Made by a program: the position numbers and the translations under genes | Assembly (NCBI RefSeq): GCF_000422945.1 | Contig: NZ_AUHA01000002.1 | Location: 1,488,001-1,552,000 of the forward strand | DNA length: 64,000 bases | Origin: Daejeonella oryzae DSM 19973 | GTDB lineage: Bacteria > Bacteroidota > Bacteroidia > Sphingobacteriales > Sphingobacteriaceae | Reading direction: 5' to 3' | Shown: piece by piece, positions 1-64,000 of the stretch | Position numbering within the stretch: the stretch's first letter is position 1 | How the letters are laid out: each line of letters opens with the position of its first letter | Notes under the pieces: generated by a model | The model's input: only the letters and a program-made list of their open reading frames with translations | The model's database searches: none | What the model was told of the DNA's origin: nothing

Positions 1-24
1 GAAATTTTAGAAAGAGCTAAGTAA
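1..24 (+). CDS. rpsQ: 30S ribosomal protein S17, 3' end only (partial)
   Basis: The first 24 bases read as seven codons (EILERAK) and a TAA stop, ending one base before the rplN start. The short tail fits the C-terminus of S17, and rpsQ is the gene expected before rplN in the spc region. The call rests mostly on gene order because only seven residues are visible. Confidence 0.75.
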
Positions 25-25
25 C

Positions 26-394
26 ATGGTACAACAGGAATCAAGACTGAATGTTGCTGACAACAGTGGAGCTAAAGAAGTTTTAGTGATCCGTGTTTTA
101 GGTGGTACCGGTAAGCGTTATGCATCCATAGGTGACAAAATAGTTGTTACAGTAAAAAGTGCGCTTCCATCAGGTAACATCAAAAAAGGAACTGTCTCTA
201 AGGCAGTTGTTGTGAGAACAAAAAAAGAAATAAGACGCAAAGACGGATCTTATATCCGCTTTGACGATAATGCAGCGGTATTATTGAATGCACAGGACGA
301 ACCGCGTGGAACACGTATCTTCGGCCCAGTTGCCAGAGAATTGCGTGAGAAACAATTCATGAAAATTGTATCACTAGCACCGGAGGTTTTGTAA
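26..394 (+). CDS. rplN: 50S ribosomal protein L14
   Basis: Full-length L14 (122 aa, the usual family length), beginning [17 protein letters not shown] and holding the conserved [13 protein letters not shown] and [11 protein letters not shown]-type segments (here [10 protein letters not shown]). L14 binds 23S rRNA and lies at the subunit interface. It follows rpsQ by one base and precedes rplX by one base, so it is co-transcribed and probably translationally coupled in the spc operon. Nothing unusual was seen. Confidence 0.98.
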
Positions 395-395
395 G

Positions 396-737
396 ATGAA
401 AAAGAAAGTAAACACACAACCTAAGTTGAAAATCCGTAAGGGTGACCTGGTAATGGTTATCGCCGGAGATTCTAAAGGTACACAAGGAAAGGTTTTAGAA
501 GTTTTGTTGGAAAAAAACAGAGCGATTGTAGAAGGTGCCAATATGGTATCTAAGCATACAAAACCAAGTGCGGCTACTCCAAACGGAGGAATCGTTAAAA
601 AAGAAGCTACGCTTCACGTTTCTAACCTGATGCTTATTGATGCCAAAACCGGCAAAACTACGCGTATTGGTAAAAAAAGAGATTCTGAAGGTAAATCAGT
701 TCGCATATCTAAAAAATCTGGGGAGGAAATTAAGTAA
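396..737 (+). CDS. rplX: 50S ribosomal protein L24
   Basis: L24 (113 aa) is an assembly-initiator protein of the large subunit. A KOW motif covers about residues 14-40 ([20 protein letters not shown]), followed by the conserved [12 protein letters not shown] stretch. It carries a short lysine-rich N-terminal addition and is slightly longer than the roughly 103-aa forms of other phyla. Its stop codon overlaps the rplE start by one base (TAATG), a typical coupling arrangement. Confidence 0.98.
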
Positions 738-1306
738 TGACTTACGTACCAAGATTAAAATCAAAATATAAAGAGGAAATCGTTACCGCTTTAAAGGATA
801 AATTCCAATATAAAAGCGTAATGCAGGTACCTCGCCTAAGTAAAATTGCCATCAACCAGGGTGTTGGTGCAGCAGTTACTGACAAGAAATTAATTGACAA
901 CTCTATTAAAGAGATGACAACTATTACCGGTCAGCAGGCCATTGCAACAAAATCAAAAAAGGATATCTCAAACTTTAAATTACGTAAAGGTATGCCAATT
1001 GGTGTACGTGTTACTTTACGTGATAACCAGATGTATGAGTTTCTAGATCGTTTGATCGCGGTAGCTTTACCTCGTATCCGTGATTTCAAAGGTATTAATG
1101 ATAAAGGTTTTGATGGCCGTGGTAACTACACATTAGGTGTTACTGAGCAGATCATTTTCCCTGAGATTAATATTGATCAGATCAACAAAATAATGGGTAT
1201 GGATATTACTTTTGTAACCACTGCAAAAACAGATGTTGAAGCATTGGAATTACTTAAGCAATTTGGTTTACCATTTAAGAATCAAACTCCAAATACAAAT
1301 CTATAA
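737..1306 (+). CDS. rplE: 50S ribosomal protein L5
   Basis: L5 (189 aa) binds 5S rRNA and contacts the P-site tRNA. The conserved N-terminal [20 protein letters not shown] and the central [17 protein letters not shown] and [10 protein letters not shown] segments are all present. It overlaps rplX and rpsN by one base at each end. In E. coli the S8 repressor site lies at the rplE start; no equivalent was recognised here, and the nearest structured non-coding stretch lies after rpsN. Confidence 0.98.
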
Positions 1307-1575
1307 TGGCTAAAGAAGGTGTAAAAGCACGCGACGTTAAACGTGCCAGATTAGTTGCTAAGTATGCTGACAAAAGAGCTGCAATGAAAGCGGCAGGTGA
1401 TTACGAAGGATTAGATAAATTGCCGAAGAATGCTTCTCCGGTACGTTTGCATAACCGTTGTAAGTTATCTGGTCGTCCACGCGGTTATATGCGTCAGTTT
1501 GGTATTTCACGTATTGTTTTCCGTGATATGGCCCTTGCAGGTAAAATTCCTGGTGTTAAAAAAGCAAGCTGGTAA
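1306..1575 (+). CDS. rpsN: 30S ribosomal protein S14 (zinc-independent form)
   Basis: S14 (89 aa) with the C-terminal [30 protein letters not shown] signature. The length and the lack of paired CxxC motifs place it in the longer, zinc-independent class rather than the roughly 61-aa zinc form. The start overlaps the rplE stop (TAATG). It is followed by a 131-bp gap, unusually long for this operon. Confidence 0.98.
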
Positions 1576-1576
1576 A

Positions 1577-1692
1577 ATTAAAAGCAGGTTATAGGGTAAA
1601 GATTATTTCTAAAACCTGAAGCTGCCTGCTTTAATTAATAAAAATTAACCGATGTAAGGTCGCCCCGAATAGTTTGGGAAGGAAACCAACAT
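1577..1692 (+). promoter_or_regulatory. Structured intergenic element between rpsN and rpsH
   Basis: This gap holds two possible hairpins. The first pairs ATTAAAAGCAGG (1577-1588) with CCTGCTTTAAT (1625-1635), with an inner AGGTT/AACCT pairing (1586-1590 with 1613-1617). The second pairs GATGT (1651-1655) with ACATC (1688-1692) around a GGT...ACC extension and a CCCC...GGG core. Neither has a downstream T-run, so a leader or protein-binding site for rpsH and the genes below it is more likely than a terminator. Seen by eye, not folded. Confidence 0.45.
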
Positions 1693-1706
1693 CATAACTC
1701 AATAAA

Positions 1707-2105
1707 ATGAATACAGATCCAATAGCAGATTATCTTACAAGAGTAAGGAATGCCATTAAGGCCAACCACCGGGTTGTTGAAATTCCTGCATCAAACCTTA
1801 AAAAAGAAATGACTAAAGTTCTTTTTGATAAAGGTTATATCACAAATTATAAGTTTGAGGATACCGATCCGCAGGGAATAATTAAAATTGCACTGAAGTA
1901 TAACCCCATTACAAAAATACCTGCTATACGCACAATTTCACGTGTAAGTAAACCTGGTTTAAGAAAGTATGCTGGTGTTGCAAATATGCCACGTGTATTA
2001 AACGGTTTAGGGATCGCTATCCTTTCTACTTCTAAAGGTGTAATGACTGATAAAGAAGCTAGAAACCTTAATATTGGTGGCGAAGTTTTATGTTACGTTT
2101 ATTAA
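1707..2105 (+). CDS. rpsH: 30S ribosomal protein S8
   Basis: S8 (132 aa) starts MNTDPIADYLTRVRNAIKA and ends with the conserved STSKGVMTDKEARNLNIGGEVLCYVY. It binds the central domain of 16S rRNA and, in E. coli, represses its own operon. It is the first gene after the long structured gap 1576-1706. A purine-rich GGAGG (2108-2112) between this gene and rplF is one of the few clear Shine-Dalgarno-like sites here; Bacteroidota generally use weak ones. Confidence 0.98.
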   Translation: MNTDPIADYLTRVRNAIKANHRVVEIPASNLKKEMTKVLFDKGYITNYKFEDTDPQGIIKIALKYNPITKIPAIRTISRVSKPGLRKYAGVANMPRVLNGLGIAILSTSKGVMTDKEARNLNIGGEVLCYVY

Positions 2106-2119
2106 TAGGAGGATAAGAG

Positions 2120-2677
2120 ATGTCAAGAATAGGAAAAGCGCCAATAAGTATTCCTTCGGGAGTAACTATTACAGTTTCTGATGATAATTTAGTTACAGTA
2201 AAAGGGCCAAAGGGAGAATTAACTCAGAAAGTAGATTCAGAAATGATTCTTACCCAGGAAGACGGAACCCTTACAGTTTCACGTCCTTCAGAACAAAAAC
2301 GTCATAAAGCATTGCACGGCTTATACCGTTCATTAATTAATAACATGGTTTTGGGTGTAACTGAAGGTTACAAAACTCAGCAGGAGCTAGTAGGTGTAGG
2401 TTACCGTGCAACCACCAATGGTAATACATTGGATATGGTTTTGGGATTTTCTCACCATTATGTGTTTGAGTTACCTAAAGAAATCACAGTTACTACAACT
2501 GCAGATAAGGGTAAGAACCCAACCATCATTTTAGAAAGTATCGACAAACAATTATTAGGACAAGTAGCAGCAAAAATACGTTCGTTACGTGCTCCTGAGC
2601 CTTACAAAGGTAAAGGTATCAAGTTTGTAGGTGAAGTGTTAAGAAGAAAAGCTGGTAAATCAGCCGCTAAAAAATAA
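2120..2677 (+). CDS. rplF: 50S ribosomal protein L6
   Basis: L6 (185 aa) near the factor-binding site of the large subunit. It shows the two-fold repeated L6 domain: the N-terminal [15 protein letters not shown] segment and the C-terminal [29 protein letters not shown], close to the usual [11 protein letters not shown] signature. It sits 14 bp after rpsH and 5 bp before rplR. Confidence 0.98.
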
Positions 2678-2682
2678 TCATC

Positions 2683-3036
2683 ATGGCAGGAATTAAATTA
2701 TCTCGCAGAGAGCGAATAAAAAGAGGAATCAGAAAGAGATTAACCGGTTCTGCTGAGCGCCCGCGTTTATCTGTATACAGAAGTAACAAAGGAATTTATG
2801 CTCAAATTATCGATGATAATAGCGGCTTAACCATTGTTTCAGCATCATCTTTATCTAAAGATTTTACTGCTGAAGGAAATAAATCTGAGCAATCAAAAGC
2901 AGTTGGAAAAGCAGTAGCTGAAAAAGCTCTTGCAGCCGGTGTTAGTCAGGTAGTTTTCGATCGTAATGGTTATTTATATCATGGCCGCATCAAGTCATTG
3001 GCTGAAGGTGCACGTGAAGCTGGTTTAATATTTTAA
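2683..3036 (+). CDS. rplR: 50S ribosomal protein L18
   Basis: L18 (117 aa), a 5S rRNA-binding protein that works with L5. The basic N-terminus [41 protein letters not shown] and the C-terminal [26 protein letters not shown] match the family end to end. It lies between rplF and rpsE with spacers of 5 and 12 bp. Confidence 0.98.
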
Positions 3037-3048
3037 TCTGAAACAGAG

Positions 3049-3567
3049 ATGTCAACTATCAATATAAAAAGAGTAAAAACAAGCGAAATTGAATTGAAAG
3101 ATCGCTTAGTTAGTATCCAGCGTGTTGCTAAAGTTACTAAGGGCGGGCGTACATTCAGTTTTTCAGCTATCGTAGTGGTAGGTGATGAGAACGGTGTTGT
3201 AGGATACGGACTTGGTAAAGCAAAAGAAGTTACTGAGGCAATTGCCAAAGGAATTGATGATGCGAAAAAGAATCTGGTTAAAGTTCCAATTATTAACGGA
3301 ACAGTACCTCACGAGCAAGTAGGTAAATATTCAGGTGGTTTTGTATTTATCAAACCAGCTGCAAATGGTACCGGAGTTATTGCTGGTGGTGCAATGCGTG
3401 CAGTTTTAGAGAGTGCAGGTGTTCACAACGTATTAGCAAAATCAAAAGGATCATCTAACCCGCACAACGTGGTTAAAGCAACTGTATTAGCACTTTCACA
3501 AATGCGTGATGCTTATACTGTAGCTCAGCACCGTGGTGTTGATTTAAAGAAAGTATTTAACGGATAA
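3049..3567 (+). CDS. rpsE: 30S ribosomal protein S5
   Basis: S5 (172 aa) takes part in decoding fidelity. The N-terminal double-stranded-RNA-binding-like domain (about residues 18-80, [19 protein letters not shown] then [10 protein letters not shown]) is followed by the C-terminal domain with [14 protein letters not shown] and [11 protein letters not shown]. Length and order are normal. rpmD begins 4 bp downstream. Confidence 0.98.
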
Positions 3568-3571
3568 GCAC

Positions 3572-3751
3572 ATGGCTAAAATTAAAATCACTCAAATCAA
3601 AAGCGTTATCGACAGAAGCGAGCGCCAGAAAAGAACCATGCAGGCTTTAGGTTTAAGAAAAATAAATCACTCTGTAGAGGTTGAAGCCAATCCGGCAATT
3701 ATCGGAATGGTTAGAAAAGTAAACCATTTGGTAGCTGTAGAAGCTATTTAA
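3572..3751 (+). CDS. rpmD: 50S ribosomal protein L30
   Basis: A 59-aa ORF read by hand: it starts MAKIKITQIKSVIDR and ends NHLVAVEAI before TAA. The L30 signature is visible (KSVIDRSERQKRTMQALGL). It occupies the gap between rpsE and rplO where rpmD always lies in this operon. ATG 3572 is 4 bp after the rpsE stop and gives the expected family length. Confidence 0.96.
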   Translation: MAKIKITQIKSVIDRSERQKRTMQALGLRKINHSVEVEANPAIIGMVRKVNHLVAVEAI

Positions 3752-3753
3752 TT

Positions 3754-3783
3754 ATTGAAACTGTTTTTTTAAACAGTTTCAAT
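3754..3783 (+). repeat. Perfect inverted repeat between rpmD and rplO
   Basis: ATTGAAACTGTTT (3754-3766) and AAACAGTTTCAAT (3771-3783) are 13-base arms that pair perfectly around a four-T loop. No long T-run follows, and rplO continues in the same direction. It could be a partial terminator, an mRNA-stability hairpin or a processing site inside the ribosomal operon. Confidence 0.6.
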
Positions 3784-3845
3784 TTATTTATTTATCGTTG
3801 TCCCTGATTAGTGAAAGCGAAGGGCACATAAAAAAGTTTGAAATA

Positions 3846-4292
3846 ATGAACTTAAGTAATTTAAAACCTGCAGAAGGTTCTACAAAAAATAGAAAAAGAA
3901 TTGGTCGTGGTACCGGTTCTGGTCGTGGCGGAACATCTACACGTGGTCATAAAGGTGCCGGATCTCGTTCTGGTTACAAAAGCAAAGTAGGATTTGAAGG
4001 TGGTCAGATGCCATTACAGCGTCGTGTACCTAAGGTAGGATTTAACCCGATTAATCGTGTTGAATATGTTTCCATTAACCTGGATGCCTTACAAGCTCTT
4101 GCTGAGAAATTCAACCTGACAACTATTGATTTCAATACGTTTAAAGAACACGGATTAGCATCAAAAAATGATCTGATCAAAGTTTTAGGACGTGGAGAAT
4201 TAACAGCAAAGTTAGAAATTACAGCCCATGCATTTTCAGCAACTGCTCAAAAAGCAATTGAAACTGCAGGTGGTGCAATCGTAAAATTGTAA
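3846..4292 (+). CDS. rplO: 50S ribosomal protein L15
   Basis: L15 (148 aa from this start). ATG 3846 was chosen because the protein then begins [20 protein letters not shown], the normal L15 N-terminus. The in-frame TTG at 3798 would add 16 unconserved residues. The glycine/arginine-rich segment [24 protein letters not shown] at about residues 20-43 is diagnostic. secY follows after 3 bp. Confidence 0.96.
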
Positions 4293-4295
4293 TAC

Positions 4296-5621
4296 ATGAA
4301 GAAGCTGTTCACAACTTTATCCAACATCTGGAAAATTGACGACTTAAGAGCTAGAATTTTATTCACGCTCTTATGTCTTTTAGTTTATAGGATAGGATCA
4401 TTTATTGTATTGCCGGGTGTAGATCATAACACTCTGCAAACTGAAGCAAAAGAAGGTTTATTAGGTTTGTTGAACATGTTTGCCGGAGGCTCTTTTTCCA
4501 GAGCTTCTATCTTCGCTCTGGGTGTAATGCCTTATATTTCTGCCTCTATTGTTGTGCAGTTATTAGGTATTGCGGTTCCTTATTTCCAGAAGTTGCAGAA
4601 AGAAGGTGAAAGCGGTCGTAAGAAAATTAATCAGCTAACCCGTTACCTCACGTTGGTTATTACAGCATTACAAGCTGTAGCATACGTAAGATCACAAATT
4701 AGTCCGGATGCCCGGATGATGTCTGAGCCATTATTCACTATATCTTCAATGGTTATTTTAACTGCAGGTACTATGTTCATCATGTGGCTTGGAGAAAAAA
4801 TTACTGATAAAGGTATTGGTAATGGAATCTCAATTTTGATCATGGTGGGTATCATCGCTCAGTTACCGTTTGGTGTGAGTTCTGAATTTATCTCACGTAT
4901 GGGTGGCCAGGGTGGTTTAGTTCCATTTATCGTAGAGATTGCTGTTTTGTTTTTAGTAGTTATGTTCACTATCCTGATAGTGCAGGGAGTACGTAAAATA
5001 CCTGTTCAGTATGCAAAAAAGATTGTTGGAAATAAACAATATGGTGGTGTTCGTCAGTACATTCCTTTAAAGGTAAATGCAGCGGGTGTAATGCCTATCA
5101 TTTTTGCTCAGGCAATTATGTTTGTACCAGCAACAGTCGGACAATTTTTTCCGGGTGCTCAATCATCATTTTTAGCTTCTTTCAGTGATTATACATCTTT
5201 AACTTATAACCTGACTTTCGCTTTCATGATCATCGCCTTTACGTTCTTCTACACTGCCATAACCGTTAATCCGGTTCAAATGTCAGATGATATGAAAAAG
5301 AACGGTGGATTTGTACCGGGAGTTAAACCAGGTAAAACAACTGGAGATTATATTGATTCTGTGATTTCAAAAATTACGTTACCCGGATCTATATTTCTTG
5401 CTATAATCGCAATCATGCCATCTATAGCTATCATCTTCGGTGTTAACAGTCAATTTGCTCACTTCTTTGGAGGAACATCACTGTTAATTCTTGTAGGAGT
5501 TGTTTTAGATACTTTACAGCAAATTGAAAGTCACTTGTTAATGCGTCATTACGATGGATTAATGAAAACCGGACGGATTAAAGGTCGTTCACCAGTTGCT
5601 GCAGGTGGTCCTGTAATATAA
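4296..5621 (+). CDS. secY: Preprotein translocase channel subunit SecY
   Basis: SecY (441 aa) forms the SecYEG protein-conducting channel in the inner membrane. About ten hydrophobic segments are visible, with the conserved N-terminal ILFTLLCLLVYRIGSFIVLPGVD, the plug-region GLLNMFAGGSFSRASIFALGVMPYI, and the C-terminal loop GLMKTGRIKGRSP. It lies between rplO (3-bp gap) and map (5-bp gap), the standard spc-operon order. Confidence 0.98.
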   Translation: MKKLFTTLSNIWKIDDLRARILFTLLCLLVYRIGSFIVLPGVDHNTLQTEAKEGLLGLLNMFAGGSFSRASIFALGVMPYISASIVVQLLGIAVPYFQKLQKEGESGRKKINQLTRYLTLVITALQAVAYVRSQISPDARMMSEPLFTISSMVILTAGTMFIMWLGEKITDKGIGNGISILIMVGIIAQLPFGVSSEFISRMGGQGGLVPFIVEIAVLFLVVMFTILIVQGVRKIPVQYAKKIVGNKQYGGVRQYIPLKVNAAGVMPIIFAQAIMFVPATVGQFFPGAQSSFLASFSDYTSLTYNLTFAFMIIAFTFFYTAITVNPVQMSDDMKKNGGFVPGVKPGKTTGDYIDSVISKITLPGSIFLAIIAIMPSIAIIFGVNSQFAHFFGGTSLLILVGVVLDTLQQIESHLLMRHYDGLMKTGRIKGRSPVAAGGPVI

Positions 5622-5626
5622 AACGA

Positions 5627-6412
5627 ATGTCTAAGATTTATTATAAGTCTGTCGAAGAGATAGAACTCATAAGAGAAAGTTCTTTACTTGTTGCTAAAAC
5701 ACTGGGGGAAATTGCGAAAGTAATCAGACCAGGGATTCAAACTATAGAATTAAATAATCTGGCTGAAACTTTCATCCGTGATAATGGAGGAGTTCCTGCC
5801 TTTTTAAACTACAGTGGTTTTCCTTATTCTTTGTGTATTTCATTAAACGACCAGGTAGTTCATGGATTTCCCGGCACGTATGAATTAAAGGATGGTGATA
5901 TAGTTTCGGTTGACTGTGGCGTCATTCTCAATAAATATTTTGGAGATTCGGCTTATACTTTTGCTATTGGTGAAGTTAAACCCGAAACTCTGCAGCTGAT
6001 GAAGGTTACACAGGAATGTCTGGATCTGGGAATTCAAAAAGCAGTTGTTGGAATGCGGACCGGTGATATTGGTTATGCTGTTCAGGAACATGCTGAAAAG
6101 AATGGCTTTGGTGTAGTTAAGGAATTGGTTGGTCATGGAGTTGGAATAAAGCTTCATGAAAAACCCGAAGTTCCAAATTACGGTAAACGTGGTTCGGGCA
6201 TCAAGCTGGAAGAAGGAATGGTCATTGCCATTGAACCTATGATTAATGCCGGTCGTGCCGGTGTTAAGTTTTGGAAAGATGGCTGGACTGTTAGCAGTAT
6301 AGATGGTAAACCTTCAGCACATTACGAACATACAATCGCTGTAAAAAAGGGTAAAGCAGATATTCTATCAACATTTAGTTACGTTGAAGAAGTTTTAAAA
6401 CAAAAACAATAA
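5627..6412 (+). CDS. map: Type I methionine aminopeptidase
   Basis: This enzyme (261 aa) removes the N-terminal Met from new proteins. The dinuclear-metal ligands are visible: Asp in VSVDCGV, Asp in FGDSAYTF, His in GHGVGIKLHE, Glu in AIEPMI and Glu in HYEHTIAV. It lacks the N-terminal zinc-finger extension of some MetAPs. It lies 5 bp after secY. The following gap holds a promoter-like box before infA. Confidence 0.97.
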   Translation: MSKIYYKSVEEIELIRESSLLVAKTLGEIAKVIRPGIQTIELNNLAETFIRDNGGVPAFLNYSGFPYSLCISLNDQVVHGFPGTYELKDGDIVSVDCGVILNKYFGDSAYTFAIGEVKPETLQLMKVTQECLDLGIQKAVVGMRTGDIGYAVQEHAEKNGFGVVKELVGHGVGIKLHEKPEVPNYGKRGSGIKLEEGMVIAIEPMINAGRAGVKFWKDGWTVSSIDGKPSAHYEHTIAVKKGKADILSTFSYVEEVLKQKQ

Positions 6413-6430
6413 AAAGTTAATATTTTTATT

Positions 6431-6438
6431 TAATTTTG
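6431..6438 (+). promoter_or_regulatory. Putative -7 box upstream of infA
   Basis: TAATTTTG matches the Bacteroidota sigma-A -7 consensus TAnnTTTG. No TTG at the usual -33 position was found. A 10-bp palindrome CCCGTACGGG (6443-6452) lies just downstream, near the expected transcript start. This would give infA-rpmJ and the alpha-operon genes a promoter separate from the spc operon. Confidence 0.5.
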
Positions 6439-6484
6439 CCGACCCGTACGGGCGGGGCTAATTGAGTAGAAATCAATAAAATAT

Positions 6485-6703
6485 ATGGCCAAACAGGCTT
6501 CGATTGAACAAGACGGAATTATAAGAGAGGCATTGTCTAATGCAATGTTTCGTGTGGAGTTAGAAAACGGACACGAGATTATTGCTCATATTTCCGGTAA
6601 AATGAGGATGCACTACATCAAAATTTTACCAGGTGATAAGGTAAAGCTGGAAATGTCTCCATATGATTTAAGTAAAGGCAGAATAACTTATAGATATAAA
6701 TAA
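6485..6703 (+). CDS. infA: Translation initiation factor IF-1
   Basis: IF-1 (72 aa) is a single S1/OB-fold protein that binds the ribosomal A site during initiation. It shows [54 protein letters not shown], nearly identical to the family consensus. rpmJ starts one base after its stop, so the two are probably translated in tandem. Confidence 0.98.
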
Positions 6704-6704
6704 G

Positions 6705-6821
6705 ATGAAAGTAAGAGCATCAATAAAAAAGCGTAGTGCTGATTGCAAAATCATTCGCCGTAAAGGTGTACTTTATGTGATCAACAAAAAGAACCCAAAG
6801 TATAAACAACGTCAAGGATAA
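6705..6821 (+). CDS. rpmJ: 50S ribosomal protein L36, zinc-less variant
   Basis: A 38-aa ORF read by hand, starting [21 protein letters not shown] and ending [10 protein letters not shown]. It aligns end to end with L36. Of the usual zinc-binding set (three Cys and one His) only Cys14 remains: the first Cys is Ser, the third is Asn and the His is Tyr. It is therefore a C-minus form that should not bind zinc through the classical site. It follows infA by one base. Confidence 0.95.
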
Positions 6822-6839
6822 CAAGAATTTAAGGTTTTG

Positions 6840-6871
6840 GATTTACGAACTGCGATTGTTCAGCGTAAATC
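6840..6871 (+). promoter_or_regulatory. Hairpin in the rpsM leader
   Basis: GATTTACG (6840-6847) pairs perfectly with CGTAAATC (6864-6871), with an inner CTG/CAG pairing. A further copy of CGTAAATCT follows at about 6878-6886. The element fills the 83-bp gap between rpmJ and rpsM and has no T-run. It may be a ribosomal-protein leader of the alpha operon or a member of the short GATTT-rich repeats seen elsewhere in the window. Confidence 0.4.
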
Positions 6872-6904
6872 TGGAATCGTAAATCTTAATCGCTAAATAG
6901 AAAT

Positions 6905-7282
6905 ATGGCAAGGATAGCAGGTATTGATTTACCAAGAAACAAAAGAGGAGAGATCGGACTTACTTACATTTTCGGTATCGGCAAGGCAACTGCACAACGC
7001 ATTTTGAATACTGCTGATATTAGTTATGATGTAAAAGTAGAAGAATGGACCGATGATCAGTTAGCGGCAATTCGTGGTTTAATTAACGACGAAATTAAAG
7101 TTGAGGGAGCTTTACGTTCAGAAATTCAGTTAAACATCAAGCGTTTAATGGATATCGGATGTTACCGCGGTCTTCGTCACCGTAAGGGATTACCAGTTCG
7201 TGGTCAGCGTACCAAAAACAACTCACGTACACGTAAGGGTAAACGTAAAACAGTGGCAAACAAAAAGAAGGCTACTAAATAA
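6905..7282 (+). CDS. rpsM: 30S ribosomal protein S13
   Basis: S13 (125 aa), at the head of the small subunit and in contact with the P-site tRNA. It shows [26 protein letters not shown] at the N-terminus and [28 protein letters not shown] near the C-terminus, both diagnostic. It is the first gene of the alpha-operon segment and precedes rpsK by 13 bp. Confidence 0.98.
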
Positions 7283-7295
7283 TAATTGATAGATA

Positions 7296-7685
7296 ATGGC
7301 TAAAACTAAAAAAGTAACCAAAAAGCGTATAGTTATTGTTGAGCCGGTAGGTGAGGCGCACGTAAATGCAACATTCAACAATATTATAATTACCTTAACC
7401 AATACTCAGGGACAAACTATTTCATGGTCGTCTGCTGGTAAAATGGGCTTTAAAGGTTCAAAGAAAAATACTCCATATGCTGCTGGTCAGGCTGCTGGTG
7501 ATTGTGCTAAAGTAGCTCATGATCTTGGTTTGCGTAAAGTAGAAGTATTTGTAAAAGGTCCTGGATCTGGTCGTGAATCAGCTATTCGTACTTTGCAAAC
7601 TTCAGGTATTGAAGTAACTACAATAAAGGATATTACACCGCTTCCACACAACGGTTGTCGTCCTCCAAAAAGAAGAAGAGTTTAA
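7296..7685 (+). CDS. rpsK: 30S ribosomal protein S11
   Basis: S11 (129 aa) of the small-subunit platform. Conserved segments include [60 protein letters not shown] and the basic end [10 protein letters not shown]. The lysine-rich N-terminal extension is short. A 71-bp structured gap separates it from rpsD. Confidence 0.98.
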
Positions 7686-7698
7686 TTTTAATTAATCA

Positions 7699-7749
7699 GT
7701 TTTAAAGCTAAGATTCTCCTGGCACAGGTCGGGATGATACTTTAAAAAC
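7699..7749 (+). promoter_or_regulatory. Structured leader upstream of rpsD (candidate S4-binding element)
   Basis: GTTTTAAAG (7699-7707) pairs with CTTTAAAAAC (7740-7749) with one bulged A. They enclose a smaller hairpin, CCTG-GCA-CAGG, flanked by TCT and TCGGGA. It ends 7 bases before the rpsD start. S4 autoregulates the alpha operon in several phyla, so an S4-responsive leader is plausible. This was seen by eye; no covariance model was tested. Confidence 0.45.
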
Positions 7750-7756
7750 ACACAAC

Positions 7757-8365
7757 ATGGCAAGATATACCGGACCAAAGTCCAAAATAGCCCGTAGATT
7801 CAGAGAACCAATTTTCGGTCCTGATAAGGCATTAGAAAGAAAAAATTATCCTCCGGGAATGCACGGTACCTCCAGAAAAAGAGGTAAGCAATCAGAATAT
7901 GCTGTGCAGTTAATGGAGAAGCAAAAAGTGAAGCATACGTATGGTGTGTTAGAGCGTTACTTCGAAAACCTGTTTCACAAATCTTCTGCTAAAGAAGGTA
8001 TAACAGGAGATAACCTTTTAAAATTCCTGGAAGCACGTTTGGATAATACTGTTTATCGTTTAGGCATTGCTCCAACCCGTTCAGCTGCCCGTCAGTTAGT
8101 TGGTCACAAGCACATTACTGTAAACGGTGAGATTGTAAATATCGCTTCTTACTCATTACGTGCCGGCGATATCGTTGCTGTACGTGAGCGTTCAAAATCA
8201 TTAGAAGCAGTTACACAATCTGTAGCAGGCAAAATGATTAATAAATATAGTTGGTTAGAGTGGGATGCAAACAGCTTAACAGGCAAATTCCTGAATTATC
8301 CAAGTCGTGATGAGATTCCTGAAAATATCAAGGAAAACCTTATCGTCGAATTGTACTCTAAGTAA
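7757..8365 (+). CDS. rpsD: 30S ribosomal protein S4
   Basis: S4 (202 aa) is a 16S rRNA assembly-initiator protein and, in many bacteria, the repressor of its operon. It starts [34 protein letters not shown]. The S4 RNA-binding domain covers about residues 94-155 ([32 protein letters not shown]). There are no N-terminal zinc-binding cysteines, so it is the C-minus form. rpoA follows after a 72-bp gap with a hairpin. Confidence 0.98.
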
Positions 8366-8370
8366 TAATA

Positions 8371-8399
8371 GATCCGGAGCTGTTTTTACAGTCCGGATC
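8371..8399 (+). repeat. Hairpin between rpsD and rpoA
   Basis: GATCCGGA...CTG (8371-8382) pairs with CAG...TCCGGATC (8389-8399) around a T-rich loop, with one unpaired G. It is GC-rich and stable but is followed by only a short GTTT, so attenuation or transcript processing inside the alpha operon is more likely than full termination. Confidence 0.5.
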
Positions 8400-8437
8400 A
8401 GTTTAATATTAACAAATACATTTAACAAAAATAGTAA

Positions 8438-9430
8438 ATGGCAATCTTAGCATTTCAGAAACCTGATAAAGTTATCATGCAGAAATCTACGGATTTCGAC
8501 GGGACATTTGAATTCAGACCATTAGAGCCTGGTTTCGGTGTTACCATTGGTAATGCTTTACGGCGGATTCTTTTATCTTCTCTTGAAGGTTTTGCAATAA
8601 CTTCTGTTCGCTTTTCAGGTGTTTCTCATGAGTTTTCTACCATCAAAGGTGTTGTAGAAGATGTTACTGAGATCATCTTAAACTTGAAGCAGGTTCGTTT
8701 CCAGAAAATTGGTGACTCAGGCGATTCTGAAAAGATCTTTGTCATAATTAACGGTCAGGATCAGTTCAAAGCAGGTGATATTTCTAAATTTTCAAATAAT
8801 TTTGAAGTATTAAATTCTGATATGGTGATCTGTAACATGGAATCATCTGTTACTTTGGAAATTGAATTGACAGTTAACAAAGGCCGAGGTTACATTGCAG
8901 CAGAAGAAAATAAAAATGCTGATGCTCCTGTAGGTGTGATTGCAATTGATTCGATTTATACTCCAATCAAAAATGTAAAATTCACTATTGAGAATTTCCG
9001 TGTTGAGCAGAAAACAGATTATGAGAAGTTAATTCTTGATATTTCTACTGACGGTTCAATTCATCCGGAAGAAGCTTTGAAAGAAGCTGCTAAAATATTG
9101 ATTCATCACTTCATGTTATTCTCTGATGAGAACATCATGTTTGAATCTCAGGCCAAAGAAGAAACTAAAGAAGTTGACGAGGAAATTTTACATATGCGTA
9201 AAATCCTTAAAATGGAATTAGTTGATTTAGATCTATCAGTACGAGCATTAAACTGTTTAAAAGCAGCAGATATCCGCTCACTTGCTGATCTGGTTTCTTA
9301 CGATGTTGCTGATATGTTAAAATTCAGAAACTTTGGTAAAAAGTCATTAACTGAGATACAGGATCTGGTTAAATCGAAAGGATTATCTTTTGGTATGAAC
9401 CTTTCAAAATTCAAATTAGACGAAGAATAA
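8438..9430 (+). CDS. rpoA: DNA-directed RNA polymerase subunit alpha
   Basis: RNA polymerase alpha (330 aa). The N-terminal assembly domain (about residues 1-230) shows [26 protein letters not shown] and the dimerisation and beta-binding regions. The C-terminal domain (about 255-320) has [37 protein letters not shown], the helix-hairpin-helix surface that binds UP elements and activators. Normal length for Bacteroidota. Confidence 0.98.
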
Positions 9431-9502
9431 TAAGCGAACGGCATAATTCCCGGTCCCTTTTAAGGTTGACTGACGGTATGCACGTGCACAACAAAACAAA
9501 CA

Positions 9503-10069
9503 ATGAGACACGGTAAAAAAATTAATCATTTAAGTCGTACAGACAGTCATCGCCGGTCGATGCTTTCTAACATGGCTTCTTCGCTTATCCTGCACAAGCG
9601 TATTACTACTACACTTGCTAAGGCAAAAGCTTTACGTACCTATGTAGAGCCTTTGATAACTAAATCGAAAACAGATTCTACGCATTCACGCCGTACTGCT
9701 TTTAGTTATTTAAAAGATAAAGAAGTAGTAGCAATGCTATTCCGCGAAATCGCTGAAAAAGTGGCAACCCGTCCGGGTGGTTACACTCGTATTCTAAAAT
9801 TGGGCAATCGTTTAGGTGATAATGCTTCAATGGCTATGATCGAGTTAGTTGATTTTAACGAACTTTATACAACTGGCGAAGTTGCTGCTGAAAAGAAAAC
9901 AACTCGTCGTCGTGGTGCTAAAGCTAAAAAAACCGATACACCGGCAACTGAAACCAAAGCTTCTGCTAAAGCAGAGAAAGAAGAAGTAAAAGCTGCTGAT
10001 ACGGAAGTTAAAGAAGAAACTCCTGCAACTGATGCTGCAGCAGACACAACTTCTGAAGATAAAGCTTAA
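9503..10069 (+). CDS. rplQ: 50S ribosomal protein L17 with long C-terminal extension
   Basis: The first 125 or so residues are typical L17 ([34 protein letters not shown] and [28 protein letters not shown]). About 60 further residues form a low-complexity tail rich in Ala, Lys, Glu, Thr and Asp, basic first ([11 protein letters not shown]) and then acidic. Common L17 is 115-130 aa. Tails of this kind occur in Bacteroidota and are probably disordered; their role is unknown. A strong terminator ends the supercluster 17 bp downstream. Confidence 0.97.
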
Positions 10070-10086
10070 GCAATATAAAATTTATA

Positions 10087-10116
10087 AAAGCCCTGCTCAA
10101 TGAGCAGGGCTTTTTT
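10087..10116 (+). terminator. Rho-independent terminator after rplQ
   Basis: AAAGCCCTGCTC and GAGCAGGGCTTT form a perfect GC-rich stem with an AAT loop, followed by a run of six T. It closes the ribosomal supercluster. The stem is almost identical to the one after acnA at 44785-44814. Confidence 0.93.
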
Positions 10117-10312
10117 GTTGACTGATAATTTGTGTGAAATTTATCATTCTCTGATTCTTCAATTCTGCCATCCTGTCATTTTAAATTTTACAGGTAATGA
10201 CGTATTTCTTAATGAATGTATGTCATCAATTCCGTCAATGCTACTTGGCACATTGCTTGTTATTCAGCTAGAGTATATTGAATTAAATTTTTAAACTAAA
10301 GAATATATTAAC

Positions 10313-12235
10313 ATGTCAAAAATCATTGGTATCGACTTAGGAACCACAAATTCATGTGTTGCAGTAATGGAAGGTAATGAGCCTGTCGTTATTTCTAACA
10401 GTGAAGGGAAGCGTACCACTCCATCAATTGTTGCTTTTATAGAAGGTGGAGAACGCAAAGTGGGTGATCCGGCAAAACGCCAGGCAATCACAAACCCTAC
10501 AAAAACTATATCTTCTATCAAACGCTTCATGGGAAATGGCTTTGATGAAGTAAAGAAGGAAATGGAACGTGTTCCATATACAGTTGTCAAAGGCGATAAC
10601 AACACTCCGCGTGTTGAGATTGATGGCCGTAAATATACTCCTCAGGAAATTTCTGCAATGGTATTGCAGAAGATGAAAAAAACTGCAGAAGATTTCTTAG
10701 GTCATGAAGTAACCGAAGCGGTTATCACCGTACCTGCTTACTTTAATGATTCACAGCGTCAGGCAACTAAAGAAGCCGGAGAGATCGCTGGTTTAAAAGT
10801 AGCCCGTATAATCAATGAGCCTACAGCCGCAGCTTTAGCATACGGTCTGGATAAAGCTCATCGCGATATGAAAATCGTAGTATTTGATTGCGGTGGTGGT
10901 ACTCATGACGTTTCTGTTCTTGAATTGGGTGAGGGTGTATTTGAAGTAAAATCTACAGATGGTGATACACACCTGGGTGGAGATGACTTTGATGCGGTTA
11001 TCATCGACTGGATGGCAGACGAATTTAAAAGTGATGAAGGTATCGACCTGCGTAAAGATCCAATGGCATTACAGCGTTTGAAAGAAGCTGCTGAGAAAGC
11101 TAAGATCGAATTATCAAGTACTGCACAAACAGAAATTAACCTTCCATATATTTCTGCAGGTGATGGAATGCCGAAGCACCTTGTTAAAACGTTAACCCGT
11201 GCTAAATTTGAATCTTTAGCAGATAGTTTAATTAAGCGTACAATTGATCCTTGCAGAACTGCTTTGAAAAATGCAGGCTTAAAAACTACAGATATTGACG
11301 AGATTATTTTGGTTGGTGGATCAACACGTATCCCGGCTATCCAGGATGCAGTTAAATCTTTCTTCGGTAAAGACCCTTCAAAAGGTGTTAACCCGGATGA
11401 GGTTGTTGCAATTGGTGCAGCTATTCAGGGTGGTGTGTTAACCGGAGAAGTGAAAGATGTATTGTTATTAGACGTTACTCCACTTTCTCTAGGTATCGAA
11501 ACCATGGGTGGTGTAATGACTAAATTAATAGAGGCTAATACAACCATCCCAACTAAAAAGTCTGAAGTATTTTCAACAGCATCAGATAATCAACCATCAG
11601 TAGAGATTCATGTTTTACAGGGTGAGCGCCCAATGGCAAATCAAAACAGAAAGCTTGGTAATTTCCATTTGGATGGTATTCCTCCTGCTCCTCGTGGTAT
11701 TCCTCAGATCGAAGTTACATTTGATATTGATGCCAATGGTATTCTGCATGTTGCTGCAAAAGATAAAGCAACTAATAAAGAGCAGAAAATCCGTATTGAA
11801 TCTTCTTCAGGTTTAACTGATGAAGAAATCAAGAAAATGAGAGATGAAGCTGAAGCTAATGCTGAGTCTGATCAGAAAGCCAGAGAAGAAGTTGAAAAAT
11901 TGAATGCTGCTGATGCTTTAATTTTCTCTACTGAAAAACAACTGAAAGAGTATGGTGATAAAATCTCTGCTGAGAAGAAAGCACCTATCGAAGAAGGTTT
12001 AAAGAAATTGAAAGATGCTCATGCTTCTAAAGATTTCGCTTCTATGGAAACTGCTCAAACTGAATTACAGGAATCATGGAATGCCGCATCTGAAGAAATG
12101 TATAAAGCAACTCAGGAAACTGCGGGTGCGGAAGCTGGAAACGGCCAGGCAACTGGTTCAGGTCCTTCAGGTGAAGCAGATGATTCTGTAACTGATGTTG
12201 ATTTTGAAGAAGTAAAGGAAGACGATAAGAAATAA
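10313..12235 (+). CDS. dnaK: Molecular chaperone DnaK (Hsp70)
   Basis: DnaK (640 aa) is the ATP-driven Hsp70 chaperone. The nucleotide-binding domain (about 1-380) holds [17 protein letters not shown], a phosphate-2 motif ([16 protein letters not shown]) and [13 protein letters not shown]. The substrate-binding domain (about 385-600) starts after the [19 protein letters not shown] linker. The C-terminus is acidic and Gly/Ser-rich ([15 protein letters not shown]). It stands alone here: no grpE or dnaJ is adjacent. The 195-bp upstream gap shows no clear CIRCE element or TAnnTTTG box. Confidence 0.98.
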
Positions 12236-12256
12236 CACTTATCAACTTATAAACAA

Positions 12257-12286
12257 GAAACCCCGCTCATTTTTGAGCGGGGTTTT
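12257..12286 (+). terminator. Terminator after dnaK (between convergent genes)
   Basis: GAAACCCCGCTCA and TGAGCGGGGTTTTC form a GC-rich stem around a short T loop, with T-rich sequence after it. The A-rich left arm lets it work for the convergent minus-strand gene as well. Confidence 0.9.
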
Positions 12287-12351
12287 CTGTTATATATAAA
12301 TCCTGAGCTTTTACAGAATCTTAAAATGTGAAAAATTTCACTGATTAAAAT

Positions 12352-13251
12352 TTAGTTCCAGAGATTATTTGGATACTCTCCGCTGCTTACAAGCTTGTCA
12401 ATGCTGGCCTGTACAATTGGCTTATCTTCTTTATAAGTAACACCAAACCATTTAGCGTCTGTAGGGATAACTTTAAAAGTCGCAATGTTGTGTTTGATGA
12501 GATGATCAGCAATTAGCGGAATGAAAAATTCAGCTTTTGGATCATTCTCATTATTTTTTACAAATTCTACGAAAAGCTCTTCGATTGTCGGGAAAACGTG
12601 TGGCGTAAATCCCCAAAAATTCATAGAAACAGGAGTTGAAGCATCTAAAGGAAATTCTTTATCGTTTTCTTCAAACACAATTCCACCGTTTTTTGAATAT
12701 ACTTTGGTACGCTCATCAATTTCACTCATATTTCCCTTATCATCTGTTTGACAAACTCCGCGGGATACAGAACCGTTTTCAGAAAGTGTGTTGCCTATTT
12801 TGTAACCAACAATACTGTATTTATTCTCTGCGGCTTCTGATGTTAAAAATGTGGCCATGTTTTTAAAAGCCTCGTAACCATAATAATCATCGGCATTAAT
12901 TACACAAAAAGGTTCGTGAACCTGATTTTTTGCTTCTAAAATCGCATGACCTGTTCCCCATGGTTTTGCTCTTTCAATTTCTTTGTCAATTCCGTATTTC
13001 TGCAGATCAAAGGTTTGAAAAACATAATCGGTTTCTACTTTACCAGCGAGTTTTGGCTCAAAAATAGATTTAAAATTATCTAAAAATTCTTCCTTAATTA
13101 TAAAAACAACCTTTCCAAAACCAGCCTTAATAGCATCAGAAATAGAATAATCAATAATTGTTTCTCCGTTCGGACCAAATCCGTCAGTTTGCTTCATGCT
13201 ACCGTAGCGGCTGGCCATTCCGGCAGCTAAAATCAGTAATGTTGGTTTCAT
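12352..13251 (-). CDS. Sugar-phosphate nucleotidyltransferase family protein
   Basis: A 299-aa protein of the NTP_transferase fold. The N-terminus TLLILAAGMASRYGSMKQTDGFGPNGETIIDYSISDAIKAGF gives the nucleotide-binding loop (LAAGxxxRxG), and FCVINADDYYGYEAF carries the metal-binding Asp pair. Family members couple a sugar-1-phosphate to an NTP; the exact sugar cannot be read from sequence. It is the last gene of a minus-strand block. A further 153-bp gap separates it from the HerA-like gene, so it may have its own promoter. Confidence 0.8.
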   Translation of the reverse strand: MKPTLLILAAGMASRYGSMKQTDGFGPNGETIIDYSISDAIKAGFGKVVFIIKEEFLDNFKSIFEPKLAGKVETDYVFQTFDLQKYGIDKEIERAKPWGTGHAILEAKNQVHEPFCVINADDYYGYEAFKNMATFLTSEAAENKYSIVGYKIGNTLSENGSVSRGVCQTDDKGNMSEIDERTKVYSKNGGIVFEENDKEFPLDASTPVSMNFWGFTPHVFPTIEELFVEFVKNNENDPKAEFFIPLIADHLIKHNIATFKVIPTDAKWFGVTYKEDKPIVQASIDKLVSSGEYPNNLWN

Positions 13252-13404
13252 AAGTATTATAAGTAATGTTTAATTTTTATAAAATAAAACTTGGCTAAAA
13301 ATTAAGCTTGGTTAGCTAAATTAATAATTAGAGTATGATTACAGCAAAAAAGATTCCGAGTTTGCATTTTATGTACAACGATTTGTTATAATGGGCATTT
13401 ATTT

Positions 13405-14964
13405 TTAAAAACCGAACAAACTACCGGATTTTCCCCTTGGCTTTTTACCCGAAAGCATACCAAATAAGCCCCTGATAATAGCAGTACCAATTTGTCTTGT
13501 AAAAGGTGCATTAATCACCTTTTCCATGGTGCTTTTTTCAGGCCTGCCGGATTTCTGTTCTTCTTTGACCTTTTCTTTCTCTTTTAATATTTCCTGATCA
13601 ATTGCCAGCCGGTCGTTTACCTTTTTGGTGAGAATATCATATGCGCTTTCCGGATCAATTGTTTCTTTATATTTTCCATATAATTCGCTCGACTGAATCA
13701 GCGTATCTATATCAGCTGCCGGCATAGGTCCCATAACGGAGCGGGGAGGAGTTAAATGAGTGGCAACAACTTCAGTTGGAATTCCTTTTTCATTTAATAC
13801 AGTTATTAAAGCCTGCCCGGTTCCCAGCGAAGTTAAAATTCTATCAATCTCATAAAATTCTGATTTTGGGTAAGTATTAACCGTTTTTTTCAATGCTTCA
13901 ACATCGTTTGGAGTAAATGCTCTTAAAGCATGTTGTACCCTGTTTCCTAATTGTGCCAGAACGCTTTCAGGAACGTCCATTGGCGTTTGGGTGCAAAAGA
14001 ATACGCCAATTCCTTTAGAACGAATCAGTCTGATAACCGTTTCAATCTGTTCCAGAAAAGCTTTTGGAGAATCTTTAAAAAGTAAATGTGCTTCATCAAA
14101 GAAAAAAACCAGTTTAGGTTTATCCAGATCGCCGGCTTCCGGCATACTGTAAAAAATCTCGGCAAGTAAGCTTAACAGGAAGGTGGAAAAAAGAACCGGT
14201 TGGTTTTGAACATCGGATATATTTAACAAGCTTATTACTCCTTTGCCATCCACACGATTAAAAAGATCCTGAATTTCGAAAGATCTTTCTCCAAATATCT
14301 GAGCTAAACCCTGCTGTTCAATGGCAACAATTTTCCGAAGAATTGTTCCGGAGGTTGCGGTAGAAATAGATCCGTAATTTTCTTTAATCTCTGCAGCGCC
14401 CGGTCCTTCTGATAAGTAAGAAATAACTTTTTTCAGATCATTCAGATCAACCAGTGCAAGCGTATTGTCATCAGCATATTTAAATATGACGGCCATCACA
14501 CCTGCCTGAGTTTCGTTTAATCCAAGAATTTTAGACAATAATACAGGGCCGAACTCAAGTATTGTGGCCCGCATCTGTGCTCCGGATTTTCCGGTTAAAG
14601 AATAAAGCTCTACCGGGAAACCGGATGGATTAAAAGGCATACCTAATGCAGTAGCTCTTTCTTCGAGTTTTGCATTGGTTGGCCCCGGCTGATTTAAGCC
14701 TGAAAGGTCACCTTTAACATCGAGCATAAAAACCGGAACACCTGCATCAGAAAGTTGTTCGGCAATTAATTGGAGAGTTCTGGTTTTGCCGGTTCCGGTT
14801 GCACCGGCTATCAGCCCGTGCCTGTTCATCATTTTTAATGATAAATTAACCTGAGCTTCAGCAATAATCGCCCCGTCTAAAATTCCGGCGCCTAAGTAAA
14901 TCGAAGGGTTTTGGGTATTATAAGATGAATTGATTTTCTCGGTAAACAAAACTTTTTTTTCCAT
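13405..14964 (-). CDS. HerA/DUF853-like P-loop ATPase
   Basis: A 519-aa DUF853-family ATPase related to HerA helicases. Walker A lies at residues 54-61 (GATGTGKT) and is followed by FMLDVKGDLSGL. Walker B is near residue 286-292 (LVFFFDEAHLLF). A further motif FFCTQTPMDVPESVLAQLGNRVQHALRAFTP matches the HerA type. The C-terminus is basic and charged. The cellular role of this family is poorly known; no NurA-like nuclease is adjacent. The gene follows the S9 peptidase in the same direction with a 79-bp gap. Confidence 0.82.
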   Translation of the reverse strand: MEKKVLFTEKINSSYNTQNPSIYLGAGILDGAIIAEAQVNLSLKMMNRHGLIAGATGTGKTRTLQLIAEQLSDAGVPVFMLDVKGDLSGLNQPGPTNAKLEERATALGMPFNPSGFPVELYSLTGKSGAQMRATILEFGPVLLSKILGLNETQAGVMAVIFKYADDNTLALVDLNDLKKVISYLSEGPGAAEIKENYGSISTATSGTILRKIVAIEQQGLAQIFGERSFEIQDLFNRVDGKGVISLLNISDVQNQPVLFSTFLLSLLAEIFYSMPEAGDLDKPKLVFFFDEAHLLFKDSPKAFLEQIETVIRLIRSKGIGVFFCTQTPMDVPESVLAQLGNRVQHALRAFTPNDVEALKKTVNTYPKSEFYEIDRILTSLGTGQALITVLNEKGIPTEVVATHLTPPRSVMGPMPAADIDTLIQSSELYGKYKETIDPESAYDILTKKVNDRLAIDQEILKEKEKVKEEQKSGRPEKSTMEKVINAPFTRQIGTAIIRGLFGMLSGKKPRGKSGSLFGF

Positions 14965-15011
14965 GCCGTCAATTTTTGGATTTCTGAATTTACAATAAAA
15001 TCTATTAATGT

Positions 15012-15027
15012 ACTGGTATACACCAGT
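15012..15027. repeat. Short inverted repeat between S9 peptidase and HerA-like genes
   Basis: ACTGGT and ACCAGT arms around ATAC, in the 79-bp gap between two co-directional minus-strand genes. No T-run follows. It may be a weak operator or chance. Confidence 0.3.
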
Positions 15028-15043
15028 TGCCTTTACATCTTGA

Positions 15044-17461
15044 TTATTTAGTTACTTTTTCCGGTTTTGCTTTCTTAACGTATTTTTCAAGCCAGTTATC
15101 CATTTCCCACATCATATGCAATACAGATTCTCTTCCCTGGTATCCATGGGCCTCGGCAGGTAAAATCACCAGTCGGGTTGTAGCGCCATGCCCTTTAAGC
15201 GCATTGTAAAAACGTTCACTTTGCATGGGGAATGTTCCCGAATTATTGTCTGCTTCGCCGTGGATAAGTAATAAGGGCTCCTTAATTTTATCGGCATATG
15301 AAAAAGGCGACATCTTATTGTAAACCTCGGGTGCTTCCCAATAAGTACGTTCTTCTGCCTGGAAACCAAATGGTGTTAATGTTCGGTTGTAAGCTCCGCT
15401 TCGGGCAATGCCCGCAGCAAATAGATCAGTATGGGCCAGCAAATTGGCAGTCATAAATGCACCATATGAGTGTCCGCCAACAGCAATTCTTGCGCTGTCT
15501 GCAACACCCATTTTTACCAGTGTATCAATAGCCGCCTGGGCATTATACCTGATCTGTTCAATAAAAGTATCATTTGGCTGATCATTGCTTTCACCAACAA
15601 TTGGCATGTCAGCATTATCTAAAATGGCGTAGCCGCGGTTTACCCAGTATATTGGCGAGCCTGAACTGATTCTTGTAAACTGATAAGGAGATCCCTTAAC
15701 TTGTCCGGCAGCCAAAGCAGTTTTAAACTCCCGCGGATAAGCCCACATCAATACCGGTAAAGCACCGTCAGAAGTGCTGTAGTTTTTTGGCAGGTAAAGT
15801 GTTGCGCTTAAATTTAATCCGTCAAGTCTTTTATAATTTAGCTGTTGTTTGATGACTCCTGCTAAACCAGGATACGGATTTGTGAAATCTGTTAATTGGG
15901 TATATGTGCTGTCGGCAAGTTTTACATGATAATAATTGGCAACCGAATCTGCAGATTCTCTGCTTATAATAAGGAATTTTGTGTTATTGAAGAACACAGG
16001 CTTTTCATAATAAGGCGCTTGCGAATGAAATAGGGTATCGGTTAATTTGGTTTTAATATTGAATTTTAGCAGAAAAGGACGATCTCCTTCCGGCGACGCT
16101 CCATTACTGATAGTAAAGATATTTTGATTTTCTGTCAGTAAAACGTCTCGCTTATAAGCATTTTTCTTGATGACGAATTTCCCGGGATCACTGTAAGCAT
16201 TTTCATAATAGCGGTCGAATAAGTTTACACGATAAGAGGCGTTTCCGGGTTTAATATAAACTCTTCTTTCAGCACGTGTTTTCCACCATCGCTCTGTAAC
16301 AATAGCAAGATCATCATCAGCCCAGTCAATATTATTAAATCTTAAATAACATTCTGCGAGTTTTTGAGCAGTTTTTTTAAATGGAGCTTCCAGCATGTAG
16401 ATAACATCTCTCAAAGGGACCTGCCGGTTCGGATCGCCTTCATCTTTTGCTTCAACCCAAAAAAGTGTTGATGCTTTATCAGTTCGCCAGCCAAATTCAC
16501 GGGGACCTTTAGGAACACCATCAAATCCGGATGGGATGTTATCTGCCAATGGCGCTTTAAAAAATGTCTTAACAAGTTTTCCCTTTACATTATAAACTGC
16601 CGTGGTATATGGAAATAAATTAGCAGGCACCATATAAGAGTAAGGGCGGTTAATTGTTTGAATTAGGATATGCTTGCCGTCTGGTGAAAAATCAAAAGAT
16701 TTATAGATAGCAGGGATATTCCAGTCTGCAGCTTCGCCTTCCAGGGGCACTATTTTCATTTGCGAACTTAAATAGTAATCAAATAATAATTCCTGATAAG
16801 GATTTTTTAAGAGATCCTGATAGGTTCTGGATGGTGCTGTTTTGCCAATGTTTTCCTGAACAATTGGACCGGTTGGACGCAGATCAGCTAGCGGAGGGTC
16901 TGCACGGTTTGTATCAACAAATTTTGCAAGTAATGATTTACTGCCAGGTGACCAGATAAATGGAGTGCCGTAAGTATCATTAAGGTATGATTCAGACAGT
17001 TTTTTAGCTTCTAAGGTTTTAATATCTGCTACCCAAAGTTCTATACCGTAAGCGGATAAATTACTGAATGCAATTTTACTTTCATCCGGCGACCAGCTTA
17101 CATCAGAGATTCTGAGAATTTCAGGCAAGCCTGTAAACTCGAATTCTTCATTTTTTTTTACTGACTTTAATTTAATTCCATTAAAATATGCAGATCTGCT
17201 CTGACCATTAGTTGCAGGATTTATTCTGAGTCCGGCAATTCTTAATTCGGGCTGTGCAACTTCTGAAATAGGAGGCAAACCAGGTTTTTGAAGAAGCAGC
17301 ATCCAGCTGCCGTCAGAATTTAATTTAATTTCGGGAGTAGTAGGTGCATCAACCAGATCAATTATTGATTGAGGTGGTGTTTGATAAGTCAGTTCCTCCT
17401 GTGCGAAGGCAGATAGTTTGAGGAAAATAAATCCCGCAAAGGCTAAAAGATTAAGTTTCAT
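15044..17461 (-). CDS. S9 family (prolyl oligopeptidase type) serine peptidase, exported
   Basis: An 805-aa secreted peptidase. A signal peptide covers residues 1-20 (MKLNLLAFAGFIFLKLSAFA). A beta-propeller region follows (about 60-530). The alpha/beta-hydrolase domain carries the nucleophile Ser in GGHSYGAF near residue 664, Asp in GEADNN near 736 and His in EAHGY near 771. It resembles glutamyl/acylaminoacyl peptidases and probably degrades peptides in the periplasm. It lies between M42 and HerA-like genes on the same strand. Confidence 0.88.
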   Translation of the reverse strand: MKLNLLAFAGFIFLKLSAFAQEELTYQTPPQSIIDLVDAPTTPEIKLNSDGSWMLLLQKPGLPPISEVAQPELRIAGLRINPATNGQSRSAYFNGIKLKSVKKNEEFEFTGLPEILRISDVSWSPDESKIAFSNLSAYGIELWVADIKTLEAKKLSESYLNDTYGTPFIWSPGSKSLLAKFVDTNRADPPLADLRPTGPIVQENIGKTAPSRTYQDLLKNPYQELLFDYYLSSQMKIVPLEGEAADWNIPAIYKSFDFSPDGKHILIQTINRPYSYMVPANLFPYTTAVYNVKGKLVKTFFKAPLADNIPSGFDGVPKGPREFGWRTDKASTLFWVEAKDEGDPNRQVPLRDVIYMLEAPFKKTAQKLAECYLRFNNIDWADDDLAIVTERWWKTRAERRVYIKPGNASYRVNLFDRYYENAYSDPGKFVIKKNAYKRDVLLTENQNIFTISNGASPEGDRPFLLKFNIKTKLTDTLFHSQAPYYEKPVFFNNTKFLIISRESADSVANYYHVKLADSTYTQLTDFTNPYPGLAGVIKQQLNYKRLDGLNLSATLYLPKNYSTSDGALPVLMWAYPREFKTALAAGQVKGSPYQFTRISSGSPIYWVNRGYAILDNADMPIVGESNDQPNDTFIEQIRYNAQAAIDTLVKMGVADSARIAVGGHSYGAFMTANLLAHTDLFAAGIARSGAYNRTLTPFGFQAEERTYWEAPEVYNKMSPFSYADKIKEPLLLIHGEADNNSGTFPMQSERFYNALKGHGATTRLVILPAEAHGYQGRESVLHMMWEMDNWLEKYVKKAKPEKVTK

Positions 17462-17532
17462 ACGTGTTTATAAAATGAGACTTCTCAAATACTGATTATC
17501 ATCCTGAGTTGAGCCACCATTAATAGATTGGT

Positions 17533-17559
17533 TGTCTGACATTTTCATGATGTCAGACA
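17533..17559. repeat. Perfect 10-bp inverted repeat between M42 and S9 peptidase genes
   Basis: TGTCTGACAT (17533-17542) pairs with ATGTCAGACA (17550-17559) around a 7-base loop. Neither side shows a T-run. It lies just past the 3' end of the M42 gene and about 70 bp before the S9 start. An operator or an mRNA-end hairpin are both possible. Confidence 0.5.
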
Positions 17560-17571
17560 CCCGAATTTTAT

Positions 17572-18675
17572 TTATTTAATCGACCGGAAATCATGATCAA
17601 CCTCAATATTTAACAATGATTCATAAATTAACCGAATTACATTGTCAACATCTTCTTTGTGTATCATTTCCACGGTGGTGTGCATGTATCGAAGAGGCAG
17701 AGAGATAAGCGCAGAAACCACGCCATCGTTAGAATAAGCAAAAGCATCTGTATCCGTTCCCGTTGAACGTGAAGACGCTTGTCTCTGAAAAGGAATATTA
17801 TTGTTTTCGGCAACCCTGATCAATAATTTATTAAGGTTGGTTTGAACGGCAGGTGCGTAAGAAACTACCGGTCCCTTGCCGCAGGCCAGATCGCCCTGAG
17901 AAATTTTATTGATCATTGGTGTTTGAGTATCATGAGTTACATCCGTTACGATGGCAACATGAGGCTTTATGCGGTGGGCGATCATTTCAGCACCGCGTAA
18001 GCCAATTTCTTCCTGTACTGAATTTACAATGTAAAGAGCGAAAGGAAGGGTTTTTTTATTCTCTTTTAATAAGCGGGCAACTTCGGCAATCATGAAACCG
18101 CCTGCACGGTTATCTAATGCACGGCCTACATAGTAACGATCATTTAAAACCATAAATTCATCATCGTACGTAATCACACAACCAACATGAATACCAAGTT
18201 TTTCAACTTCTTCTGCAGAAGTACAACCACAGTCGAGGAAAATGTTTTTTAATGAAGGAGCTTCTTCTTTTTCACCGCTGCGTGTATGGATTGCAGGCCA
18301 TCCGAAAACTGCTTTTACAATTCCTTTTTCGGTGTGAATATTTACTCTTTTAGACGGTGCAATCTGGTGGTCAGAGCCGCCATTTCTGATCACGTAAATT
18401 AAACCTTCTTTATTAATGTAATTTACATACCAAGAAATTTCATCGGCATGAGCCTCAATAACTACCCGGTAAGGAGCTTCAGGATTAATTACTGCTACTG
18501 CAGTACCGTAATTGTCTACGAAATGCTCGTCAACATATGGTTTTAAATAGTCAAGCCATAAACGTTGTCCTTCCCATTCGTAGCCGGTTGGCGAGGGGTT
18601 GTTGATGTACTTTTCAAAAAACTGAAGAGATTGTTCGGTAACTACCGGAATGTGCTTATTTTCTTTCTTAGCCAT
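17572..18675 (-). CDS. M42 family metallopeptidase (glutamyl/tetrahedral aminopeptidase type)
   Basis: A 367-aa di-metal aminopeptidase. Metal ligands and catalytic residues are visible: His-Asp in IEAHADEISW, Asp in ALDNRAGGFM, the Glu pair in VQEEIGLRG, Asp in IVTDVTHD and His in RYMHTTVEM. Family members form large tetrahedral cytosolic complexes that trim peptides. It lies 110 bp upstream of the exported S9 peptidase gene, so the two may act on the same peptide pool, though that is inference. Confidence 0.9.
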   Translation of the reverse strand: MAKKENKHIPVVTEQSLQFFEKYINNPSPTGYEWEGQRLWLDYLKPYVDEHFVDNYGTAVAVINPEAPYRVVIEAHADEISWYVNYINKEGLIYVIRNGGSDHQIAPSKRVNIHTEKGIVKAVFGWPAIHTRSGEKEEAPSLKNIFLDCGCTSAEEVEKLGIHVGCVITYDDEFMVLNDRYYVGRALDNRAGGFMIAEVARLLKENKKTLPFALYIVNSVQEEIGLRGAEMIAHRIKPHVAIVTDVTHDTQTPMINKISQGDLACGKGPVVSYAPAVQTNLNKLLIRVAENNNIPFQRQASSRSTGTDTDAFAYSNDGVVSALISLPLRYMHTTVEMIHKEDVDNVIRLIYESLLNIEVDHDFRSIK

Positions 18676-18698
18676 TATATTTATTGCTGATATATTTA

Positions 18699-19109
18699 TT
18701 ATTGCAGAGATAATTCCATTATCACAAAATCATACCCATCCTGATTAAAAGTATTTTCTGTTAGTTTAAAACCCAACTTTTTATAAAAATCAGATACATT
18801 TTTACGGGAATTACACCATAGCATGTCTGCACGCTCACTCTTACTGAACTCAATTATATGTTCCATTAACAAAGTAGCATAACCAAAACCCTGATATTGT
18901 TTTACTGTTGCGAGTTTTCGAAACTGAGCATTATTTCCTCTTTTAAACCAGGAAACTATACTGATTAATTGATTATGATCAAATAACCCAAAGTGTATGC
19001 CATCTTCATCGTCAGCTAATTTAATATCTTTTAATTCTTTTTCAGGATACATTACTTCATGACGAATAGCCCAGGTCAATTCTGCCGGTATTTGTTCGAT
19101 TTGATACAC
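18699..19109 (-). CDS. GNAT family N-acetyltransferase
   Basis: A 136-aa single GNAT domain. The acetyl-CoA-binding motif is visible as RKLATVKQYQGFGYATLLMEHII, where the usual Q/RxxGxG/A is QGFGYA, followed by NSRKNVSDFYKKLGFK. The start is GTG at 19109, needed to keep the conserved ELTWAIRHEVMYPEK segment; no ATG precedes it in frame. The substrate cannot be assigned. It is the first gene of the minus-strand block and lies 23 bp upstream of the M42 gene. Confidence 0.85.
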   Translation of the reverse strand: MYQIEQIPAELTWAIRHEVMYPEKELKDIKLADDEDGIHFGLFDHNQLISIVSWFKRGNNAQFRKLATVKQYQGFGYATLLMEHIIEFSKSERADMLWCNSRKNVSDFYKKLGFKLTENTFNQDGYDFVIMELSLQ

Positions 19110-19450
19110 AATTTATTTTTTTGGGATGCTAATTTACTGATCAACCTCTATCCAACCAACCAAATCACAACTAAAAGGTGTGGAACAGTCACAGCGAGGT
19201 TAATCCTTCAAGCCGCAAAATACCAAATCTTTCATAAATGAAATAGTCTTGATTCCATTCACAAAATGTTTATATTACCTCTGGTTGCCATTCATTCTAG
19301 ACTCAGAGACAATCTTTTCTGTCATTTTTATTTCAAATTCTTATTGCAATTATGTTGGTTTTTTAATGATTCCTTTTGGGATTCTTCGCTTTAGGGTAAA
19401 CCAGTAGAGAAAGTTAAACCTTATAGCATAAAAGGAGTTAAAAGTATTGC
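19110..19450. other. Intergenic region before the SulP-exporter operon
   Basis: About 340 bp without a supportable gene, AT-rich, between the divergent GNAT and SulP genes. No tRNA, repeat array or clear TAnnTTTG box was seen in it. The only strong structure is the palindrome immediately downstream. It may mark one edge of an inserted cassette. Confidence 0.4.
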
Positions 19451-19485
19451 AATTTAAAATGATAGTAATACTATCATTTTAAATT
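19451..19485. promoter_or_regulatory. Perfect 35-bp palindrome (candidate operator) upstream of the SulP operon
   Basis: Left arm AATTTAAAATGATAGTA (19451-19467), central A, right arm TACTATCATTTTAAATT (19469-19485): 17 of 17 bases pair. The right-hand motif TACTATC recurs once more at 19490-19496, overlapping a promoter-like box. It sits 44 bp before the SulP start and has no T-run in either direction, so a dimeric repressor or activator site is more likely than a terminator. No regulator gene lies next to it. Confidence 0.7.
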
Positions 19486-19492
19486 AAAGTAC

Positions 19493-19500
19493 TATCTTCG
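19493..19500 (+). promoter_or_regulatory. Possible -7 box for the SulP operon
   Basis: TATCTTCG is one base away from the Bacteroidota -7 consensus TAnnTTTG. It lies 29 bp before ATG 19529 and overlaps the third TACTATC half-site, so a protein bound at the palindrome would touch the promoter. No matching TTG at -33 was found. Confidence 0.35.
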
Positions 19501-19528
19501 CCTAATAAACTTACAATGACAATTGATT

Positions 19529-21082
19529 ATGGAATTGAAAGACGCGTTTAAAGAATTGAAGAACGATTTGCCCGCAAGCATCGTTGTGTTTTTTGTGGCA
19601 GTACCTTTATGCCTTGGAATTGCCTTAGCTTCAGGGGCTCCGTTGTTTGCCGGGATTATAGCCGGAATAGTGGGCGGAATTATAGTAGGTATAGCCAGTG
19701 GTTCCCCTTTGGGAGTTAGTGGTCCGGCAGCCGGGTTAGCTGTAATTGTGCTGACCTCTATCGCTGCACTTGGTTCCTGGCCTGCATTCTTGCTAGCGGT
19801 TGTACTTGCCGGAGTTTTTCAGGTAATTATGGGCTATGCCAAGGCGGGTTTTATTGCGTACTTCTTTCCTTCTTCTGTAGTTAAAGGAATGCTTACCGGT
19901 ATCGGGCTGTTGATAATTTTAAAACAAATACCCCACGCTTTAGGATACGATAATGATGCTGAAGGAGACTTATCTTTCTTACAGGCCGATGGTGAAACCA
20001 CCCTTTCATCCATATACAAAGCGTTTGATGTGATAACGCCTGGAGCCCTGCTAATAGCCGGCCTATCTATCGCCATTCTTATATTGTGGGATCAGGTTCT
20101 GATAAAAAAACATAAATTTTTTCAGTTGGTACAAGGCCCTATTGTGGTTGTGATATTGAGCATTGTCATGAATTATTTATTCCAAACAGGTGCTATGAAT
20201 TACAGCCTTTCGGCAGATCAGGTAGTGAGGCTTCCGGTTGCAAACACCCTCACTGATTTTTTTAGCTTTTTTACGTTTCCGGATTTCTCTGCGATCACTA
20301 ACCTGAAAGTTTGGGAAGTGGCTGCCGTACTAGCAATTGTTGCAAGTTTAGAAACTTTGTTGTGTGTTGAGGCTACCGATAAAATGGACGCAGAGAAACG
20401 GGTTACGCCCACTAACAGAGAATTGAAGGCTCAAGGATTAGGTAATATTGTTTCTGGCTTAATCGGCGGTTTGCCAATTACTCAGGTAATTGTTCGCAGT
20501 TCGGCCAACATTTCATTTGGCGGTAAAACAAAAATGTCTGCCATATTGCATGGCGTATTTTTACTGATCAGTGCTATTACTATTGCAGGCTTATTGAATA
20601 TGATTCCACTCTCCAGTTTAGCAGCCATCTTAATTATGGTAGGTTATAAACTTGCGAAGCCTGCTCTCTTTAAACAGATGTACAAATTGGGATGGGAGCA
20701 GTTTGTGCCTTTTATGGTAACAATAGTTGCAATTTTGTTAACCGATTTATTGAAAGGAATAACCGCGGGATTAATGGTGGGCGGCTTTTATGCGTTGCTA
20801 CACAGCTACCGCAATTCACACTACATGAAAGAGATTATTACTACGGAAGATGGTATTCAAACGTATCACCTGGTATTAGCTGAGGAAGTTTCATTCTTTA
20901 ATAAAGCCAATGTGGTGAAAGAACTGGATCAAATTCCGGCAAATTCAAAAGTGATAATTGATTTTTCCAACTCAAAATCGGTAGCATACGATGTTCTTGA
21001 ACTAATAAAAGATTATGAGGTTAACGCTAAAACTAAAAACATTACCGTTGAAAAGATAAATTTTATTGAAAGAGCTGCTTAA
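19529..21082 (+). CDS. SulP family inorganic anion transporter (copy 1)
   Basis: A 517-aa SulP permease from ATG 19529; the TTG six bases upstream is less likely. The core (about 10-420) is strongly hydrophobic with DLPASIVVFFVAVPLCLGIALASGAPL, SGPAAGLAVIVLT and TPTNRELKAQGLGNIVSGLIGGLPITQVIVRSSANI, the SulP signature. A short STAS-like domain covers about 430-517. SulP proteins move sulfate, bicarbonate or other anions; the carbonic anhydrase next to it favours bicarbonate, by inference. First gene of a five-gene operon. Clearly paralogous to the SulP at 28833. Confidence 0.92.
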   Translation: MELKDAFKELKNDLPASIVVFFVAVPLCLGIALASGAPLFAGIIAGIVGGIIVGIASGSPLGVSGPAAGLAVIVLTSIAALGSWPAFLLAVVLAGVFQVIMGYAKAGFIAYFFPSSVVKGMLTGIGLLIILKQIPHALGYDNDAEGDLSFLQADGETTLSSIYKAFDVITPGALLIAGLSIAILILWDQVLIKKHKFFQLVQGPIVVVILSIVMNYLFQTGAMNYSLSADQVVRLPVANTLTDFFSFFTFPDFSAITNLKVWEVAAVLAIVASLETLLCVEATDKMDAEKRVTPTNRELKAQGLGNIVSGLIGGLPITQVIVRSSANISFGGKTKMSAILHGVFLLISAITIAGLLNMIPLSSLAAILIMVGYKLAKPALFKQMYKLGWEQFVPFMVTIVAILLTDLLKGITAGLMVGGFYALLHSYRNSHYMKEIITTEDGIQTYHLVLAEEVSFFNKANVVKELDQIPANSKVIIDFSNSKSVAYDVLELIKDYEVNAKTKNITVEKINFIERAA

Positions 21083-21110
21083 ACACAAACCATTTAAAAA
21101 TTGAAATATT

Positions 21111-21752
21111 ATGAAAACGTTGAACAAAGAAATGCAAGATGCGATTACACCCACTATGGCGCTGGACATATTAAAAGAGGGGAACAAGAGATTTGTAAGT
21201 AACCTGAAAGTAAACCGAAACCTGTTGCAGCAAGCCAATGAGACATCAGACGGGCAGCATCCCTTTGCCGTCATTTTAAGTTGCATTGATTCCCGTACTT
21301 CGGCAGAGTTAATTTTTGACCAGGGTCTGGGTGATGTTTTTAGCGTGCGGATTGCAGGTAACATCATCAACGAAGATATTTTGGGCAGTATGGAATTTGG
21401 CTGCAAAGTAGCCGGCTCAAAAATAATTGTAGTGTTGGGCCATACAAAATGCGGGGCTATAAAAGGTGCCTGCGATCACGTAGAAATGGGCAACCTGACG
21501 GCGCTGTTAAGCAAAATACAACCCGCCGTTTATGATGAAAAAACAGAAACAGAAAACCGCAATTCAGGCAATATCGAATTTGTGGAGAAAGTGGCCGCCA
21601 TTAATGTGAAGAGAACCGTTCATGCCATTATGGAGCGCAGCCCTATTTTAAAAGAAATGATAGAAGCCGGAGAAATCGGAATTGCAGGCGGCAGTCATAA
21701 TATTGCAACCGGCGAGGTGAGTTTTTATGAAGATACGTTAATTCTTAAATAG
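21111..21752 (+). CDS. Beta-class carbonic anhydrase (copy 1)
   Basis: A 213-aa beta-carbonic anhydrase, which interconverts CO2 and bicarbonate. The zinc ligands are Cys58, His111 and Cys114 (ILSCIDSR and GHTKCGAI), with the Asp60-Arg62 dyad. No signal peptide is present, so it is cytosolic. It lies 28 bp after SulP copy 1 and 74 bp before the ABC gene. Its sequence around the active site differs from copy 2 (30443), so the two belong to different beta subtypes. Confidence 0.93.
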   Translation: MKTLNKEMQDAITPTMALDILKEGNKRFVSNLKVNRNLLQQANETSDGQHPFAVILSCIDSRTSAELIFDQGLGDVFSVRIAGNIINEDILGSMEFGCKVAGSKIIVVLGHTKCGAIKGACDHVEMGNLTALLSKIQPAVYDEKTETENRNSGNIEFVEKVAAINVKRTVHAIMERSPILKEMIEAGEIGIAGGSHNIATGEVSFYEDTLILK

Positions 21753-21826
21753 TTTAAAAGCCATAAACCTGATTATCCCAATTAGGGCCGGGCAGATAAA
21801 TTAGCACCATTAAATAAAATCGATCA

Positions 21827-23506
21827 ATGCCAACAACTGCAAGCCCTCTTTCGCGGATCCTTAACCTGTTAGAACTGGAGCGAAATGAAATAACTGCTGT
21901 ATACTTATATGCCATACTAGGCGGGCTGATACAGCTTTCGCTCCCTTTAGGCGTGCAGGCCATCATTGGTTTTGTGCTTGGTGCCACCATGAGGGCTACA
22001 TTAGTTGTATTAATAGCACTCGTGGTTATAGGTGTACTTGTTGCGGGTATTATGCAGGTTAATCAGATGAAACTGATCGAAAAAATCCAACAGAAACTTT
22101 TTGTTCGTTACTCTTTTGCCTTCGCTAAACATATCCCAAAGATAGATCTGAAGAAAACAGACGCTATTTATCTGCCCGAATTGGTAAACCGGTTTTTTGA
22201 TATCCCCGTGCTGCAAAAAAGTTTGGCGAAAATACTGCTGGACATACCTACAGCCAGTATTCAAATATTATTTGGATTGATACTACTATCTTTTTATCAC
22301 CCTGCATTTATCCTTTTTGGATTGATTCTTATTATTTTGCTTTGGCTGATACTTCGCTACACAGGTAAACACGGCTTGTCTACCAGCATTGCCGAAAGTA
22401 GTTATAAGTACAAAGTAGCCGCCTGGCTGGAAGAAACCGCAAGAGTAGTAAAATCTATTAAACTGGTAAAAAGTAATAATTTTCACCTGCATAAAACCGA
22501 TGGACATGTAAGCGATTACCTGGACGCCCGCAATCGGCATTTTAAAATATTGCTGTTTCAGTACCATGTGCTGGTAGTTTTTAAAACGATAATTACCGCG
22601 TCGATGCTGATAGTAGGCACCATATTGCTCGTCAATCAGCAGTTAAATATCGGCCAGTTTATTGCCGCTGAAATCATCATCCTGCTTGTGCTCAATTCCG
22701 TAGAAAAACTCATTATGAACCTGGATAGTGTGTATGATACGCTGACATCGGTTGAGAAAATATCCAACCTGACCGATATGCCGGTAGAAGAAAGTGGTTC
22801 TGCCAAATTACCCGGCAATGGCAATGGGTTAAAAGTGGAAATGAAAAACGTGGGCTTTGGTTACAATAATGAGAAAGAAATATTAAATAATATTTCGCTG
22901 CAAATAAATCCCGGAGAAAAAGTATGTATAAAAGGCAAAGACAGTTCCGGTAAATCAACATTGATACGGCTAATGGCCGGTGCCTACACAGAATTTAAAG
23001 GCTCTATTCTCTTAGATAATATACCTGTTGGAAATTATGATCTTGATTCAGTTCATTCGCAGATAGGGGTGCTAATCAATCATCAGGATATTTTCACCGG
23101 TACTCTTTGGGAAAACATCGCATTGGGTAGTTCAACTGCTACTATAGAATCAGTGAGTAATTATGCCGATAAGGTTGGGCTAAATGATTTTGTGGCCACA
23201 CTGAAGAATGGTTACGAAACCATGCTTGATCCCACCGGTAACAGGCTGCCAAGAAACGTGGTACATAAAATTTTATTGGTGAGAGCCCTTGCCGGAAACC
23301 CTCGTTTATTATTGCTGGAAGAACCCTGGATGCACTTCGAAAATGGGTTCCGAACGCAAATTATTCAACTGCTCAACGAAATTAAGAACACAACGCTGGT
23401 AGTGGTAAGCAATGATGAAGAGTTTGCAAAGCAATCCGACAAGGTTTTAATTATGGAAAAGGGAACCATCACTACTCTGGTAAATACCAAGTCATCCAAC
23501 CAATAA
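21827..23506 (+). CDS. ABC exporter (membrane plus ATPase domains) with degenerate ATPase motifs
   Basis: A 559-aa half-transporter: a six-helix-type membrane domain (about 20-310) and a nucleotide-binding domain (about 335-550). Walker A is intact (G370 to T378, GKDSSGKST), as is the A-loop Tyr346. Four other motifs are altered: the Q-loop Gln is Asn418, the LSGGQ signature reads LPRNV (474-478), the Walker B Asp is Glu498 (catalytic Glu499 kept) and the switch His is Asn529. There is no N-terminal C39 peptidase domain. With the HlyD and TolC genes that follow it resembles a type I secretion system. The substrate is unknown. Confidence 0.88.
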   Translation: MPTTASPLSRILNLLELERNEITAVYLYAILGGLIQLSLPLGVQAIIGFVLGATMRATLVVLIALVVIGVLVAGIMQVNQMKLIEKIQQKLFVRYSFAFAKHIPKIDLKKTDAIYLPELVNRFFDIPVLQKSLAKILLDIPTASIQILFGLILLSFYHPAFILFGLILIILLWLILRYTGKHGLSTSIAESSYKYKVAAWLEETARVVKSIKLVKSNNFHLHKTDGHVSDYLDARNRHFKILLFQYHVLVVFKTIITASMLIVGTILLVNQQLNIGQFIAAEIIILLVLNSVEKLIMNLDSVYDTLTSVEKISNLTDMPVEESGSAKLPGNGNGLKVEMKNVGFGYNNEKEILNNISLQINPGEKVCIKGKDSSGKSTLIRLMAGAYTEFKGSILLDNIPVGNYDLDSVHSQIGVLINHQDIFTGTLWENIALGSSTATIESVSNYADKVGLNDFVATLKNGYETMLDPTGNRLPRNVVHKILLVRALAGNPRLLLLEEPWMHFENGFRTQIIQLLNEIKNTTLVVVSNDEEFAKQSDKVLIMEKGTITTLVNTKSSNQ

Positions 23507-23508
23507 CC

Positions 23509-24822
23509 ATGAACGATATTTCAATTAAATCAAACACCCGTATTTACCAGTATGATAAAAATAGTAAGGTAAAGACATGGTTCTTTATCTGTGTATTGAT
23601 TTTTGTTATTTTCTTATTCTTGCCATGGACACAGAATATCCGGGCTACCGGAACGGTGACCACCCTGTTCCAGGATCAGCGTCCACAACAGGTGAATACC
23701 ATTATCGGCGGCCAGGTAGCCAAATGGCATATTAAAGAAGGTGATTATGTGAAAACTGGCGATACATTAATTCAGCTAACAGAAATAAAGGTGGACTACC
23801 TTGACCCGAATTTGCTGAAGCGTACGCAGGAACAATTAGCCGGTAAACAGCAATCGGTTGATTATTATAAAAGCAAAGTAGATGTAGCCGACCAGCAAAT
23901 AGGCGCCATAAATTCAGGGCTTCTGTTAAAATTAAACCAGTTAGAAAACAAGCTTAAACAGTTGCAATTGAAAGTGCAGGCGGACAGCGCAGAAGCGGCT
24001 TCTGCCAATAACGACTTCGTTATAAGTACTACGCAATACAATCGACAAAAGACTATGTACGATAGCGGCCTTGTGTCATTAACCCAATTGGAAATTCGTA
24101 ATCAGCAATTCCAAAGTGCCCAGGCAAAAAAAATCAGTGCCGAAAATAAACTTGAAAACAGTAAGCAGGATTTAGTTATTACCCGGATAGAGATGAGTTC
24201 CCTGAAACAGGAAAACCTGGAAAAAGTGACCAAAGCGCAGGGCGAGCAATTTCAATCATTAACACAAATAGCCGGTGGCCAGGCTGATATTGCCAAACTT
24301 AAAAATCAATACGCAAGCTATAGTATCCGTAACGGCCAGTATTTTATACTGGCTTCTCAAAGCGGGCAAATTATAAAAGCGCAAAAAGCCGGTATTGGTG
24401 AATTTGTAAAAGATGGTGATATGATTGCCGAAATAGTGCCCGACAAAATTCAATATGCTGTCGAAATGTTTGTACGGCCGCTTGATTTACCCTTGCTTGC
24501 AAAAGGACAAAAAGTTCGTTTTCTCTTTGACGGATTTCCGGCCATTGTATTTAGCGGATGGCCCAAAGCCTCTTCGGGCACCTTTGGCGGCGAAATTGTA
24601 GCGGTAGAAAGCAACATGAGCGTAAATGGCAAATACAGAGTTTTAGTGCAGGAAGATGCGAACGATAGCCCATGGCCAAAAGAACTGAGAATTGGTGTAG
24701 GGGCGCAAGCTATTACTTTACTAATGGATGTGCCGGTTTGGTACGAGTTATGGCGGAATATTAATGGCTTTCCACCAGACTATTATACAAAAGAGGATGT
24801 GAAATCAAAAGGGAAAAAATGA
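23509..24822 (+). CDS. HlyD-type periplasmic adaptor (membrane fusion protein)
   Basis: A 437-aa adaptor with a short cytoplasmic N-terminus, one membrane helix at about 24-42 (WFFICVLIFVIFLFLPW) and a split lipoyl/barrel-sandwich domain starting near GGQVAKWHIKEGDYVKTGDTL. A long coiled-coil hairpin (about 90-260, rich in Gln, Lys and Leu) is followed by a beta-barrel C-terminal part. It should link the inner-membrane ABC protein to TolC. It starts 2 bp after the ABC stop and overlaps tolC by 4 bp, so the three are translationally coupled. Confidence 0.92.
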   Translation: MNDISIKSNTRIYQYDKNSKVKTWFFICVLIFVIFLFLPWTQNIRATGTVTTLFQDQRPQQVNTIIGGQVAKWHIKEGDYVKTGDTLIQLTEIKVDYLDPNLLKRTQEQLAGKQQSVDYYKSKVDVADQQIGAINSGLLLKLNQLENKLKQLQLKVQADSAEAASANNDFVISTTQYNRQKTMYDSGLVSLTQLEIRNQQFQSAQAKKISAENKLENSKQDLVITRIEMSSLKQENLEKVTKAQGEQFQSLTQIAGGQADIAKLKNQYASYSIRNGQYFILASQSGQIIKAQKAGIGEFVKDGDMIAEIVPDKIQYAVEMFVRPLDLPLLAKGQKVRFLFDGFPAIVFSGWPKASSGTFGGEIVAVESNMSVNGKYRVLVQEDANDSPWPKELRIGVGAQAITLLMDVPVWYELWRNINGFPPDYYTKEDVKSKGKK

Positions 24823-26228
24823 ATGCTGTAAAATTTGCTTCCTTTCTTATTATACTATTATTGGCTTTCTCGGCGAAGGCACAGGATAGCTTAAAAACTT
24901 TGTCGGCAGGCCAGGTAATGGAGATTGTTAAACAGTTTCATCCGATGGCAAAGCAGGCAGACATCTTTGTAGATAAAGCGAAAGCAGATGTGACTAGTGC
25001 AAGAGGCCTGTTTGATCCGGTTCTTAAGAATGAAATGGCGGAGAAAACATTTGATGGTACAAATTACTATTCCTACAACAGACCTGAACTTATTATACCC
25101 ACCTGGTTTGGTATGGAAGTTTCGGCAGGTTTAGAAAATTTATCCGGGAGTCGCACTCCGCCTGAAGAAACGCAAGGAAAAACAAGTTATGTGGGCATCA
25201 GTATACCTTTGGCAAAAAATTTACTGATAGACAAAAGAAGAGCAGTTTTGCAAACAGCAAAAATTTTAGAGGATGCTTCAGCTGTTGAGAAAAGAACCAT
25301 ACTCAACACCCTGTTGTTGGATGCGATGAACAGTTATTGGAATTGGGCGAAGCAATACCAAATATATAACATATTAACCGATGCCGTAAAAGTTAACGAG
25401 AAAAGAGTCGGGTTTACAAAAACGGCTTTTAGGTTGGGCGATAGACCGGCTATTGATACGACAGAAGCGCTCGCACAATTGCAGAATTTTGAATTGCTGA
25501 AAAGTCAGGCCTTGCTTGATTTTCAGAATGCTGGCCTGGAACTCTCCCTTTTTATGTGGACTGGAAATGCACAGCCCTACACCTTGACATTAGATATTGT
25601 TCCGGCAGATGACATACAACTTAAAAATATTGCGGCAGCGCAGCTTCCGGAATTAAATAATTTACTGCAGGACGCCCTAGAGAATCACCCAGACTTACTC
25701 ATTTATAATTATAAGCTGGATGTATTAAGCGTGGAGAAGAGGCTAAAATTTCAGGACTTGTTACCTACTGTAAATTTCAGATACAATCAGTTAGGGAAGG
25801 GTTATGATGTACCCCAAATCGGTCCGTTCTTTGAAAATAATTATCAGTACGGGTTATCGTTGGCCATTCCGCTCCGCTTGTCACAGGGAAGGGGTGAATA
25901 CCGGAAAGCAAAATTGAAAATTACAGAAACGCAATTACAGCAGAGAGAAAAACAATGGCAGGTGGAAAACAAGGTAAAAAGTTATTTTAACGAATTGATG
26001 GCGTTGAAAAGCCAGGTGGCCTTGCAGGAAAAAGCTTTGAAAAATTACCAGTTGTTACAGCGGGGAGAAGAAATCCGGTTTCAGGCAGGAGAAAGTTCTT
26101 TATTTCTCATTAATTCCCGCGAAAACAAAACATTGGAAGCCCTGCAGAAGCTACAAGATCTGAAAGTGAAATATTATAAAACAGAAAATAGCCTGCAGTG
26201 GGCTGCAGGTAGGCTGATACCATACTAA
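24819..26228 (+). CDS. TolC family outer membrane efflux protein (operon with ABC/HlyD)
   Basis: A 469-aa outer-membrane channel with signal peptide at 1-21 (MNAVKFASFLIILLLAFSAKA). It carries the two long TolC helical repeats, including KVNEKRVGFTKTAFRLGDRPAIDTTEALAQLQNFELL and LVALQEKALKNYQLLQRGEEIRFQAGESSLF-type segments. Its start overlaps the adaptor stop (ATGA). It is the last gene of the five-gene operon. No clear terminator follows, and the next 350 bp hold only a possible transposase remnant. Confidence 0.92.
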   Translation: MNAVKFASFLIILLLAFSAKAQDSLKTLSAGQVMEIVKQFHPMAKQADIFVDKAKADVTSARGLFDPVLKNEMAEKTFDGTNYYSYNRPELIIPTWFGMEVSAGLENLSGSRTPPEETQGKTSYVGISIPLAKNLLIDKRRAVLQTAKILEDASAVEKRTILNTLLLDAMNSYWNWAKQYQIYNILTDAVKVNEKRVGFTKTAFRLGDRPAIDTTEALAQLQNFELLKSQALLDFQNAGLELSLFMWTGNAQPYTLTLDIVPADDIQLKNIAAAQLPELNNLLQDALENHPDLLIYNYKLDVLSVEKRLKFQDLLPTVNFRYNQLGKGYDVPQIGPFFENNYQYGLSLAIPLRLSQGRGEYRKAKLKITETQLQQREKQWQVENKVKSYFNELMALKSQVALQEKALKNYQLLQRGEEIRFQAGESSLFLINSRENKTLEALQKLQDLKVKYYKTENSLQWAAGRLIPY

Positions 26229-26580
26229 CTATAAACATTTAGATTTTAAAGCCATAAAATGTGTCCGAATTGTGATGAAACATAGGTAGTAACGAAAAGA
26301 CAAGGTTTATAGATTGTTTACTATCCTAAATGCCTAGGTACTCGGTTGGATAAGGGATACCTGGATAAGATAATTGAGAAGTCGGCCTCAGTAGATTTAC
26401 CCCAGCAATCAAACCAGGGGCATGACCCTCAGTCGGTTATGCTTTAAGCAAAGACTTTACTCTCACGATCCAATAAGAGGAACACTCCGACATCATAAAA
26501 AATTGCCCAAAATAGGGTGAGGCTTAATTTTTTTTTAAGGAAATCGCATTTCCGAACAATTATTCTTTTAGCTCAAGGAT
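26229..26580. other. Intergenic region after the SulP-exporter operon
   Basis: About 350 bp separating the convergent tolC and carboxylase genes. It holds no full gene. One frame on the plus strand gives a protein-like stretch (listed separately). A long T-run lies at 26527-26536 but without a clear stem. GC content of 26330-26480 is visibly higher than the flanks. Confidence 0.4.
26313..26447 (+). pseudogene. Possible remnant of a transposase gene
   Basis: An open stretch of 44 codons between two stops, without a start codon, reading in part LDKGYLDKIIEKSASVDLP then QQSNQGHDPQSVML. The second part resembles the LPQPGSNRGY-like region near the N-terminus of IS1380-type transposases, from memory only. 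The similarity is short and may be chance. If real, it is a decayed insertion-sequence fragment beside the SulP-exporter cassette. Confidence 0.2.
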
Positions 26581-28122
26581 TTACAAAGGAATATTCCCGT
26601 GTTTTTTCCTTGGATTGTTAACCACTTTATTCTCCAGCATTTTGAATGCCTTAATCAGTTTTTTCCGGGTTTCGGCAGGCTCAATAACTTCGTCTATAAA
26701 TCCCCGTTCTGCAGCACGATACGGATTAGCGAAAATATCAGAATATTCTTTTTCCTTTTCAAGCCATTTGGCGTTAGAATCATCTGCTGTAGAAATCTCT
26801 TTTTTGAAGATAATTTCTGCCGCACCTTTAGCTCCCATCACGGCAATTTCGGCTGTGGGCCAGGCGTAATTCATATCTGCTCCAATATGCTTGGAGTTCA
26901 TAACATCGTATGCTCCGCCATATGCTTTACGGGTAATTACAGTAATCCGCGGAACGGTTGCTTCGCAAAAAGCGTAAAGCAATTTGGCTCCGTTGGTTAT
27001 AATGGCATTCCATTCCTGATCTGTGCCAGGTAAAAACCCGGGTACATCCTCAAATACCAGCAAAGGAATGTTAAAGCTATCGCAAAAGCGGACAAAACGG
27101 GCGGCTTTGGTAGATGAATGAATGTCAAGAACGCCGGCTAAATAAATCGGTTGGTTGGCAACAATGCCTATACTTCGGCCTGCAAGCCGGGCAAAACCAA
27201 CAACAATGTTTTCTGCAAAATCTTTATGAACTTCTAAAAATGAATCCTGATCAATTACCTCCTGAATTACCTCACGAATATCATAAGGCTGAGAATTATT
27301 TTCGGGCATAATTTCATTCAGATTCGGACGAAGTTCATCGCTTATCTCGTAATGAAAAGCCGGAGTTTGTTCTTCGCAATTCTGAGGCATATAGCTTAAT
27401 AATTGCTTCACATGATTGATAGCTTCAATTTCATTGCTGCAGGCAAAATGAGTAACTCCTGATTTGGTAGCATGAGTGGATGCACCACCCAATTCTTCTG
27501 AAGTTACTTCCTCATGCGTTACGGTTTTAACCACGTTGGGCCCGGTAACAAACATGTAAGAGGTATTTTCTACCATCAATACAAAATCAGTAATAGCGGG
27601 TGAATACACGGCTCCGCCGGCACAGGGACCCATAATAGCTGAAATCTGAGGAACCACTCCCGATGCCATTGTGTTGCGATAAAAAATATCTGCGTAACCG
27701 CCTAATGAAACTACTCCTTCCTGAATTCGGGCTCCGCCCGAATCGTTTAAACCAATAACCGGAGCGCCATTTTTCATAGCCAAATCCATTATTTTACAGA
27801 TCTTTTCTGCATGAGTTTCAGAAAGAGAACCTCCAAAAACAGTAAAGTCCTGGGAAAAAACATATACTAATCTTCCGCTGACGGTTCCGTATCCGGTAAC
27901 CACGCCATCGCCGGAATACCGTTCCTTTTCCATTCCGAAATCAGTTGAGCGATGTGTTACCAGCATCCCGATTTCTTCGAAAGAACCCTCATCCAATAGA
28001 AAATGAAGGCGTTCACGTGCTGTTAACTTGCCCTTTTTATGCTGGCTTGCAATGCGAATTTCTCCGCCGCCTAATAAAGCTTGGTCTTGTTTTTGTTGAA
28101 GTGATTCGATCTTTTTATTCAC
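26581..28122 (-). CDS. pccB: Acyl-CoA carboxylase beta (carboxyltransferase) subunit, propionyl-CoA type
   Basis: A 513-aa carboxyltransferase with two crotonase-like halves. Conserved motifs include [70 protein letters not shown] and, in the second half, [28 protein letters not shown]. It transfers a carboxyl group from biotin to propionyl-CoA or a related acyl-CoA. No biotin carboxylase or biotin carrier gene is in the window, so its partners lie elsewhere. The acyl specificity is inferred from overall resemblance. Confidence 0.88.
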
Positions 28123-28382
28123 AATTTAGGATTTAAGAGGCGGTTTAGAGGCCGGGCGGTAAAAATACAAAAACTCCACTTAAAAAGGATTCCAATACAA
28201 GAATTGAATTTTCGGGCTGTAATTTTTTTGAATTGTTTGAAATCATGAATTATCACAATAAATTATTTTATTAGTCTAGTAAACCGCATGATTTTTACTA
28301 GATAAGGCTTAATTCTCCGGCTATGTAATTGTTTTTTTTTGGTAAAAAAAGCCATTTAGTAAAAATTGGAGAGATTTTTGGA

Positions 28383-28390
28383 TAGTTTTG
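28383..28390 (+). promoter_or_regulatory. Putative -7 box for the second SulP locus
   Basis: TAGTTTTG matches TAnnTTTG and lies 32 bp before ATG 28422. No well-spaced TTG was found upstream. It argues that the TTG start at 28395 for the small membrane protein is wrong, because transcription would begin there. Confidence 0.5.
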
Positions 28391-28421
28391 CGCATTGAAA
28401 AATAATCTGCATAATACAAAT

Positions 28422-28745
28422 ATGGGAATGGCGCATTTCAAAAAGGCGTTCAGCATAATATTTTTAGGTATCTTCTTTGTGAAGATGCTTTTAGCTGTTA
28501 TGCCCCTGTTTGCTCATCATATTGATAAAAAATCAGTATACGCAGTTATCATGCAATTAGAGATTGAACAAACCAGCGGCAAAGAAGCAAAGGAAACCCT
28601 TAAAGGTGACTGGTATGAAAAGTTTTGCAGCCAGGTCTTTTTTCAGTCGCATGAAAATGTAATTAAAACAAGCTTCATCATTCTGGATGATGAAGCCGTT
28701 CAGGCATTCTATCCCAGCGTGGCTACCCCACCGCCAAACTTTTAA
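28422..28745 (+). CDS. Small single-pass membrane protein, unknown function
   Basis: A 107-aa protein from ATG 28422; ATG 28428 is an alternative. It has one hydrophobic segment near the N-terminus (FSIIFLGIFFVKMLLAVMPLFA) and then a soluble part with Glu/Lys-rich helices (QLEIEQTSGKEAKETLKGDWYEKF), ending in ATPPPNF. I do not recognise a family. It lies 87 bp upstream of SulP copy 2 in the same direction and may share its transcript, which makes an accessory role possible but unproven. The first helix could also be a signal peptide. Confidence 0.65.
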   Translation: MGMAHFKKAFSIIFLGIFFVKMLLAVMPLFAHHIDKKSVYAVIMQLEIEQTSGKEAKETLKGDWYEKFCSQVFFQSHENVIKTSFIILDDEAVQAFYPSVATPPPNF

Positions 28746-28832
28746 TAAATTTTCTTAGCCTGATCTTTCCGGATAATTTTTTATCCCGGTAAGGATAATT
28801 ATGAATTTTTATTAACACTTAAAAAAATTACT

Positions 28833-30440
28833 ATGAAAGTTGATCAGAGTATCGGATCAGCATTGAATATTAAAAAATATTTTTTGCCCAAAAATTTAAA
28901 AAAGGATTTCCCTTCCAGTATTGTTGTATTTCTGGTTGCCTTACCCTTATGTTTAGGTATCGCTCTGGCATCAGGCGCACCTTTATTCTCCGGTATTTTA
29001 ACCGGTATTATTGGTGGAATTGTAGTTTCCTCAATTAGCGGATCTCAATTAAGCGTAAGCGGACCGGCAGCAGGATTAACCGTAATTGTATTTAGTGCAA
29101 TTGCTTCGCTTGGATCTTATCAAACATTTTTACTGGCCGTGGTTTTAGCGGGGATAATTCAAATTATTTTGGGAATAGCCAAAGCCGGAATCATTGCAAA
29201 TTATTTCCCCTCTTCTGTAATAGAAGGTATGCTGGCGGCTATTGGTATTATTTTAATTTTGAAACAGCTTCCGCATGCTTTAGGATTTGATTCTGATTTT
29301 GAAGGAGATGAGAGTTTTTTCCAGCTCAATCAGGAGAATACTTTTTCAGCTATAATGCGGGCTTTTAATGAGATAAGTCTTGGAGCAGTAATTATCAGTT
29401 TGCTTTCTCTGGCCCTGATGATATATTGGCCACGGTTTAAGAAGCTAAGTGCCATTCCGGCTCCGTTATTAGTAGTAATTTCAGGAGTTTTACTATCTAT
29501 CCTGTTTCAAAATACAGGTCTGGCCTTAAGAGCTGATCAAATGGTTGTTATTCCGGTGGTGAATTCATTCAATGAATTTAAAGATCTCTTTTCAATGGCC
29601 GATTTTTCTCAGATAGGCAATAAAGAAGTTTGGACAGTTGCATTTACCATCGCAATTGTTGCTAGTATTGAAACTTTATTGAGTATTGAAGCGGTTGATA
29701 AAATTGATCCCATCAAACGGATTACACCAACAAATCGCGAATTGGTAGCCCAGGGTATTGGTAACATAACCAGTGGTATGCTGGGTGGCCTGCCTATGAC
29801 TTCGGTAATTGTCAGATCATCAGTAAATGTCAATTCGGGAGCCCGTACAAAAATGAGTTCGATTTATCATGGTGCATGGTTACTGCTGTCTTTGTTATTT
29901 ATTCCCATGTTATTGAATAAAATTCCACTTGCTTGTCTTGCCGCCATTTTATTAATTACTGGTTATAAGCTTGCAAAAGTTGCTCTTTTTAAGAAAATGT
30001 GGCGTGATGGTAAAGATCAGTTTGTGCCATTTTTGGTAACGGTTTTAGCTGTAGTATTTACAGATTTACTTAAGGGTGTAGCAATAGGAATGCTTGTAGG
30101 TGTATTTTACATTTTGAGAACTAACTTACGCAATCCTTATTTTTATAAGATTGAAAAAAATGGAGGTAAGAAAGTCATTCGTATACAATTGGCGCAGGAA
30201 GTATCCTTTTTAAATAAAGCTGCCATTCAATATACATTAACACATTTACCAAAAGAATCTGATGTTATTATTGATGGTACAGATTCAATGTTTATTGATA
30301 AAGATGTGCTCGAGATCATTCATAATTATAAACACAATGCGTACACAAAGGCAATTATCGTAAATCTGGTCAATATTAAAGATCATTACGATGTGCCGCC
30401 TTTGAATGAATTAATTTATAAACCCACAAATAATAGTTAA
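28833..30440 (+). CDS. SulP family inorganic anion transporter (copy 2)
   Basis: A 535-aa SulP permease with the same core as copy 1: KDFPSSIVVFLVALPLCLGIALASGAPL, SGPAAGLTVIVFS and TPTNRELVAQGIGNITSGMLGGLPMTSVIVRSSVNV. A short STAS-like C-terminal domain covers about 440-535 (EVSFLNKAAIQYTLTHLPKESDVIIDGTDS). The N-terminus is about 16 residues longer than in copy 1. It pairs with a carbonic anhydrase that starts 2 bp downstream, which points to bicarbonate transport by inference. Confidence 0.92.
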   Translation: MKVDQSIGSALNIKKYFLPKNLKKDFPSSIVVFLVALPLCLGIALASGAPLFSGILTGIIGGIVVSSISGSQLSVSGPAAGLTVIVFSAIASLGSYQTFLLAVVLAGIIQIILGIAKAGIIANYFPSSVIEGMLAAIGIILILKQLPHALGFDSDFEGDESFFQLNQENTFSAIMRAFNEISLGAVIISLLSLALMIYWPRFKKLSAIPAPLLVVISGVLLSILFQNTGLALRADQMVVIPVVNSFNEFKDLFSMADFSQIGNKEVWTVAFTIAIVASIETLLSIEAVDKIDPIKRITPTNRELVAQGIGNITSGMLGGLPMTSVIVRSSVNVNSGARTKMSSIYHGAWLLLSLLFIPMLLNKIPLACLAAILLITGYKLAKVALFKKMWRDGKDQFVPFLVTVLAVVFTDLLKGVAIGMLVGVFYILRTNLRNPYFYKIEKNGGKKVIRIQLAQEVSFLNKAAIQYTLTHLPKESDVIIDGTDSMFIDKDVLEIIHNYKHNAYTKAIIVNLVNIKDHYDVPPLNELIYKPTNNS

Positions 30441-30442
30441 TT

Positions 30443-31153
30443 ATGAATGTTGGAAATAATAATAAAGATATAGTTGAAGATATGGACAATACGGTTAAAC
30501 AAGGGCAAAAGCGGGGATATGAAGAATTGCTTCAGGGTAACCGCGATTGGGTACAAAGAGAGCTGAATGAGGATCCGGATTATTTTACCAAACTGGCAAG
30601 CGGTCAGGAACCAGATGTATTATGGATTGGATGTTCAGATAGCCGTGTGCCGGCCAATCAGGTAACCAATACCAAACCCGGTCAGGTATTCGTACATCGC
30701 AATATTGCCAACGTATGTGTTCATTCTGATATGAATATGTTAAGCGTATTGGATTATGCAGTTAACGTTTTAAAAGTAAAACATGTAATTGTTGCCGGTC
30801 ATTACGGTTGCGGTGGTGTTGCTGCGGCGCTAAGCAATAAGCAATATGGTGTAATTGATAACTGGCTCAGACACATTAAAGACGTATATCGTTTGCATAG
30901 TAATGAACTTAACCGCATTTCGGATGAGAAAAAGAAGTTAAATCGTTTGGTTGAGTTAAACGCCATGGAGCAGGTTTACAATCTTTGTAAAACTACAATT
31001 GTGCAGAATGCCTGGCGTGAGCGGGCCGATCTGGAAATTCATGGTTGGGTTATCGATTTAGGTACCGGTTTGGTAAAAGACCTTGGCGTTACCGTTAAAA
31101 ACAGCGATAATCTGGATAAGGTTTTTGCACTCGATAAGTCAGATATAAAGTAA
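30443..31153 (+). CDS. Beta-class carbonic anhydrase (copy 2)
   Basis: A 236-aa beta-carbonic anhydrase resembling the E. coli Can-type enzymes. The zinc ligands are Cys64, His120 and Cys123 (WIGCSDSRVPAN and AGHYGCGG), with the Asp66-Arg68 dyad. Other conserved segments are GQVFVHRNIANVC and VELNAMEQVYNLCKTTIVQNAW. It starts 2 bp after SulP copy 2, so the pair is tightly coupled. A bidirectional terminator follows. Confidence 0.95.
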   Translation: MNVGNNNKDIVEDMDNTVKQGQKRGYEELLQGNRDWVQRELNEDPDYFTKLASGQEPDVLWIGCSDSRVPANQVTNTKPGQVFVHRNIANVCVHSDMNMLSVLDYAVNVLKVKHVIVAGHYGCGGVAAALSNKQYGVIDNWLRHIKDVYRLHSNELNRISDEKKKLNRLVELNAMEQVYNLCKTTIVQNAWRERADLEIHGWVIDLGTGLVKDLGVTVKNSDNLDKVFALDKSDIK

Positions 31154-31170
31154 ACCAAGTTTATTATACT

Positions 31171-31209
31171 AAAAAGCGGGAATTCTGTCACCAGATTCCC
31201 GCTTTTTTT
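31171..31209. terminator. Bidirectional terminator between carbonic anhydrase 2 and pruA
   Basis: AAAAAGCGGGAAT...CTG and CAG-ATTCCCGCTTTTTTT form a long GC-rich stem with a short loop. It has A-runs on the left and T-runs on the right, so it can end transcripts from both convergent genes. Confidence 0.92.
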
Positions 31210-31221
31210 ATTGATTTCAGA

Positions 31222-32856
31222 TTATTCCTTATCTAAAAAAGGATAGCGATAATCAGTTGCAGGGTCAAAAGTTTCTTTAATTGCTCTTGGCGATACCCAT
31301 CTTAATAAATTGATCATTGATCCGGCTTTATCATTTGTGCCCGATCCCCTGGCTCCGCCGAAAGGCTGTTGCCCAACAACTGCACCTGTACATTTATCAT
31401 TAATGTAGAAATTTCCTGCAGCATTGCGCAGAGCATGTGTTGCTTTCTCCAAAATATATCTGTCCTGAGCTAAAACAGCACCGGTTAATGCATAAATCGA
31501 AGTCTGATCGATAATTTCCAGTGTTTTGTCGAAGTCAGCATCTTCATAAACAAACACAGTTAAAACCGGTCCGAATAACTCTTCGCACATCGTCACATAT
31601 TTAGGATCCTGGCTTACAAGAATAGTTGGTTCAATAAAATATCCTTTTGATTTATCGTAATTTCCTCCGGCGATGATTTCAACCTCTTTATCTTTCTTGG
31701 CAGCATCAATATATTTCGAAAGTTTGTCGAATGATTTTTCATCTATAACGGCATTCACGAAATTCCCAAAATCTTCTGTCGGACCCATTTTTAATGTAGC
31801 CAGATCGCGGATTAATAATTCTTTAACCTGAGGCCAGATAGATTTTGCAATGTAAACTCTGGAAGCTGCAGAACATTTCTGTCCCTGATATTCGAAAGAA
31901 CCACGTAAAATAGCTGTACTTGAGGCAGCTGCATCAGCAGAACCATGTACCAGAATAAAATCTTTGCCTCCGGTTTCACCAACAATCCGGGGATAGGTTT
32001 TGTATTTGTGGATATTGTTCCCGATAGTTTTCCAGATATTTTGAAAAACAGCAGTTGATCCGGTAAAGTGAATTCCTGCAAAATCTGCATGATTAAAGAT
32101 CACATCACCTGCATCCGGTCCGGATACATACACCAGGTTAATCACACCGTCAGGTAATCCCGCTTCACGGAAAATTTCCATCAATACATTGGCAGAATAA
32201 ATCTGAGTATTGGAAGGTTTCCATACAATCACATTGCCCATCATGGCTGCCGACGTAGGTAAATTCCCGGCAATAGCCGTAAAATTAAAGGGAGTAAGGG
32301 CAAAAACAAATCCTTCAAGCGGACGCTGTTCCACACGGTTCCAGGTTCCTCTTGGCGAAACCGGAGGTTGCTGCTGGTAAATATCTGTCATGTATTTTAC
32401 GTTGAAACGTAAAAAGTCAATAAGTTCGCAGGCGGCATCAATTTCTGCCTGGAACGCGTTTTTTGACTGCCCCAGCATGGTTGCAGCATTTAACTTATAG
32501 CGGTAAGGCCCGGCAATTAAATCTGCTGCTTTTAAAAATATGGCTGCACGATGTTCCCAAGCCAGGTTTTCCCAGTTGGATTTAGCTGCCAGGGCAGCCT
32601 TAATGGCATCCTCAACATGGCTTTTGTCGCCTTGTGAGTAATGTCCCAGAATGTGCTGATGATCATGCGGCGGGCGCATAGCAATTTTAATATCTGTACG
32701 AACTTCTTTTCCATTAATATACATGGGTACGTCCAGTTCTTTTGAACGGGCCTCAGAAATAGCATCTTTCAATAAGGCTCGCTCTTTGGTTCCCGGAGCA
32801 TAGCTTAAAATAGTTTCGTTTACCGGAGTAGGTACGTTATAAAATCCTTTTAGCAT
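31222..32856 (-). CDS. pruA: L-glutamate gamma-semialdehyde dehydrogenase
   Basis: A 544-aa aldehyde dehydrogenase of the proline catabolic pathway (P5C to glutamate, NAD-linked). The start at 32856 gives MLKGFYNVPTPVNETILSYAPGT, the normal N-terminus. The Met at 32904 lies upstream of the expected transcript start and is rejected. The catalytic Cys is in GQKCSAASRVY, the general-base Glu in VGETGGKDF, and the C-terminal GAVVGQQPFGGARGSGTNDKAG is typical. No proline dehydrogenase gene is adjacent. Confidence 0.94.
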   Translation of the reverse strand: MLKGFYNVPTPVNETILSYAPGTKERALLKDAISEARSKELDVPMYINGKEVRTDIKIAMRPPHDHQHILGHYSQGDKSHVEDAIKAALAAKSNWENLAWEHRAAIFLKAADLIAGPYRYKLNAATMLGQSKNAFQAEIDAACELIDFLRFNVKYMTDIYQQQPPVSPRGTWNRVEQRPLEGFVFALTPFNFTAIAGNLPTSAAMMGNVIVWKPSNTQIYSANVLMEIFREAGLPDGVINLVYVSGPDAGDVIFNHADFAGIHFTGSTAVFQNIWKTIGNNIHKYKTYPRIVGETGGKDFILVHGSADAAASSTAILRGSFEYQGQKCSAASRVYIAKSIWPQVKELLIRDLATLKMGPTEDFGNFVNAVIDEKSFDKLSKYIDAAKKDKEVEIIAGGNYDKSKGYFIEPTILVSQDPKYVTMCEELFGPVLTVFVYEDADFDKTLEIIDQTSIYALTGAVLAQDRYILEKATHALRNAAGNFYINDKCTGAVVGQQPFGGARGSGTNDKAGSMINLLRWVSPRAIKETFDPATDYRYPFLDKE

Positions 32857-32875
32857 AGTTTGGTTTTTTGTTGGG

Positions 32876-32904
32876 CAAAGATAAGATTTTTGAAAAGGAT
32901 ACAA
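32876..32904 (-). promoter_or_regulatory. Promoter of pruA
   Basis: On the minus strand TTG (32904-32902) is followed 18 bp later by TATCTTTG (32883-32876), a good match to the Bacteroidota TTG-N19-TAnnTTTG promoter. The transcript should begin near 32869, 13 bp before the ATG at 32856, which supports that start. Confidence 0.75.
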
Positions 32905-33106
32905 TTCTAAATTATGGAAATGAAAAAAGATGCCTTTAGGCTGGATGAGGCCATGATTTTATTTATATGAGAAATAGATTTTAAACGGATAGTTAGGGTT
33001 GTATTATATTATTAAACTCCCATTCAATTTGATTAAATTAGTTTATAACAAAATGACCTGCAGAAGTTTATATAATTAGGAATTAACCACTATTAAATAT
33101 ATTCTT

Positions 33107-33667
33107 ATGAAAACAGTAATCAAATCAGTTATGCCTGGCTTTATAATGCTGGGTATATTTTTATCGAGTCCGGCTCAGGCTCAGGATGCAAAGAATAAGG
33201 CTCAGGATAAAGTGAAGAACACGGATTCTGCAATGCAGGACCTTCCATATTCTGCAACTTATTCCTCTAAATTTGAAATGGGAGATCCGGCTAAAGCACA
33301 GTTGATTTTACATTTATGGAAAGACTGGGACGACAATGCACTTGAGCGCCACTCCAATTTATTTGCAGATACGGTTACGATGAATTTATCTGATGGGAGT
33401 GTGATCAAAGGGAAAGATCAGAATTTAAGCGCTGCTAAAGAATATCGAAGTACTCTGCTGAGTGCCAAAAGTACGGTTAATGCTTATATGAGCCTTCGAA
33501 GTGTAGATAAAAACGAAAACTGGGTTGCTATTTGGGGTGTTGAAGAAGATACACATAAAGACGGCAAGAAAACCATGAGCACGTTACACGAAATCTGGAA
33601 ATTCAACAAGGACGGCAAAATTGACTGGATGAGACAGTTTCATGGGAAATTGCCTGATGCTCAATAA
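33107..33667 (+). CDS. Exported SnoaL/NTF2-like protein, unknown function
   Basis: A 186-aa protein with signal peptide at 1-25 (MKTVIKSVMPGFIMLGIFLSSPAQA). The mature part has a cone-shaped NTF2/SnoaL-like fold pattern (LILHLWKDWDDNALERHSNLFADTVTMNLSDGSVIKGKDQNL ... NWVAIWGVEEDTHKDG ... HEIWKFNKDGKIDWMRQFHG). No catalytic set is evident and the substrate is unknown. It is monocistronic, with its own terminator. Confidence 0.75.
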   Translation: MKTVIKSVMPGFIMLGIFLSSPAQAQDAKNKAQDKVKNTDSAMQDLPYSATYSSKFEMGDPAKAQLILHLWKDWDDNALERHSNLFADTVTMNLSDGSVIKGKDQNLSAAKEYRSTLLSAKSTVNAYMSLRSVDKNENWVAIWGVEEDTHKDGKKTMSTLHEIWKFNKDGKIDWMRQFHGKLPDAQ

Positions 33668-33668
33668 C

Positions 33669-33697
33669 AAAGAAATCCGCGAAAGCGGATTTCTTTT
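33669..33697 (+). terminator. Terminator after the SnoaL-like gene
   Basis: AAAGAAATCCGC and GCGGATTTCTTTT pair perfectly around a GAAA tetraloop. It overlaps the region just 3' of the stop at 33667. Confidence 0.9.
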
Positions 33698-33772
33698 GGA
33701 TAGTAATCTGAATAATTTATAGGATTAAATTTCTGAAGAAAGGGTACTGATTTTATTTATTGATTTCTAACA

Positions 33773-34099
33773 TCAATTTGATACGGCTTTTAATCCAATT
33801 ACAGATCCGATAAGTGTTATGATAAAGAAAATTCGCCAGAAACTTGCAGGGTCTTTAAATACAAAAATGCCCATTAGCACTGTTCCAACGGCCCCAATGC
33901 CTGTCCAAACAGCATAAGCGGTTCCAATTGGTAAAGTTTGAGTAGCCTTGATTAACAAAATCATGCTAATGGTTAAAGAAACAAGAAACCCGAAATACCA
34001 CCAGTAAGCTTCGGTACCACTGGTTTCTTTTGCCTTGCCCAGGCAAGAGGCAAATGCTACCTCAAATAATCCGGCAATAATTAAAATAATCCAGTTCAT
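33773..34099 (-). CDS. Small multidrug resistance family exporter, Gdx/SugE type
   Basis: A 108-aa four-helix SMR protein that works as a dual-topology dimer. The conserved membrane Glu13 is in IIAGLFEVAFA, and TLPIGTAYAVWTGIGAVGTVLMGI is the hallmark central segment. The first helix and the WTGIGAVG motif are closer to guanidinium exporters (Gdx, formerly SugE) than to EmrE-like drug pumps. No guanidine riboswitch was recognised upstream; a short ATATC-GAAA-GATAT hairpin lies at 34107-34120. Confidence 0.85.
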   Translation of the reverse strand: MNWIILIIAGLFEVAFASCLGKAKETSGTEAYWWYFGFLVSLTISMILLIKATQTLPIGTAYAVWTGIGAVGTVLMGIFVFKDPASFWRIFFIITLIGSVIGLKAVSN

Positions 34100-34287
34100 A
34101 GTTTGTATATCGAAAGATATTGGGTTAAGGCTGCTAAATTAATTAAAAATGTTCATCAGAAAATCAGGATGATAATTAGCAATTTGATCTACCAAACAAT
34201 GGGAGCATCTTATAATTATTCTACAGATCAATATTTTTTAAGAAAGAATAAGCTCACGAACAAATGCGTATTGCACGTTTCAGAAAA

Positions 34288-35199
34288 TTATCTGCCGTAT
34301 TGTTCTATTCCCTCAGCAGGTTTCCAGTCAGATCCGGGTTCAAAATAGTTCCACAATAAAGCTGATAAATTACGGATTAGTGTATAACCTTCATTGTTTG
34401 CCTGCCATGACTGGTCCTTTTGGTTTTTCGTGGCAACGCAAAAAACATAATCGCCATGAGGCGCATTGACTAACACTACTTCCGACCGGGATTCATTTAC
34501 GGCGCCCTGTTTTGAAGCTGCCTGGATATAGGGAGGAATTTGAGATAAAGCTACCTGGTCAAAATAAATGCGGATCATGTTACGGTACATCCGTTCGCTT
34601 GCCGCCGGCGAAATTGCTTTTCCCTGCCTGATTTTTACTAGCAATCCGGCCATTTCCCTTGGAGTTGTTTGTCCCCAGCCATATAATGCCCGGTCTTTTT
34701 CACGCCCTTCGGTACGGGAATTTATCCGGGTTTGTGTAAATCCATTGGTTTGAAGCCATTGATTTATATACTTACCGCCGGTCAGTTTCTGCAGCCAAAG
34801 GCTGGCCGTATTGTCACTTGTAGTAATGCTCAGCATTTGAACTTTGCTTAACGCAATCTTTTCTCCGTCTTTAAAAGAACCCAGAATATCTTCTCCGGCA
34901 TACAGCAAACTATCTTTGTAAATTAATTCCTGCTGATAGCTCAGTTCACCTTTTTCTATCTTGTCAAATACAGCGCACATAATAGGAACCTTGATCATGC
35001 TGGCTGTTGGGAAAATAGTATCGGCATTGTAAACTGCAATTTTGCCGGTTTTTAAATTCTGAACAAAAATGCCCGTTTCACCATTAAATCCCTGGGTTAG
35101 TTCTTGCAGTTTTTGGCTGAGTTTTTTGTCTATCTTGTTTTGAGAAAATGAAGTTCCGGAAAGTAAAACCAGCAGGCAGATCAGTATAAATTTATTCAT
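34288..35199 (-). CDS. Exported class A beta-lactamase-like serine hydrolase
   Basis: A 303-aa protein with signal peptide at 1-19 (MNKFILICLLVLLSGTSFS). The class A SxxK motif is ASMIK and the SDN motif is TTSDNTAS. An omega-loop RxE is present (SRTEGREK), but the usual Asn of RxExxLN is missing, and the KTG motif reads KQG (AASKQGAVNES). It is best called a beta-lactamase-related hydrolase; true antibiotic hydrolysis cannot be claimed. Gdx lies downstream on the same strand after a 188-bp gap in which no gene was seen. Confidence 0.8.
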   Translation of the reverse strand: MNKFILICLLVLLSGTSFSQNKIDKKLSQKLQELTQGFNGETGIFVQNLKTGKIAVYNADTIFPTASMIKVPIMCAVFDKIEKGELSYQQELIYKDSLLYAGEDILGSFKDGEKIALSKVQMLSITTSDNTASLWLQKLTGGKYINQWLQTNGFTQTRINSRTEGREKDRALYGWGQTTPREMAGLLVKIRQGKAISPAASERMYRNMIRIYFDQVALSQIPPYIQAASKQGAVNESRSEVVLVNAPHGDYVFCVATKNQKDQSWQANNEGYTLIRNLSALLWNYFEPGSDWKPAEGIEQYGR

Positions 35200-35283
35200 C
35201 TCCCAAAGTATAAAATTGATAAGGATTGTTCAACAGCTTTCTCAATTAAATCAAAAATGTATTTTTACCTCCAAACAGATTAA

Positions 35284-36363
35284 ATGAAGTTATTGCGCCT
35301 TCTTTTGTTTCCTTTTTCACTGTTCTACGGTCTATGCGTTATTTTACGCAATCTGGGATATGATCTTGCAATTTTCCGTTCCCGGAAATTTAAGATCCCG
35401 GTAATCAGTGTGGGTAACCTGGCTGTAGGCGGGGCAGGTAAAAGTCCGATGACAGAATATCTGGTTGCCCTGCTAAAGCAGGATTTCAGGATCGCGATAT
35501 TAAGCCGCGGTTACGGACGTAAAACAAAGGGTTTTTTTAAGGTAAACACGGCATCTCTTGCCGACGATGTGGGCGATGAACCTCTTCAGTTTAAGCAGAA
35601 ATTTCCCGAGTTAACGGTAGCTGTTTGTGAAGACCGCGTAGAGGGAATTAAAGAATTAAATAAAGCGCATGAACTTATTATACTGGACGATGCTTTCCAG
35701 CACCGGGCAGTAAGACCGGGGTTCAGCATTCTTTTGTTTGATTATAATTCAGTAAGCCATTTCCAATGGCTGCTGCCAAGCGGAAATTTAAGAGAGCCTT
35801 TATATGGCCGAAAAAGGGCAAACCTGATTATAATTACCAAAACTTCCCCGGATTTACCGGATGAAGCCCGGCGGAAAATGATTAAAAGAATAGCTCCTTT
35901 TCCGCATCAAAAAATTTTTTTCTCCTATCTGGAGTATGGCAAATTGCAGTCATTTCTATACGCGGATAAAGAAATGGATCTGGAAATTATACAGCCCCAA
36001 ACTCATATTCTTTTGCTAACCGGAATTGCTAATCCGCTTCCGCTCATAAATGAGCTGAAAAAGTACAGTCAGAATATTGTACAGCATAACTACCCCGATC
36101 ATCATCGCTTCAGCAAAGAAAATATTCTTAAACTTGTAGCAGATTTTAAAAGCCTTCCGGGAACTGATAAATTGATTATTAGCACTGAAAAAGATGTGCA
36201 AAGGCTTAAAACGGCTTCCATAATAAAACTTATACAGGATCTGCCGGTTTACTACCTTCCGGTAAAAGCCGAGATCCATCAGCCGGATAAAGCTGAATTT
36301 AATGATTTGATAAAAAAATATGTTACAGAACACGCAGCTAACCACAGAATACATAAAACGTAA
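35284..36363 (+). CDS. lpxK: Tetraacyldisaccharide 4'-kinase (lipid A biosynthesis)
   Basis: LpxK (359 aa) phosphorylates the 4' position of the lipid A disaccharide at the inner membrane. The N-terminal membrane helix (LLRLLLFPFSLFYGLCVI) is followed by the P-loop SVGNLAVGGAGKSPMTEYL, ILSRGYGRKTKGFF, GDEPLQFKQKFP and LILDDAFQHRAVRP. The C-terminal part has LTGIANPLPLINELKK. It overlaps the next gene by 44 bp. Confidence 0.95.
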   Translation: MKLLRLLLFPFSLFYGLCVILRNLGYDLAIFRSRKFKIPVISVGNLAVGGAGKSPMTEYLVALLKQDFRIAILSRGYGRKTKGFFKVNTASLADDVGDEPLQFKQKFPELTVAVCEDRVEGIKELNKAHELIILDDAFQHRAVRPGFSILLFDYNSVSHFQWLLPSGNLREPLYGRKRANLIIITKTSPDLPDEARRKMIKRIAPFPHQKIFFSYLEYGKLQSFLYADKEMDLEIIQPQTHILLLTGIANPLPLINELKKYSQNIVQHNYPDHHRFSKENILKLVADFKSLPGTDKLIISTEKDVQRLKTASIIKLIQDLPVYYLPVKAEIHQPDKAEFNDLIKKYVTEHAANHRIHKT

Positions 36364-37138
36364 AATAGGAGATTTTGAACCCGAGATCGGGATTATTTTG
36401 GGAACAGGTTTAGGAGGACTGGTTAATGATATAGAAGTGGAGCATAAACTGATGTACTCCAACATTCCGAATTTTCCCATTTCAACTCTCGAGTTTCATT
36501 CTGGCAAACTTATTTTCGGAACGCTCAGCGGTAAAAAGGTGGTGGCCATGCAGGGCCGGTTACATTATTACGAAGGATATGACATGAAGCAGATCACCTT
36601 CCCCGTTAGGGTGATGAAAATGCTGGGCATTAAAAAATTATTTGTATCAAATGCCAGCGGCTCTTTAAATCCGGATTTCAGAAAAGGTGATCTGATGATT
36701 ATTGAAGATCATATTAATATGCAGCCGGATAATCCGCTTCGCGGACGTAATCATGATGATGAAGGTCCTCGTTTTCCGGATATGAGTGAACCCTATAACC
36801 GCGAAATGATAAATGCGGGATTAGAGATCGCACACAAACATACTATAACCTGCCATAAAGGTGTTTATATTTCTGTAAGTGGCCCAAATCTCGAAACAAA
36901 AGCCGAATATCGGTTTCTGAGAACTATCGGAGGCGATGCCGTTGGCATGAGCACGGTTCCTGAGGTAATTGTTGCCAACCATATGGGACTTCCGGTATTT
37001 GCAATTTCGGTGATTACCGATGAAGGTTTTCCGGATACGCTTAAACCGGTGAGCCTTGAAGAAATTATACAAACCGCTACAGCAGCAGAACCCGGAATGA
37101 CCCGGATTTTGAAAGATTTGATCACTCATTTTAAATGA
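36320..37138 (+). CDS. punA: Purine-nucleoside phosphorylase
   Basis: A 272-aa trimeric-type purine nucleoside phosphorylase, which cleaves purine nucleosides with phosphate in salvage. It shows EIGIILGTGLGGL, GRLHYYEGY, LFVSNASGSLNPDFRKGDLMIIEDHIN, the substrate region SGPNLETKAEYRFLRTIGGDAVGMSTVPEVIVANH and FAISVITDEGFPD. The start lies inside lpxK in another frame; an alternative later start would lose conserved residues. It overlaps the porin gene by 4 bp (ATGA). Confidence 0.94.
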   Translation: MLQNTQLTTEYIKRKIGDFEPEIGIILGTGLGGLVNDIEVEHKLMYSNIPNFPISTLEFHSGKLIFGTLSGKKVVAMQGRLHYYEGYDMKQITFPVRVMKMLGIKKLFVSNASGSLNPDFRKGDLMIIEDHINMQPDNPLRGRNHDDEGPRFPDMSEPYNREMINAGLEIAHKHTITCHKGVYISVSGPNLETKAEYRFLRTIGGDAVGMSTVPEVIVANHMGLPVFAISVITDEGFPDTLKPVSLEEIIQTATAAEPGMTRILKDLITHFK

Positions 37139-39108
37139 AGAATATTTCCAGGTTAATTTTATTCCTTTTCCTCGCTGTTGCATCTATTAAAAGTTTCGCC
37201 CAGGAGCCTGTTTCAGAACTTGATTCATTGCGAAAAATGGAAGAATCGGATGAAGATTCGGTAGTGGTTACTGCTAAATACATCAGGTACACCAATTTGC
37301 AATTGTTAAAAAACGGAACCCGTACCAATCAGATTGATACTACACTTCTGAATTTTCAAAACTATAGCCCGCTTTATCAGCCCGAAAAGCCAACCATCGG
37401 CTTAGGTAGTCTGGGCATTTCCTATCGCGATTTGCTGTTTAATCCTTCCAAATCGATCGGCTTTAATGCCGGATTTCATTCTCTGGACAGATATATGCTC
37501 AGGGCAGAAGACATAAAATATTACAGGGCACGATCTCCCTATACCGAACTTTATTATGTAAACGGCAGCCTGCAGGAACAGGTTTTTAAAGTTACCCATA
37601 CGCAGAATGTTAATTCGAACTTCAATTTCGGGGCAAATTATAATCGCATCGGATCGGAGGGATTTTATATTAACCAAAAGGCCGATCATTTAAATGCTGC
37701 ATTGTTTGCCTGGTATGAATCGCCAAGCAGGCGGTATAATTTATGGAGCAATGTTGTTTTTAATACGTTAAAAGCAGGTGAAAATGGATCGACAATTAAT
37801 GACAGTATTTTTTTTAGAAATAACCAATCGCTGCGTAAAGATGCAGAAGTGGTTCGTTTGAGTGCAACGGGTGTTAGCCGTCCGAAGCAAACCTGGCGTG
37901 AACAGAGTTTGTTTTTGAAACAATCTTACAATATAGGTCGCATTGATTCTTTAAATGCAAATACTGATTCCATGCAGATTCTGCCCACACAAAGGCTTTC
38001 GCATACGCTGAAATACAGCAGAAACAGATATAATTTCTTTAAAAATGAACGGGATGTGTTAGGTGCATTTCCCTCCATTCCACTGATTGATTCGGTACTC
38101 ACCAGCGACTCCACCAGGCTTACCAACCTGCATAACGAATTTATGTATAGCTTTTACCTTAGAGGTAAAACAATTGGTTTTTTAAAGAATGAAGTGAAAC
38201 TCGATTTGGGAATTCAGCACGATCTCTATCAGTATGAACAGAACGATTATAAATTAAATACGTTTCAGAACGTAGCTCTGCAGGCAGGTGTAGGTTACCG
38301 TTTTAGTGATCGGGTGGATATTGAAGGTAATTTTTTGCAGATAGCTTCCGGAAGAAATGCAGGCGACTTTCTGTATGAAGCCAAAACAAATTTCCTGTTA
38401 AGTAAATCTATTGGACGCATTGTACTGGGAGCTTATTCCCAAAATAAATCCCCGGAAGAAATCTTTGAACGTTTAAATTATACCTACCATCAATGGGATC
38501 AAACGTTTGATCGCACAAAAATTAATAATTTTTCATTTTTGTACGAAAATCAGAAAGGGCGATTATCTGCTAAAGCAGAGTATTTTTTGCTCAATAATTA
38601 TCTCTATTTCGAGGAAAGCAGCCCCTCCCAACAAATCAGGCCGGTACAGCTTGGCGCTGCTATTAATCTCTTAAAGGTAAGTCTCCGTAAAGATTTCAAG
38701 TTCGGTAAATTTAATCTGGATAATTTTGTGGTCTATCAGAAAAGTGATTTTCAGGATATTTTAAGAACTCCGGAGATCTATACTTACAACAGTTTTTATT
38801 ATTCCAATCGCCTGTTCAAAGTTTTATACACGCATTTGGGTTTCGATGTACGCTATAACACTCGGTTTAAAGCTCCCGCTTACGCGATAAATGCCGGTCA
38901 GTTTTATAATTACAATAATCCTGTAGAATATTTAACCAATCCCGTGGTAGATGTGTGGATCAAAGCAACTCTCAAGAGAACAAATCTGTTTTTAAAATAT
39001 GATTACGCTAATCAGAACCTGTTTTCAAAAGGATATTATACCGTGAGCCAATATCCCATGCAGGATGCCCTGTTAAAATTTGGGCTGAGCTGGAAATTTT
39101 ATAATTAA
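37135..39108 (+). CDS. Putative outer-membrane porin (Porin_10 type)
   Basis: A 657-aa exported protein: signal peptide 1-22 (MKNISRLILFLFLAVASIKSFA), a short N-terminal linker and then many alternating beta-strand segments rich in Tyr, Asn and Phe (YNLWSNVVFNTLKAG, VVYQKSDFQDI), ending in an aromatic-rich strand, WKFYN. This resembles the Bacteroidota putative porin family. The transported substrate is unknown. It is translationally coupled to punA by a 4-bp overlap, which may hint at nucleoside uptake, though this is inference. Confidence 0.8.
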   Translation: MKNISRLILFLFLAVASIKSFAQEPVSELDSLRKMEESDEDSVVVTAKYIRYTNLQLLKNGTRTNQIDTTLLNFQNYSPLYQPEKPTIGLGSLGISYRDLLFNPSKSIGFNAGFHSLDRYMLRAEDIKYYRARSPYTELYYVNGSLQEQVFKVTHTQNVNSNFNFGANYNRIGSEGFYINQKADHLNAALFAWYESPSRRYNLWSNVVFNTLKAGENGSTINDSIFFRNNQSLRKDAEVVRLSATGVSRPKQTWREQSLFLKQSYNIGRIDSLNANTDSMQILPTQRLSHTLKYSRNRYNFFKNERDVLGAFPSIPLIDSVLTSDSTRLTNLHNEFMYSFYLRGKTIGFLKNEVKLDLGIQHDLYQYEQNDYKLNTFQNVALQAGVGYRFSDRVDIEGNFLQIASGRNAGDFLYEAKTNFLLSKSIGRIVLGAYSQNKSPEEIFERLNYTYHQWDQTFDRTKINNFSFLYENQKGRLSAKAEYFLLNNYLYFEESSPSQQIRPVQLGAAINLLKVSLRKDFKFGKFNLDNFVVYQKSDFQDILRTPEIYTYNSFYYSNRLFKVLYTHLGFDVRYNTRFKAPAYAINAGQFYNYNNPVEYLTNPVVDVWIKATLKRTNLFLKYDYANQNLFSKGYYTVSQYPMQDALLKFGLSWKFYN

Positions 39109-39121
39109 GATTTTGGCGCAT

Positions 39122-40381
39122 TCAGGTCTTTTGCTTTTTCTTCTTTGCTGCCGGGAATAATACATTATTCAGGATGAGGCGGTAGCCCGGAGAATTGGGA
39201 TATAAACTTAAATCTGTAGGCGGATCGCCTACGGCATGCTGATAATCTTCCGGATCATGACCGCCGTAAAAGGTCCACTGTCCCTTGCCGAACTGCCCGT
39301 GAATGTATCGGGCTTCGTTAGCTGTTTTCGTTTCTCCCATGATCAACACTTCGGGTTTAATCAGCTCTTTTTTGAAAGCGGTGGTTTGTCCCATAAAGCC
39401 TTTTACCACCTTATCATGATTTTGAGTTAGCATGGTGGGCACAATATCCCATTTTGCAGAAAAATCAAATAAAGTAAAAAAGTCATGAGTAGGATCTACA
39501 ACGCGGGTGGGGGTAGCATCAATATTAGAGAATTCGTATTTGTTTGGGTTCATATCCAGAATGAAATTCTGAAAGGCGAAAGCTTTGGAATAATTGAGTT
39601 TTGACTGAGCAGAGGGATCAGCTCCATCACCATCAAACATACTCTCGGCAATATCCAGTCCATCAGCAGCCAGTGCAATATCAATTGTTTCCGGACCAGA
39701 ACACATAGCGAACATAAATCCACCGCCGGCACAAAATTTTTGAATGTTTCGTGCTACTTCCAGTTTCATTTCCGATACTTTTTTAAAACCGTTTCTACGG
39801 GCGGTTTCCTGCTGTAATTTTACATCCTGAATATACCAGCTGGCATTTTTAAAAGCATTCCAGAAACGGCCAAACTGACCCGTAAAATCTTCATGGTGCA
39901 AATGCAGCCAGTCGTATTTAGGCAATTCGCCTTTTAAAACTTCCTCATCGTACAAAATATCGTATGGGATTTCGGCGTAGCTCAATACAAGAGTCACGGC
40001 ATCATCCCAGGGAAGTTTATTTTTTGGGGAGTAGACAGCAATTTTTGGCGCTTTTTCTAATTTCACCAGATCCATATTTACAGATGGGTCTGAAACTTCA
40101 TTCAGTATCAGGTTCACCTTTGCATCAGAGATCACCTCGTAAGAAACACCCCTTATCTTGCATTCGTTTTCTAGAGGCTGGGCATATTTTATTAAAAAGC
40201 TACCGCCGCGATAATTGAGTAACCACTCCGCTTCCAGTCCGCTTTTTAATGTCCAGAAAGTAATGCCATACGCCTTTAAATGATTTTTCTGTTCCTCATC
40301 CATCGGAATAAGAATGGAAGCTGCCCGGCATAAAACCGTACAAATCATCAGCAAAAGGGTTAACCGCCATTTTAGCATCAT
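39122..40381 (-). CDS. Conserved exported protein, often labelled asparagine synthetase B in Bacteroidota
   Basis: A 419-aa protein with signal peptide at about 1-20 (MMLKWRLTLLLMICTVLCRA). It has no glutaminase or synthetase motifs of AsnB, so that label, which I recall from annotations of similar proteins, looks unsupported. Visible features are LNYRGGSFLIKYAQPLENECKIRGV, a segment KIAVYSPKNKLPWDDAVTLVLSYAEIPYDILYDEEVL resembling a glutamine-amidotransferase-like Rossmann fold, CAGGGFMFAMCSGPETIDIAL (a possible nucleophile-elbow Cys) and GQWTFYGGHDPEDYQH. The function is unknown. Confidence 0.7.
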   Translation of the reverse strand: MMLKWRLTLLLMICTVLCRAASILIPMDEEQKNHLKAYGITFWTLKSGLEAEWLLNYRGGSFLIKYAQPLENECKIRGVSYEVISDAKVNLILNEVSDPSVNMDLVKLEKAPKIAVYSPKNKLPWDDAVTLVLSYAEIPYDILYDEEVLKGELPKYDWLHLHHEDFTGQFGRFWNAFKNASWYIQDVKLQQETARRNGFKKVSEMKLEVARNIQKFCAGGGFMFAMCSGPETIDIALAADGLDIAESMFDGDGADPSAQSKLNYSKAFAFQNFILDMNPNKYEFSNIDATPTRVVDPTHDFFTLFDFSAKWDIVPTMLTQNHDKVVKGFMGQTTAFKKELIKPEVLIMGETKTANEARYIHGQFGKGQWTFYGGHDPEDYQHAVGDPPTDLSLYPNSPGYRLILNNVLFPAAKKKKQKT

Positions 40382-40472
40382 AATTCTTATATAAACGTAA
40401 CCGATGAAAATTTCATTTAATCAATTCCTAAATATAGTTTTTATAAGAATTATTTCAATTGACCGAAATAAT

Positions 40473-40480
40473 TAACTTTG
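40473..40480 (+). promoter_or_regulatory. Putative -7 box upstream of the cyclophilin gene
   Basis: TAACTTTG matches TAnnTTTG, 21 bp before ATG 40502. It excludes the upstream in-frame start at 40478, which falls inside the box. Confidence 0.55.
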
Positions 40481-40501
40481 CTGATTACCATAAAGATAAA
40501 A

Positions 40502-40939
40502 ATGAGCAAAGCAATTATAAAAACAGAGAAAGGTGACATGACCGTAAATTTTTACGATAAGGATGCACCCAATACAGTGGCTAACTTTTTAAAACTGGCA
40601 AAAGAAGGATTTTACAACGGTGTTACTTTTCATCGTGTGATTCCTGATTTCGTAATTCAGGGTGGCGATCCAACCGGAACAGGTGCAGGTGGCCCCGCTT
40701 ATAAGATTAAATGTGAGCTTGATGGCGAGAATCAATACCATGACCGCGGAGTACTTTCAATGGCACATGCAGGGCGTGATACAGGCGGTTCGCAGTTCTT
40801 TGTTTGCCACAGCCGTACAAATACAGCACATTTAGACCGCAACCATACTTGTTTTGGTAAGGTGGTTGAAAATGTAGATGTAGTGGATGATATTCGTCAG
40901 GGCGATAAAATACTTAGTATAGAAATTATTGAAGAATAG
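40502..40939 (+). CDS. Peptidyl-prolyl cis-trans isomerase, cyclophilin type
   Basis: A 145-aa single-domain cyclophilin without a signal peptide, so cytosolic. It shows [58 protein letters not shown] and [17 protein letters not shown], the active-site region, with catalytic Arg in FHRVIP. The start is placed at ATG 40502 because of the -7 box upstream. A long hairpin follows the gene. Confidence 0.93.
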
Positions 40940-40951
40940 ATTGGAGAACTT

Positions 40952-40989
40952 GATATGAGATTGCTAACCCTGGTTTCCAATCTCATATC
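40952..40989 (+). repeat. Long imperfect inverted repeat after the cyclophilin gene (GATATGAGAT family)
   Basis: GATATGAGATTG (40952-40963) pairs perfectly with CAATCTCATATC (40978-40989). The loop itself pairs AACC with GGTT. Direct copies of the half-motif continue downstream (ATCTCAAATCTC, ATCTCAAAATC, 40986-41010). No T-run follows. The same words recur at 57812-57900. Confidence 0.65.
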
Positions 40990-41019
40990 TCAAATCTCTA
41001 TCTCAAAATCTAAAAACAT

Positions 41020-41541
41020 ATGAATTTAAGAGGACTTGTTTCCGTATCCGGTAAACCGGGATTATTCAAACTGATCGGTCAGAACAAATCAGGATTTATC
41101 CTGGAAAGTCTGGATGAGCTGAAGAATAAAATTGTAGTGAATATTTCTACCGCAAAAATGGCTTCATTAGAAGATATTACTGTTTTTGGTGAGGATGAAG
41201 ATTTGAAATTGAGCGATATTTTTGAAAATATGAATTCCGAAATGGAAGTTCCTGATGCGAAAACGGCAGATGGTGCAGCTTTGAGGAAGTATTTTTTACA
41301 TGTTGCACCCAATCATGATACCGACCGTGTTTATGCTTCGGATATGAAGAAGATTATAACCTGGTATAACACGATTAAAGTACTTCCATTATTTTCAGAA
41401 GAGGCTCCTGAGCCAATTACTGAAGGCAGTCCGGCTGCTGAATTAACAGCAACCAAAAAGCAGGATCATGTTACTGAAAAACCAAAAGCTACTAAAGCTG
41501 CAGGTAAAAGTACCACCCGTTTGTCCCAGAAATCTAAATAG
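41020..41541 (+). CDS. DUF5606-type conserved Bacteroidota protein
   Basis: A 173-aa protein beginning MNLRGLVSVSGKPGLFKLIGQNKSGFILESLDELKNKIVV, with LSDIFENMNSE and a second segment DAKTADGAALRKYFLHVAPNHDTDRVYASDMKKIITWYNTI. This matches what I recall of DUF5606 proteins of Bacteroidota; their function is unknown. The last 35 residues are low-complexity (Thr, Lys, Ala), as often seen. It lies downstream of the cyclophilin gene. Confidence 0.75.
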   Translation: MNLRGLVSVSGKPGLFKLIGQNKSGFILESLDELKNKIVVNISTAKMASLEDITVFGEDEDLKLSDIFENMNSEMEVPDAKTADGAALRKYFLHVAPNHDTDRVYASDMKKIITWYNTIKVLPLFSEEAPEPITEGSPAAELTATKKQDHVTEKPKATKAAGKSTTRLSQKSK

Positions 41542-41638
41542 CATTTGCCGGGTTGAGTGCAGTTTATTTATCTGTTTCGTTTGGGTTTCAGATTTATAAA
41601 CTCTTCTCAGCCCGGTTTTTATTTCAGTAAATTCTATT

Positions 41639-41761
41639 TTAGAAAAAATAGATAATTGCGGCTCCAATAGCCAGCGCTAACAAAATTAAAATCCAGAAGC
41701 GCTTTTGTTCTTTTCCCGGGTTTATGCCCTTGTACCTGTAATTTCGTTGTCCGAAAGCCAT
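41639..41761 (-). CDS. 40-aa single-pass membrane protein, unknown function
   Basis: Read by hand: ATG 41761 gives MAFGQRNYRYKGINPGKEQ, then KRFWILILLALAIGAAIIYFF before TAA. It has a basic soluble head of about 20 residues and one C-terminal membrane helix. It starts 16 bp after the rlmH stop on the same strand, so it is probably the third gene of a T9SS-protein/rlmH transcript. Too short for most gene finders. Family not recognised. Confidence 0.6.
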   Translation of the reverse strand: MAFGQRNYRYKGINPGKEQKRFWILILLALAIGAAIIYFF

Positions 41762-41777
41762 ATATAAAATTAAAAAA

Positions 41778-42251
41778 TTATTCGTGATGATAGGGTTCGC
41801 CTTTTAGTATGGTAAAAGCACGGTAAACCTGCTCCACAAAAAATAATCGAACCATCTGGTGTGAAAAAGTCATCCGCGAAAGCGAGATTTTTTCTTCTGC
41901 CCGCTGAAATAAAACAGGATCAAATCCATAAGGACCGCCAATTAAAAATACCAGGTGTTGTACACTTCCAATCATTTTTTTATTTAAAAAGTCAGAGAAA
42001 TGTTTGGATGAAAATTCAAGTCCTTTTTCATCCAGCAAGATCAGGTGATCTGTAGATTCCAGACTTTTAAGAACTATTTCGGCCTCTTTAGATTTTTGCT
42101 GCTCCTGTGATAAACTTTTGGTATTTTTTAATTCAGGCAGTTCCTGAATTTTAAAATTAATGTAATGTTTCAGGCGTTTCAGATATTTCTCAATACCTTC
42201 TATAAGATATTTATCTTCTGTTTTACCGATGGTTAATAAGGTGATTTTCAT
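41778..42251 (-). CDS. rlmH: 23S rRNA (pseudouridine1915-N3)-methyltransferase
   Basis: RlmH (157 aa), a SPOUT methyltransferase acting on helix 69 of 23S rRNA. It starts MKITLLTIGKTEDKYLIEGIEKYLKRLKHY. The SAM-binding knot includes LVFLIGGPYGFDPVLFQRAEEKISLSRMTFSHQMVRLFFVEQVYRAFTILKGEPYHHE, nearly identical to the family C-terminus. Its ATG directly follows the stop of the upstream T9SS protein gene. Confidence 0.96.
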   Translation of the reverse strand: MKITLLTIGKTEDKYLIEGIEKYLKRLKHYINFKIQELPELKNTKSLSQEQQKSKEAEIVLKSLESTDHLILLDEKGLEFSSKHFSDFLNKKMIGSVQHLVFLIGGPYGFDPVLFQRAEEKISLSRMTFSHQMVRLFFVEQVYRAFTILKGEPYHHE

Positions 42252-44753
42252 TTACCTGATAATTGTTATTGACCCAGATTTTCTGATGCTCTCATCGCTT
42301 AAATCCAGTGCATCTATAATGTAATAATACGTTCCTACAGGTAAGGGCTCATTGTTGTACGTACCCTTCCAGTTATCAAAAATATCATTTGCCTGGAATA
42401 AACGCGTTCCAAAGCGATTAAATATTTGCAATCTGTAATTTTTTAAATTTGTGATGGTTACTACAAATTCATCGTTAATCTGATCTGCATTGGGACTGAA
42501 GGTATTGGGGATAAAAAGAGTATTCTCTTCGCGGATTATAAATTTACCTTTTACAATTGAGGTGCTGCATTGTCTGCTGTTGAAAGCCGTTAAAGTAACA
42601 TCAAATTCGCCTGTTTGACTATAATTATGCTCAGGGTTTTCAAGGATAGACGTGCTTCCATCTCCAAAATCCCATAAATATGAATCGGCTTCGAGAGATT
42701 GATTGTTAAATTTTACGCTTACCGGAAGGGAAAGTTTAGCAGGTATTCCCGGCACTGAACTGAATTGAGCAAGGGGTTTTCTTAGTACAGGAGGAATTTC
42801 AAAACTTGCTGTCTGACTGCTGCATTTTCCCTGGGTAATTTGCAGGTTATACGTTCCGGCTATTGAATAATCTGAGACAGGAATAATGACTGTTGAACTT
42901 GAGGATACAAAATTATTTGGGCCTGTCCATCGGTAAATGGTATTTTCCAGCTGCGGACTGCTTAAGACTAATGTATCGTTTAAACAGAACTGCAGTTTAT
43001 TTGAACTGATCTGAGGTATAGATGGTACCGGAGATACCTCCAGAGTTTTGGAGAGGGTTACCTCGCACCCAGAATTTCCTCTGGCTGTAAGAACAATGGT
43101 TTTTAAGCCCGGCCGGGTATAAGAAACGGTAAACGGGCCATCTCCGCTGCCAGCAGTTATTTGGGCATCATCACCAAAACTCCAGAGAATCTGCTGGAAA
43201 TCAATACTGGCATTTGTGAACGTATAATTCTGATTTATGGTGCAAGCATCGTTTTCTGCGATGTTGAATGCCACTACAGGCGTTTGGCCTATTGGCGGAA
43301 TGCGGAAAGTGGAAACATCACTGATACATTCATTAATAGTTATCTGAAGCGTATATAAGCCAGCAGATTCATAATTATTAACAGGGATTACAAGCTCTGG
43401 CAAATTTGATGTAAAACCATTTGGTCCCGTCCATTGATAAATAGCATCCGTTTGCGGAGGAGTGCTCAGAATAATGGTATCTGCAATGCAAAATGTATTT
43501 TGATTACTATTGATCTGCGGAGGATCGGGTTTTAAACCTACAGCAAAAGTTTCAGTAGCTACCACTGAACATCCCTTTTCTCCAAAAACCTGTAATACAA
43601 CTGTTTTAATTCCCGGAGTAGAATAACTTATATTTAATGGGCCTTCACTACTGGCAGAATCAATACTTGCTCCATCTCCAAACGTCCATTTAAGAGTTTT
43701 ATAGTTTTTAGAGAGGCTGGAAAAGGTATAATTCTGGTCAACAGTACAGGGCTTGTCGCGGGTAAATTCTATCATTGCTTCCGGGCCGGTAAATTCTCCT
43801 GTGCCGCCAAATTCAAGAGTAAAGCCATTATTTCCGCGATCGAAATTATTAACAAGTAAAGCATAAACATGGCCCTCAATCATATCCACGTATCTTACAA
43901 AGCCATCCTGGTTTTCAAAACAGCCCCCGTTTTCAGACAGGTCGGTGGATGTCAGATCCAGACCGGTTTTGGTAAATCTTTTTTGCCCCGGCCCTGTGCA
44001 GTCTACTCCCCGGGCTGCATTGCAACGAATTGCATTGCCTGCATTAGCAGCGCTGCAATTATCACTGGTTCCCAAATCATATAAAACCCAGTCTATATCA
44101 TCATTTGCGGTGGGTGTGATTACAAAAGTTAAAGTTCCGCTAGTTGCTGCCTGCCATTTATACCAGGCGCTGTTTTGCTCTGATGCGGTATTGGGATACT
44201 CCAGACAGGTGCCTGCAGCTTCATTATTATTTAATCCGGCTCCGGAAACGTCAAGTTGGGTAAAGCTTTCTTTGCTGCATAAAAAAGATGCAGTATTACA
44301 GTCTTGTCCGGGTTTAACAATTGGGTTGTAGTTATTAATACATAATTTAAATGTACCTATATTCGATCCGCTTATGCGGATAAAATAGATCTTACCTATA
44401 ATCAGGCCTCCTTTATATTGTGTAGTAACATTGTTTGAACTGATGGTTGCAGCTGGGAAAGCGCCCGAATTACAGTCTGCAAATAATTCTACCACAGGCG
44501 CTATTAAAGTTCCGCCAAGGTTTCCGCTGCCATCAGAATTTCCGCTTACAGAAATATTGACATCAAACGCTCTTGCCGTAAACTGGAACCAGATGTCATT
44601 ATTGGTGGTATTTAAGGTAGAAAATTCTTTATCTGCTGAACAGTAATTATCAACATTCGCGATTACTTTAGAAGAGCTGCACTCATCGTTTGATACTTGT
44701 CCGTAACCCAGAAGGGGAGAAAGAAGGATCAAAAAAGAGAGAAGTTTCTTCAT
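42252..44753 (-). CDS. Large secreted protein with PKD repeats and T9SS type B sorting domain
   Basis: An 833-aa exported protein: signal peptide 1-18 (MKKLLSFLILLSPLLGYG), a Cys-containing N-terminal region, then at least three PKD domains marked by TFGDGAS, SFGDDAQ and DFGDGST (about 350, 520 and 690). The last 85 residues (LFIPNTFSPNADQINDEFVVTITNLKNYRLQIFNRFGTRLF) are the gliding-motility C-terminal domain that directs export by the type IX system. It is probably a surface adhesin or carbohydrate-binding protein. Its ATG context is followed closely by rlmH. Confidence 0.88.
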   Translation of the reverse strand: MKKLLSFLILLSPLLGYGQVSNDECSSSKVIANVDNYCSADKEFSTLNTTNNDIWFQFTARAFDVNISVSGNSDGSGNLGGTLIAPVVELFADCNSGAFPAATISSNNVTTQYKGGLIIGKIYFIRISGSNIGTFKLCINNYNPIVKPGQDCNTASFLCSKESFTQLDVSGAGLNNNEAAGTCLEYPNTASEQNSAWYKWQAATSGTLTFVITPTANDDIDWVLYDLGTSDNCSAANAGNAIRCNAARGVDCTGPGQKRFTKTGLDLTSTDLSENGGCFENQDGFVRYVDMIEGHVYALLVNNFDRGNNGFTLEFGGTGEFTGPEAMIEFTRDKPCTVDQNYTFSSLSKNYKTLKWTFGDGASIDSASSEGPLNISYSTPGIKTVVLQVFGEKGCSVVATETFAVGLKPDPPQINSNQNTFCIADTIILSTPPQTDAIYQWTGPNGFTSNLPELVIPVNNYESAGLYTLQITINECISDVSTFRIPPIGQTPVVAFNIAENDACTINQNYTFTNASIDFQQILWSFGDDAQITAGSGDGPFTVSYTRPGLKTIVLTARGNSGCEVTLSKTLEVSPVPSIPQISSNKLQFCLNDTLVLSSPQLENTIYRWTGPNNFVSSSSTVIIPVSDYSIAGTYNLQITQGKCSSQTASFEIPPVLRKPLAQFSSVPGIPAKLSLPVSVKFNNQSLEADSYLWDFGDGSTSILENPEHNYSQTGEFDVTLTAFNSRQCSTSIVKGKFIIREENTLFIPNTFSPNADQINDEFVVTITNLKNYRLQIFNRFGTRLFQANDIFDNWKGTYNNEPLPVGTYYYIIDALDLSDESIRKSGSITIIR

Positions 44754-44784
44754 GAATTTTTTTCAGTTTTTTAAATATACAAAA

Positions 44785-44814
44785 AAGCCCTGCTCAAAAT
44801 TTTGAGCAGGGCTT
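44785..44814. terminator. Perfect 30-bp palindrome terminator between acnA and the T9SS gene
   Basis: AAGCCCTGCTCAAAA and TTTTGAGCAGGGCTT are fully complementary. On the minus strand it is followed by a T-run, so it terminates acnA. The GCCCTGCTCA stem is the same as in the rplQ terminator at 10087. Confidence 0.88.
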
Positions 44815-44837
44815 ACATTGTGTATTGTTAAAAATGC

Positions 44838-47105
44838 TTAAACGTTTTGTTTCATCCGGATGATGTTTAAAGCTCCACCCGCTTTAAACCACTCAATCTG
44901 CTGTTCGTTATAAGTATGGTTCACACTAAATGATTCAGCATTTCCGTCGGAATGATGAAGCATAATGGTTAACGGAGTTGCAGGAGCAAATGTATTTAAT
45001 CCGCAGATATCAATTATATCATCTTCTAATATGCGTTCATAATCATTTGGATCAGCAAAAGTAAGGGCAAGCATACCTTGTTTTTTAAGGTTTGTTTCGT
45101 GGATACGAGCAAATGACTTAACAAGAATTGCACGAACACCCAAATGACGTGGCTCCATAGCTGCATGTTCACGGGATGAACCTTCACCATAATTCTCGTC
45201 ACCTACTACAATGCTTCCTACACCAGCAGCTTTATAAGCACGTGCCGTTGCAGGAACTGCTCCGTATTCGCCGGTAATTCCATTTTTAACATTATCCGTT
45301 TTCTCATTAAAGAAATTGGTTGCTCCGATAAGCATATTGTTAGAAATATTATCCAGGTGGCCGCGGAATTTTAACCATGGTCCGGCCATTGATATATGGT
45401 CGGTAGTACATTTCCCTTTGGCTTTAATCAGAAGTCTTAAACCTTTAATATCGGTTCCTTCCCATGCTTTAAAAGGATCAAGCAATTGTAAGCGGGCTGA
45501 TTTCTCGTCAACAATTACACTCACCATACTTCCGTCTTCTGCCGGAGCCTGGTATCCTGCATCTTCTACAGCATATCCTTTTATCGGCATTTCCAAACCC
45601 TGAGGCTCATCAAGTTTAACCTGTTCTCCGCTAAGATTGGTTAAAAAATCAGTCATCGGATTGAAACTTAGATTACCTGCAATAGTTAATGCCGTTACAA
45701 CTTCCGGAGAAGCAACAAATGCATGTGTATTTGGGTTACCGTCGTTACGGTTTTTAAAGTTTCTGTTGTATGAAGTTAAGATTGAGTTTTTACGATTAGG
45801 GTCGTCACTGTGACGGGCCCATTGGCCAATACACGGTCCGCAGGCATTTGCTAACACCACGCCGCCCATCTTCTCAAATGTATTCAGAAAACCATCACGG
45901 TCTACCGTATAGCGAACTAATTCAGAGCCCGGTGTAATTGTAAATTCAGCCTTTACTTTCAGGTTTTTATCAACCGCCTGTTTGGCAATTGATGCAGCAC
46001 GTGAAATGTCTTCGTAAGATGAGTTTGTACAAGATCCAATCAGTCCAACTTCCAGTTCTTCCGGCCAGCCATGTTCTCTAACCGCTTCTGCAAATTTTGA
46101 AATCGGCCATGCCATATCCGGAGTATAAGGGCCGTTGATATGAGGTTCTAAAGTTGAAAGATCAATTTCGATTACCTGATCAAAATATTCCTGAGGATTG
46201 TTGTAAACTTCCTCGTCACCTGTTAAATGCTCTTTAACTTCATTCGCCAGCAAGGCAATATCTTCACGACCGGTGCCTGTAAGGTATTCAGCGATTTTTT
46301 GATCGTAACCGAAAACTGAAGTGGTAGCGCCAATCTCGGCTCCCATATTGCAGATTGTTCCTTTACCGGTTGCAGAAAGAGACTGAGCACCTTCACCAAA
46401 ATATTCAACAATATAACCGGTTCCGCCCTTAACGGTTAAAATTCCGGCTACTTTTAAAATCACGTCTTTTGCTGATGTCCAGCCAGAAAGTTTTCCGGTT
46501 AATTTAATTCCGATCAGTTTAGGGAATTTTAATTCCCATGCCAAACCGGCCATTACATCGCATGCATCAGCTCCGCCCACACCAATAGCAATCATACCTA
46601 AACCACCTGCATTGGGAGTATGAGAATCTGTACCGATCATCATCCCGCCGGGGAAAGCATAATTTTCTAAAACTACCTGGTGAATAATTCCCGCACCCGG
46701 TTTCCAGAAACCAATGCCATATTTATTCGATACGGAAGCAAGGAAATCGTAAACCTCTTTATTTTGAACATTTGCATTTTGCAAATCTTCGTCTGCTCCA
46801 ACTTTCGCCTGGATCAGGTGATCGCAATGTACTGTTGAAGGTACTGCTACTGTTGGACGGCCAGCCTGCATAAACTGCAATAAAGCCATTTGAGCTGTTG
46901 CATCCTGCATAGCCACACGGTCTGGTGCGAAATCTACATACGTTATTCCACGCTCATGAGCCTCAGAAGCTTTACCCTGCCATAAATGAGCGTATAGTAT
47001 TTTTTCTGTTAAAGTAAGGGGTTTATTAACAACATTACGGGCAGCCTCAATGCGGGTGCCGTAGTTGTCATAAACCTTTTTGATCATATCTAAATCAAAT
47101 GCCAT
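44838..47105 (-). CDS. acnA: Aconitate hydratase
   Basis: A 755-aa aconitase of the mitochondrial-like type, a TCA-cycle enzyme that isomerises citrate. The 4Fe-4S ligands are in [14 protein letters not shown] and [13 protein letters not shown]. Other hallmarks are [42 protein letters not shown] and the swivelling domain [22 protein letters not shown]. It stands alone with its own terminator. On the minus strand TAAATTCG about 45 bp upstream is a weak promoter candidate. Confidence 0.96.
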
Positions 47106-47330
47106 ATTATTGATTGATTTTTAAAAGTGATTTTTATAGAATTGCTTCGAATTTACAAAAATTGCCCGAAATTTTCCTATTTAGAGCTAATAAGTGGCGG
47201 AAATAAGAATTTTTAGCGACCCATTAAGATCCGGCAAGTACTATTATCAGACGGCTTATTTGATGATAAGTTTTTTTGGAGGAGTCTTATACGGATAGTT
47301 CGCAGCCATTTCCCTATAGTAGTTATGAAA

Positions 47331-47966
47331 CTAAATTTCTGCAACCTGAGGCAGTGCTGAAAAAACAAACCCTTTTTGCTGCAATTTTTCAATGGTAAGC
47401 GGCAATGCATATTTAAGCCTGTCGAACGCTTTCAGGCTATCGTGGAAAACAATTACAGAACCATTCTGTGTATGTTTTAAAACATTTTGAAGACATTTTT
47501 CAGGATTTAAATCCTGATCGAAATCTCCGCTCAGAACATCCCACATAATAATCTCCAGATTCGGAAATTGTGATTTGAGATTTGCGATTTGCGATTTTTT
47601 TATTCTCCCGTAAGGCGGACGAAATAAACTGGATTTTACAAATCCGGCGCATTGGCTCACATTGGCCAGATAAATTTCATCAGCTGTTTTCCAGCCTTTT
47701 AAATGGTTGTAGGTATGATTTCCTACCGAGTGTCCGTCATTTAAGATTTGTTGATAAACTTCCGGATATTTGAATACATTCTCCCCAATACAAAAGAAAG
47801 TTGCTTTAATATTAAAATCTTTTAAAGTATTTAAAACCCAGGGTGTAACAACAGGTATGGGTCCATCGTCAAAGGTTAAGTAAATGCATTTTTCTTTGCG
47901 GCTTTTGTGCCAGGTTAGATCCCGGTAAAGCCAGCGTAACCAAAAAGGAGAGTATGCCAGGTACAT
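47331..47966 (-). CDS. Polysaccharide deacetylase family protein (NodB fold)
   Basis: A 211-aa NodB-type deacetylase that removes acyl groups from N-acetylated sugars in peptidoglycan or polysaccharide. The catalytic-site motifs are YLTFDDGPIP (metal-binding Asp pair), SVGNHTYNHLKG (His-x3-His metal ligands) and RPPYGR. There is no clear signal peptide. Residues KKSQIANLKSQFPN at about 123-136 are encoded by a GATTTGAGATTTGCG-type repeat listed separately. Confidence 0.88.
   Translation of the reverse strand: MYLAYSPFWLRWLYRDLTWHKSRKEKCIYLTFDDGPIPVVTPWVLNTLKDFNIKATFFCIGENVFKYPEVYQQILNDGHSVGNHTYNHLKGWKTADEIYLANVSQCAGFVKSSLFRPPYGRIKKSQIANLKSQFPNLEIIMWDVLSGDFDQDLNPEKCLQNVLKHTQNGSVIVFHDSLKAFDRLKYALPLTIEKLQQKGFVFSALPQVAEI
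47571..47598. repeat. GATTTGAGAT/GATTTGCGATT repeat inside the deacetylase gene
   Basis: GATTTGAGATTTGCGATTTG followed by CGATTTTT lies inside the coding sequence and stays in frame, coding for KKSQIANLKSQ on the minus strand. Related words occur in intergenic DNA at 40952-41010, 55041-55054 and 57812-57900, so this may be a dispersed repeat that entered a gene. Confidence 0.5.
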
Positions 47967-47977
47967 ATTTAATTGCT

Positions 47978-47998
47978 ATCTTATCACGAAGATAAGAT
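47978..47998. promoter_or_regulatory. Inverted repeat in the divergent deacetylase/TolC promoter region
   Basis: ATCTTATC (47978-47985) and GATAAGAT (47991-47998) pair perfectly around ACGAA. A third TAAGATAT lies at 48005-48012. The site lies between two divergent genes and has no T-run, so an operator controlling one or both is plausible. Confidence 0.45.
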
Positions 47999-48051
47999 GT
48001 GTGGTAAGATATTTAAGCTCAGGAACACAAATAAAAGGCATTGATAATTGT

Positions 48052-49500
48052 ATGAATTTTAAACTTATTAAAAATAAATTTTTTCTCATCAGCGCATTGG
48101 TCTGTACGTATGCGGCAGTTTCTGTAACGCAGGCATCGGCACAGGAAAAAATTACGTTGAGACAGGCAACAGAAATTGCCCTGCAAAATAATCTGCAGAT
48201 AAAACAGGCTCAGCTTTCTGAAGCTTTATCTGATGAAAATCTAAAGCAATCTAAAATAGCTCTTTATCCCACATTAAATGCGAGTAACAACCTGAATTTT
48301 AATTATGGAAGAAGCATCGATCCTTTAACCAATCAGTTTGTTAACCAATCTGTGACTTCTACCAACGGAAATCTGTTTTCGGGAATTACCCTGTTTCAGG
48401 GATTTCAAAAAATAAACCTGATTTCCCAAAGTAAGTATGAGCTGGAAGCAGATAAAAGTAATACCCAAAAAAGTAAGAATGATTTGGTGCTTGCAGTAGT
48501 TACAACTTATCTGCAGGTGTTAAACAGTCAGGATTTTTTAGTGGCTGCAAACCAGCAACTGGCCATTTCCCGTCAGCAATTAGACCGGGAACAGAAATTT
48601 TTTGATGTTGGAAACAAAACACTGGCAGATTTGTCGCAGTCTAAAGCGCAGGTTGCTACGGCAGAATTGAATGTAACCAATGCTCAGAATCAACTTGATT
48701 TATCATTTCTTAACCTTGCCCAGCTGATGGAACGTGATCCTTCAGTTCCTTTTGAAGTAGAGAAACCGGTTATAGATGATGTTCCTTTAAATTCTGCTTA
48801 CTCGGCATCAGAAGTTTATAATACAGCTTTAAAAAATTATCCCGACATTAAAATTGCCGAATACAGCCGAATGGCTTTTGCTAAAGCTGTTGATGTTGCA
48901 AAAGGAAATTTTTATCCGCGTTTAACTTTACAGGGAGGTTTGGGAACAGGATTTTCAAATGGAAGGCAGCAACTGGTAAGCCGCAGTCCGGATGGAACCA
49001 ATAGTCCGATTGGTTTTGTTGAAAATACGGGCCAGGTGGTAGTAACTCCAAATTTTGCAACCACGTTTGAAAAAACTCCGTTCAGAACTCAAATTGATGA
49101 AAACTTCAACCAGTCAATCAGTTTTGGACTTTCCATTCCTATTTTTAATAATTTCACGGCAAGGTCATCAGTACGCAGAGCTAAAATTAATTTGCAAAAT
49201 GCCGAAGTTTCAGAGCAGATCGCTAGAAATAGTTTAAACAAGGTGGTGAACCAGGCTGTGTATGACCTGAGAGCGGCAGAAAGAAGACTTTATTCTGCGC
49301 AGGTTGCTTTTCAATCTTCCAAAGATGCGTTTTATGCCATTGATCAAAGATATACAGTAGGACTGGCCAACTCGCTGGATCTCAACCAATCTCAAACGAA
49401 TTTAAATAAAGCAGAGTTTGATCTTATTCAGGCTCGTTACGATCTTATATTCAGGGCTAAAGTAATTGACTTTTACCTGGGAAATCCAATATCTTTCTAA
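48052..49500 (+). CDS. TolC family outer membrane protein (second copy)
   Basis: A 482-aa TolC-type channel from ATG 48052, which places the signal peptide (residues 1-31, MNFKLIKNKFFLISALVCTY...ASAQ) at the N-terminus; GTG 48001 would add 17 unlikely residues. Two long helical repeats are visible (LRQATEIALQNNLQIKQAQLSEALSDENLKQSK and FYAIDQRYTVGLANSLDLNQSQTNLNKAEFDLIQARYDL). The periplasmic adaptor gene follows after 25 bp. It is not closely similar to the TolC at 24819. Confidence 0.92.
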   Translation: MNFKLIKNKFFLISALVCTYAAVSVTQASAQEKITLRQATEIALQNNLQIKQAQLSEALSDENLKQSKIALYPTLNASNNLNFNYGRSIDPLTNQFVNQSVTSTNGNLFSGITLFQGFQKINLISQSKYELEADKSNTQKSKNDLVLAVVTTYLQVLNSQDFLVAANQQLAISRQQLDREQKFFDVGNKTLADLSQSKAQVATAELNVTNAQNQLDLSFLNLAQLMERDPSVPFEVEKPVIDDVPLNSAYSASEVYNTALKNYPDIKIAEYSRMAFAKAVDVAKGNFYPRLTLQGGLGTGFSNGRQQLVSRSPDGTNSPIGFVENTGQVVVTPNFATTFEKTPFRTQIDENFNQSISFGLSIPIFNNFTARSSVRRAKINLQNAEVSEQIARNSLNKVVNQAVYDLRAAERRLYSAQVAFQSSKDAFYAIDQRYTVGLANSLDLNQSQTNLNKAEFDLIQARYDLIFRAKVIDFYLGNPISF

Positions 49501-49525
49501 TCAGAATTAAATTTTTCTATACAAA

Positions 49526-50884
49526 ATGGCAAAGAAGAAAAACACGTTAAAATATGTACTCATCGGAGCGGTGGTTTTAGTGATTCTTGCAATCACGGGT
49601 AATAAAATGGGCTGGTTCGGACAGGGGAAAACCGAAAAAGTTGCAGTAGATAAAGTAGAACGCAGAACGATAATAGAAACCGTTTCTGCAAGTGGAAAGG
49701 TGCAGCCCGAGGTAGAAGTAAAGCTGAGTTCAGAAGTTTCCGGAGAAGTTGTTGAATTACGGGTTAAAGAAGGAGACGTTGTAACTAAGGGGCAGCTTTT
49801 ATGTAAAGTACGGCCCGATGTTTTAAAATCAGGTTACGACCGGGCGGTTGCATCTTTAAATAGTCAGCGTGCAAGTCTGGCCAGTTCTCAGCAGCAGCTA
49901 AAACAGGCTCAGGCTAATTTCGCTAATACAGAGGCACGCTATAAGCGTAATAAGGAGCTATTTGATAAGAAAGTTATTTCGGTTTCTGAATTTGATGCAG
50001 CGAAGGCAGAATACAATTCTGCAAGAGCGAACTTAGAATCGATAAAGCAAAATGTTATCGGAACAAGATTTGGTGTAGATCAATCCAATGCAGTAGTTAA
50101 GGAAGCTGGCGATAATCTGGCGAAAGCTTCAATCTATGCTCCTGTGGATGGTGTTATTTCGAAATTATCTGTCGAAAAAGGAGAGCGAGTAGTAGGTACG
50201 GCGCAAATGGCCGGAACTGAAATTATGCGGATTTCTAATTTGAACACGATGGAAGTAAGCGTAGATGTGAATGAAAGTGATATCAACAGAGTTTCATTGA
50301 ATGATACCGCTCAAATAGAAGTAGATGCTTTTCAGGGGAAAAAATTTAAAGGAGTAGTTACCGAGATTGCCAGTTCTGCCAATGTTGTGGGTTCAAGTGC
50401 AGATCAGGTAACTAATTTCACAGTAAAGGTTCGTATTCTTCCCGAATCGTATGCAGTTCTTTTACGCTCCGGAACGTCTAATCCTTCACCTTTTCGCCCG
50501 GGATTGTCGGCTACCGTAGACATCCAAACAGAAAGATTTAGCGGTTTGTCAGTTCCTATTCAGTCGGTAACCATACGTGAAGATAAAAAGGCTGCTCCTG
50601 ATGTTGACAAGCCCGAAACCCAGTCAAGTTCAGATAGTGAAAAGCCCAAATCAACCGAAGATATAAAGGAATATGTCTTCATTTATAAAGATGGAAAAGT
50701 GAAACAGGTGGTTGTAACTACAGGTATACAGGATGATGCATTCATTCAGATTCTTTCAGGTTTAAAGGGAGGAGAGGAAGTTGTTTCAAGACCTTTTACC
50801 GCGATTTCCAAAACTCTGAAAGATGGTATGCAGGTTGAAAAAGTAGACAAAGAAAAACTTTTAAGCAACGATAAAAAAGATTAG
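49526..50884 (+). CDS. MacA/RND-type periplasmic adaptor subunit
   Basis: A 452-aa membrane fusion protein: an N-terminal membrane anchor (YVLIGAVVLVILAITGNKMGW), lipoyl domain (VSASGKVQPEVEVKLSSEVSGEVVELRVKEGDVVTKGQLL), coiled-coil hairpin (about 100-190), a second lipoyl half (YAPVDGVISKLSVEKGERVVGT) and beta-barrel regions. A Pro/Ser/Glu-rich insert lies near residues 352-385. It should partner the TolC upstream, but no pump (MacB ABC or RND) follows in the window. Confidence 0.9.
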   Translation: MAKKKNTLKYVLIGAVVLVILAITGNKMGWFGQGKTEKVAVDKVERRTIIETVSASGKVQPEVEVKLSSEVSGEVVELRVKEGDVVTKGQLLCKVRPDVLKSGYDRAVASLNSQRASLASSQQQLKQAQANFANTEARYKRNKELFDKKVISVSEFDAAKAEYNSARANLESIKQNVIGTRFGVDQSNAVVKEAGDNLAKASIYAPVDGVISKLSVEKGERVVGTAQMAGTEIMRISNLNTMEVSVDVNESDINRVSLNDTAQIEVDAFQGKKFKGVVTEIASSANVVGSSADQVTNFTVKVRILPESYAVLLRSGTSNPSPFRPGLSATVDIQTERFSGLSVPIQSVTIREDKKAAPDVDKPETQSSSDSEKPKSTEDIKEYVFIYKDGKVKQVVVTTGIQDDAFIQILSGLKGGEEVVSRPFTAISKTLKDGMQVEKVDKEKLLSNDKKD

Positions 50885-50914
50885 TAAGTAGCTTCTAAAA
50901 ATGTTCCGGGTAAC

Positions 50915-50950
50915 TATTGTTTGGATCAGAAATTCCTCATCCAAACGATA
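50915..50950. repeat. Inverted repeat downstream of the adaptor gene
   Basis: TATTGTTTGGAT (50915-50926) pairs with ATCCAAACGATA (50939-50950), with one T-G wobble, around a 12-base loop. No T-run. It lies between the adaptor and the gpsA leader terminator. Confidence 0.45.
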
Positions 50951-50995
50951 GAACAACACCTCCGGACACACATGTACTGAAAAAATAATTAACTT

Positions 50996-51031
50996 GTCCC
51001 GATTTCAGAACTACTCTGAATCGGGACTTTT
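50996..51031 (+). terminator. Terminator-like hairpin just before gpsA
   Basis: GTCCCGATT-T-CAGA and TCTG-AATCGGGAC form a strong stem with a short loop, followed by four T. It ends 7 bases before the gpsA start. That closeness would suit either a terminator for the adaptor transcript or an attenuator in a gpsA leader. Confidence 0.7.
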
Positions 51032-51037
51032 AAATAT

Positions 51038-52045
51038 ATGGAGCAAATCATAAAAAAGATTGCAATAATAGGCGGGGGAAGCTGGGCAACGGCTATTGTT
51101 AAAATGCTGTGTGATAATATTGTAGAAAAAGAAGTATTCTGGTGGATGCGGAATGATTCGGCAATTGAGCATATCCGGAAATTTAAACACAATCCAAATT
51201 ATCTTAGCTCAGTAGAAATTAACGTTCCTGCCGACAATATCAGTTCGGATATCAGGAAGATTATTGCCGCTGCAGACTCTATTCTGCTGAATATTCCCGC
51301 TGCTTTTCTAAAAGAAACTTTACAGGATATTATAGCTGAAGATTTAAAAGGTAAAAAAATCATTTCCGCTATAAAGGGAATTGTTCCGGATGAAAATCTG
51401 ATCATCGGAGAATTTATGAATCAGAAATATAATATTCCTTTTCAGGATATTCTGGTGATTAGCGGGCCCTGCCATGCAGAGGAAGTTGCCCTGGAAAAAC
51501 TATCTTATCTAACCATTGCTTCACCGGATAATCAGGTGGCATGCTGTCTTGCCGGAATGCTGAAAACCCGATATATTAAAACCAATATTTCGGACGATAT
51601 ATACGGAACTGAATATGCTGCGGTATTAAAAAATATTTATGCAGTGGCCAGCGGTATTTGTCATGGTGTAGGTTTTGGCGATAATTTTCAGGCTGTTTTG
51701 ATATCAAATGCAATCCGTGAAATCAAGCGCTTTGTAGATGTAGTACATCCCATAGACCGCGATATTAAAGAATCGGCATACCTTGGAGACCTGCTGGTTA
51801 CAGCATATTCTCAGTTCAGCAGGAACCGAACGTTCGGAAATATGATTGGAAAAGGATATACTGTAAAATCTGCACAGCTGGAAATGAATATGGTTGCCGA
51901 AGGATATTATGCAGTAAACTCCCTACACCAGATCAATAAAACGTATAAAGTAAATATGCCAATTTGCAGGGCGGTTTATGCCATAATTTATGAAAAGCAT
52001 TCTCCGTTAATAGAAATGCAGCTTCTTTCAGACCTTCTTTCCTGA
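51038..52045 (+). CDS. gpsA: NAD(P)H-dependent glycerol-3-phosphate dehydrogenase
   Basis: GpsA (335 aa) makes glycerol-3-phosphate for phospholipids. It shows the dinucleotide-binding start KIAIIGGGSWATAIVKML, SAIKGIVPDENL, ISGPCHAEEVALEKLS, the catalytic-region segment GTEYAAVLKNIYAVASGICHGVGFGDNFQAVLISNAIREI, and GDLLVTAYSQFSRNRTFG. The hallmark Lys of ALKN is present as VLKN. No plsY or other lipid gene is adjacent. Confidence 0.95.
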   Translation: MEQIIKKIAIIGGGSWATAIVKMLCDNIVEKEVFWWMRNDSAIEHIRKFKHNPNYLSSVEINVPADNISSDIRKIIAAADSILLNIPAAFLKETLQDIIAEDLKGKKIISAIKGIVPDENLIIGEFMNQKYNIPFQDILVISGPCHAEEVALEKLSYLTIASPDNQVACCLAGMLKTRYIKTNISDDIYGTEYAAVLKNIYAVASGICHGVGFGDNFQAVLISNAIREIKRFVDVVHPIDRDIKESAYLGDLLVTAYSQFSRNRTFGNMIGKGYTVKSAQLEMNMVAEGYYAVNSLHQINKTYKVNMPICRAVYAIIYEKHSPLIEMQLLSDLLS

Positions 52046-52143
52046 TTTTATTTATTTAAAACTAAGTTCCTGAGGCGTTGTTAATTTTAAAAACGCAACA
52101 GGATCAGCTTTGAGCTGATTTTTAAAATAAATAGATATTAGAT

Positions 52144-52422
52144 ATGAGAAATTCACTGAAAATTATTGGGATAGTTGCCGGAGCAATAGCTGCTGCAAGT
52201 ATAATTACAAGAAAAAGAGCAGATGGTACCAGTCTTTTCGATGATATTGCCGATGCAAGTAAAGGATGGAGTGATAAGCTTCAGCAATATGGTACAAAAT
52301 TGAAAGACAGATTCTTACCGGATTTGAAAGGGCCGAATGGTGAAGATGTTTTTTCGGATATGTATGACCGTAAGTATTATATGGACGATATGAATAACCG
52401 TATTTATACTGACAACATCTAA
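52144..52422 (+). CDS. Small YtxH-like membrane-anchored protein
   Basis: A 92-aa protein with an N-terminal hydrophobic segment (LKIIGIVAGAIAAASIIT), a basic stop-transfer RKRADG and an amphipathic region SLFDDIADASKGWSDKLQQYGTKLKDRFLPDLKG. The pattern resembles YtxH-type small envelope-stress proteins of Bacteroidota. Function unknown. It is followed by a strong terminator shared with the helicase gene. Confidence 0.6.
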   Translation: MRNSLKIIGIVAGAIAAASIITRKRADGTSLFDDIADASKGWSDKLQQYGTKLKDRFLPDLKGPNGEDVFSDMYDRKYYMDDMNNRIYTDNI

Positions 52423-52480
52423 ACTGATTTTTTCCGGTAATTATAAATCAAGAATTTAGCCGGATCAATTATTTTTCTAT

Positions 52481-52515
52481 AAAAAAAGAGTCCCGATTTC
52501 CGGGACTCTTTTTTT
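52481..52515. terminator. Bidirectional terminator between the YtxH-like gene and the helicase
   Basis: AAAAAAAGAGTCCCG and CGGGACTCTTTTTTT form a perfect 15-base stem around ATTTC. The A-run and T-run on opposite sides allow termination for both convergent genes. Confidence 0.95.
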
Positions 52516-52537
52516 ATAACAGATTTATGAAATAATC

Positions 52538-54403
52538 TTAGTTGCGTCTGCGTCTTTCACCTGATCCGCCTTCACGACGACCGGCTCCTGAACCAGAGTT
52601 TCCTCCTACACGATCTTCACGGCGCTTGCCAGAAAAATCGCGGAATCCACCTCCGCCTTCACGACTTCCACCTTCACGGTTTCCACCGCTGCGACCTTTA
52701 TAGCCACCGCCGCCGCCGTAACCGCCACTGCGTTCACGTCCGCCGGATCTTTCGCCACCTCGTTCGCGTTCCCCGCCTTCGCGTTCTCCTGCCAACTCAA
52801 TACGTACCGGGCGACCCTGGTAATCAACTGATTTAAAACCTTGCTGAACCTGATCAACAAATGCATTTTCAACTTCAAAGAAGGTGAAAACCCCTTTCAG
52901 ATCGATTTTACCAATGCTTTTTCCACTGATTTTGGTGTTGTTGCAAATGAATCCCAGCATGTCTCCACGTGTAAAATCATCAACAGATCCAAGGTTCATA
53001 AATAAGCGTGTAAAGCCTGCGCTTGTACTTGATTTGAATGAACGGTCACCACGATCGCCTGCACGGTCTTCATGAGCCGGAGCATTCAGGTCTGGTGCAT
53101 TCTGATAATATTTAAGGAAGCTGTTAAATTCTAAAGAAGCAAAACGTTTAATGATTTGTTCTTTATCCAGATCTTTAAATTCATCCATAATACGAGGGAT
53201 GTATTGTTCAATCTGCTCTTCGTTCACCTCAACCTGGTGTACTTTATGGATTAGTGCAAATAACTGCTTTTCACAAACATCAAATCCGTTTGGAATTTCA
53301 GCTTTAGTAAACTGCTTTCCGATTACGCGTTCAATCTGACGAATTTTTCCCTGCTCTTTAGAATTGATGATAGCAATTGAAATACCTGTTTTACCAGCAC
53401 GACCTGTACGTCCGCTACGGTGGGTATAATTTTCAATCTCATCAGGTAAAGAGTAGTTAATTACGTGCGTTACATCGTTAACATCAATTCCTCTGGCTGC
53501 CACATCTGTAGCAATCAGTAATTGTAAGCTGCGATCGCGGTAGCGCTTCATTACTTTATCACGCTGTTGTTGTGATAAATCTCCGTGAAGTGCATCTGCA
53601 TTATATCCATCTTTTACTAAAGACTCTGCAATTTCCTGAGTTTCTATTTTGGTACGGCAAAAAACAATACCGAAAATTTCGGGATTGAAATCTACAATCC
53701 GTTTAAATGCGGCATATTTATCCCGGGCACGCACAACATAATATTCATGCTCGATGTTAACGTTACCGGTATTTTTGGTACCCATTGTTAATTCGAACGG
53801 ATCAGTCATGTATTTTTTAGCGATGCGTCTAACTTCGGTAGGCATCGTGGCAGAAAATAACCACGTTTTTTTATCTTCAGGAGTGGTAGATAAAATGATG
53901 TCGATGTCTTCCTGGAAACCCATGTTCAGCATCTCATCAGCTTCGTCTAAAACAACGTAACCAACCTGTGAAAAATCAATTGCTTTACGATTGATAATGT
54001 CAAGCATCCGGCCTGGTGTGGCCACTACGATCTGTACGCCACGCTTGATCTGACGTAATTGATCTGAAATGTTAGCACCTCCGTAAACAGCAACAACGTT
54101 AACGTTCTTCATGCTTTTGGAGTACTTATTTATATCACTGGTGATCTGTAAACAGAGTTCACGCGTTGGACATAAAATAAGTGCTTGTGGATAATTTTCT
54201 TCGAAATCCAGTAATTCTAATAAAGGCAGGCCAAATGCTGCCGTTTTACCGGTTCCTGTTTGAGCTAATCCGACAAAATCGTTGCTGCCTGAAAGTAATA
54301 CCGGGATGGCTTGTTCCTGGATTGGTGTAGGGTTTTCAAACCCTAGTTCAGTAATGGCATTAACAATATCATGACGGATACCCAAGGTACTAAATGGGTT
54401 CAT
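52538..54403 (-). CDS. DEAD-box RNA helicase with C-terminal RNA-binding and RGG-rich tail
   Basis: A 621-aa CsdA/DeaD-like helicase. Core motifs: the Q motif (FENPTPIQEQAIPVLL), AQTGTGKTAAFGLPLLE, PTRELCLQI, ATPGRMLD, VLDEADEMLNMGF, LFSATMP, ATDVAARGIDV and HRSGRTGRAG. A DbpA-type RNA-binding domain covers about 470-545 (FTRLFMNLGSVDDFTRGDMLGFICNNTKISGKSIGKIDL). The last 75 residues are Gly/Arg/Ser-rich. It probably aids ribosome assembly and RNA folding, notably in the cold. Confidence 0.95.
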   Translation of the reverse strand: MNPFSTLGIRHDIVNAITELGFENPTPIQEQAIPVLLSGSNDFVGLAQTGTGKTAAFGLPLLELLDFEENYPQALILCPTRELCLQITSDINKYSKSMKNVNVVAVYGGANISDQLRQIKRGVQIVVATPGRMLDIINRKAIDFSQVGYVVLDEADEMLNMGFQEDIDIILSTTPEDKKTWLFSATMPTEVRRIAKKYMTDPFELTMGTKNTGNVNIEHEYYVVRARDKYAAFKRIVDFNPEIFGIVFCRTKIETQEIAESLVKDGYNADALHGDLSQQQRDKVMKRYRDRSLQLLIATDVAARGIDVNDVTHVINYSLPDEIENYTHRSGRTGRAGKTGISIAIINSKEQGKIRQIERVIGKQFTKAEIPNGFDVCEKQLFALIHKVHQVEVNEEQIEQYIPRIMDEFKDLDKEQIIKRFASLEFNSFLKYYQNAPDLNAPAHEDRAGDRGDRSFKSSTSAGFTRLFMNLGSVDDFTRGDMLGFICNNTKISGKSIGKIDLKGVFTFFEVENAFVDQVQQGFKSVDYQGRPVRIELAGEREGGERERGGERSGGRERSGGYGGGGGYKGRSGGNREGGSREGGGGFRDFSGKRREDRVGGNSGSGAGRREGGSGERRRRN

Positions 54404-54446
54404 GATGTATTATAAAGCTCTAAAGCGTCATTGCTTTAAGGCGCCG

Positions 54447-54454
54447 CAAAGGTA
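54447..54454 (-). promoter_or_regulatory. Putative -7 box of the helicase gene
   Basis: On the minus strand TACCTTTG matches TAnnTTTG, about 45 bp before the helicase ATG at 54403. No TTG was found at the right distance upstream. Confidence 0.55.
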
Positions 54455-54537
54455 GCATTAATATTTAATATATTTAAGCGGGATCTCAGTATTGCAATAT
54501 ATTTACAATTGAATCTAACTGTCTGTTTATTATCCGG

Positions 54538-55005
54538 TTATCGTAAACGATCTGCAGATTTAATCAGTTTCTCATCATTCCGAATCCCTTTCAATGCAAG
54601 GATAATAAATAAAATTGCCAGTGAAGGTAAAATAACGCCTATTCCGTAATTACCAAGCTGCAGCGTTATATCTCCGAAAACCTGCTTGGCGATTTGAACA
54701 AGCCAAAAGCTATATCCAAGAATGGCTAATATGCATAAGTAGCAAATGTTAATCTGTTTTTTGCGGTCCTTATAAAAGAAAATGATTACCAGAGGAATTA
54801 ATCCAAGAATTACGGTTGCAATCATAATGGGTACGAACATTTGAGTCTGAACAATTTCTCCGTTAATGTTTTCATACACGCCGCTAACTTTTAAAGCTTT
54901 TGCAGTACCGTTTGCGCTCAGAACCTGTAAATATGGAAATAAGAAAAGACAGAAAATAGCCAGTGTTGCAAAAAATAACCAAATGGTTTGTACACGTTGT
55001 AGCAT
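54538..55005 (-). CDS. DUF4293-type four-helix membrane protein
   Basis: A 155-aa protein with four hydrophobic segments (LFFATLAIFCLFLFPYL, MIATVILGLIPLVIIFFYK, ICYLCILAILGYSFWLV, GIGVILPSLAILFIILALKGI). It starts MLQRVQTIWLFFATLA, as DUF4293 proteins of Bacteroidota do. Function unknown. It precedes the helicase on the same strand with a 134-bp gap and has its own promoter-like box. Confidence 0.8.
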   Translation of the reverse strand: MLQRVQTIWLFFATLAIFCLFLFPYLQVLSANGTAKALKVSGVYENINGEIVQTQMFVPIMIATVILGLIPLVIIFFYKDRKKQINICYLCILAILGYSFWLVQIAKQVFGDITLQLGNYGIGVILPSLAILFIILALKGIRNDEKLIKSADRLR

Positions 55006-55028
55006 AATTAATAAATTATTTTATTGCA

Positions 55029-55036
55029 CAAATATA
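55029..55036 (-). promoter_or_regulatory. Putative -7 box of the DUF4293 gene
   Basis: On the minus strand TATATTTG matches TAnnTTTG, 24 bp before the ATG at 55005. No clear TTG at -33. Confidence 0.55.
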
Positions 55037-55249
55037 TATTGATTTGCGATTTTAGGTTCAGGGATTAGAAATTTATTTCAGGAGATGAACTATGAATATA
55101 ATCGCTCCCCGTATTTAAGTGTCTGAAATTTATGTCAAATAGTATTCGGTGGCAATTATTCAGATGTTTAATAGTATGCTTTAAATACATAAACAACAGA
55201 ATGGAGCCGATAATTGGTTTTTCAAATCTTAATCTTTTCCAAAATCAAT

Positions 55250-55257
55250 TACCTTTG
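55250..55257 (+). promoter_or_regulatory. Putative -7 box immediately before truA
   Basis: TACCTTTG matches TAnnTTTG and ends only 5 bases before the GTG start of truA at 55263. A transcript made from it would be leaderless or nearly so. A TTG at -33 is not evident, so the box may be chance. Confidence 0.45.
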
Positions 55258-55262
55258 ATGCC

Positions 55263-56009
55263 GTGAGCATATTAAAACGATATTTTATTGAACTAACCTT
55301 TAACGGCTCGAAATATCACGGATGGCAGAAACAGGAAAATGCCATTTCAGTACAGCAAGTCCTGAATAATGCAATGTCAACTTTATTAAGGCAGGATGTA
55401 GAAACGCTGGGTTGCGGGCGAACGGACAGCGGAGTCCATGCCACCCAGCTGTTTGCTCATTTTGATGCGATGGCAGAGCTGGATGAAAACAAATTCCTCA
55501 AAAGCTTAAATTCACTTCTTCCTTATGATATTGCTGTTAACAGGTTAATACCAGTTCATCCCGAAGCGCATGCCCGTTTTGATGCAGTAAAAAGATCATA
55601 TCAGTATCAGGTTCATTTTAAAAAAGATCCATTTAAACAGGGTTTTTCGTGGCTTTTGCGTGATGTTCCGGACATTCAGAAGATGAATCGTGCGGCAGCA
55701 ATTCTTAAAGAATACAGAGATTTCAGCTGCTTCAGTAAATCCAATACTCAAACGTTCACTAATAACTGCGTAATTACCAGGGCAGAATGGGAAAGTAACG
55801 GCAGTAGTTTGGTTTTTCACATTTCGGCCGATAGATTTTTGAGGAATATGGTAAGAGCTATTGTTGGAACGCTTATCAGTATCGGAAGAAATGAAATAAA
55901 TGAAGATGATCTTAGAAAGATTATAGAAAGTAAAAACCGCTCTAAAGCTGGCGCATCTGTTCCTGCATGCGGCCTGTATCTTACAGAAGTTGTTTATCCA
56001 TATATTTAG
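55263..56009 (+). CDS. truA: tRNA pseudouridine(38-40) synthase
   Basis: TruA (248 aa) makes pseudouridine in the tRNA anticodon arm. The catalytic Asp is in GCGRTDSGVHATQLFAHF; other hallmarks are YFIELTFNGSKYHGWQKQ, SLNSLLPYDIAVNRLIPVHPEAHARFDAVKRSYQYQVH and FLRNMVRAIVGTLISIGR. The start is GTG at 55263: no in-frame ATG lies close, and the protein begins at the conserved RYFIELTF. The ABC exporter gene follows after 25 bp. Confidence 0.94.
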   Translation: MSILKRYFIELTFNGSKYHGWQKQENAISVQQVLNNAMSTLLRQDVETLGCGRTDSGVHATQLFAHFDAMAELDENKFLKSLNSLLPYDIAVNRLIPVHPEAHARFDAVKRSYQYQVHFKKDPFKQGFSWLLRDVPDIQKMNRAAAILKEYRDFSCFSKSNTQTFTNNCVITRAEWESNGSSLVFHISADRFLRNMVRAIVGTLISIGRNEINEDDLRKIIESKNRSKAGASVPACGLYLTEVVYPYI

Positions 56010-56034
56010 ATCCCCAGTAGTCGTAAAATAATCC

Positions 56035-57798
56035 ATGACCAAAGTAAGCGGAAAAGCAGTTGATGTAAATTTATTAAAACGGATTCTCCGGTATGTTAAA
56101 CCATACCGATCCATTTTTATCTGGTCGGTAATTTTAACTGTGGCCCTGGCAATTTTAGCTCCGATAAGGCCATTAATAATTGAATACACCCTTGATGAAT
56201 TTATTCTGAAGGATGACAGCTCGGGTTTGTTAAGAATGACTTTGCTGATGATCCTTATTTTACTGGTTCAAACAGTAGTTCAGTATTTTCATACATTTTT
56301 AACAAATACACTGGGCCAATCGGTTATAAAAGATCTGCGGATCAATGTATTTAACCATATCAGCAAGCTCCGTTTAAAATATTTTGACCGCACACCAATC
56401 GGGCAGCTGATTACTCGTACAGTTTCTGACCTGGAAACCATTGCTGATATTTTTTCTGAAGGAATGATCCAGATCATTGGCGACGTGTTGCAGGTTGTTG
56501 CAATTATTGCAGTGATGGCTTATACCGACTGGAAACTTACCCTGATCGTATTGGTTCCTATGCCATTTTTAATCCTTGCCTCCTATATTTTTAAAGAAGC
56601 TATTAAATCTGCTTTTCAGGATGTACGCACTCAGGTATCACATTTAAATACGTTTTTGCAGGAGCATATTACAGGGATGAGCATTATCCATTACTTCGCC
56701 CGTGAAGAACAGGAAATGCGTAAGTTTAAAAATATCAATGCAAAGCACCGTGATGCGCACATCCGCTCTAACTGGTATTACTCTATTTTCTTTCCGGTAG
56801 TCGAAATAATCTCTGCTCTTTCTATTGGCTTGCTGGTTTGGTACGGGTCCAAATCTATTTTAACCAATGCTATTTCCCCGGGTGTGGTGGTTGCATTTAT
56901 CATGTATATCAATATGCTCTTCCGGCCCATTCGCGAGCTTGCCGATAAATTCAATACCCTTCAAATGGGTATGGTAGGAGCTGAGCGTATTTTTAATGTA
57001 TTGGATACACGTGAAGAAACGGAAAACAAGGGCACGTTGCAGCCTGCACTTTTGGAGGGTAAGATTGAATTTAATCATGTTTGGTTTGCATATAATGATG
57101 ATAACTGGGTATTAAAGGATATTTCATTTATGGTTGAGCCCGGAGAAACCCTCGCACTGGTTGGTGCCACCGGAGCCGGTAAATCATCTACTATAAATAT
57201 ATTGAATCGATTTTACGAGATCGGCAAAGGAAGTGTTAAAGTAGATGATCGTGATATTAAAGACTATGAATTGGGCTATCTGCGTTCCCAGATAGCCACC
57301 GTGTTGCAGGATGTTTTTTTATTTTCCGAATCCATTGCCAATAATATTAATCTGAATAATCCGGATATTACCCGTGAAAAACTGATTGCAGCAGCAAAAG
57401 ATGTGGGTGCACACGACTTTATAGAACGCCTGCCCGGCGGCTACGACTATAATGTTATGGAACGCGGCGCCACATTATCTGCCGGCCAGGCGCAGCTTAT
57501 TTCTTTTATCCGGGCATTGGTTTTCAATCCCCGCATTTTGGTTCTAGATGAAGCCACCTCTTCGGTAGATACCGAAACGGAAGAACTTATACAGACAGCC
57601 ATAAACAAACTGATGCAGGGCCGCACATCTATAGTTATCGCCCATCGTTTATCCACTATTCAGAAAGCGGATAAAATCATTGTTTTAGATCACGGAGAAA
57701 TTAAAGAAATCGGATCGCACCAGGAACTGCTTAAACTCAATGGATTTTACAGACGTCTGTACGATTTGCAATTTAATTCAGAAGGAATAGGAAGGTAG
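56035..57798 (+). CDS. ABC exporter half-transporter, MsbA-like
   Basis: A 587-aa ABC exporter with six membrane segments (about 25-315) and a canonical ATPase domain. Walker A is GATGAGKSS, the signature LSAGQ (TLSAGQAQLISFIRAL), Walker B ILVLDEATSSVD and the switch His is in IVIAHRLST. It probably moves lipids or drugs out of the cytoplasm. Its intact motifs contrast with the degenerate ABC protein at 21827. It is downstream of truA on the same strand. Confidence 0.92.
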   Translation: MTKVSGKAVDVNLLKRILRYVKPYRSIFIWSVILTVALAILAPIRPLIIEYTLDEFILKDDSSGLLRMTLLMILILLVQTVVQYFHTFLTNTLGQSVIKDLRINVFNHISKLRLKYFDRTPIGQLITRTVSDLETIADIFSEGMIQIIGDVLQVVAIIAVMAYTDWKLTLIVLVPMPFLILASYIFKEAIKSAFQDVRTQVSHLNTFLQEHITGMSIIHYFAREEQEMRKFKNINAKHRDAHIRSNWYYSIFFPVVEIISALSIGLLVWYGSKSILTNAISPGVVVAFIMYINMLFRPIRELADKFNTLQMGMVGAERIFNVLDTREETENKGTLQPALLEGKIEFNHVWFAYNDDNWVLKDISFMVEPGETLALVGATGAGKSSTINILNRFYEIGKGSVKVDDRDIKDYELGYLRSQIATVLQDVFLFSESIANNINLNNPDITREKLIAAAKDVGAHDFIERLPGGYDYNVMERGATLSAGQAQLISFIRALVFNPRILVLDEATSSVDTETEELIQTAINKLMQGRTSIVIAHRLSTIQKADKIIVLDHGEIKEIGSHQELLKLNGFYRRLYDLQFNSEGIGR

Positions 57799-57811
57799 AG
57801 ATGAGACCCGT

Positions 57812-57900
57812 GATATGAGATATCTTCAGTAGCAGGATCTTAATTTTCTGTCTTACATCTCAGATTTCAGTTATCGGACTATCCGCTTCATATCTCAGAT
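57812..57900. repeat. Intergenic cluster of GATATGAGAT / ATCTCAGATTT words
   Basis: The 156-bp gap before sucD holds GATATGAGAT (57812-57821), ACATCTCAGATTTCAG (57855-57870) and CATATCTCAGATTT (57889-57902). These are the same words in the two orientations as at 40952-41010. It looks like a degenerate dispersed repeat rather than a regulator site. Confidence 0.5.
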
Positions 57901-57905
57901 TTAAT

Positions 57906-57935
57906 TTGCCTTTTGTTGTGATTCTCTTAGCTTTG
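57906..57935 (+). promoter_or_regulatory. Promoter of sucD
   Basis: TTG (57906-57908), a 19-bp spacer, then TAGCTTTG (57928-57935): a full match to the Bacteroidota TTG-N19-TAnnTTTG promoter. It lies 19 bp before the sucD ATG at 57955. Confidence 0.85.
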
Positions 57936-57954
57936 CCAAACATAAAACTAAGCT

Positions 57955-58839
57955 ATGAGTGTTCTGGTTAATAAAGATTCAAAAGTTATCGTTCAGGGTT
58001 TCACAGGTAATGAAGGTACATATCATGCCTCCCAGATGATAGAGTATGGTACCCAGTTAGTTGGTGGAGTTACTCCCGGTAAAGGCGGACAAACTCACCT
58101 TGACCGGCCGGTATTTAACACGGTGAAAGATGCTGTTGACAAAACAGGCGCCGATGTTTCCATTATTTTTGTGCCTCCTGCCTTTGCGGCCGATGCCATT
58201 ATGGAAGCTGCTGAAGCTGGTATAAAAGTTATTGTTTGTATCACCGAAGGCATCCCTACAAAGGATATGATTTTGGTGAAAGAATATATTTCAGACAGAG
58301 ACTGCCGTTTAATTGGTCCAAACTGTCCTGGTATTATTACCGCTGATGAGTCTAAGATCGGTATCATGCCCGGTTTTATTTTCAAAAAAGGTACAGTAGG
58401 AGTAGTATCAAAATCAGGAACTCTTACTTACGAAGCTGTTGATCAGGTTGTAAAAGCAGGTTTAGGGATTACTACGGCTATTGGTATTGGCGGTGACCCG
58501 ATTATCGGAACACCTACCAAAGAAGCGGTTGAGCTGTTAATGAATGATCCCGAAACAGAAGGCATAATCATGATCGGCGAAATTGGCGGAAGCATGGAAG
58601 CGGAAGCTGCTTATTGGATTAAAGAAAATGGCACCAAGCCGGTTGTAGGATTTATTGCCGGACAAACAGCGCCTCCGGGACGCCGTATGGGACATGCCGG
58701 AGCTATAGTGGGTGGTGCTGATGATACAGCTGCTGCTAAAATGAAGATCATGCGTGAGTGTGGAATCCGTGTGGTAGAATCTCCTGCAGAAATTGGTGTT
58801 GCTATGGCAGAAGAACTTCAAAAATTAGTTAAAGCCTAA
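57955..58839 (+). CDS. sucD: Succinyl-CoA ligase (ADP/GDP-forming) subunit alpha
   Basis: SucD (294 aa), the alpha subunit of succinyl-CoA synthetase in the TCA cycle. It shows the CoA-binding start [61 protein letters not shown] and the phospho-His in [13 protein letters not shown]. The beta subunit gene sucC is not adjacent. A strong promoter and terminator flank it, so it is transcribed alone. Confidence 0.96.
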
Positions 58840-58860
58840 AACTTCAAACTTTTATATTTT

Positions 58861-58894
58861 AAAAGATCTGCTACAAAAGCAGATCTTTTTTTTT
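58861..58894 (+). terminator. Terminator after sucD
   Basis: AAAAGATCTGCT and AGCAGATCTTTT pair perfectly around ACAAA, followed by more T for a run of nine. Confidence 0.93.
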
Positions 58895-59030
58895 GAAGAT
58901 TTATTCACTTTTTAAATTTAATTTCTGTCATTTTCAATTACTGTTAAGCTTAGTTCTCATTTAAGATTAAGCGATTTATCTATTTTATTATAAATTCGCC
59001 AGTCGATATTTTTTACCCTCAACTGAATAA

Positions 59031-61961
59031 ATGAACTCTGACTCTCTTATCAAAGACAATCCTGTTTATCAAATATTAGAACTATTCCCTGCTGCAACTG
59101 CCCTGTATACTTCAGAAGATATTATTATTAATTATGCAAATAGCCTGATGCTTGACATATGGGGTAAAGATGAGACAATAATAGGTATGCCTGTATTGCA
59201 GGGAATTCCCGAATTGAAAGATCAGCCCTTTATTGACATTCTGAAACATGTTTGGCGTACAGGAATTACTTACAGTGCCAAAGATACCAGAGCTGATTTG
59301 CTGGTTGGGGGAAAGCTTCAAACATTTTATTTCGATTTTACATATCAGGCTCTCAAAAATGAGAATTCTGAGATCTATGCAATCTTCCATACCAGTTATG
59401 ATGTAACGGAGAAAAATCTGCACAGAGAAAATGCGGATAATTCAATCGCCGCATTAAGCAGAGAGCAAAGTTTAAACGAGGAACTGGCAGCATCAAACGA
59501 AGAACTGGTTTCTACTATTGAAGAATTAAATACCACGCAGCAAAGTTTATCTGATCTGAATGAAAAACTGGAAGAAAAAGTATTAATCCGCACCAAAGCT
59601 CTGGCCCAAAGTGAATCGAAAATAAGTTATTTACTGGATGATGCACCTGTTGCTATTGCATTGTTTACCGGTTCAGAAATGTTGATTGAGGCTGCTAATA
59701 AAAAAGTATTGGAAGCTTGGGGTAAAACCTCTGAAGTAGTAGGTAAACCACTTCAGCAGGCTTTGCCTGAATTGATCGGACAACCTTTTTTAGGAATTTT
59801 GGATGAGGTATACCGAAGCGGAAAACCTTTTTACGGCAATGAGGTGAAGGCGATGCTGGAGAAAAATGGTGTGATAGAAGAGGTATATTGTAACTTTGTT
59901 TATCAACCATCAATCGATAACGAAGGAAATACTTTCGGGATCATATTAACTGCAAATATCGTTACCGAACAGGTTCTGGCAAGGAGAAAAGTAGATCAAA
60001 GCCAGCATCGTTTAAATAGTATGGTTTCTACAGCGCCTATCGGGATGACTATTCTTCGTGGCCGCGATATGGTTGTGGAAATTGCCAATCAGCCTATGCT
60101 TGATATCTGGAATCACAATAAAGAAGAGGTGATTGGCAGAAAGTTACTCGATATTTTTCCCGAATTAACAGATCAGCCATATCCGGAATTGTTGCTGACT
60201 GTTTTTGATACCGGCAAGAAAATCAGAATGCCTGAGCTGGAAGCAGATATCATTTCGCCGCATGGCAATAAACATATTTATATTGATTTTTCGTACGATC
60301 CGCTTTTTGACGAGAATGGCGAGGTTGAAGCTATACAGGCAACCGTTATTGATATTACAGAAATTGTTGAAGGCAGGAAAATGCTCGAAAAGAGCGAAGC
60401 CGAACTGCAGTACATTAATGAAGAACTGAGCGCTACTGTTGAAGAACTGGCTGCCGCTAATGAGGAGCTTTTAACAACTCAGGATACATTACAGGAAATG
60501 TTCGATTCGCTCGCCAGCAGCGAATCACGCTTTCGTTTCATGCTGAACGTTATCCCGCAGCAGGTTTGGACAGCCAGTCCGGATGGTGCGCTGGATTATG
60601 TAAACCAGGTGGTTTGTACTGATTTTGGCTATACCACAGAAGAAGTGGTGGGACACGGCTGGAAAGCTTTTATTCATCCTGAAGATCTTGAAAACTGCTT
60701 GAAAAAGTGGACTACAGCTCTTGAAACCGGAGGGGAGTATGAAGTTGAATTCAGATTGCTTTTTAAAGATGGAACTTACCGTTGGCACCTGGCCAGAGCG
60801 GTGCCTCTTATAGAAAATCAAAAAGTAAGTTTATGGCTCGGTACCAATACCGATATAGAAATTCAGAAAGAGAAAGAAAATAAAAAGGATGAATTTCTGT
60901 CTATTGCAAGTCATGAATTAAAAACGCCTTTAACAAGTATAAAAGCATTTAATCAATTAATGCAAAAAGTTAAAGATCCGGTCAAAATTGAAAACTTTAT
61001 CCATAAATCTTCTGAGCATATAACCAGACTCGAAAAACTTATTTCTGATCTGCTGGATGTAACTAAGATTAATGCCGGTAAGCTGGTGTATAATATGGAG
61101 CCTTTCAATTTTGAAGAAATGGTTAGGAATAGTATAGACACCCTGCAGCATACGTCTTCAGAACATCATCTAGTCCTGGAGATTAATGAAGCAGCTGAAT
61201 ACAACGGTGACCGTTTCCGCCTGGAAATGGTGCTGAATAACTTTATTTATAATGCCGTGAAGTATTCTCCGGGAGGTGAAAAAGTAATTGTGAACAGCAG
61301 GCTGGAGAGAGATAATATTGTAGTTTCTGTACAGGATTTCGGAATTGGAATTGAGGAAGAGGATGTAGATAAATTATTTGACCGCTACTACCGCGTAGAT
61401 AATACTGCCATGAGGTTTGACGGATTGGGTTTGGGCTTATTTATCTGCTCTGAAATACTGAAACGACACAACGGGAGTTTCTGGATAGAGAGTAAAAAGG
61501 GCGAAGGCTCCACCTTCTTTTTCAGACTTCCTTTACAGCAGGAAAGCAGCAATAAGATCATAAAAAGTACAGATTCTTTTTACAAGGATAATTCAATCGT
61601 AATTAATTATAATGAAATAAGTAAAAACCTGGAGATAGACTGGATCGGTTTTGAAAGTTTTGAATCTGTACAGAAAGGCTGTATGAAAGCTCTTGAAATG
61701 ATAAACAGATTTGAGTGCAGCAAGGTTCTGAATGATAACAGAAGAGTTTTGGGAACATGGTCTGATGCTTCTGATTGGGTGGGCACCGTTTTCTTTCCGA
61801 TGATGGAAAATGCAGGAGTTAAAAATGTAGCATGGATTTTTTCTCCGAGTTCCTTCAGTCAGTTATCTGCTAAGAAAAGTCTGGATGTGGCTGTAGGCAA
61901 TATTACCGCCCAGTTTTTTACAGATATGAATTTGGCTAAAAAATGGCTGGCTGAGGTTTGA
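59031..61961 (+). CDS. Multi-PAS sensor histidine kinase with an extra C-terminal STAS/SEC14-like domain
   Basis: A 976-aa kinase with no membrane segment. PAS-type domains cover about 8-125, 195-315, 325-440 and 500-615, joined by coiled coils (about 130-190 and 445-490). The H-box is SIASHELKTPLTSIKAF with phospho-His628. The HATPase domain (about 735-845) has NNFIYNAVKYSPGG, DFGIGIEEED and FDGLGLGLFICSEI. A further 115 residues after the kinase resemble the small STAS/SEC14-like proteins of Bacteroidota. No response regulator gene is adjacent, so the partner is unknown. Confidence 0.88.
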   Translation: MNSDSLIKDNPVYQILELFPAATALYTSEDIIINYANSLMLDIWGKDETIIGMPVLQGIPELKDQPFIDILKHVWRTGITYSAKDTRADLLVGGKLQTFYFDFTYQALKNENSEIYAIFHTSYDVTEKNLHRENADNSIAALSREQSLNEELAASNEELVSTIEELNTTQQSLSDLNEKLEEKVLIRTKALAQSESKISYLLDDAPVAIALFTGSEMLIEAANKKVLEAWGKTSEVVGKPLQQALPELIGQPFLGILDEVYRSGKPFYGNEVKAMLEKNGVIEEVYCNFVYQPSIDNEGNTFGIILTANIVTEQVLARRKVDQSQHRLNSMVSTAPIGMTILRGRDMVVEIANQPMLDIWNHNKEEVIGRKLLDIFPELTDQPYPELLLTVFDTGKKIRMPELEADIISPHGNKHIYIDFSYDPLFDENGEVEAIQATVIDITEIVEGRKMLEKSEAELQYINEELSATVEELAAANEELLTTQDTLQEMFDSLASSESRFRFMLNVIPQQVWTASPDGALDYVNQVVCTDFGYTTEEVVGHGWKAFIHPEDLENCLKKWTTALETGGEYEVEFRLLFKDGTYRWHLARAVPLIENQKVSLWLGTNTDIEIQKEKENKKDEFLSIASHELKTPLTSIKAFNQLMQKVKDPVKIENFIHKSSEHITRLEKLISDLLDVTKINAGKLVYNMEPFNFEEMVRNSIDTLQHTSSEHHLVLEINEAAEYNGDRFRLEMVLNNFIYNAVKYSPGGEKVIVNSRLERDNIVVSVQDFGIGIEEEDVDKLFDRYYRVDNTAMRFDGLGLGLFICSEILKRHNGSFWIESKKGEGSTFFFRLPLQQESSNKIIKSTDSFYKDNSIVINYNEISKNLEIDWIGFESFESVQKGCMKALEMINRFECSKVLNDNRRVLGTWSDASDWVGTVFFPMMENAGVKNVAWIFSPSSFSQLSAKKSLDVAVGNITAQFFTDMNLAKKWLAEV

Positions 61962-62155
61962 TAGTTTTTAAATTATTCGTTCATTTAAATTAAGACCGCT
62001 GCAGGAAAAAGAGTGCCGCAATTTGCTTAGATGGTCCAACGGCCACCGATTCACATTTATGATTTGTAAAATTTATCTGGTTTACTCCGGTATTTTTAAT
62101 AATCCAAACTCTCTTCGTATTCGTACGTTGTCTTTGAGTTGAAACTATAATTATT

Positions 62156-62527
62156 ATGACTTACAATAAACTGAACCCGCAAGAAGAGGAAGTGATTTTG
62201 CATAAAGGAACAGAAAGACCTTTTACTGGCGAATATGTAAATACCAAAGAAGCAGGAACCTATATCTGCCGGCAATGCAATACCCCTTTGTATACCTCCG
62301 AAGATAAATTTGAATCGCACTGTGGCTGGCCAAGCTTTGACGATGAATTGCCCGGTGCAGTAAAGCGTGTTGCTGATCGCGATGGACGCCGTGTTGAAAT
62401 TGTTTGTGCTAATTGTTCCGCACATTTGGGTCACGTTTTTGAAGGAGAGCGTTTCACTCCTAAAAATACCCGCCATTGTGTAAATTCCATTTCGATGAAA
62501 TTTATCCCTGCCAAAAGCGGAAACTAA
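62156..62527 (+). CDS. msrB: Peptide-methionine (R)-S-oxide reductase
   Basis: MsrB (123 aa) repairs R-methionine sulfoxide. Structural zinc cysteines are in CRQC and CANC. The substrate loop is [15 protein letters not shown] and the C-terminal catalytic Cys is in [13 protein letters not shown]. There is no fused MsrA and no signal peptide, so it is a cytosolic single-domain enzyme. Confidence 0.94.
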
Positions 62528-62556
62528 TTGTATTTATTTCTATTAAATAATTATAT

Positions 62557-62850
62557 ATGATCAAATTTGGATTGCTGGCAACCCTTGAAGCTAAGCCGGG
62601 CAAAGAAACGGAACTGCATGATTTTTTAATATCAGCCTTGCCATTGGCGCAGGATGAACCGGGTACAAAAACCTGGTATGCTTTCAGGATTAATTCCGGT
62701 ACGTATGGGATATTTGATTCATTTGAAACTGAAGAAGCACGCGAGGCTCATTTATCCGGACCGATCGCTAGAGCTTTAATGGAAAAAGCCGCTGAGCTTT
62801 TAGCCAAAGATCCGGTTATTGAGAAGACAGATATTCTGGCAGCTAAATAA
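62557..62850 (+). CDS. Antibiotic biosynthesis monooxygenase (ABM) fold protein
   Basis: A 97-aa dimeric alpha+beta-barrel protein of the ABM/quinol monooxygenase type: IKFGLLATLEAKPGKETELHDFLISALPLAQDEPGTKTWYAFRINSGTYGIFDSFETEEAREAHLSGPIARALM. The activity cannot be assigned. It lies 29 bp after msrB and may share its transcript, which would fit a stress context. Confidence 0.8.
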   Translation: MIKFGLLATLEAKPGKETELHDFLISALPLAQDEPGTKTWYAFRINSGTYGIFDSFETEEAREAHLSGPIARALMEKAAELLAKDPVIEKTDILAAK

Positions 62851-62871
62851 GGTTATCCACATATTTATTTT

Positions 62872-62901
62872 AAAAGCCGATCTTTTAGATTGGCTTTTTT
62901 T
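62872..62901 (+). terminator. Terminator after the ABM gene
   Basis: AAAAGCC-g-ATC and GAT-t-GGCTTTT pair around a TTTTA loop with a run of seven T at the end. Confidence 0.8.
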
Positions 62902-63029
62902 GTACCCGGAAGGGTCAGGCTAGCTTTATTGCAGCTTTATCTGATTGTAGATTTTATGCAATTTGTTTAAAACTTAAACTCATGCTAAGCACTCTAAAGT
63001 ATATATTTGTTGCTCGAAAAAAGTTCTTA

Positions 63030-63160
63030 CCAATTTAACCGGCTTGCCGGATTTTTTCCGGAATAAACAAGGGATACCGTGTGTAAATCACGGGCTGACG
63101 TGCAACTGTTAGGATCATTAAATCAGTATGATTTAATCTCAGCCAGAACACCTGCCGCGT
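63030..63160 (+). promoter_or_regulatory. Cobalamin riboswitch upstream of nrdB
   Basis: The conserved elements of the adenosylcobalamin aptamer are visible in order: AAGGGATACCG...ATCACGG (63069-63093), GCAACTGT (63102-63109) and the 3' B12-box AGCCAGAACACCTGCC (63141-63156), which fits the family consensus AGyCAGrAnACCTGCC. A CCGG...CCGG stem lies at 63039-63050. About 105 bases of structured leader follow before the nrdB ATG. This points to repression of nrdB when cobalamin is present. Confidence 0.9.
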
Positions 63161-63264
63161 TTAATTGTCAAAGCTTTCACGAATAAAGTTTTGACGGAGA
63201 TTCTGATTCTCGCATCTGTTGATGCAGGAATTGCTGTCTTCTGTCAATTCCAAAACCATCTGTT
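63161..63264 (+). promoter_or_regulatory. Expression-platform region of the riboswitch
   Basis: Three possible hairpins lie between the aptamer and the ATG: GTCAAA...TTTTGAC (63167-63195), GCATC-TGTT-GATGC (63212-63225) and GGAATTG...CAATTCC (63228-63251). No long T-run is present, so control at the level of translation, by masking the start region, is more likely than termination. Confidence 0.5.
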
Positions 63265-64000
63265 ATGAATCACGAGAACGAAATCCTGTTAAAGGAAAAT
63301 AAAGACCGCTTTGTCCTGTTGCCAATAAAATATCCCGCTATATGGGAAATGTATAAAAAAAGCGAGGCCAGTTTCTGGACAGCTGAAGAGATTGACCTTT
63401 CTGGAGATATTAAAGATTGGGAAAATCTGAATGATGGTGAAAAACATTTCGTGTCGCATATTCTGGCCTTTTTTGCTGCCAGCGATGGTATCGTAAACGA
63501 GAATCTGGCTGTTAATTTTATGAGCGAAGTGCAGATTCCGGAGGCCCGTTGTTTTTATGGCTTCCAGATTATGATGGAAAACATTCATTCAGAAACCTAC
63601 GCCCTGCTAATTGATACCTATATCAAAGATGCGGTTGAAAAAGAAAGATTGTTTCATGCTATTGATACAGTTCCCTGCGTGAATAAAAAGGCACAATGGG
63701 CCTTGAAATGGATCAATAACGGGAATTTTGCCCAGCGACTGGTGGCATTTGCTGCCGTAGAAGGTATTTTCTTTTCCGGAAGTTTCTGTTCTATTTTCTG
63801 GTTGAAAAAACGCGGACTGATGCCGGGCTTGACTTTCAGCAATGAGTTGATTTCCCGTGACGAAGGAATGCACTGCGAATTTGCTTGCCTGCTTTACAGC
63901 ATGCTGAGTCAAAAACTTTCTAAAGAGGAAGTAACAGAAATTATTGCTGATGCGGTGGAGATTGAAAAGGAATTTGTAACCGATGCCCTGCCTGTAAATC
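63265..64000 (+). CDS. nrdB: Class I ribonucleotide reductase small (R2) subunit, 3' truncated by the window
   Basis: An open frame from ATG 63265 to the window end, about 245 codons with no stop. It starts [16 protein letters not shown]. The diiron site is visible: Asp74, Glu105 and His108, with the radical Tyr112 in ENIHSETY, plus VEGIFFSG and [10 protein letters not shown] in the second half. The enzyme reduces ribonucleotides to deoxyribonucleotides with oxygen but without B12. The cobalamin riboswitch upstream controls it. The partner nrdA is expected downstream, outside the window. Confidence 0.96.

Follow-up and report, generated by a model that had tools for sequence, protein, structure and literature searches.

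A putative cobalamin riboswitch with a re-paired kissing loop precedes the class I ribonucleotide reductase genes of Daejeonella oryzae

The window analysed here, a stretch of 64,000 nucleotides from Daejeonella oryzae DSM 19973, ends inside nrdB, the gene for the small subunit of a class I ribonucleotide reductase. In the genome the frame passes the window end and encodes a protein of 324 aa; nrdA lies behind it, its 787-aa product having ATP-cone, all-alpha and barrel domains. The upstream neighbour at 62156-62527 is presumably a peptide-methionine-(R)-S-oxide reductase-like gene (msrB), judged from its sequence. NrdB residues 4-324 align at 500 bits with the solved R2 chain 1h0n, which we take to be mouse R2, and by this alignment the protein is strikingly close to animal R2. 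Residues D74, E105, H108, E166, E200, H203 and Y112 all match the corresponding 1h0n positions; with the first six as diiron ligands and Y112 as radical tyrosine, the diiron site and the radical position are intact, as an earlier note on this DNA had claimed.

That note had also placed B12 aptamer signatures directly upstream of nrdB. They are borne out by the Rfam cobalamin covariance model, RF00174, whose match (36.8 bits, cut-off 31.5, E 1e-5) was the only one above cut-off in the 64 kb when cmscan was run with 4227 Rfam families at gathering score, and by an independent covariance model, R2, built from the nrdB leaders of 16 relatives with the window left out. R2 matches 63015-63207 with 105.1 bits (E 3e-30, E-values for such models being rough). 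The extent previously given, 63030-64000, is short at both ends: the Rfam match begins 6 nt before it, and nrdB runs on to the equivalent of 64239. The sequence GGGATACCG can be read directly at 63071-63079; the core GCAACTGT (GCAACUGU core, 63102-63109) and the B12 box AGCCAGAACACCTGCC lie at the places expected for RF00174, and the aptamer ends 91 nt from the nrdB ATG. A minimal (class II) cobalamin aptamer would have no P6 side domain. P6 is short in the window and in many relatives; a longer P6 region with AGCCAGGAGACC occurs in 8 of the 32 riboswitch-bearing nrdB leaders (L023, L032, L036, L038, L040, L041, L043 and L048), and some further nrdB leaders have long inserts and a short junction. 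The nrdB leader looks like a vitamin B12 sensor, and we infer that its RNA binds a cobamide. The promoter-like TATATTTG is weak by itself: the pattern TAnnTTTG, which we take to be the Bacteroidota -7 promoter consensus, occurs 58 times in the window, fewer than the mean of 82 in shuffled sequence; by eye, the same word is similarly placed in several relatives' leaders. Transcription from it would start near 63015.

Features of the nrdB leader, with window positions and the basis of each assignment
Feature	Position	Strand	Basis or remark
Promoter-like element TATATTTG	63002..63009	+	Pattern match to Bacteroidota -7 element TAnnTTTG
Cobalamin riboswitch aptamer (putative), RF00174	63024..63173	+	cmscan 36.8 bits; model R2 105.1 bits
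Loop L5 ACGUG, first half of kissing loop (consensus UCCCG)	63098..63102	+	Sequence; consensus as given in PMC10653944
B12 box AGCCAGAACACCUGCC	63141..63156	+	Sequence, alignment
P13 hairpin	63167..63195	+	Fold and pair counts on alignment
P13 5' arm	63167..63177
P13 loop CACGAAU (CACG pairs L5)	63178..63184
P13 3' arm	63185..63195
UUGACGGAG, P13 3' part and next bases, can pair 63239-63247 instead	63191..63199	+	350/364 cells, 28 distinct leaders
Conserved platform strand CUUCUGUCAAUUCC (CUUUUGUCAAUUCC in many relatives)	63238..63251	+	Ends 13 nt ahead of start codon
nrdB, class I reductase small subunit, eukaryote-like	63265..64000	+	Leaves window; ends at equivalent of 64239; then nrdA

The genome (3.45 Mb, 99.5% complete) holds the second reductase that the earlier note had predicted: a full-length class II nrdJ at C1:1081238-1084549 (1104 aa), which scores 581.5 bits against TIGR02504 (cut-off 399.95) and has class II N-terminal and TSCPD domains. 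A genome search for the class III enzyme NrdD found none. A cobalamin adenosyltransferase is encoded, and CobS, the sole cobamide synthesis gene searched for, was not found. At E up to 0.001, RF00174 matches the genome in two places only, ahead of nrdB and at C2:531245-531436 (105 bits by Rfam), upstream of a BtuB-like TonB receptor that scores best against the B12 receptors of NCBIfam (252 bits, under the cut-off of 599.7). The organism thus probably takes up B12 from outside and has two reductases, of which only NrdJ depends on the vitamin, NrdBA being the likely choice when the supply is low.

The nrdB riboswitch was compared with the distribution of nrdJ in 201 genomes of the family (completeness floor 90%), of which 124 have nrdB (E up to 1e-30), 70 have nrdJ (E up to 1e-100) and 50 have both. 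From all 123 relatives (124 loci, with L034 and L069 shortened by contig ends) a segment of ~1.5 kb spanning the beginning of nrdB was taken and scanned with Rfam at gathering score; a threshold of E up to 0.5 was applied to the final four nrdB-only loci and to 16 loci of genomes with both enzymes where no match had appeared. A riboswitch precedes nrdB in 32 of the 50 genomes with both enzymes (31 of 49 relatives, plus the window) and in none of the 75 loci (74 genomes) that have nrdB without nrdJ (Fisher p = 1.4e-17, with G083 left out and relatedness ignored). An nrdB tree (501 nt) gave only three well-supported independent pairs, none in the opposite direction; with so few, a relatedness-controlled test is underpowered and 0.05 unreachable. 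One of the 18 misses falls at a contig end, where only ~180 nt of upstream sequence is available (L034, genome G083). The other 17 genomes carry both enzymes and no riboswitch, which is therefore dispensable for their co-existence. One same-genus genome of 2.3 Mb, G006 (L013), has nrdB and nrdJ, yet RF00174 matches it nowhere with an E-value of 0.001 or less.

A named set of 80 nrdB loci, 45 of them tested for nrdJ, extends the comparison mostly to Chitinophagaceae and unplaced Bacteroidota; three of the 45 (L146, L183 and L214) match genomes of the family set. The nrdB riboswitch was found in 20 of these 45 genomes, in 19 by model R1, which contains some of them, and in L177 by motif only. 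R1 was built with the window and 11 of the 31 riboswitch-bearing relatives included. nrdJ is present in 19 of the 20, the exception being L199, a 2.6-Mb MAG, and in 14 of the 25 named genomes without the riboswitch. From the family and named-genome counts, nrdJ therefore looks nearly necessary, yet not sufficient, for an nrdB riboswitch. Separately, L201 and L211 have a second cobalamin-type riboswitch ~3.5-4 kb past the nrdB start on the same strand (L201:8450-8682, 77.7 bits; L211:8007-8238, 61.7 bits), and G144 and G171 have an RF00174 match at a similar distance downstream.

Within the aptamer, the contact between loops L5 and L13 sets the nrdB leaders apart. In the account given in PMC10653944, L5 has the consensus UCCCG, and mutation showed that its pairing with L13 carries the ligand signal. 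All 32 nrdB leaders instead have L5 of the form (A/U)CG[N]UG and an L13 that starts with CACG; the window L5 deviates from the consensus and is complementary to its L13 (CGUG/CACG). Across an alignment of 18 leaders, 97.2% of the kissing-loop cells are paired, and two of the four pairs show changes on both sides; for the structure as a whole the figure is 80.8%, compared with no more than 44.9% when slid. One of five pair-count measures was weak, its number of further pair types being reached by 48 of 500 shuffles. A gapless script gives the bulged forms ACGNUG only shorter or different pairings; they may be read as CG-UG with a bulge. We also considered pairing of L13 CACG with a stem, CCGUG/CACGG, near 63077-63094, and dropped it because the stem varies (GUG, AUG, GGG) whereas CACG stays constant. 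L5 itself, which sits in a hairpin CUG-UCCCG-CAG (with L5 delimited as UCCCG in PMC10653944), changes in step with L13.

For comparison we took 20 other riboswitches with strong Rfam matches from genomes with an nrdB switch, together with the btuB-side copy of the window genome, for which alone the gene behind the riboswitch was checked. UCCCG with CGGGGA is found in 17 of these 21, the btuB-side copy included. L228 has UUCCCG/CGGGUA, L218 is re-paired as UCGCG/CGCGUA, L227 is a poor fit (UCCCG/CGUGGA), and L226 has an L13 of CGGGGA (L5 unread). L218 (G012:C21:322880-323380) lies far from nrdB and, with its UCGCG/CGCG, reaches 84.5 bits in the nrdB-leader model. Among named nrdB loci outside the family, further complementary pairs are ACGGG/CCCG (L153, L173, L193), UCGGG/CCCG (L206), UUGCG/CGCA (L180, L187, L194, L207), ACGCG/CGCG (L190) and, by eye and with one G-U, UGGCG/CGCU (L201). 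The near-consensus UCCCCG occurs in seven named nrdB loci, with CGGG in L199 and L211 and with CGGAGG in L174, L177, L191, L200 and L209; L13 of L136, L201 and L214 was read by eye. By this survey, kissing-loop re-pairing is common on nrdB and not universal. A tentative proposal, which we hold to be possible and somewhat doubtful, is that nrdB switches of Sphingobacteriaceae, Chitinophagaceae and relatives have repeatedly rewritten L5-L13 while other switches in the same cells mostly kept the consensus, and that the rewriting may set how much B12 it takes to turn down the essential reductase, giving B12 uptake and reductase choice different thresholds.

Downstream of the aptamer, the P13 3' arm and the next bases (UUUUGACGAAAG) match, as their complement, a conserved strand, CUUUUGUCAAUUCC, which begins 27-56 nt ahead of the ATG (110 nt in L024; unrecognised in L033). 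This alternative helix was counted on 30 rows, leaving out L024 (shifted frame) and L033 (anchor missing). Its count of paired cells (see the table) lies above all 2000 shuffles (mean 342), and nine cells in five pairs are altered on both sides, whereas slid versions have 155-228 cells paired and up to five double changes. In the window, one A-U pair of the helix is replaced by G-C, a compensatory change. Because they use the same bases, the alternative helix and P13 are mutually exclusive. In several relatives the strand, once freed, might close over the start codon by pairing as UUCCUG/CAGGAA (codons 3-4) or CUUUUGU/ACAAAAG (before the ATG). The UUCCUG/CAGGAA pairs, which many relatives have, are absent in the window, where start-blocking pairs are weak. 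A start-blocking helix common to all leaders, UUCCUGUU with AACAGGAA, was tried and rejected: it has 184 of 240 cells paired, a count that includes a misplaced platform strand in two rows (L012 and L054), and it fails in the window. Of 30 folded leaders, 11 have a start that is more accessible by at least 0.19 in the alternative form (from 0.39 to 0.69 in L058, for instance), and in 19 the two forms agree within 0.08, two of these being 0.02 lower in the alternative form; in the computed fold of the window it goes from 0.63 in the P13 form to 0.70 in the alternative form. The mutually exclusive helices are supported by these comparisons of leader sequences; their reach to the window start codon is not.

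Considering the genomic partnership and the structure together, we regard it as very likely that the nrdBA leader is a cobamide riboswitch. With ample AdoCbl it would repress the class I reductase and leave dNTP synthesis to the AdoCbl-dependent NrdJ; with too little imported B12 it would let nrdBA be expressed. A cobamide would bind at the four-way junction; CGUG of L5 would then pair with CACG of L13 and keep P13 closed, a pairing backed by covariation. Closed P13 would deny its 3' arm to the platform strand, the alternative helix likewise being backed by covariation, and the platform region would fold onto the start region and block translation, through pairs that are weak in the window. 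When no cobamide is bound, P13 would open, its 3' arm would take the platform strand and the start would be free. Repression is on record for a B12 riboswitch of Bacteroides thetaiotaomicron, which is described in PMC6143338 as repressing ~70-fold at 37 nM B12.

The pairing of the P13 3' arm with a strand before the start codon suggests translational control. The ligand might instead lower nrdBA at transcription, through Rho or pausing, and we think this rather unlikely. The platform strand stops short of the ATG by 13 nt and window start accessibility barely shifts, as such control would allow, and the title of Borovok 2006 has coenzyme B12 controlling transcription of Streptomyces nrdABS. 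However, a pattern scan of 62500-63400 found no terminator-like site, for which reason intrinsic termination was set aside and translational control is favoured; moreover, the platform strands of several relatives are complementary to bases flanking the ATG, and over a third of the folded leaders (the 11 above) free the start in the alternative form.

Ancestral function followed by decay is the second alternative to repression through a working riboswitch. Among the 32 nrdB-linked matches the window copy ranks last by Rfam score (the remaining 31 reach 41.3-84.1 bits); it has an additional U within GGGA-U-ACC and, by hand reading, two mismatches of P2 in the standard register, a shifted register pairing better. 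Eroded copies do stand at the same place in other genomes. With R1 the window scores 117.5 bits and the 31 relatives that have the riboswitch score 102-184; in nrdB leaders of genomes lacking nrdJ it finds 15 matches in 14 loci at 8.7-21.6 bits, 14 of the 15 on the sense strand and ~74-336 nt upstream of nrdB. Several have single E-values above 0.05; what speaks for them is their common position. The clearest relic core, AGACCATGGTAAAACATGGGCTAATGTGCAACTAAAA, occurs in G080, G165 and G174, with one base different in G156; ungapped, it agrees with the core at 24 of 37 positions, where the antisense strand of these loci never exceeds 21, and an unrelated-looking stretch of L051 also has 24. Eroded copies are present beside both enzymes as well (R1: L050, 35.1 bits; L039, 20.8; L037, 16.6 and 13.4). 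It is nevertheless improbable that the window copy has decayed and lost regulation of nrdB in the manner of these remnants: its 105.1 bits in the window-free R2 compare with 16.4-34.9 for seven remnants and 61.4 for the btuB-side copy, L5, L13, P13 and the alternative helix are retained, the last with its compensatory change, and nrdJ is intact. The weakened P2, the re-paired kissing loop and the alternative helix are all absent from the earlier note. As to the remnants themselves, riboswitch decay probably followed nrdJ loss in at least one clade; if nrdJ loss came with erosion of the switch, the family would provide a plain example of how a regulatory RNA decays. Five nrdB-only leaders of one family group (L077, L062, L116, L112 and L114) have a common AT-rich leader in which the aptamer core is gone and a P13-like hairpin and a TTTGTC strand are retained; this leader may serve another use.

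That corrinoid binding activates nrdBA, as cobinamide does with the cobT riboswitch of Alkalihalobacillus halodurans, is very improbable: such an activating riboswitch exists (described in PMC10653944), and the two forms are similar in start accessibility in 19 of 30 folded leaders, so that folds alone leave the regulatory sign open, but in every leader where the forms differ by at least 0.10 (11 of 30) it is the P13 form whose start is less accessible, and partnership with a B12-dependent isoenzyme makes sense chiefly under repression.

Repression by a cobamide would place the locus within a general scheme, B12 riboswitches on B12-independent isoenzymes, as outlined in PMC2211319 and PMC9600662. 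The Streptomyces precedent invoked by the earlier note is confirmed by the account in PMC4991794 (citing Borovok 2006), where nrdABS of Streptomyces coelicolor has a B12 riboswitch and the same genome has a class II NrdJ. In our literature search the arrangement was unreported for Sphingobacteriaceae or Chitinophagaceae; subscription literature was thinly covered, and a prior description is possible. The main text of PMC3766115, on Bacteroidaceae cobalamin regulons, contains no word that starts with nrd. The scheme would bring an essential pathway under B12 control in Bacteroidota genera such as Mucilaginibacter and relatives of Chitinophaga.

Both the Streptomyces system and the present one combine a cobalamin riboswitch before class I genes with an AdoCbl-dependent NrdJ in the genome. 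They differ in that the genes here belong to a member of the Bacteroidota, run nrdB then nrdA, encode a eukaryote-like R2, are putatively controlled at translation, have a non-consensus kissing loop and, by the ORF list at the locus, have no nrdS-like gene beside nrdA. The Priestia megaterium metE riboswitch, as presented in PMC10653944, likewise serves a B12-independent isoenzyme and places the P13 3' side in a competing helix without corrinoid, but acts through a transcription terminator, of which none was found in the nrdB leader. Closest to hand, the btuB-side copy shares with the nrdB copy the core, the B12 box and a P13 with L5-L13 kissing; it has 105 bits, a long P6 region and UCCCG/CGGGGA, whereas in the nrdB copy P6 is short and the loops read ACGUG/CACGA. 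The scheme of a riboswitch on class I genes is already known from Streptomyces; what is unusual here is the re-paired internal contact, and the compensated kissing loops offer a natural series for testing how aptamer and platform are coupled.
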